Source: a virus | Virus record (IMG/VR): IMGVR_UViG_3300005068_000018 | Location: 1-22,465 of that record | Direction: 5' to 3' (one strand) | DNA: 22,465 bases | Shown here: positions 1-22,465 of the stretch, piece after piece | Position numbering within the stretch: position 1 is the first letter of the stretch | Layout: each line of letters begins with the position of its first letter | Position numbers and translations under genes: made by a program | Notes under the pieces: model-generated | The model's database searches: none | What the model saw: the letters and a program-made list of their open reading frames with translations, nothing else | Told to the model about the DNA's origin: nothing

Positions 1-138
1 ACATGATTTCAGGCCCCTTTCCAATAGTTACATAAAAATTATAGCACATATGTTCTTCATGGGGAAGTGGTATCCTGATCAAACTTTATAGTCATGTTTT
101 TTAATTAAAAATTACTTGAAAGCGAGGTGAATTCATAT
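1..138. other. Left edge, no gene assigned
   Basis: AT-rich stretch before the first gene. Two short frames run in from the left edge and stop at 33-35 and 89-91. Either could be the tail of an upstream gene (a portal gene is expected there in PBSX-like phages), but there is too little sequence to recognise. A small AT palindrome (TTTTTAATTAAAAA, 98-111) is probably chance. The only clear signal is the ribosome site GCGAGGTGA at 122-130, which serves the next gene. Confidence 0.4.
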
Positions 139-1632
139 TTGAACCCAATATGGTTTAAAAATGCTGTTGGCGAAATGAATAACCCTGTCGGAGAGACGGT
201 TTCGCTTATGGCAACAATTTCGGGGGAAATGTCGGTTGATGATGTGCCGCTTGCTCCATGGGCTGATTTACAGGCAATAAAAAACGGTGATGAATCTCCT
301 ATGGAAGTGGTTGTGGAAGTACCGGTGGGTAAGTCCAAGCGAGGTTGGAATTATAAACCGCAGGCTTTACAGAGCATTGTTGGCGAGGTAATGAGCCAGG
401 GGCTGTCCGGCTTTCTTGGTCACCAGAAAGCGGAAGATGTCAATACACAGTTTCCTACTCCGGTGACACATTGGGTTGGCGCTAAATTCGACCCTAATGT
501 AGAAAACAAAGACAGTAGTGGTAAGGTAATTAGCAAAGGCGCTGCCTATTTCCGCGGCGTGATTGACAAGGCAGCTGATGACCTTAAAAGGTGGATAAAG
601 TCAAAAGTTGTTCGCCAGGTAAGTATTTTTGGATATCCAAAAATAAAAAAGGTATCGGGTGAGATTGATGTGGTGGATTATAAACCGCTTTCAATCGACT
701 GGACTCCGCTCAATCGACCGGGGATGCCAACCAGAATTGTGGCCATGGGTGAAATCGACGTAATTAATGGCGAGCTGGACGGCAGTCATGAGGAATTAAG
801 GGAAGCTTTAAGAAAAGCTTGCCATCAAGCTATGGGTGCTGGTGACAAAAATTGGGTTTACATTGAAAAAGTGTTTGATGATTACGTGATCATTGAGTAC
901 AGCGGCCCCAATTTAGAGACCAAGTTTTTTAGCTTTCCTTACAAAGTAGTAAATGATGAAGTGCAGCTGGGTGAGAAGAAAGAAGTAGCCAAGAAAGAGA
1001 CATATGAACCCGTAGGGGAAATTAATTCAGGAGGTGGGCAAGAGATAACCCTACAAGAAATTTTAGCGAAATTAAAAGAACTTGGAGTTTCTCCGAGAGT
1101 GATTGCCGGGGAAATGGGTTGGACTGTCCAAGATGTTGCCGGTGAAATGGACAGTCAATGGCTAAAAGACGTTACCGGAGCCCAGGAAACTTTGAATAAG
1201 CTTAAGGAAACTCTGGGAGTAACCGGCGAAATGGATGTTGTCCAAGTTGCTGGCCAGCTGGCTGGTGATATGAATAAAGTCCGTGAAGCTCTGGGTGTTA
1301 GTGGTGAAATGGATATTATTCAGGTTGCGAAGGATGCTGCTCAAGCAGTTCAAGACCAGTGTAAAGCTAATTTTGAGAAATTGATTGATGATACTTTAAA
1401 GGAAAAAGTTTCTGGGGAAATGGCTCAATCTACGGTCAAGCGGATGCTTAACATTCAAGAAGGTGCAACCAAGGAACAGATTTCCGGCGAGATTGATAAA
1501 CTGCTCGAAGATGAGACGGTAAAAAGTATCATTGGCAAACTTCACGTTGACAAACCGCCGGTAATAACCAGCGGAGACAACGGCGGGAATCAAGGTTCTC
1601 AAGGTTTGCGTGTCAAACGGCAGGCAATTTAA
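139..1632 (+). CDS. Prohead maturation protease fused to a scaffold domain (XkdF-like)
   Basis: Probable bifunctional head-assembly protein of 497 aa. Residues ~50-200 look like a phage prohead protease of the His/Ser fold: a conserved GHQ (His95), then RQVSIFG (Ser162, like the VSIGF of S78-type proteases), then SIDWTPLNRPGMPTRIV. Residues ~214-285 are a WVYIEKVFDDYVIIEY-type domain often seen in phage protease relatives. Residues ~295-497 are helical and hydrophilic, as in a scaffold, and end in a basic tail (LRVKRQAI). About 14 GE(M/I)-type motifs lie outside the catalytic core (see findings). Two copies of a LGV(T/S)GEMD(V/I)(V/I)QVA unit (355-371 and 381-397) show internal duplication. 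I chose TTG 139 because GAGGTGA (124-130) sits 8 nt upstream; GTG 127 overlaps that ribosome site. The protease is identified from motifs and position, not by search. Confidence 0.8.
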   Translation: MNPIWFKNAVGEMNNPVGETVSLMATISGEMSVDDVPLAPWADLQAIKNGDESPMEVVVEVPVGKSKRGWNYKPQALQSIVGEVMSQGLSGFLGHQKAEDVNTQFPTPVTHWVGAKFDPNVENKDSSGKVISKGAAYFRGVIDKAADDLKRWIKSKVVRQVSIFGYPKIKKVSGEIDVVDYKPLSIDWTPLNRPGMPTRIVAMGEIDVINGELDGSHEELREALRKACHQAMGAGDKNWVYIEKVFDDYVIIEYSGPNLETKFFSFPYKVVNDEVQLGEKKEVAKKETYEPVGEINSGGGQEITLQEILAKLKELGVSPRVIAGEMGWTVQDVAGEMDSQWLKDVTGAQETLNKLKETLGVTGEMDVVQVAGQLAGDMNKVREALGVSGEMDIIQVAKDAAQAVQDQCKANFEKLIDDTLKEKVSGEMAQSTVKRMLNIQEGATKEQISGEIDKLLEDETVKSIIGKLHVDKPPVITSGDNGGNQGSQGLRVKRQAI

Positions 1633-1655
1633 TTTTAATGGGGGTGTCTGTTTAG

Positions 1656-2168
1656 ATGTCATTTGAAGGACAACCAGTACCGACTACCACTTATGATGTC
1701 GGTGGCGGAAAAATCAGTGATGGGAAATCAGTTAAAGTTACTGTGCCGGAGAGTACCGTCGTTGAAGCGGGCAATTTTTATCTGTTAGACGGTTTCCTGG
1801 GTTGTGCGGTTCAATCAGTAACCACAGAGGCCGGAGAGACTGCCGAGGTGACTTTGAACATTGAGGCAGCGGAATATGAAACAGATCAAATCGATGCTGT
1901 TGACGCCTTTGATAAAGGTGACAAGATTTACTGGGATAGTACCAATAATCGTTTTACCACTGTCCCCACCGATGGTTTTTTTGCAGGTGTTGTAACTGTG
2001 GCTAAAGATGGCAACAATGTCATCTGGTTTGTTTTAGCAACTCAGCAGGCAGAGTTGATGCAGGCAGCGGCTCAGGCAGATAGTAATGCGGCTGACCTAG
2101 CGGCCTTAACAGCTGATTTTAATTCCTTACTGGCAAAGTTAAGAGCTGCGGGGTTAATGGCCCAATAA
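1656..2168 (+). CDS. Capsid decoration/cement protein (DUF2190-like)
   Basis: 170-aa protein rich in beta strands. It has the usual pattern of DUF2190 capsid cement proteins: an N-terminal TYDVGGGKISDG segment, VTVPESTVVEAGNFYLLDGFLG, and a DAFDKGDKIYWD turn followed by FFAGVVTVAKDGN. The last ~40 residues are Ala-rich and helical, and could trimerise or reach the capsid lattice. It sits between protease and major capsid protein, the usual place for a decoration protein that stabilises the mature shell. It contains none of the GEM motifs found in both neighbours. ATG 1656 is preceded by GGGGTG about 10 nt upstream. Confidence 0.75.
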   Translation: MSFEGQPVPTTTYDVGGGKISDGKSVKVTVPESTVVEAGNFYLLDGFLGCAVQSVTTEAGETAEVTLNIEAAEYETDQIDAVDAFDKGDKIYWDSTNNRFTTVPTDGFFAGVVTVAKDGNNVIWFVLATQQAELMQAAAQADSNAADLAALTADFNSLLAKLRAAGLMAQ

Positions 2169-2201
2169 CTTGTATCTTATTATTTCGGAGGTGCAAAATA
2201 A

Positions 2202-3233
2202 TTGAAGATTGTTAGCATCGATACATTACGTGATGAACGGCGCCGGGGGACTTTTGAATCTCAGGTGCCGTTTGTTTTTAATGGACAGGAGTATTTTGTT
2301 GCCAAAAAGATCGTAAACGGTGAGATGGAAACCTTTGAACTTGCCAGGCCTATCGGTGAAATGCTTACCAGTGGTTCAGTTGAGCAGTTTAAGGAGTTAT
2401 TGCAAAAGACTGTTTTGGATGTTGAGCTGGGCAGGGAGCAGGTACCCATTCTGTATACCCCTATCTATGATCGTATGGAAGACGCGAATATGCCCAAGCT
2501 CATTGATGCAAAGTGGGCTCTTTATGGCGTAGTTGTTTTTACCGAACACATTGAAGGGGAAGAGGTAAAATTTGGTAGGCTGCAGGCGGAGGCCGGCCCT
2601 GTTGCCCGGCTAATGACTTATACCGCTGGTTTTGAATATACCAAGGAGATGAAAGATTTTAATGACAGCTTCTCCGTGGAAGTTCTTAACCGGAGTATGG
2701 GTGAAGCGTATAATGCGCTTTTAAACCACATTCATTTTTACCCGATAATTAATTTTAATTACCCAGCTGCAAATAAGACAGCTTTCCAGGGTTCTGCTGA
2801 GGATGACCTTTGGGTTCGGTACTATAAGACTCTCAATAAAGCTTTGTCCGATGCCCGGGCGAAAAAGCGCCCCGGTACTATCCTCCTGGCTTCCAGTTTG
2901 GATAAAGACAACATTGAGATGGCTCTAAAAGGTGGGTATCAAATTAATGGCACCACTTACCCGGCCGTATCCGGAATTGAATCCGTTATTTACTACGATG
3001 GTTGGTCTGTAAAGGTGGGCAAAAAGACCTATGACTATGCCGGCGTATCCCAGGGTAAAGCATATCTGGTTCGCCCAAAGCGTGGGTTTAAAGAACTGAT
3101 CAAGCAGGACCTGCGGATTGAGGCTAGCGGTGGAGACCTCTCTCGCCTGGTGGAAAGCCAGGTTGTTGGCTATGCATACCGTGGTGCATATGCGGCCGTA
3201 GAGGAAAATGTACAGGAAATTTCATTAAGCTAA
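2202..3233 (+). CDS. Major capsid protein (XkdG-like)
   Basis: 343-aa protein in the position of the major capsid protein, after protease and decoration genes and before the connector genes. Residues 1-55 form a charged N-terminal arm with two GEM motifs (VNGEM 38-42 and IGEM 51-54). From there on it reads as a compact globular protein (TPIYDRMEDANMPKLIDA, then the FEYTKEMKDF and NRSMGEAYNALLNHI helices). This layout fits an HK97-type subunit whose N-terminal arm is removed at maturation. If cut after Glu53, the mature chain would be 290 aa. TTG 2202 is set by CGGAGGTG ending 8 nt before it. Assignment rests on gene order and general features; no family motif was verified. Confidence 0.8.
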   Translation: MKIVSIDTLRDERRRGTFESQVPFVFNGQEYFVAKKIVNGEMETFELARPIGEMLTSGSVEQFKELLQKTVLDVELGREQVPILYTPIYDRMEDANMPKLIDAKWALYGVVVFTEHIEGEEVKFGRLQAEAGPVARLMTYTAGFEYTKEMKDFNDSFSVEVLNRSMGEAYNALLNHIHFYPIINFNYPAANKTAFQGSAEDDLWVRYYKTLNKALSDARAKKRPGTILLASSLDKDNIEMALKGGYQINGTTYPAVSGIESVIYYDGWSVKVGKKTYDYAGVSQGKAYLVRPKRGFKELIKQDLRIEASGGDLSRLVESQVVGYAYRGAYAAVEENVQEISLS

Positions 3234-3251
3234 CTTTGGTGGGAGAAATAA

Positions 3252-3596
3252 ATGACGCCAACTAATGATTTGAGGGGTAGGCTTAGAAAATTGCTCAATG
3301 AAGTAATTCCTCCGGGAGGAACGGAGAGCGATACAAATTTTTTTGATGTTGATTTGGATGAACTCTTAATTGAGGCCGTAAGTATTTACGGTGCCGCTGC
3401 GGCCGGCTGGACCATGAAAGCCGGAATGCTTCAGGAGCAGATTGAAAGATACAGTGCAGGCCAGGAACAATACAACATTACGACTCTAAAAGATAAAATC
3501 AGTCACGCTCTGGCAATGGCTGACCGGTACGCAAAAATGTCAAGTACAAGTGTAGGCAGCTTAATCTTAAAGGCAGTGCCGCCGGAGGTGTTATAG
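3252..3596 (+). CDS. Head-tail connector (YqbG/DUF3199-like)
   Basis: 114 aa, mainly helical, directly after the major capsid gene. The segments LLIEAVSIYGAAAAGWTMKAGM and KDKISHALAMADRYAKMSS suggest a small helical bundle. This is the slot of YqbG (DUF3199) in the Bacillus skin/PBSX order, where small proteins extend the portal to form the head-tail connector. ATG 3252 follows GGGAGAAATAA. The next gene begins at the base after its stop, so the two are probably translationally coupled. No catalytic motif is seen. Function comes from position. Confidence 0.6.
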   Translation: MTPTNDLRGRLRKLLNEVIPPGGTESDTNFFDVDLDELLIEAVSIYGAAAAGWTMKAGMLQEQIERYSAGQEQYNITTLKDKISHALAMADRYAKMSSTSVGSLILKAVPPEVL

Positions 3597-3980
3597 GTGG
3601 ATTTAGTATCTATCCGGCGGCAAAATATTGCCTGGAGTATTGAGCAAAATCCCGTTGAAATAATCGTTCACCGTACTGAAAAGTTAGAAGTGGATGGTCA
3701 TTTTGGTGATCATAAAAGCATCTTGGGGCCGTTTACGGTTCGGGTATTTCAAAAGGCAAACAGAGACCCAAAAGATATATCCACTCTTGCCGGCACAAAA
3801 GAGGTAGGAGCTTCATGGGGACTCCTTGCTGATGAGAATGCTGACCTGAAGTCCGGTCCGAATGTAAAAGATGAATTTGTTGTGGAAGATTTGGGATCTT
3901 TTACGGTGGTAGAAGTTTTTCCGCAAATTGTGAATGGGCGGGTTATTGGGTACCAGGCGAATTTGGAAAGGGTAAAATAG
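3597..3980 (+). CDS. Head-tail stopper (XkdH/YqbH, DUF3599-like)
   Basis: 127 aa, GTG start directly after the previous stop, with GGAGGTG ending 5 nt upstream inside the previous gene. It begins with a helix (VSIRRQNIAWSIEQNPVEI), then beta-rich segments including GPFTVRVFQ and a DEFVVEDLGSFTVVEV section close to the C-terminus. That layout is typical of head-closure (stopper) proteins such as YqbH/XkdH. It probably sits under the connector ring and closes the head channel until the tail attaches. Confidence 0.65.
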   Translation: MDLVSIRRQNIAWSIEQNPVEIIVHRTEKLEVDGHFGDHKSILGPFTVRVFQKANRDPKDISTLAGTKEVGASWGLLADENADLKSGPNVKDEFVVEDLGSFTVVEVFPQIVNGRVIGYQANLERVK

Positions 3981-3999
3981 GGGCAGTGAATTCAAGAGG

Positions 4000-4332
4000 A
4001 TGATGTTAATGGGAATGGGTGAGAAAATATCCGAACAAATAGAGAGAAAACGTGCTGCTACTTATGCTCTTTTGGATAACTGGGGTGGTCAGCTTGAAGG
4101 GTACGCAAAAGATAATGCTCCATGGACAGATCGAACAGCTAACGCGCGCCAGGGATTGCATGGAGGCGTGGAGGACAATGGTGATAATCTGCTCCTCTTT
4201 TTATCCCATGGTGTAGAGTACGGCATCTGGCTTGAGCTTGCCCATAACAGTAATTATGCTATTATCGGGCCCACAATTGATGCTCACATAACCAGGATTA
4301 AACAGACCGTGGCTGATCTTTGGGGTGATTAA
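4000..4332 (+). CDS. HK97 gp10-like tail completion protein (XkdI-like)
   Basis: 110 aa. It contains the standard HK97 gp10-like signature: APWTDRTANARQGL followed by LSHGVEYGIWLELAHNSNYAIIGPTID. These proteins sit at the head-proximal end of the tail. Four ATG codons lie in frame near the start (4000, 4003, 4009, 4015). AAGAGG at 3994-3999 touches the first two, so 4009 may be the true start. It is followed 2 nt later by the tail-terminator gene, in the usual order. Confidence 0.75.
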   Translation: MMLMGMGEKISEQIERKRAATYALLDNWGGQLEGYAKDNAPWTDRTANARQGLHGGVEDNGDNLLLFLSHGVEYGIWLELAHNSNYAIIGPTIDAHITRIKQTVADLWGD

Positions 4333-4334
4333 GT

Positions 4335-5174
4335 ATGCGAGCAGCATTAAGACAGCAACTCGTTAATCAGGTATCCGATGTCGACGGTCGGGTTTATGAG
4401 CCCCATGCTGCCAGTGCTAAGACGGAAAAGCCTTACCTTGTTATCAGGCAAGGGGTAGATGTAGAGAACAATCCTTGGACAGGCTTTAGGCGTATAGTTG
4501 AAATATGGCCCTATGTTGCCCGGACCACATTTCAGAGTGTTGATTCACTGGCCAAAAAGGTGACTGCCGCTCTAGATAAGCAGCTTTTAACCATGGATAC
4601 CGGTGAAGTTTTTACATGCCTTTATCTTGGTACTGTGGGTACTGATTTTATAGACGAAGATTGGGGTGCCATTACCCGGGGGCTTCGTTTTGCAGTTATG
4701 GCTCTACAGCCGGTGGCGGTACCTGAGACTGTAGTCAACGATACCTGGGTAGAGGCTATTGCCAATTGGTCGGAAAATTTACTTGGAACCGGATGGACAG
4801 TCTACCGTAATAGGTGGCCGTTGGGGTATGTGAGGCCGGCTGTTTTGTGGAGACTTACAAATTTCAACGTTGAGGGGATTAACCGGTCTGGCTTTGAGGT
4901 TAAAAAATCACTTGTGGGCCATGTTTTAGGCGGCACCCCAAACGAAGAAACCCAAGGTGTATTGCAGATCATTGACGGTTTAACTCAGGCTATCAAGGTG
5001 CCACTTGATATGGAATCAAAGAAATATATGACTGTTATAACACCCAGGGGTAATTTTCAGGTGAACGCTCTTGAGCGTGGGCAAGTGACTGTAACTTTAA
5101 CTAGGAAAACAAAGAGGCCGCAAGAAGAAGTACCGCTTATGCAGAAAATTGAAGGCCGTGGTACTTGGAGGTGA
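4335..5174 (+). CDS. Tail terminator, two-domain (XkdJ-like)
   Basis: 279 aa, about twice the length of a normal tail terminator/completion protein (~130-150 aa). Residues 1-130 read like a DUF3168-type domain: a leading helix, EKPYLVIRQG, a helix SVDSLAKKVTAAL and a final strand RGLRFAVMALQP. Residues ~137-279 repeat the same general order: helix EAIANWSENLLG, WTVYRNRWP, RPAVLWRL, then ITPRGNFQVNALERGQVTVTL. The second half fits the XkdJ type better. This looks like two tail-terminator-type domains joined in one chain. The hexameric ring such proteins form caps the tail tube and sheath. Its TGA overlaps the ribosome site of the next gene. Confidence 0.6.
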   Translation: MRAALRQQLVNQVSDVDGRVYEPHAASAKTEKPYLVIRQGVDVENNPWTGFRRIVEIWPYVARTTFQSVDSLAKKVTAALDKQLLTMDTGEVFTCLYLGTVGTDFIDEDWGAITRGLRFAVMALQPVAVPETVVNDTWVEAIANWSENLLGTGWTVYRNRWPLGYVRPAVLWRLTNFNVEGINRSGFEVKKSLVGHVLGGTPNEETQGVLQIIDGLTQAIKVPLDMESKKYMTVITPRGNFQVNALERGQVTVTLTRKTKRPQEEVPLMQKIEGRGTWR

Positions 5175-5178
5175 TTTG

Positions 5179-5367
5179 ATGGAGCGAAAGTCTAAAACCA
5201 AAGAAAGTAAGTACCCACGTGATGAGTTTGTGCAGAATGCACAGGCTCTTTTTAACGTTAAGCCAGAAGTTGTTATTGGGGCACTATCTAAAAATGAGAA
5301 TAAAGAGCTTTCTGTCTCGGAAGTGAAGAAAGCGATTGATGATTTTCTGAAGAGGAAGGTGAAGTAA
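5179..5367 (+). CDS. Small YqzN/YkzM-like protein
   Basis: 62 aa, very charged: Lys-rich start, then a helix (EFVQNAQALFNVKPEVVIGAL) and a closing helix (VSEVKKAIDDFLKRKVK). It sits exactly between the tail terminator and the sheath, as YkzM and YqzN do in PBSX and skin. The role is not established; a small assembly factor is a guess. I chose ATG 5179 because GGAGGTGA ends at 5174. An in-frame TTG at 5149 would add ten residues overlapping the previous gene and has no ribosome site. The stop is immediately followed by the sheath ATG. Confidence 0.65.
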   Translation: MERKSKTKESKYPRDEFVQNAQALFNVKPEVVIGALSKNENKELSVSEVKKAIDDFLKRKVK

Positions 5368-6816
5368 ATGGCTGGTGGAACTTGGTCACCAACGGAAGGG
5401 AAAGTCCGTCCCGGTTTTTATATGCGTTTCTTGGCGGCGGCCCTGGCCCAGATACAAGCCGGTCCTAGGGGGATTGTGGCAATCCCGGTTAAGGCCAACT
5501 GGGGCCCTGTTAAGGAAATCGTTGAAATTACTTCGGAAAAAGAGTTGTTAAATGCTTACAATGATGATGTTTCCGGTAATTTTAGCGCCTATACATCTAT
5601 TCGCTTGACATTGCTGGGTAAGCCTCAGAAGATTTTGGGGTACCGCTTGGTTGATGGAAACGAATCTACTGCAAGTATAACTCTTAAGGATACGGCTGCA
5701 ACTCCTGCTGATGTTTTAACGTTGACAACCAAATATCCCACGGAGAGATCTTTTAACGTCACGGTCAGGGATAACCTGGTTGATAGCAACAAAAAAGACA
5801 TTGTTTTATATGAAGGCACGAAAAAGCTTTATACCTTTACCTTTGCCAAAGGTGCCGGAATTGTTGATAATGCAGTGGACGCCATCAACAACAACACAGA
5901 TAATAAATGGTTAACTGCAACCAAGGTGGTTAGCGGCAATGATACCCTGGCGGATATTGCCAACCAGGACTTAACCGGCGGCAATGCCGGTGCTGCAGCA
6001 GTTGCCAATTCCGAATACATCGATGCCATGGCCACCTTTGAAGCCAGAAAATTTAACGCTTTTACTTTGGATGGAATGACGGACAGCACATTACAGACTT
6101 CTGTTAAGAGCTGGGTAGAGCGGCTGCGCAATGAAGGGAAAGGTATAACTGCTTATCTGGGTGGTTCTGAAACCGATGACCAGGATATTACTACCGGTAA
6201 CAGCAGGTCTACTGGCTTTAATTTCGAGGGAGTCATAAACGTAGGTGTTAGCGCCGTCCTAGATGGAGTTACCTATTCCAGTGCTATGGTGGCTTGCTGG
6301 GCGGCTGGCAAAGCGTCGGGGCAGGCGTTGAAAGAAAGTTTAACGTATGCAACCACCCCCTTTGATGATGTTAAACCCAGGTTAACTGATTCAGAAATAA
6401 AATCAGCTTTGCAATCCGGGACTTTGGTTTTGGTACATGATGGGGAGAAAGTGGTTGTTGAGCAAGGTATAAATACCTTGACATCACTGAGCGCTGATCA
6501 AAATGATGCCTGGAAAAAAATTAAATCTATCAGAATTATGGATGCGATTAATTCTGATATGAGTGATACAGCGCACGACGATTACATCGGCAAGATTATC
6601 AATAACGAGGATGGGCAAAAAGCATTTTTATCGGCAGCTAAGGTTTATTTCGAAACTTTATCTCCTACCTTGATATCGGACGATTTTGCTGTTCAAACTG
6701 ACCCCGAATTACAGCCTTTAGCAGCAGGGGATGAGTATTACTGGCGGTGGGATGCCAAGCTCATTGATTCTATGGAGAAAATCTTCGGTACCGGAAATGT
6801 TCGGTATGGTGGATAA
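5368..6816 (+). CDS. Contractile tail sheath protein (XkdK-like)
   Basis: 482 aa, the right size for a PBSX-type sheath. The N-terminus (WSPTEGKVRPGFYMRFLAAA, then GPRGIVAIPVKANWGP) is the usual opening of phage sheath proteins. The C-terminal third (LVLVHDGEKVVVEQGINTL, IRIMDAINSDMS, DEYYWRWDAKLIDSMEKIF) matches the conserved sheath end that interlocks subunits. The middle is a variable outer domain with Thr- and Asn-rich strands. It polymerises around the tube and contracts on infection, which classes this phage as a myovirus. Starts one base after the previous stop, with AGGAAGGTGA upstream. Confidence 0.9.
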   Translation: MAGGTWSPTEGKVRPGFYMRFLAAALAQIQAGPRGIVAIPVKANWGPVKEIVEITSEKELLNAYNDDVSGNFSAYTSIRLTLLGKPQKILGYRLVDGNESTASITLKDTAATPADVLTLTTKYPTERSFNVTVRDNLVDSNKKDIVLYEGTKKLYTFTFAKGAGIVDNAVDAINNNTDNKWLTATKVVSGNDTLADIANQDLTGGNAGAAAVANSEYIDAMATFEARKFNAFTLDGMTDSTLQTSVKSWVERLRNEGKGITAYLGGSETDDQDITTGNSRSTGFNFEGVINVGVSAVLDGVTYSSAMVACWAAGKASGQALKESLTYATTPFDDVKPRLTDSEIKSALQSGTLVLVHDGEKVVVEQGINTLTSLSADQNDAWKKIKSIRIMDAINSDMSDTAHDDYIGKIINNEDGQKAFLSAAKVYFETLSPTLISDDFAVQTDPELQPLAAGDEYYWRWDAKLIDSMEKIFGTGNVRYGG

Positions 6817-6829
6817 GGGGGTATCTTGA

Positions 6830-7267
6830 TTGTCCCAGGAAGTTGAACGCATTATTAACGGTAGTTTTGGAGAGCTTTGGGAAGACGGTGAGTGGCAGGA
6901 AAATATAAATAGTGTAAATGCTGAGGTTGCAATCAATAAAAGTGCGCTTAATTTATCTGGCACCAGGTGGATTCATCAAAAAGTTATTTCATTATCTGGT
7001 GCCGGCACCATCAGCGGCTTTAAGGTCACTTCCAAAATGATTCAGGCAAACCTCTGGACGGCCGGGCCTAAAGGTACTCCTACCAAAACTGAATTAATCA
7101 GTAAACTTGCTGATCCGGAAGCGTTTGGACACGAGAGAGTGCGCTTAAAGAATGTTAAGTGGGACAGGGTTCAATTGGCTAACTGGACAGCCGGGCAGGA
7201 AGTAACAGAGGAAACTCCTTTCACCTTTGCTGAATTTGAACTCTTAGACCCAATTGAGGAGGAATAA
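6830..7267 (+). CDS. Tail tube protein (XkdM-like, DUF2001)
   Basis: 145 aa tube subunit. Conserved pieces include IINGSFGELWEDGEWQENI at the start, GTISGFKVTSKMI in the middle and AEFELLDPIEE at the end; these are typical of XkdM/YqbM (DUF2001). It forms the inner tube that the sheath drives into the cell. TTG 6830 is the start, with GGGGGT just upstream; the sheath stop is 13 nt before. It is followed after 3 nt by the chaperone gene. Confidence 0.85.
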   Translation: MSQEVERIINGSFGELWEDGEWQENINSVNAEVAINKSALNLSGTRWIHQKVISLSGAGTISGFKVTSKMIQANLWTAGPKGTPTKTELISKLADPEAFGHERVRLKNVKWDRVQLANWTAGQEVTEETPFTFAEFELLDPIEEE

Positions 7268-7270
7268 CGT

Positions 7271-7687
7271 ATGAGTGAGGCTGCTATTCTGGACAAACTG
7301 TTCAATCTGAACAAGGAAAAACCAAAGCAGACCTACCGAATAAAGCAATTGGATATGTCTTTTACCCTGCAGGCTCTTTCGGAGCAGAAAATTGAATACC
7401 TACGAAGCCGGTATCAGGATAACGATGAGCAAAAGCATGTCCGTGCATTTAACCGTGCCCTTGTGGCCGAAGCAACCGTGGCCATAGACGGTGATCCCGG
7501 TGTTACTTGGAAGCATCCAAAGTTGATGGAAAGGTATAAGGCATCTTCACCGGAGCAGGTAGTGAAAAGGGTACTTTTGCCTGGGCACATTTTGGAATTG
7601 GCCGATAAGGTTTTAAGGCTTTCCGGCTATTATGATAAGGCCACTGAGGAGGAGGAAATAAAAAACTCCTTGGAAGGAGAGGGTTAA
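7271..7687 (+). CDS. Tail assembly chaperone, short form (XkdN-like)
   Basis: 138 aa. It follows the tube gene and precedes the tape measure, where phages encode the chaperone that coats the tape measure during tail assembly. YRIKQLDMSFTLQALSEQKIEYLRSRY and the later KRVLLPGHILELADKVLRLSGYYD are typical of XkdN-like proteins. GAGGAGGAATAAC precedes ATG 7271. The last codons run through a clear -1 frameshift signal (see the next entries), so this is the product made when ribosomes do not slip. Confidence 0.85.
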   Translation: MSEAAILDKLFNLNKEKPKQTYRIKQLDMSFTLQALSEQKIEYLRSRYQDNDEQKHVRAFNRALVAEATVAIDGDPGVTWKHPKLMERYKASSPEQVVKRVLLPGHILELADKVLRLSGYYDKATEEEEIKNSLEGEG

Positions 7688-7866
7688 CCTTTCTCCTTTG
7701 GGAAGCTTGTAAGGAATTAAAAAAAACACCCGGTGAAATATGGTGTCTTCCTCCACAGGAGCGCCGTTTTATTTTTGCCGGGATAAAGTTCGATCTTGAG
7801 AAAAGAAGAAACAAGAGCAACGGTGGTGATGCTGGGTGGCTGAAGAATTTTATAGGGGCGAAATAG
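7271..7866 (+). CDS. Tail assembly chaperone, -1 frameshift long form
   Basis: Ribosomes that slip back one base on A AAA AAC (7660-7666) leave the short frame after Asn132 and read 66 more codons, to TAG at 7864-7866, giving about 198 aa. The extension begins LLGRRGLTFLLWEACKELKK and continues with PGEIWCLPPQERRFIFAGI. It has a sensible composition and ends inside the start of the tape measure gene. The -1 frame is open from 7648 and has no ATG, GTG or TTG before this sequence, so independent initiation is unlikely. Paired short and long chaperones made by frameshifting are established for most long-tailed phages (lambda G/GT and relatives). Confidence 0.85.
7646..7698 (+). promoter_or_regulatory. 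Programmed -1 ribosomal frameshift signal
   Basis: Three elements are lined up. (1) A purine-rich Shine-Dalgarno-like run, GAGGAGGAGG, at 7646-7655. (2) The canonical slippery heptamer A AAA AAC at 7660-7666, in the correct phase (ATA AAA AAC). (3) After a 7-nt spacer, a hairpin at 7674-7698 (AAGGAGAGGG, loop TTAA, CCTTTCTCCTT), with one G-U pair and one bulged T. The layout resembles the dnaX signal of E. coli. The zero-frame stop (7685-7687) lies in the hairpin loop. Confidence 0.88.
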
Positions 7867-9980
7867 TAATTGATGTAAATGATCAGGATGCAGAAAATCG
7901 GGTTAGGCGTGCAGAAGAGCGAATCAAAAGCACGTTTAACAGGTTGGAGCGGCAGGGTAAGGCTTTATCAAAAACACAGATTGCTCCTATTATATCTGCC
8001 CGGGATAAGCTTACGGAAAAGGTTATGGCGGCTGACAGAATAGTAAAAAAGCTCGATGCTGCCCACGCATCACCGGTGATTGAAGTACAGGATAAGGTCT
8101 CCAATGTATTGATGCGTACTAATAAGATGTTGGATGCCTTAGACAAGCGGGATGTTAAAACCGTGGCAGATATGAAAGGTCCTCTTTTTGATGAAATAAT
8201 TAAGGCTAAAAAGGCTCTCGAAGATCTGGGGGACATTAAAACCGGTCCGGTTGCAGAACTTAAAGGGGAATTATTTAATCAATTATCACGGGCCAGATCT
8301 GCTCTTCGTATAGTTGATAATTATGATGCTGAGCCTGAGGCTACTTTACGGGACAGGGTTAGTGGAAAAGCAAGGCAAATACGAGGTGATTTGCGGCAGT
8401 TGACGTCAAGGACCTGGCAAGTTACCATTCAGGCCAAAGATAGGGCCAGTAGGGTATTAAGTGGTATAAGGGACAGGGCTGCTAGCCCATTAACTCTTTT
8501 AGGGGCCGGTCTTGGAGGTTATGGGCTAGGTAGTTTAACCGTTGGAGCAGCCATGGCCAGAGAACAGCAAATGATGGCCATGGAGCACTGGTTAGATGGT
8601 AACAAAGCTCTGGCAAAAGAAACAGTTGGCTGGTTGCAAGGTTTCGCTGACAGGACTCCCTTTGAAATGACGGATTTATTTCCAGCTATGACTAGGGCTA
8701 TTGGAGTTAATGACGGGGACGTTAACAAATCTAAAAAGCTTTTAGAGATCGCTACTGACATGGCCGCATTAACTCCGGGTAAAACCGTTCAGGATGCAAT
8801 GGAGGCCCTGGCTGATGCTCAAATGGGTGAGTTTGAGCGTATGAAAGAGTTTCAGGTCAAGATGACCCAGGAGCAGTATGAGGCAATTGGGGGATGGGAA
8901 AGTTTCCTTGGCCTGGTTCAAAAACGTGTAGATGGTGGAGCAGAAAAGCTGAGTCAAACAGCCCTTGGCCGGGTTTCAACTATCACGGATAAAATGAAGG
9001 GGCTTTTCCGAGAAACCGGTGAAGGTATTTTAGACGCCTTAAGCCCCAGGTTGGAAAAGATTGTTAAGTGGTTTGATGAAAATAAGGACGTTGTTGCCGA
9101 CTGGAAGCGTAATCTAACCATGTATGGTCGTGACGCAGCAGAGGGTATCCTCAGCACAATGGAAGGAGCTCTTGGCTACATAAAACGAGAATACTTTGAT
9201 AATCCAGCCTTTAAAGAGCTAACCATATCCGGAAAGATTGGGTATATCATTGGTGATCTTGGGGATGATGCGGCGCAAAAAGCGGTAGAGATTGGGGCCA
9301 GGATCGGGGTTAAGTTTGCAGAAGGTGTTTGGGACGGAGTTTTGCAGGCAGCACAAAAGGATGCTAAAATGCGTTTGTTGATAGGATTTTTGGTTGGTAT
9401 GAAAACGCCAGGACCAGTACAAGTAAAGGTTGCAAGTGGATTTGGAACTATTGCTGCATTGAGTCCAGATGTCCCTGAGTCTGCTAAACCAGGTATGATT
9501 GACGATAAAACAAGACGAGCGATAAATACAGTAAAAATGCCTTCTCACTATGCATTGGGAGGTATTTTAACAAATCCTCATTTGGGCCTGGTGGCAGAGG
9601 ATGGACCAGAAGCAATTATTCCTTTGTCTCCAAAGAGACGTAAGCGAGCGATAGATCTTTGGGAGAAAACAGGAAGAGAGCTGGGGGTTATTTCTTCATC
9701 TTCGAGATTATTAGACCGTGGACAAGACCTTTGGGAAGTAGTTAGCAGGCGTCTAGGTGTTGCACCGTATGCTTATGGTGGGTTTACCGCTCCCCTGTCT
9801 CCTTCTATTGCAAATGAAAGGAGACAGGGGAGTATGGTAGTTAATAACTTCTACATGGATGGAGCTGTAAAACAGACTTTTCATCATAGTGAAAATGAAG
9901 AGCAAATCCAAAAAATTATTAATGAAGCTGCAAATATGGTTGCGTTTAAACTTAAACAGATTTTTCAGAACACGACTTAA
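7836..9980 (+). CDS. Tail tape measure protein (XkdO-like)
   Basis: 714 aa, the largest protein here; it sets tail length and is threaded through the tube. Residues 50-~220 are built of 29-residue repeats (separate entry). Next come a hydrophobic Gly-rich segment (LTLLGAGLGGYGLGSLTVGAAM, 219-240) and the conserved globular part (GFADRTPFEMTDLFPAMTRAIG ... MEALADAQMGEFERMKEF) typical of tape measures. The C-terminus has HYALGGILTNPHLGLVAEDGPEAIIPLSP, a frequent tape-measure end, and two related DLWE..xRxLGV segments. GTG 7836 overlaps the frameshift extension by 31 nt. From about 9370 the sequence looks more AT-rich than the 5' part, and a 15-bp inverted repeat lies near the 3' end, so the C-terminus may have been exchanged. 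Confidence 0.88.
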   Translation: MAEEFYRGEIVIDVNDQDAENRVRRAEERIKSTFNRLERQGKALSKTQIAPIISARDKLTEKVMAADRIVKKLDAAHASPVIEVQDKVSNVLMRTNKMLDALDKRDVKTVADMKGPLFDEIIKAKKALEDLGDIKTGPVAELKGELFNQLSRARSALRIVDNYDAEPEATLRDRVSGKARQIRGDLRQLTSRTWQVTIQAKDRASRVLSGIRDRAASPLTLLGAGLGGYGLGSLTVGAAMAREQQMMAMEHWLDGNKALAKETVGWLQGFADRTPFEMTDLFPAMTRAIGVNDGDVNKSKKLLEIATDMAALTPGKTVQDAMEALADAQMGEFERMKEFQVKMTQEQYEAIGGWESFLGLVQKRVDGGAEKLSQTALGRVSTITDKMKGLFRETGEGILDALSPRLEKIVKWFDENKDVVADWKRNLTMYGRDAAEGILSTMEGALGYIKREYFDNPAFKELTISGKIGYIIGDLGDDAAQKAVEIGARIGVKFAEGVWDGVLQAAQKDAKMRLLIGFLVGMKTPGPVQVKVASGFGTIAALSPDVPESAKPGMIDDKTRRAINTVKMPSHYALGGILTNPHLGLVAEDGPEAIIPLSPKRRKRAIDLWEKTGRELGVISSSSRLLDRGQDLWEVVSRRLGVAPYAYGGFTAPLSPSIANERRQGSMVVNNFYMDGAVKQTFHHSENEEQIQKIINEAANMVAFKLKQIFQNTT
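7983..8490 (+). repeat. 29-residue repeats in the tape measure
   Basis: Residues 50-194 of the tape measure divide into five consecutive units of exactly 29 residues, starting at A50, S79, K108, G137 and E166; a sixth, partial unit follows from Q195. Each unit begins with a short strand (PIISA, PVIEV, TVADM, PVAEL, PEATL, VTIQA). A (K/R/Q)(D/G) turn (RDKL, QDKV, KGPL, KGEL, RDRV, KDRA) and an amphipathic helix follow. The units differ widely in DNA sequence, so this is an old protein-level repeat rather than a recent duplication. Confidence 0.75.
9790..9832. repeat. 15-bp perfect inverted repeat within the tape measure
   Basis: CTCCCCTGTCTCCTT (9790-9804) and its exact complement AAGGAGACAGGGGAG (9818-9832) flank a 13-nt loop. 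No T-run follows on either strand, so it is not an ordinary terminator. It lies in coding sequence (TAPLSPSIANERRQGS). Confidence 0.85.
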
Positions 9981-10037
9981 AGTGAGGAGGGAAATTTGCC
10001 CATGTGTTTAATAAGCATTATTTAGGGAGGTGGATAC

Positions 10038-10844
10038 ATGGGCAAAAAACGTTTATTTTTATCAGTAATTATTGTTTTTGCTATGATATTTACTGGTGCT
10101 TGTGCCCCGGATGGAAACCCAAATACTGTCATTAAGGATTACTATCAGCACGTGCAAGATGGAAATTGGGAAGCAGCCTATCAATTGCTGGCTAAAGAAA
10201 CACAAGAAAATATTTCTCGGGAGGATTTTATTTTATATCAGAAATTATTAACAGAAACAATGAAGTTTGAAGAGTTTAAGGTTCAAAAGGTTAATCAAGT
10301 TGCTGATTTTAAGGTAAATGGAAAAAAGTATAATAATGTAGTTAAGTTTACGGTGACGGAAACCAATAAGGATTATTATGAAGATAAAGAAGTGACAAAC
10401 TCTCACGAGGAATATGTTGTAGATGATGGTGGGGTTTGGAAATTATGTAAAGATTCTAAGTTAATAAATTCTTCTATACCGCAGCAGTATTATAATTTGG
10501 CATTTATGTATTTTGAAGGTAAAGGGAAAGACAAGAACCTAATAAAAGCGATAACTAATTTTAAAAACGCAATTGAATACGATAAAGATTACGCGCCTGC
10601 TTATTATGGCCTGGGGAGTGCATATAATGATCTTGAGCGGTACGAAGAAGCCATTAATAGTATTAACTTATGTATTGAAAAAACAGTGATTAAAGAATTC
10701 AAGTCAGATGCTTATAATCTTTTAGGAATTGTATACTTAAATCAAGGAAACTACGAAAAAGCAAAACAGTATTATAATAAGGCTTTAGATATTTACCCTG
10801 AAAATGAATATGCGAAAAATAATTTAGCATCATTAAACAATTAA
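10038..10844 (+). CDS. TPR lipoprotein, probable moron
   Basis: 268 aa with a lipoprotein signal peptide: basic start MGKKR, hydrophobic core, then TGAC with Cys22 as the likely lipidated residue (Thr at -3 is unusual for a lipobox). Residues ~30-145 look like an NTF2/DUF4878-type domain (VIKDYYQHVQDGNWEAAYQLL ... VVDDGGVWKLCKDSKLI). Residues ~150-268 hold three or four tetratricopeptide repeats (YYGLGSAYNDLERYEEAIN; AYNLLGIVYLNQGNYEKAK). It is not a virion part by type. It is clearly AT-rich and splits tape measure from xkdP, which are normally adjacent. A secreted membrane-anchored protein made by a lysogen, perhaps altering the host surface or blocking superinfection, is my inference. Strong site GGGAGGTGG before ATG 10038; no clear promoter seen. 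Confidence 0.75.
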   Translation: MGKKRLFLSVIIVFAMIFTGACAPDGNPNTVIKDYYQHVQDGNWEAAYQLLAKETQENISREDFILYQKLLTETMKFEEFKVQKVNQVADFKVNGKKYNNVVKFTVTETNKDYYEDKEVTNSHEEYVVDDGGVWKLCKDSKLINSSIPQQYYNLAFMYFEGKGKDKNLIKAITNFKNAIEYDKDYAPAYYGLGSAYNDLERYEEAINSINLCIEKTVIKEFKSDAYNLLGIVYLNQGNYEKAKQYYNKALDIYPENEYAKNNLASLNN

Positions 10845-10863
10845 GGTAAGTGTTGGTGATCCT

Positions 10864-11517
10864 ATGGACTTTTACCTTCTTTCCCCGGACAACCGGGATC
10901 TGCACTTCCCTGTTAACCCATCGGAATTAACTGTCCACGGGGAGAAGCAGATTGAAACCGTTAATATTATAAATATAGGTGAGATAGATTTTCCCACAGG
11001 TGATAAGAGAGCCGAAATCCGGTTCTCTTCTTTTTTCCCGCAAGATTACGACAGCGGTTATTGCCAGTACCCGGATATCCCAAATCCGAGGGAGGCAATT
11101 GAGCAGCTAATCACTTGGCGTAATGCCGGCAAGCCTGTACGCTTGCTTATTACGGACAGCCCCGTAAATACCCTGGTTTTGATTAAATCAGTTCCTTACA
11201 GAGTTGTTGGGGGGCAACCAGGTGATATATATTTTGACATTGAAATGCGGACCTGGCGGGAAGTGAAAGTAAGGACAGCTGCAGAAGTTGGGGCTGCGGC
11301 CGCTGCGGCCGGTGCAAACAGTCAAAGGACTAGGCCGGATACAAAGCCGGTGCCCAAGGTGTATGTTGTAAAGCCGGGGGATAGCTTGTTTAAGATCGCT
11401 AAGCTGCAATTGGGAACCGGTTCAAAGTGGCAGGATATTTACAATAATAATAAGTTCATTGTAGGTCCGGATCCAGGATTGATTCAGCCCGGGATGAAAC
11501 TGGTGATGCCGGCATAA
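10864..11517 (+). CDS. LysM baseplate/tail protein (XkdP-like)
   Basis: 217 aa. The N-terminal part (DFYLLSPDNRDLHFPVNPSE ... FSSFFPQDYDSGYC ... PVRLLITDSPVNTLVLIKSV) is the conserved XkdP/gp53-like baseplate domain. An Ala-rich linker (~142-155) joins it to a C-terminal LysM domain (VYVVKPGDSLFKIAKLQLG ... QPGMKLVMPA, ~170-217) that can bind peptidoglycan. It links tail tube and baseplate hub. The TAA at 11515-11517 overlaps the left copy of the 13-bp direct repeat. With the repeats recombined, the gene would end at the same residue but with TGA. Confidence 0.88.
   Translation: MDFYLLSPDNRDLHFPVNPSELTVHGEKQIETVNIINIGEIDFPTGDKRAEIRFSSFFPQDYDSGYCQYPDIPNPREAIEQLITWRNAGKPVRLLITDSPVNTLVLIKSVPYRVVGGQPGDIYFDIEMRTWREVKVRTAAEVGAAAAAAGANSQRTRPDTKPVPKVYVVKPGDSLFKIAKLQLGTGSKWQDIYNNNKFIVGPDPGLIQPGMKLVMPA
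11503..11515. repeat. 13-bp direct repeat, left copy
   Basis: GTGATGCCGGCAT, covering the last codons of xkdP. The identical sequence is at 12376-12388, at the start of xkdQ. Together they bracket an 860-bp AT-rich cassette with two convergent genes. Confidence 0.9.
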
Positions 11518-11532
11518 TGGGGGGATGAAAAA

Positions 11533-11850
11533 ATGCCGTCAACTGAACAAAGTATATTACCGTATAGTAAGGTTTGGTATAAACAGTTGGCCTCAAAAAT
11601 AACAGGGGTTTGTGATTTAAATGTTGTGAGGACTAAACCAGGTCATGTTGATTTATTTGTTGCTTTGGACTTAGAGGCTGAAGAAAAGGTGGTATGTGAA
11701 AGATTAATCAGGAGTATGGAAGCGGAAAAAGGTCTTACATTTAATTGCCGAGCCATACTCCTGAAGCCCGTAAGGATAATTAACTTAAATGGTGTTAAGG
11801 GAGTTCAACACGAGTCCCCAAAGGGATTAACTCATGTAGATAATCTCTGA
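11533..11850 (+). CDS. Unknown cassette protein A
   Basis: 105 aa, not recognised. There is no signal peptide or membrane segment. A helix (YSKVWYKQLASKI) is followed by two strands (DLNVVRT, HVDLFVALD), a helix (EEKVVCERLIRSMEAEKGL) and a final strand. The C-terminal part of the gene overlaps the oppositely directed gene at 11795-12274 by 56 nt. GGGGGGATG ends 7-8 nt before ATG 11533. It is not part of the conserved tail set and appears AT-rich compared with xkdP and xkdQ. The helix-strand-strand-helix order resembles both halves of the opposite gene's product, so the two may be distant relatives (weak). Confidence 0.6.
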   Translation: MPSTEQSILPYSKVWYKQLASKITGVCDLNVVRTKPGHVDLFVALDLEAEEKVVCERLIRSMEAEKGLTFNCRAILLKPVRIINLNGVKGVQHESPKGLTHVDNL

Positions 11851-12274
11851 TGACCATTTTCTCAACTTCAGATACACTGACATCTTCAGGAATATTAAAT
11901 TTAACTAAATCTCCTTCAACAGCAATCATGTCCATATTCAAAAAAGGAAAGGCAGCAGTAATTGTTCTTTTTATTCCTTTAGCGTTTAATTCTCCATTTA
12001 AAGCAAGTATTTTTATTTCTGGCGGAGGATCGTTTGCTGGAGGAATTTTATCTTTTTTTATAAAGGAGCAATGTTTAATCTCATGAATTAGGTGAGCCAT
12101 ACCATGAACACTTAAAAATTCTTTTAATTGTAGCTCTAAATGATTGGGCAACTCCAAGTTTTTATCGCAGACATATATAAAGACTTTATACTCACCAGGC
12201 GAGTAGACGCGCAGGTAATATATTTGAGGAAACATTTCGCGAATCATTTTTTCGTAACGCAACCTTGTTCCCAC
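11795..12274 (-). CDS. Unknown cassette protein B (opposite strand)
   Basis: 159 aa, the only convincing gene on the minus strand. It begins at GTG 12274, 4 nt after a perfect AAGGAGGTGA; the longer TTG reading from 12295 runs through that ribosome site. Two similar halves can be seen. Residues ~5-75: RYEKMIREMFPQ, YLRVYSPGEYKVFIYV, then a LELQLKEFLSVHG helix. Residues ~95-159: GIKRTITAAFPFLNMDMIAV, LVKFNIPEDVSVSEVEKMVI, LIPLGTRVEL. A Pro-rich linker (IPPANDPPPEIKI) joins them. It is unidentified, soluble and without catalytic motif. Its own promoter and opposite direction argue that it is expressed outside the late operon. Confidence 0.65.
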   Translation of the reverse strand: MGTRLRYEKMIREMFPQIYYLRVYSPGEYKVFIYVCDKNLELPNHLELQLKEFLSVHGMAHLIHEIKHCSFIKKDKIPPANDPPPEIKILALNGELNAKGIKRTITAAFPFLNMDMIAVEGDLVKFNIPEDVSVSEVEKMVIRDYLHELIPLGTRVELP

Positions 12275-12279
12275 ATTAT

Positions 12280-12310
12280 CACCTCCTTTTAGCAAATTTA
12301 ATGGATTATA
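12280..12310 (-). promoter_or_regulatory. Probable promoter and ribosome site for the minus-strand gene
   Basis: On the minus strand, a perfect -10 TATAAT lies at 12310-12305, and AAGGAGGTGA at 12289-12280 precedes the GTG start. A good -35 is not seen at 16-18 nt. Transcription would start near 12298, giving a leader of about 24 nt. Confidence 0.5.
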
Positions 12311-12375
12311 GTATAGTTAGGAAATTCTCCGAGGGATAAGGTTCTACCTTTGTCTAAGTATGTCGATATAAGTGA

Positions 12376-12388
12376 GTGATGCCGGCAT
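12376..12388. repeat. 13-bp direct repeat, right copy
   Basis: GTGATGCCGGCAT, identical to 11503-11515. It ends in the AT of an ATG (12387) that is the likely original start of xkdQ. Confidence 0.9.
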
Positions 12389-13385
12389 GATAAATCCGGA
12401 AATGAACGGATATGAGGTAGTACTAGATAATAAATACTACCTCCGTGAACTTATTAAAAACATCACTTTGGAAGATTCACTGGACGAAATAGCTTACCGC
12501 GCTACCATTCAGCTTGTTGTTACATCAGACTTCCCGGGAATTGCCCCCGGTCAGCCCGTAAGGGTATCTGGCATCCCTTTTGGCGGCTCCAACATTGTTT
12601 ACTTGCTCCATCCGGCTGTTGTGTGGGACATAGATAGCGTAACCCGGGGGCAGAAGCATTTAACGGTAACTGCTTATGACCCAACGATATACATGGCCCG
12701 TAGCGAAGACGAATACCTTTTCCCGGCTGGCCAAACAGCCAGCCAGCGGCTGAAAAGGTACGCTGCGGATTGGGGCATACCACTGGGCCAAATTCCGGAT
12801 ACCGGGGTACAGCTGGCCAAGGCCGTATACAGGGCACAACCAATTTACAACATGATACTGTCCGACCTGCGGGAGACAGCCAGGAAGGGCGGCAAACTGT
12901 ACCGGCCCCGCATGATTACGGCAGGCCTCAAGCTGTACGAACTTGGCACCAACGAAACCATATGGGTACTGGATATAGATCAAAACGTCGAAGAGGTAAA
13001 TCAGCATCGGACATTGGAGGGGGCTGTCACCCAGGTAAAGGTGCTTGGCGCGGCGCCAAAGGAAGGGCGGTCACCAGTGCTGGCACTGGAGAAAGGTGAC
13101 ACTGCCAAACTGGGTACTCTTCAGCGCGTCATTCAGGACAGTAAGATTACTACCTCCGCGGACGCAAAACAGGCGGCAAAAGAAGTCCTTGCGGGCGTAC
13201 AGCAAACAATCACCGTGACTGGTATAGATATAAATACCATCCAGGCTGGGGACAAGGTACAGTTGAGCGGCATGGACCTGTTGGTAGTAAACGCACGGCA
13301 TGAGCTTGGAAGCCCTGGCCATATGACCCTGGAGCTGGCGGACGAGGCTTACATAAGGAGGAAATTCTATGCCGGACCCGTTTAA
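12387..13385 (+). CDS. Baseplate hub protein (XkdQ-like)
   Basis: 332 aa, with the XkdQ/YqbQ pattern: YYLRELIKNITLEDSLDEIA, ATIQLVV, GQPVRVSGI, then a WDIDSVTRG...LTVTAYDP segment and the C-terminal AGDKVQLSGMDLLVVNARHELG. These hub proteins resemble T4 gp27/gpD and connect tube to spike. Start choice: GTG 12372 has no ribosome site, whereas ATG 12387 follows AGTGAGTGA by 7 nt. If the cassette on its left were removed at the 13-bp repeats, ATG 12387 would overlap the xkdP stop as ATGA. Hence I prefer 12387. GC is visibly higher from here on. The 3' end overlaps xkdR. Confidence 0.88.
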   Translation: MINPEMNGYEVVLDNKYYLRELIKNITLEDSLDEIAYRATIQLVVTSDFPGIAPGQPVRVSGIPFGGSNIVYLLHPAVVWDIDSVTRGQKHLTVTAYDPTIYMARSEDEYLFPAGQTASQRLKRYAADWGIPLGQIPDTGVQLAKAVYRAQPIYNMILSDLRETARKGGKLYRPRMITAGLKLYELGTNETIWVLDIDQNVEEVNQHRTLEGAVTQVKVLGAAPKEGRSPVLALEKGDTAKLGTLQRVIQDSKITTSADAKQAAKEVLAGVQQTITVTGIDINTIQAGDKVQLSGMDLLVVNARHELGSPGHMTLELADEAYIRRKFYAGPV

Positions 13386-13779
13386 AGAACTTGTATCGAC
13401 GCTTGAGATGCGAATGGATAGCAAGGCGGCGCAAAGGGTATCCGGTATCCCCTGTGAACTGGGGACAATGACCTCGACCGGGTTAAAGCTGGACAAATTT
13501 AAGCATGAGATACAGGACTACCTTGTAGCTGATTGGCTGGTGAAGGTTCACTTCCCGGCTTTTTCTCTGGTGGGGACGGCGACGAGTCCGGTTGATGAGC
13601 AGGGTAATGACCAGCCCGGGGCAAGCACATCGGAGTTAACCAGGTATGACTTTTTACCCAGGGAAGTTGACCAGGTACGCTTGGAGCTAAAAGCCGATCT
13701 CAAACCTGGTGACCGTGTACTTGCGGTACCGGTAAATGGTGGCCAGGAGGCCGTAATCGTGGCCAAGGTGGTGAGCTAA
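13369..13779 (+). CDS. Baseplate protein (XkdR-like, DUF2577)
   Basis: 136 aa. The XkdR pattern is clear: ELGTMTSTGLKLDKFKHEI, YLVADWLVKVHFPAF, then LKPGDRVLAVPVNGGQEAVIVAKV at the C-terminus, a small OB-like barrel. It is part of the baseplate hub, between XkdQ and XkdS. ATAAGGAGGAAATTCT precedes ATG 13369, which lies inside the end of xkdQ. Its stop overlaps the next start (TAATG). Confidence 0.85.
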   Translation: MPDPFKELVSTLEMRMDSKAAQRVSGIPCELGTMTSTGLKLDKFKHEIQDYLVADWLVKVHFPAFSLVGTATSPVDEQGNDQPGASTSELTRYDFLPREVDQVRLELKADLKPGDRVLAVPVNGGQEAVIVAKVVS

Positions 13780-14234
13780 TGCCGAACCTCTTTCCACTTG
13801 AGGAAACAGTTACACAACCAGAAATAACCGAACAGAGCTCTGACCAGGTACGGTTTCCCAAGTCCTGGCGTTTTGACTTTGACAAAGGTGATTTTGTGCA
13901 AACACCTACCGGGAAGGTGGCCACGGCTGACGACATTCAGGCGTACACCGAATGGTGTTATAAGGCGCTATTAACACCGCGATACCGGTACCTGATCTAC
14001 AGCCGCAGCTATGGGCAGGAATTTGAGGACCTGATCCGGCGCAACCTTTCCCGGGCCGGTAATGAAAGTGAAATTAAGCGGATTATAACCGAAGCACTCA
14101 TGGTGGATCCAAGGACGGCCGAGGTGACCAATTTTGCGTTTTCCTGGGACGGTGACACGGTCTACGTGACTTTTGACGCGATAACCGTACGCGGCGACAG
14201 GGTAGAGCTTGGTACAGAGGTGGTGACCGGGTAA
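13779..14234 (+). CDS. Baseplate wedge protein (XkdS-like, DUF2634/gp25-like)
   Basis: 151 aa. It has the gp25-like lysozyme-fold pattern found in baseplate wedges: SWRFDFDKGDFVQTPTGKV, LLTPRYRYLIYSRSYGQEF, then RIITEALMVDPRTAEVTNFAF. It probably joins the sheath to the baseplate at the inner ring. The one-base TAATG overlaps at both ends indicate coupled translation with xkdR and xkdT. Confidence 0.88.
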   Translation: MPNLFPLEETVTQPEITEQSSDQVRFPKSWRFDFDKGDFVQTPTGKVATADDIQAYTEWCYKALLTPRYRYLIYSRSYGQEFEDLIRRNLSRAGNESEIKRIITEALMVDPRTAEVTNFAFSWDGDTVYVTFDAITVRGDRVELGTEVVTG

Positions 14235-15355
14235 TGGTATTGCCAGATTTTTTAACTGAAGAAACCGAAGATGAAATTTTGACGCGTATGCTAGCCAGGG
14301 TGCCGGATGATATTGATAAATCCGAGGGTTCGTATATCTGGGACGCGCTGGCGCCAGCGGCTGCTGAAATAGCGCAGCTGAAAATTGACATGAGAAACTT
14401 TCTGGACCGGGCCTTTGCCAGTACAACTTTCGGGAAATACCTTGATTACCGGTGCGAGGAACATGGATTGACTAGGAAGGCGGCAACAAAATCAACCGGC
14501 CAGGTCAAGTTTACTGGTACTGCGGGTACGCTTATCCCAGTCGGTACAGTGGTAAGCACCACGGCTGACGCCGCCACAGACACCCAGTCAGTGGAGTTTG
14601 TTACACTGGCTGATGTAACTATCCCGGCTGAGGGGTATGTAACTGCCAACATCGAGGCATCAGTGGCTGGTGACAGTGGCAATGTTGCAGCTGGAGCCAT
14701 AGACCTGCTTGACGTGCCCATAACAGGCGTATCTTCGGTGACCAATGAGGCAGCGACTACCGGAGGCGCCGACGAAGAGGATGACGCCAGCCTGCTGGCA
14801 CGTTTCCTGGCCAAGGTACAAAGCCCGGGTACCAGCGGCAACAAGGCGGACTATAAACAGTGGGCGCTTGAAGTGTCCGGAGTTGGCGACGCTCAGGTAG
14901 TACCACTTTGGAATGGTAATGGTACTGTAAAAGTAGTGCTCTTGGATGCTGATAAATTGCCTGCCAGCCAGGTCCTGGTGGATGAGGTTCAGGCATACAT
15001 ATCCCCGGATCCGGCTCAGGGTGAAGGTAAGGCACCCATTGGAGCAACGGTAACAGCGGCAGCCGCCACGGCTGTTAACATTGATGTGACGGCAACTGTG
15101 ATATTGGACGGTACCAGGACCTTGGTCAATGTGCAGGCAGATTACGAGGACGTCTTGGTTGATTATTTCAAAGAGATTGCTTTTAGCGATGACCCGGCGG
15201 AAAGGGCGGTAAAATACAGTAAGGTGGGAAGCCTGCTTCTTGATGTTAAAGGGGTTACCGATTATAACAACCTGACAGTTAACGGTGGTACCGCCAATAT
15301 CGCGATTAACACTGGTGAGGTAGCCGTCAAAGGGACGGTGACCTTGAGTGAGTGA
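14234..15355 (+). CDS. Baseplate J-like protein (XkdT-like)
   Basis: 373 aa. A classic gpJ/gp47-type wedge: N-terminal EILTRMLARVPDDIDKSEGS followed by IWDALAPAAAEIAQLKIDMR, the ATTGGADEEDDASLLARFLA motif after the first beta domain, and KADYKQWALEVSGVGDAQV. The C-terminal domain is VNIDVTATVILDG and onwards. It builds the wedge arms that open when the sheath contracts. ATG 14234 overlaps the previous stop, and its own end overlaps the next GTG. Confidence 0.92.
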   Translation: MVLPDFLTEETEDEILTRMLARVPDDIDKSEGSYIWDALAPAAAEIAQLKIDMRNFLDRAFASTTFGKYLDYRCEEHGLTRKAATKSTGQVKFTGTAGTLIPVGTVVSTTADAATDTQSVEFVTLADVTIPAEGYVTANIEASVAGDSGNVAAGAIDLLDVPITGVSSVTNEAATTGGADEEDDASLLARFLAKVQSPGTSGNKADYKQWALEVSGVGDAQVVPLWNGNGTVKVVLLDADKLPASQVLVDEVQAYISPDPAQGEGKAPIGATVTAAAATAVNIDVTATVILDGTRTLVNVQADYEDVLVDYFKEIAFSDDPAERAVKYSKVGSLLLDVKGVTDYNNLTVNGGTANIAINTGEVAVKGTVTLSE

Positions 15356-15935
15356 CGATGTACTGACCTCCGAGCGTGGCAAAGTGATGCTCTCAAATTG
15401 CCCGCGGTATTACGATACCAGTCGAGTATTTAAGTCGCATCTACAGACTAGCGGTGAGGAACTGGATGGACTAAAACAGGGGATCAATGAGATTTTGGAC
15501 CAGTTTTTTGTTCCAACGTCAACCTGGGGGCTGGACCGTTGGGAAGAGGAGCTGGGGCTTGAATCTTACGCTGATAAGCCATATGAGCAAAGACGCTCCC
15601 AAATTATTTCTAAAATCCGTGGTATTGGTACGGTAACGATACAACTAATTCAAAACGTTGCTGAAGCGTACGATGGAGGTTCGGTTGAGGTTGAGGACCA
15701 TCCCGAAACATATAGTTTTATAGTTCGTTTTATTGATACGCGCGGGGTACCAGAGAACTTGGATGATTTGAAAAACACAATAGAAGAGATAAAGCCGGCC
15801 CATCTAAATGTGGAATATAAATTCCGTTATCTTATTTGGGATGAACTGGATAACATAAACACAACTTGGGATTCGCTAGATGCTCATCTTTATAGCTGGG
15901 ATCAGCTAGAGGTTCTGGACCCAGCTACTTATTAG
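15348..15935 (+). CDS. Baseplate/tail protein (XkdU-like, DUF2313/YmfQ)
   Basis: 195 aa. The body is typical of XkdU/gpI: MLSNCPRYYDTSRVFKSHL, LDQFFVPTSTWGLDRWEEEL, then YEQRRSQIISKIRGIGTVT and IEEIKPAHLNVEYKFRYL. It lies at the outer edge of the baseplate, where fibres attach. Unusually, the last ~30 residues carry three WDxLD decapeptide units, the same unit that is repeated in the product of 16830-17315. GTG 15348 overlaps the end of xkdT by 8 nt. Confidence 0.85.
   Translation: MSDDVLTSERGKVMLSNCPRYYDTSRVFKSHLQTSGEELDGLKQGINEILDQFFVPTSTWGLDRWEEELGLESYADKPYEQRRSQIISKIRGIGTVTIQLIQNVAEAYDGGSVEVEDHPETYSFIVRFIDTRGVPENLDDLKNTIEEIKPAHLNVEYKFRYLIWDELDNINTTWDSLDAHLYSWDQLEVLDPATY
15834..15911 (+). 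repeat. WDxLD decapeptide repeats in XkdU C-terminus
   Basis: Three units with Trp spaced exactly 10 residues apart: IWDELDNINT, TWDSLDAHLY, SWDQLEVLDP. The same unit occurs at 17019-17203. Confidence 0.8.
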
Positions 15936-15974
15936 TTATATTGAATTTACGCGGTTTGGGATGGAGGTGACCTA

Positions 15975-16133
15975 ATGGAATACCGAAACGGGCAAAGGGT
16001 GTTCATTGTCCTTAAAGGAGAAACCAAAAAGGCAACAATTATAGAGCACAACAATGAAAATTACATTGTTCAGCTGCTCGATGGGAGCAAAGTGGTCATT
16101 AAAGAAAGTGACATTTTGAGTGAAACATATTAA
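15975..16133 (+). CDS. Small SH3/KOW-like protein, unknown role
   Basis: 52 aa, with strong GGAGGTGA 4 nt before ATG 15975. The sequence MEYRNGQRVFIVLKGETKKA continues with TIIEHNNENYIVQLLDG and VVIKESDIL. This strand-rich pattern with a closing DG turn looks like a small SH3/KOW-type barrel. It lies between the XkdU gene and the fibre genes and is probably a minor baseplate or fibre-attachment part. The call rests on ribosome site, coding quality and tight packing in the operon; function is not known. Confidence 0.65.
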   Translation: MEYRNGQRVFIVLKGETKKATIIEHNNENYIVQLLDGSKVVIKESDILSETY

Positions 16134-16148
16134 TGGGAGGTGAGTGAG

Positions 16149-16826
16149 TTGCCTAATTATTTCAACCTGACGCTTGACACCACGGGCCCGGCGAATCCAA
16201 GTATTTCAATAGAAGGTGGGGCTCAATATGCAACTCAGCAATTAGTTGACTGTGCTATTGATACCACAGATGGCAACACCACCGGGTACCAGATGAAGAT
16301 TTGGGGCGATGTGGATACCGCCTATGACACTGATGTGCAAGACACGGAGGCAACATCAAACTGGATAACGTTCCAAGAATCAAAGCAGGTAAAATTAGCA
16401 AGCGGTGATGGTAATAAAACACTGTATGTCCGTATCCGTGACGACGTGCATAACGAATCTGGCCAGGCCAGCGACAGCATAAATCTTGACACCACAAAGC
16501 CGGTAGTTACGATTTCCGGACCGGACGTAACCAAAATTTCTAAAGTAGCTGGTAAGGATGTCTGTGCATTCAGCTTCCAGGTGGATTCTACCTTCACCGA
16601 GTATAAGGTTAAAGTTGTGTCCAGTACGGGTGCATCCCACGATACCGGTACCATGATACCCACAACAGCCGGCTCAACCAATATGTCAGACAGTGGCAGC
16701 TTTGCAGCCACCACACCCATCGATTGCTCTATTAAAGGCGCAGACCTTGAAGCGGCCAGCGCCGGGGACGGTACTAAGATAATTAAAGTGTTCGCAAAGG
16801 ACGAGGCCGGCAACTGGAGTGCGTAA
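16149..16826 (+). CDS. Tail-tip/fibre protein with Ig-like domains
   Basis: 225 aa, Thr/Ser/Asp-rich and beta-stranded, with no aromatic core of an enzyme. It starts PNYFNLTLDTTGPANPSISI. LDTTxPxVxI openings occur twice (near 8 and 115) and are typical starts of bacterial Ig-like modules; each module ends with a strand such as LYVRIRDDVHNESG or IKVFAKDEAGNWSA. I chose TTG 16149, 5 nt after GGAGGTGA (16136-16143). The in-frame GTG at 16140 lies inside that ribosome site. It is probably a structural or carbohydrate-contacting part of the tail tip. Related modules occur in the next two genes. Confidence 0.65.
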   Translation: MPNYFNLTLDTTGPANPSISIEGGAQYATQQLVDCAIDTTDGNTTGYQMKIWGDVDTAYDTDVQDTEATSNWITFQESKQVKLASGDGNKTLYVRIRDDVHNESGQASDSINLDTTKPVVTISGPDVTKISKVAGKDVCAFSFQVDSTFTEYKVKVVSSTGASHDTGTMIPTTAGSTNMSDSGSFAATTPIDCSIKGADLEAASAGDGTKIIKVFAKDEAGNWSA

Positions 16827-16829
16827 GTT

Positions 16830-17315
16830 ATGACCGCACCCAATATAGTGATTAAATCAGTAAGCCGGGCGAAAATAAGCGACGAACCCGGAATGGATAA
16901 CTGCGAAGTGAAATTCCTTGCTGATCAAGACCTGGTGGACTGGGAAGCCCGGGCGGATGGAAGCGGGGTAAAACAGGGCCTTTTGGTCGGAAAGGCAATT
17001 ACCGATCCCATTCCTAAAACCTGGGATGAGCTTGACGCGAAGGCATATTCCTGGGATCAATTCGATGCTTTAAGTCAAACCTGGGATGAGCTGGATGACC
17101 GCCGCATACTAATTCCGGACACTACCTGGGACGAGTTAGATGCCCTGGCGCAGACGTGGGACCAGCTTGATGCGAAAAGTGAAACCTGGAATGAGTTTGA
17201 CGGCCGGGAGGCATCTTTCATCGTTAAGGACGAGGAACTTACCCTGGGCGATAAAACATATCGCATAAACGTATACGGAAAAAACGAAGCCGGGGAGTGG
17301 ACGCCTTATGGCTAA
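16830..17315 (+). CDS. Tail-tip protein with WDxLD decapeptide repeats
   Basis: 161 aa. Residues ~1-60 and ~130-161 form one Ig/FN3-like frame (NIVIKSVSRAKISDEP ... YRINVYGKNEAGEWTPYG). Into its middle are set six (T/S)W(D/N)(E/Q)(L/F)D units (residues 64-125). The repeats interrupt what reads as a strand-rich domain, so they may form an extended loop or stalk. Ribosome site is weak (GGAG about 12 nt upstream), and the gene is probably coupled to the preceding one. It is most likely a fibre or tip component. No enzymatic motif. Confidence 0.65.
   Translation: MTAPNIVIKSVSRAKISDEPGMDNCEVKFLADQDLVDWEARADGSGVKQGLLVGKAITDPIPKTWDELDAKAYSWDQFDALSQTWDELDDRRILIPDTTWDELDALAQTWDQLDAKSETWNEFDGREASFIVKDEELTLGDKTYRINVYGKNEAGEWTPYG
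17019..17203 (+). repeat. WDxLD decapeptide repeats
   Basis: Six units: TWDELDAKAY, SWDQFDALSQ, TWDELDD, then after a short insert TWDELDALAQ, TWDQLDAKSE, TWNEFDG. Codons differ between units (TGGGATGAG, TGGGACGAG, TGGGATCAA), so the unit is kept at protein level. Confidence 0.85.
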
Positions 17316-17796
17316 TTTCTTCAAGGTAGAATTGGATACCACGCCGCCGTCAGTGTCAATTACGGCCCCCAGCTATACAATTCCGCATATTGATACTGAA
17401 ATTATTATTACTGCGAACGAACCCCTGGATAAATACCAGGAGTTTTTTATTGTCGACAGTGCGGGCACCAGGCATGACTTAATTTTTGATTACCGTGGCG
17501 ATTCATTCCGGGGAGTGATAGACTTTTGGGATTACGCCCTCGGGATAGCTACCGTTTATGCCCGGGTGAGGGATGAGGTGCATAACCTGTCCGAGATTGT
17601 CATGGCCACGATAGACATTAAGAAAGCGGCTCAAGTATTTATCACAATTGAGGATACTTTCAAGGATATACAAATAACCGAAAACATAATGCCGCTGGCT
17701 ATATCGCAAAACCAAAGGGAAGTGCAAATATCAGAAACAACCAGGGAAGTGATGCTTGATGAAATGACGCGGAAAGTTGAGGTGGCGGCAAAGTGA
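17308..17796 (+). CDS. Tail-tip/fibre protein with Ig-like domain and 9-residue C-terminal repeats
   Basis: 162 aa, starting MANFFKVELDTTPPSVSITA, close to the start of the product of 16149-16826. The Ig-like module runs to about residue 105 (VYARVRDEVHNLSE matches VRIRDDVHNESG in the relative). The tail (~108-160) is repetitive: REVQISETT, REVMLDEMT, RKVEVAAK, period 9. That could form a beta-roll or triple-stranded stem. ATG 17308 overlaps the end of the previous gene by 8 nt. Confidence 0.65.
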   Translation: MANFFKVELDTTPPSVSITAPSYTIPHIDTEIIITANEPLDKYQEFFIVDSAGTRHDLIFDYRGDSFRGVIDFWDYALGIATVYARVRDEVHNLSEIVMATIDIKKAAQVFITIEDTFKDIQITENIMPLAISQNQREVQISETTREVMLDEMTRKVEVAAK

Positions 17797-18077
17797 AGCA
17801 GCATATTCAAATGGGTAACACCGTAAGGCTTACAGCCCAGTTCAGCGATTGGGATGGCAACCCGGTGGACCCGGCCCTTATAAAAGTCAAGTTCTATGAT
17901 ACCAGGTTCAAGCTACTTGAAGAACACAGCGTCGGGGCTGCCAACAAATTGGATGTGGGCAGCTATTATTTTGATTACGTTCCTCAGGTTCCCGACACTA
18001 TCTATTATGAATGGTATGCAGAGATTGATGGATTGCCGTCACTAAAACGTGATAGCTTGACGGTGCGAAAAATTTAG
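17793..18077 (+). CDS. Small beta-sandwich tail protein, unknown
   Basis: 94 aa: GNTVRLTAQFSDWDGNPVDP, VKFYDTRFKLLEEHSVG, then IYYEWYAEIDGLPSLKRD and a closing strand. This is the pattern of a single Ig-like module found in small phage tail and baseplate-upper proteins. GTG 17793 overlaps the previous stop (GTGA), with GAGGTGG upstream. It probably contacts the fibre that follows. Function is not recognised beyond the fold guess. Confidence 0.6.
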   Translation: MKQHIQMGNTVRLTAQFSDWDGNPVDPALIKVKFYDTRFKLLEEHSVGAANKLDVGSYYFDYVPQVPDTIYYEWYAEIDGLPSLKRDSLTVRKI

Positions 18078-18090
18078 GGAGGTGTAAAGA

Positions 18091-18885
18091 TTGCCAGAAC
18101 AAACACCTAAACTTGGCATCAAAAAGCCACTGGGAAATGAAACGGTATCCCGGGCGGCGTTTAATGAAAACTACGATATAATTGACCAGAATGCTGCTAG
18201 CCAGGCTGACCTTGATGCGCATTTGGCCGATACTATGCCACACGGTACGGTATCAAATATTACTTATTATGTGGATGCTGTAAACGGAAATGATGCAAAT
18301 GATGGTTTAACAAGCGGCAATGCTCTTAAAACCATAATGGCGGCAATAAAAAAGTTGCCGTCTATAATCAGGCATACAGTAACAATAAGTTTAGCAGCAG
18401 GAACATACGCAGAGCATGTATATTTATTGGGTTTTGTCGGGAGTGGAACCATAAATATTGTAGGTGGTTCCGATTTAGCAGCAGCGGATAATTATAAAAT
18501 TGACTACTTAACAATTAAAAACTGCGGTTGTTTTGTAATTGTACAAGGACTGAATGCAACTAAAACTTCAATAACAGGTTCATTTTTAATAAATAGATGT
18601 ATTGGTTGTGTTTTTTATTACTGCAAAAGTGTTTCAACCGATTTAACAATGAAAGGAGTAGAAGCAAAAAGATCTTTTGGATATATACAAGAATGTGATT
18701 TTTCAAATAAGAATTATGCTATTGAAGGAAGGGCAGGGGCAATAATATTCTCAAGTAACAACTCTGGAAGTGGCAACAATTATGGCTTAAGTGCCCAAGA
18801 AGCAAGCACCATAGGCAAGCATGGAACTCAACCAACTGGCACAACTGCAAATGAAACTACCGGAGGCGGGGGTGCTATTAGATGA
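18091..18885 (+). CDS. Tail fibre/spike with beta-helix domain
   Basis: 264 aa. N-terminal residues 1-52 (LGIKKPLGNETVSRAAFNEN, then DLDAHLADTMPHG) are the widespread fibre anchor of Firmicutes phages. Residues ~58-225 begin YYVDAVNGNDANDGL and continue as short strands and turns. This is the opening of right-handed beta-helix proteins of the DUF1565/pectate-lyase-like type, used as spikes that bind or cut surface glycans. The end is Gly/Thr-rich. TTG 18091 follows GGGAGGTG. DNA from about 18,280 on is more AT-rich than the anchor part, so anchor and receptor-binding parts may have different origins. No catalytic residues assigned. Confidence 0.75.
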   Translation: MPEQTPKLGIKKPLGNETVSRAAFNENYDIIDQNAASQADLDAHLADTMPHGTVSNITYYVDAVNGNDANDGLTSGNALKTIMAAIKKLPSIIRHTVTISLAAGTYAEHVYLLGFVGSGTINIVGGSDLAAADNYKIDYLTIKNCGCFVIVQGLNATKTSITGSFLINRCIGCVFYYCKSVSTDLTMKGVEAKRSFGYIQECDFSNKNYAIEGRAGAIIFSSNNSGSGNNYGLSAQEASTIGKHGTQPTGTTANETTGGGGAIR

Positions 18886-19136
18886 TGAAATACCTCTATA
18901 TTAATGGGGAATTATTTAATGAGCAAGGCGTGCAAAAAATAGTTGTAAATGATACGGACATTATAGGATGTAATGGAGAGTTTGAAGTGTTTGCCCTGCG
19001 CGGGGTTAGTTTCGATAAGATAACTTATCAAATTAAGGATGAATTAGGAAATGTTGTATCTCCTGATAAAACAGAGTTGCAGATATTACAAGAAATGGTC
19101 GACCAGTTAGTAATAGATAGTTTAGGAGGTGTTTAG
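18882..19136 (+). CDS. Small tail protein in the xkdW position, unknown
   Basis: 84 aa: KYLYINGELFNEQGVQKIVV, a strand-rich core (NGEFEVFALRGVSFDKITYQI), then an acidic helix (ELQILQEMVDQLVIDSL). The helical end is common in small proteins encoded just before XkdX. ATG 18882 overlaps the fibre stop (ATGATGA). The order fibre, small protein, XkdX-like protein copies PBSX xkdV-W-X. It may be a fibre chaperone or a tail cap; not shown by sequence. Confidence 0.6.
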   Translation: MMKYLYINGELFNEQGVQKIVVNDTDIIGCNGEFEVFALRGVSFDKITYQIKDELGNVVSPDKTELQILQEMVDQLVIDSLGGV

Positions 19137-19256
19137 GTGTACGAAACACTTCTGCGACTATGGAAGGCAGGAAAGTTAACTGAGGTGATGCTAGACAATG
19201 CAGTTACTAAAGAATGGATAACTAGTGAGCAAAAAACTACAATTATATCGTCTTAG
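19137..19256 (+). CDS. XkdX-like small tail protein
   Basis: 39 aa: MYETLLRLWKAGKLTEVMLD followed by NAVTKEWITSEQ. It matches the XkdX family pattern (Tyr-x-x-Leu-x-x-Leu-x-x-x-Gly-Lys, then a V-x-K-x-W-I-T helix). Family members are about 40-55 aa and are encoded after the fibre genes; function is unknown. GTG 19137 comes directly after the previous stop, with AGGAGGTG ending 5 nt before. It is the last gene of the structural operon. Confidence 0.75.
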   Translation: MYETLLRLWKAGKLTEVMLDNAVTKEWITSEQKTTIISS

Positions 19257-19260
19257 GATT

Positions 19261-19284
19261 TTAATGTGTATTAATACACATTAA
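19261..19284. promoter_or_regulatory. 24-bp perfect palindrome, probable operator
   Basis: TTAATGTGTATT followed by its exact complement AATACACATTAA, with no spacer. It lies 5 nt after xkdX, with no T-run, so it is not a terminator. It is just upstream of the promoter of the ribbon-helix-helix/Ntn-hydrolase unit, a place suited to a dimeric DNA-binding regulator. Confidence 0.75.
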
Positions 19285-19290
19285 TGAAGA

Positions 19291-19340
19291 TTTATGCCGG
19301 GAACATTTTCCTGTATAATCACCTCCAAGGAGGGGTGATT
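19291..19340 (+). promoter_or_regulatory. Probable promoter and ribosome site of the accessory unit
   Basis: A perfect -10 TATAAT is at 19314-19319; the best -35 at 17 nt spacing, TTTATG, is weak. Start of transcription would be near 19326. AAGGAGGGGTG (19328-19338) serves ATG 19342. AATCACC (19317-19323) and GGTGATT (19334-19340) are inverted repeats around the ribosome site, so read-through RNA from the late operon could fold there, while RNA from this promoter could not. Confidence 0.5.
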
Positions 19341-19341
19341 A

Positions 19342-19493
19342 ATGGCGGCTACCAAAAGAGTTAATATTACACTGGATCCGGATTTTTGAAAGTGGCAGAA
19401 CGAAAAGGGATGAAGGTCTCGACGTGGATTAATCAGCAGATGAAAAAATTTGTTGAAGAGGAAGAAGAGAAATCAAAAAGAGGCTGGTGGTAG
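19342..19493 (+). pseudogene. Ribbon-helix-helix regulator, frameshifted
   Basis: ATG 19342 reads MAATKRVNITLDPDF and stops at TGA 19387-19389. The -1 frame continues without a break: LKVAERKGMKVSTWINQQMK, then KFVEEEEEKSKRGWW, to TAG 19491-19493. Joined, this is a 50-aa ribbon-helix-helix protein of Arc/CopG type (strand RVNITLD, then two helices). Five Ts at the break, where six would keep the frame, suggest a one-base deletion. A sequencing error or slippage on TTTTT is also possible. Such proteins bind palindromes, and one lies 58 nt upstream. It pairs with the Ntn-hydrolase gene 22 nt downstream. Confidence 0.75.
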
Positions 19494-19514
19494 TTTTACA
19501 GGGAGGGAAAAGTT

Positions 19515-20291
19515 TTGACTTGGATTATTGGAGGAAATACCGTATCTGGATACTGTTATGCCTTCTCTGACATACAAGTTTCATGGGGAAATGGGTTTAG
19601 CCTTGATTGTTTGCAAAAGTTTTACCAATTAAGTGATAATATTGGTGCAGGATTTGCCGGGAGCGTGAGCTTAGGTTTTAAAATGTTAAATAACCTAAGT
19701 GAATTTATAAGGAAGGAACGCGGTAGAAGCAACCCCGAATATCTTATAAAAAGATGGAGTAGGTTGGCCAGGAACACATATAATAAAGCGCTACCAATAG
19801 AGAAAAAACTAGGGTGCCAAATCCTAGTTCTTGGTGTAAATTTGAATGAAAAAATTTTGCCGAATTTGGCCAAAACACATGTGGCAAAACTATCTGCTCC
19901 TAATTTCAGGCCACTGTTTACAAAAAGATATAATATTACTTCTATAGGTTCAGGTTCATCGGAAGCAGAATACAAGAAGGTCATTAATTGGCTAAACGAA
20001 AACCCTAATGACTCACTGTTTAAGTTTGAAACATCATCCCACCAATACGGAGCATCTGTTATTGTAAATATATTGGTCTCAGATATGCTAAGGGAGATGC
20101 CTAAATTCGGAATAAGTAAACACTTACATTGCATAGTTGCTACAGAACAAGGTTTTCTAATTACTAATAACGATACAAGTTCCGAAAACGAGGAATTTAA
20201 CCGAAAAATGCCTGAAGTAGCAAAAGGATACTCGGAGTTTTTAGAACTTTGTAAAGAAAAAGGGTTAAAAGCGGCAATTGCACAAACTTAA
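19515..20291 (+). CDS. Proteasome/HslV-like Ntn-hydrolase
   Basis: 258 aa. After Met removal, Thr is the first residue (TWIIGGNTVSGYCYAFSD). The spacing fits proteasome beta subunits: Thr1 nucleophile, Asp18 in FSDIQVS (Asp17 in proteasomes), Lys34 in LQKFYQLSDNIGAGFAG (Lys33, followed by the conserved AG turn). Later come CQILVLGVN (the LL.AG.D strand) and ITSIGSGSSEAE (the IGSGS region holding Ser129). A C-terminal DxxS motif is not evident. It has no propeptide, as in HslV. TTG 19515 follows GGGAGGGAAAAG. It sits between promoter 19314 and terminator 20332, outside tail and lysis modules. Substrate and an unfoldase partner are unknown. Fold call is from motif spacing; activity is inference. 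Confidence 0.72.
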   Translation: MTWIIGGNTVSGYCYAFSDIQVSWGNGFSLDCLQKFYQLSDNIGAGFAGSVSLGFKMLNNLSEFIRKERGRSNPEYLIKRWSRLARNTYNKALPIEKKLGCQILVLGVNLNEKILPNLAKTHVAKLSAPNFRPLFTKRYNITSIGSGSSEAEYKKVINWLNENPNDSLFKFETSSHQYGASVIVNILVSDMLREMPKFGISKHLHCIVATEQGFLITNNDTSSENEEFNRKMPEVAKGYSEFLELCKEKGLKAAIAQT

Positions 20292-20331
20292 AGTAATGAA
20301 GGGTTTTGGAAAAAAGAAGAGCTACAAGAAG

Positions 20332-20357
20332 AAGGCACCTAAACGGTGTCTTTTATT
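20332..20357 (+). terminator. Rho-independent terminator after the Ntn-hydrolase gene
   Basis: Stem AAGGCACC / GGTGTCTT (8 bp with one G-U pair), loop TAAAC, then TTATT. It lies 40 nt after the gene. Confidence 0.75.
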
Positions 20358-20367
20358 AGTACAGAAT

Positions 20368-20500
20368 TTATGTCGCATTAGTATTTACTTATATAGATAA
20401 ATCTTCATAAACCCGCATGAATACTGGTTTATGGAGATACCAGAGAATAGGACTTAAATGCGACATAAGAGGCGCCCACTTGGGCGTTATTTTTATGTCG
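20368..20500 (+). promoter_or_regulatory. Structured leader with alternative pairings before the lysis genes
   Basis: Three related segments are present: 1, TTATGTCGCATT (20368-20379); 2, AATGCGACATAA (20457-20468), the exact complement of 1; 3, TTATGTCG (20493-20500), complementary to part of 2. Segment 2 can pair with 1 or 3 but not both. Between 1 and 2 lies a second hairpin, ATCTTCATAAACC (20401-20413) with GGTTTATGGAGAT (20426-20438), with one G-U pair. Pairing of 2 with 3 encloses the terminator-like hairpin at 20473-20494. This resembles an attenuator. No open frame or tRNA was found here. Confidence 0.55.
20473..20494 (+). terminator. Terminator-like hairpin before the lysis module
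   Basis: CGCCC, loop ACTT, GGGCG, then TTATTTTT. The stem is only 5 bp plus two G-U pairs, so it could be a weak or conditional terminator. Confidence 0.55.
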
Positions 20501-20533
20501 AAGTAGGCAGGGGCCACCAGAGGGGGTATGGGA

Positions 20534-20764
20534 ATGGATAGCGAGGCAGAGATTATCGCACTTCGAGGGAGGGTTGCAACGTTGGAGGCGAATGTGGAAA
20601 ACCTGGTAGGTTGGCAGAAGGCTCAAAACGGCAGTATTCACAAAGTCAGAGATGAGGTAAACGACATAAAAAAATGGATGGTGAGGGCAACTTTGGGCCT
20701 GGCTATGAACTGCATTGGCATCGCCGCCACGGCGGTGTTTTTATATTTGCAGGTGGTCAAATGA
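20534..20764 (+). CDS. XhlA-like lysis accessory protein
   Basis: 76 aa. An N-terminal coiled coil (AEIIALRGRVATLEANVENL) is followed by one transmembrane helix near the C-terminus (LGLAMNCIGIAATAVFLYLQV), the pattern of XhlA/hemolysin-like proteins (PF10779 type). XhlA sits on the inner face of the membrane and works with a holin and an amidase in PBSX lysis. I chose ATG 20534, 7 nt after AGAGGGGG; ATG 20528 touches that site. Its stop overlaps the next start (ATGA). Confidence 0.85.
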   Translation: MDSEAEIIALRGRVATLEANVENLVGWQKAQNGSIHKVRDEVNDIKKWMVRATLGLAMNCIGIAATAVFLYLQVVK

Positions 20765-21261
20765 TTGACAAGATTACATGGACTTGCCCGGACTGCGGTA
20801 CCGAACATAAAACAATGATATTTGGGAAAGCCGGAAACACTTTGCGCTGCAAAAACTGTGAGGGAACATTTACGGCATATTACAAAGGGCCTTATATAGC
20901 ACGCATGTATAGGGCCGGATGGGGGAAAGAGAAAATGAAAAAATTCGAGCTAAACTTCCTAAATGACGGCCTGGACCTACCAGAGTTTATAGTTATCTGT
21001 CTATTTACTTTCGATTTGTTTTTGATCTTTGTGGTGCTGGCAAATGTTTTACTGCCTACTTTTGGTATTTGGAAATACTCCCTGGAGCTATTTGAGTTTT
21101 TTAAATACCTGTCTATGGCCCAGCTTGCGCCGGCAGTCTTGTCAGCTGCTGGGGTAAAATTCGGGCAGTATATTGGAAACAGGTACCAGCAGACCACCAA
21201 TCCAACGTACCCACAGAACCAGAATTACAGCGGCTATGGTCAGCAGGGGCCGCCAATTTAG
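20761..21261 (+). CDS. Zinc-ribbon membrane protein in the lysis module
   Basis: 166 aa. Residues 9-33 form a zinc ribbon: CPDC (Cys9, Cys12) and CKNC (Cys30, Cys33). Two hydrophobic segments follow, ~75-98 (FIVICLFTFDLFLIFVVLAN) and ~117-139 (LSMAQLAPAVLSAAGVKFGQ). The last 25 residues are Gln/Tyr/Pro-rich and probably disordered. It occupies the slot of xhlB (holin) in PBSX but is not an XhlB homologue by look. ATG 20761 overlaps the xhlA stop as ATGA; earlier in-frame starts would lie inside xhlA. It could be a holin partner or a moron; function not known. Confidence 0.65.
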   Translation: MIDKITWTCPDCGTEHKTMIFGKAGNTLRCKNCEGTFTAYYKGPYIARMYRAGWGKEKMKKFELNFLNDGLDLPEFIVICLFTFDLFLIFVVLANVLLPTFGIWKYSLELFEFFKYLSMAQLAPAVLSAAGVKFGQYIGNRYQQTTNPTYPQNQNYSGYGQQGPPI

Positions 21262-21271
21262 AGGTGATTGA

Positions 21272-21991
21272 ATGAGCTTTAAAATCGAATGGGCGCCGAG
21301 CCCGAACCATTCCAGCAGAAACGGGCAGAAACCCATAGCAATTGTTAACCATATTACCGCGGGTAACTTCCCGGGCTGCCTAAACTGGATGCAGAATCCA
21401 AAGGCGCAGGCAAGTGCCCATTACCTTATCACTAAAGATGGACGCATATACCAACTTGTGAAGGATAAGGATGCTTCATGGCACGCTGGTAGAGTCAATA
21501 AGCCAAACTGGCCGCTTTACAATGGCCGAAATCCAAACCGGTACACTATTGGCATAGAACACGAAGGCTTCGACGGCAGCTTGACAGATATTCAGTATCA
21601 GGCAACCTTATGGCTGCATAGGCACTTAGTGGAGAAGTGGGGGATACCGGTGGACAAGGATCATATAATTGGCCATTACAGAATTGATTCAGTTAATCGC
21701 CCGAATTGTCCCGGGCCTAAGTTCCCATGGGATAGGCTTTTTACAGACCTGAAGGGAGGCGGTAATGTGGGTGACAGTAATCTTAACCTGGTAATAAACG
21801 AGCGGCCGACAAATGTGCCGCTAAAAGTGGTTAATGGTCGTACTCAAGCACTCCTGGACGGACACTGGGTGCAGCTGCGTACCTTGGCTGAATTGCTTCA
21901 TGCGGAAATCGAGTGGAGGAAAGAAACCAAAACAGTAGCATTTAAGGTGCCGCCTGCACCAAACAATTACGGCGGCGCAAGGCCGCAATAA
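21272..21991 (+). CDS. N-acetylmuramoyl-L-alanine amidase (endolysin)
   Basis: 239 aa. Residues ~18-157 are an Amidase_2/PGRP zinc enzyme that cuts the amide bond between muramic acid and the stem peptide: VNHITAG (His27), IGIEHEG (Glu96), GHYRID (His135) and NCPGPKFPWD (Cys146) give the expected His-His-Cys zinc site. Residues ~172-226 (LVINERPTNVPLKVVNGRTQ ... WVQLRTLAELLHAEIEW) look like the copper-amine-oxidase N-terminal type domain, common in secreted cell-wall proteins of clostridia and likely a wall-binding or oligomerising module. No signal peptide, so release needs a holin. AGAGGTGAT lies before ATG 21272. Confidence 0.92.
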   Translation: MSFKIEWAPSPNHSSRNGQKPIAIVNHITAGNFPGCLNWMQNPKAQASAHYLITKDGRIYQLVKDKDASWHAGRVNKPNWPLYNGRNPNRYTIGIEHEGFDGSLTDIQYQATLWLHRHLVEKWGIPVDKDHIIGHYRIDSVNRPNCPGPKFPWDRLFTDLKGGGNVGDSNLNLVINERPTNVPLKVVNGRTQALLDGHWVQLRTLAELLHAEIEWRKETKTVAFKVPPAPNNYGGARPQ

Positions 21992-22005
21992 TAAGGAGGT
22001 AAATC

Positions 22006-22335
22006 ATGTTTGAATTGAATATGGCACTCGTTGAGGCGCTGGTTTTTTTGTTGGTTCTGGTGCTTGTTGACGTGATATTGGGTATCATGATTTCATTGCG
22101 AGATAGGAAGTTTGACGTCGGGGAGTTACCCAGGTTCCTGCGTACCCAGGTGCTGCCTTATTACGTTAGTATTATTTCTCTTTCTTTCCTGGCCATGATA
22201 AAGGATGTACAGGGCTTTGACATTCAGGCCATTGCCTGGACCGTGATCGCGGCCTATGCGGCTAAGTTAGTTTTTAAAGATATTGTTGGTAAGATTAAAG
22301 AATTGTTTGGGGTTACCGTCCAGCCCAAACAATAG
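22006..22335 (+). CDS. Holin-like membrane protein
   Basis: 109 aa with three hydrophobic stretches: ALVEALVFLLVLVLVDVILG (~8-27), LPYYVSIISLSFLAMI (~50-65) and IQAIAWTVIAAYAAKLVF (~73-90), then a charged tail ending IKELFGVTVQPKQ. Size, segments and position right after the amidase fit a phage holin that opens the membrane for the endolysin. ATAAGGAGG lies before ATG 22006. Exact holin family not determined. Confidence 0.78.
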   Translation: MFELNMALVEALVFLLVLVLVDVILGIMISLRDRKFDVGELPRFLRTQVLPYYVSIISLSFLAMIKDVQGFDIQAIAWTVIAAYAAKLVFKDIVGKIKELFGVTVQPKQ

Positions 22336-22402
22336 GCATATATTGTATTTTCGCAATCAATTTTAAAGGAGGTGGAGCCTCCTGCATCATGTTGGTGTCT
22401 AT

Positions 22403-22436
22403 TACCCCGGCCCTTAGTGGCCGGGGTTATTATTTA
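22403..22436 (+). terminator. Strong terminator at the end of the lysis operon
   Basis: ACCCCGGCC, loop CTTAGT, GGCCGGGGT (9 bp), followed by TATTATTTAG. A smaller hairpin, AGGAGG / CCTCCT, lies upstream at about 22366-22382. It includes a ribosome-site-like GGAGGTGG but no well-placed start follows. Confidence 0.85.
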
Positions 22437-22465
22437 GTTAATAGAGGAAATATTATGTATATGTC

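Follow-up and report, generated by a model that had tools for sequence, protein, structure and literature searches.

The DNA analysed here, which we call the window, is a 22,465-base virus record with a G+C content of 44.6%. Its gene order is that of a contractile-tailed phage, running from head genes through sheath, tube, tape measure, baseplate and tail fibre to a small XkdX-like ORF, followed by genes for a holin-like protein, a zinc-ribbon protein, an amidase and a holin; the phage is of the myovirus type. Its host is probably a Firmicute, because most of the best matches of the baseplate J protein (34–45% identity) come from Brevibacillus, Geobacillus, Bacillus and Clostridioides phages. 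A search for relatives through the sheath protein returned short contigs alone. Between the XkdX-like ORF (E 0.0057 and 17.1 bits against its Pfam model, under the cut-off of 23.5) and the lysis genes lies a slot that holds a proteasome-like hydrolase gene (Table 1).

Table 1. Features of the slot between the tail operon and the lysis genes of the window.
Feature	Position	Strand	Remarks
XkdX-like small ORF, 39 aa, last tail-operon gene, left slot edge	19137..19256	+	PF09693
Perfect 24-bp palindrome TTAATGTGTATTAATACACATTAA, candidate operator	19261..19284		Upstream of RHH gene
TATAAT, possible -10, no good -35	19314..19319	+	Sequence; promoter scan did not call it
RHH (CcdA-like) gene, frameshifted	19342..19493	+	Stop after 15 codons, rest in other frame
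Ribosome-binding site GGGAGGG, 7 nt before TTG start	19501..19507	+	Sequence
Proteasome-like Ntn-hydrolase gene	19515..20291	+	258 aa, TTG start, G+C 36%
Thr2 codon (Thr1 once Met is removed), predicted nucleophile	19518..19520	+	Thr/Ser in 6/6 family members
Asp19 codon, counterpart of proteasome Asp17	19569..19571	+	Invariant in family and in bacterial/phage HslV-type proteins
Lys35 codon, counterpart of proteasome Lys33	19617..19619	+	Invariant
Gly49 codon, counterpart of oxyanion-hole Gly47	19659..19661	+	Invariant
IGSGS motif, residues 144–148	19944..19958	+	Glycines kept in 5/6 members, serines vary
Possible weak terminator stem, 10 bp, after hydrolase gene	20330..20354	+	RNAfold z -1.85
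Long structured element, stems TTATGTCGCATT/AATGCGACATAA and ATCTTCATAAACC/GGTTTATGGAGAT, right slot edge	20368..20496	+	RNAfold z -5.7

The hydrolase ORF is real and intact, and its reading by an earlier note on this DNA held at the level of the sequence: the extent, strand and length of the frame were confirmed, the start codon is preceded by a ribosome-binding site, the claimed Thr, Asp and Lys are residues 2, 19 and 35 when Met1 is counted, and IGSGS lies where it was described. The product begins MTWIIGG, with Thr directly after the start Met, so the propeptide is absent, as claimed; residues from about 190 to 258 form a family-specific C-terminal part. The low G+C content of the gene is by itself no mark of a foreign insert, because the genes flanking the slot (18091–19256; tail-fibre genes) are likewise AT-rich, at 34–39% G+C.

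Profile and structure comparisons tie this protein to the proteasome. The window protein matched the Pfam Proteasome family (PF00227) at E 1.7e-4 with 21.7 bits (gathering score, 22.4 bits), and its homologues on their own also matched that family, weakly and under the cut-off. The lone window sequence reached an E of about 0.1 against HslV and archaeal proteasome beta models, and 0.022 against the proteasome beta subunit 8oix_N in the PDB. With the family profile, 8oix_N was the best PDB match (E 6.5e-4), followed by HslV chains only, and hhalign aligned the family to HslV at E 8e-5 with a probability of 61%. Two AlphaFold models, computed from three input sequences only, had mean pLDDT values of 52.4 and 48.7, with residues 1–35 below 50. 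The better-modelled part consists of two strands, two helices, two long strands, a short strand and two helices, an order that, in a low-confidence model, fits a proteasome subunit. For both of these low-confidence models, the top 50 Foldseek matches were proteasome subunits only (probability 1.00, TM about 0.34; best E 1.2e-4 and 3.4e-4, respectively). Together with the conserved catalytic columns described below, these matches uphold the proposed proteasome/HslV-type relationship: the product is very probably a proteasome-like N-terminal-nucleophile hydrolase, distantly related to proteasome and HslV subunits, and the proteasome-like fold and threonine chemistry predicted from conservation and the low-confidence models are highly likely.

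Narrower assignments were rejected. The protein scored 12.1 bits against HslV models with cut-offs of 157.75 (TIGR03692) and 137 (NF003964), and 12.2 bits against the 20S proteasome beta model TIGR03634 with a cut-off of 224; no alpha subunit gene was found. Neither the window protein nor its homologue L004 matched any PHROG, including PHROG 1040 ('peptidase HslV family'), to which the controls phAPEC8 gp175 (E 1.6e-63) and a bacterial HslV (E 4e-20) did match.

Five homologues with 20–36% identity to the window protein were found, on Vibrio and Salmonella plasmids and in Acidobacteria and gammaproteobacterial metagenome-assembled genomes (MAGs). Identity is 36% for the copy in an Acidobacteria MAG (E 8e-48), 32% for the plasmid copy from Vibrio coralliilyticus (E 7e-27) and 23% for the one on Salmonella plasmids (E 2e-4); another homologue lies in a gammaproteobacterial MAG, and a remoter one, in which Ser replaces Thr at position 2, lies in another Acidobacteriota genome (L016). 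A weakly matching protein of 298 aa that starts MSL (L019) was excluded from the family as too distant. The five members with Thr share M1, T2, W3, G12, D19, C32, K35, F47, G49 and G54, and the L016 homologue retains all of these apart from its Ser2. Thr or Ser after Met, together with D19, K35 and G49, is thus found in all six members, which agrees with the conservation that the catalytic assignment predicts. The motif is not a chance one, because M1, T/S2, D19, C32, K35, F47, G49 and G54 are conserved across independently found homologues. In an alignment of the family to which two HslV proteins from bacteria and two HslV-type proteins from phages were added, D19, K35, G49 and G145 were among the invariant columns; the first three correspond to Asp17, Lys33 and Gly47, the positions named for the proteasome-like family (PMC8665760), and G145 falls in the SGS region of the window protein.

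The MTW-type family, as we refer to it after its first residues, is rare and patchy. It had matches in 3 of 297 Acidobacteriota genomes, one of them a fragment at a contig end, and in 2 of 369 gammaproteobacterial genomes, one of them weak; a first genome scan with the lone window sequence gave no match. No viral relative was detected in IMG/VR by single-protein scans, alignment scans or a degenerate DNA pattern for MTW...DIQ, scans that records near the window may have escaped, and tblastn with three family members as queries found no match in phage records. The homologues found sit on plasmids and chromosomes, and none in the other phages searched.

The earlier note had held that a proteasome-type peptidase is not a known part of phage virions or lysis. 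Taken to mean that phages are not known to carry such a peptidase, this claim is outdated, because several such proteins are already on record. A 2021 study by Fuchs, Alva and Lupas introduced 22 new subfamilies of proteasome-like proteins, among which PPH and AAH occur in phages, with unknown function and no unfoldase partners; propeptides are confined to proteasome beta and HslV (PMC8665760). In phage RXM, one protein bears the annotation of bacterial proteasome homologue (PMC8953757); Alteromonas phage V22 encodes a proteasome-like protein (PMC7289586), and many phapecoctaviruses carry the 'peptidase HslV family' proteins of PHROG 1040. We found no functional study of a phage proteasome homologue in the literature searched.

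The window protein resembles each of these groups in part. Like PPH and AAH, it is proteasome-like and phage-borne, has no propeptide, carries the Thr/Ser1-Asp17-Lys33-Gly47 set and has no unfoldase partner. PPH, however, has about 140 residues and no helix H2, whereas the window protein has 258 residues, a pair of helices following the GFAG strand (as modelled at low confidence) and no PHROG match. With PHROG 1040 (phAPEC8 gp175 and relatives) it shares carriage by phages, an MT start (MTT in PHROG 1040) and alignable Asp, Lys and Gly columns, but identity is 14% with no detectable membership, and PHROG 1040 phages have genomes of 140–150 kb with the gene near PhoH, in contrast to a location between tail and lysis genes. 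In HslV (ClpQ), GDGQVT...K...GFAGS aligns with SDIQVS...K...GFAGS of the window protein; unlike HslV, the latter has a long C-terminal extension, and no HslU accompanies it among the window ORFs scanned. A Met-Thr start and an extended C-terminus also fit group II (FC1–FC5, GPH and DAH), WPH and Anbu, which we set against the window family by description only, so that the family may be one of them; FC1–FC4 are confined to Firmicutes, and FC5 occurs in Firmicutes and Actinobacteria (PMC8665760). By sequence comparison with PHROG 1040, and by description with the published subfamilies, the window protein appears to represent a rare separate branch outside PHROG 1040. What the case adds is such a branch in the role of cargo in a phage, while its homologues on plasmids and chromosomes have nuclease, SIR2-like and RES genes close by.

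Evidence that the gene is cargo comes from a related phage contig in IMG/VR (L027), which has 89.9% DNA identity to window positions 15525–18243, diverges inside the tail fibre and aligns again at 20470–20497, the terminator preceding the lysis genes. The stretch of L027 from its XkdX-like gene to that terminator is occupied by an unrelated, AT-rich gene of 413 aa (13826–15067; 34% G+C; no Pfam match) and a small reverse ORF, and the hydrolase family is absent from the whole contig. Because this close relative has a different gene in the same place, the hydrolase gene is very likely a moron, that is, cargo at a variable site that follows the tail operon and precedes the lysis module. Comparable hotspots, in which the accessory genes at a fixed place vary among close relatives, occur in another phage group, the P2-like phages, and in P4-like satellites (PMC9122126).

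The comparison with L027 is the strongest support for the moron idea, above the promoter argument originally made for it, which is weaker because promoter-like sites in the region are at chance level (4 found, 5.2 expected from shuffles). Of the architecture first claimed, the placement between tail and lysis genes therefore stands, and a promoter of the gene's own finds no support in the scan. Its proposed terminator fared in between: the stem just after the gene is plausible and weak, and the clear, Rho-independent terminator called by the terminator scan lies at 20471–20496, at the end of the structured element, and is kept in L027. This element, which also coincides with inverted repeat I11, forms a 100-nt long-stem structure with an outer stem of 12 bp and an inner one of about 13 bp; it matched no Rfam family, and its arms occurred in no other viral contig searched. 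It may serve the lysis genes that follow as a leader or attenuator, or else mark the edge of the slot as a recombination site. Separately, a GTCGCAT/ATGCGAC inverted motif lies near the end of each of the two slots (L027, 15080–15120; window, 20368–20379 and 20457–20468); the two phages might share it as a terminator or a site of recombination. The lysis module of L027 also contains a subtilase gene (15979–17076; Peptidase_S8, E 1e-39) between the zinc-ribbon and amidase genes.

The sole functional hint found lies in the neighbours of the homologues. Some 3–5 kb downstream of its homologue, the Vibrio plasmid encodes two nucleases, one matching Aga_Nuclease of PADLOC (E 2.5e-68) and one resembling NucC (E 4e-20), and in the Acidobacteria MAG the next gene is PDC-S02/YhcG (E 4e-132). 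The immediate neighbours of the homologue in the gammaproteobacterial MAG are a SIR2-like gene upstream (E 0.002) and a RES-domain gene downstream (E 7e-5), and PDC-S31 (E 2e-44) lies 2.5 kb downstream. Defence-type genes thus stand near three of the five homologues, a count from five loci and no control set that cannot prove an association; defence genes gather on mobile elements anyway. The window itself has no defence-type neighbour, the homologue loci have no genes in common except the family itself and IS3 transposases, and PADLOC had no model matching the three family members submitted. As an observation in its own right, the SIR2-like, proteasome-like, RES-domain and PDC-S31 genes of the gammaproteobacterial MAG lie on one strand (L005, 5694–12303) and may constitute a defence island.

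We propose the following tentative explanation, whose chance of being right as a whole we put somewhat below even: the phage carries, as a moron, a propeptide-free proteasome-like hydrolase that protects the lysogen or host. Because Thr at position 2 permits methionine aminopeptidase to act, this enzyme would remove Met1 and free Thr2 as the N-terminal nucleophile, which, judging from conservation, Lys35 and Asp19 would activate in the manner of Lys33 and Asp17 of the proteasome. No AAA+ ATPase was seen among the window ORFs scanned, and no HslU, in agreement with the earlier claim that no unfoldase gene is near. The hydrolase probably acts without a dedicated unfoldase; since the window has none, its action may be a narrow one, in which it would cleave, or transfer onto, a single specific protein or a few of them, working either by itself or in a small homo-oligomer. 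The protection would be directed against other phages or mobile elements, as defence or superinfection exclusion. This part of the proposal is our leading guess, made because of the defence-type genes near three of five homologues, and a defence-type role is possible with the balance leaning against it. If it were true, it would give a branch of the proteasome family a testable role and bacteria an immune use of a proteasome-type hydrolase. A broader version, which we regard as rather unlikely, is that the MTW-type family (M-T/S-W, Asp19, Lys35) is an undescribed branch of stand-alone anti-phage or anti-plasmid effectors residing in cargo slots, plasmids and defence islands; it, too, would mean that bacteria put the proteasome fold to immune use.

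The main rival to a defence role is one in counter-defence or takeover on behalf of the phage itself, with the hydrolase degrading host or defence proteins during lytic growth, as the HslV-family proteins of large virulent phages may do. Such proteins are common in phapecoctaviruses, and the gene lies on the late strand in the gap between tail and lysis genes, where read-through from the tail promoter is possible. Against this, the gene is missing from L027 and must be dispensable, because so close a relative lacks it, and the homologues found occur on plasmids and chromosomes rather than in other phages. We consider a service to the phage unlikely, if still a serious contender. A general quality-control or housekeeping peptidase of the Anbu/BPH kind, picked up by chance and of benefit to the lysogen under stress, is improbable to a somewhat greater degree. 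Proteasome-like homologues are widespread in bacteria, with functions mostly unknown (PMC8665760), and the L016 copy adjoins ordinary metabolic genes and has no defence-type neighbour, but the family is too rare and patchy for a housekeeping peptidase, and several copies are on mobile elements.

The RHH gene raises a further alternative to the protective role, namely that the hydrolase is a toxin-like effector restrained by the RHH product. A CcdA-type gene does lie directly upstream (Pfam CcdA, E 9e-5 when read through), and the palindrome before it, reasonably taken as a candidate operator, could be bound by an RHH protein; it is the sole palindrome of such length in the window, and only 1 of 300 Markov shuffles contained one as long. 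However, the RHH gene that the earlier note counted as part of the unit is broken: from the ATG at 19342 it reads MAATKRVNITLDPDF and then TGA (19387–19389), and the CcdA-like remainder continues in another frame. The frameshift falls at a T-run, leaves the downstream hydrolase gene intact and marks either a dead regulator or a metagenomic read error. Furthermore, none of the homologues examined has an adjoining RHH gene. On these two grounds, the break in the RHH gene and its lack of conservation, we rejected the toxin–antitoxin reading as very unlikely. Least probable of all is that the protein has no catalytic activity or does something other than proteolysis, for instance as a ligase like connectase, which has the same fold and ligates rather than cleaves (PMC8665760): the C-terminal part has no assigned role, yet every core catalytic position is conserved, and the low-confidence model shows no sign, between the strands that lead to helix H1, of the two-helix insertion of connectase.

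Elsewhere in the window, two AT-rich ORFs without a Pfam match interrupt the tail operon at 11533–12295, one of them on the reverse strand (11795–12295). Between the tape measure and LysM tail genes, a gene at 10038–10844 encodes a TPR protein with a lipoprotein-like signal; with 31% G+C in a phage of 45%, it looks like a second cargo insertion.
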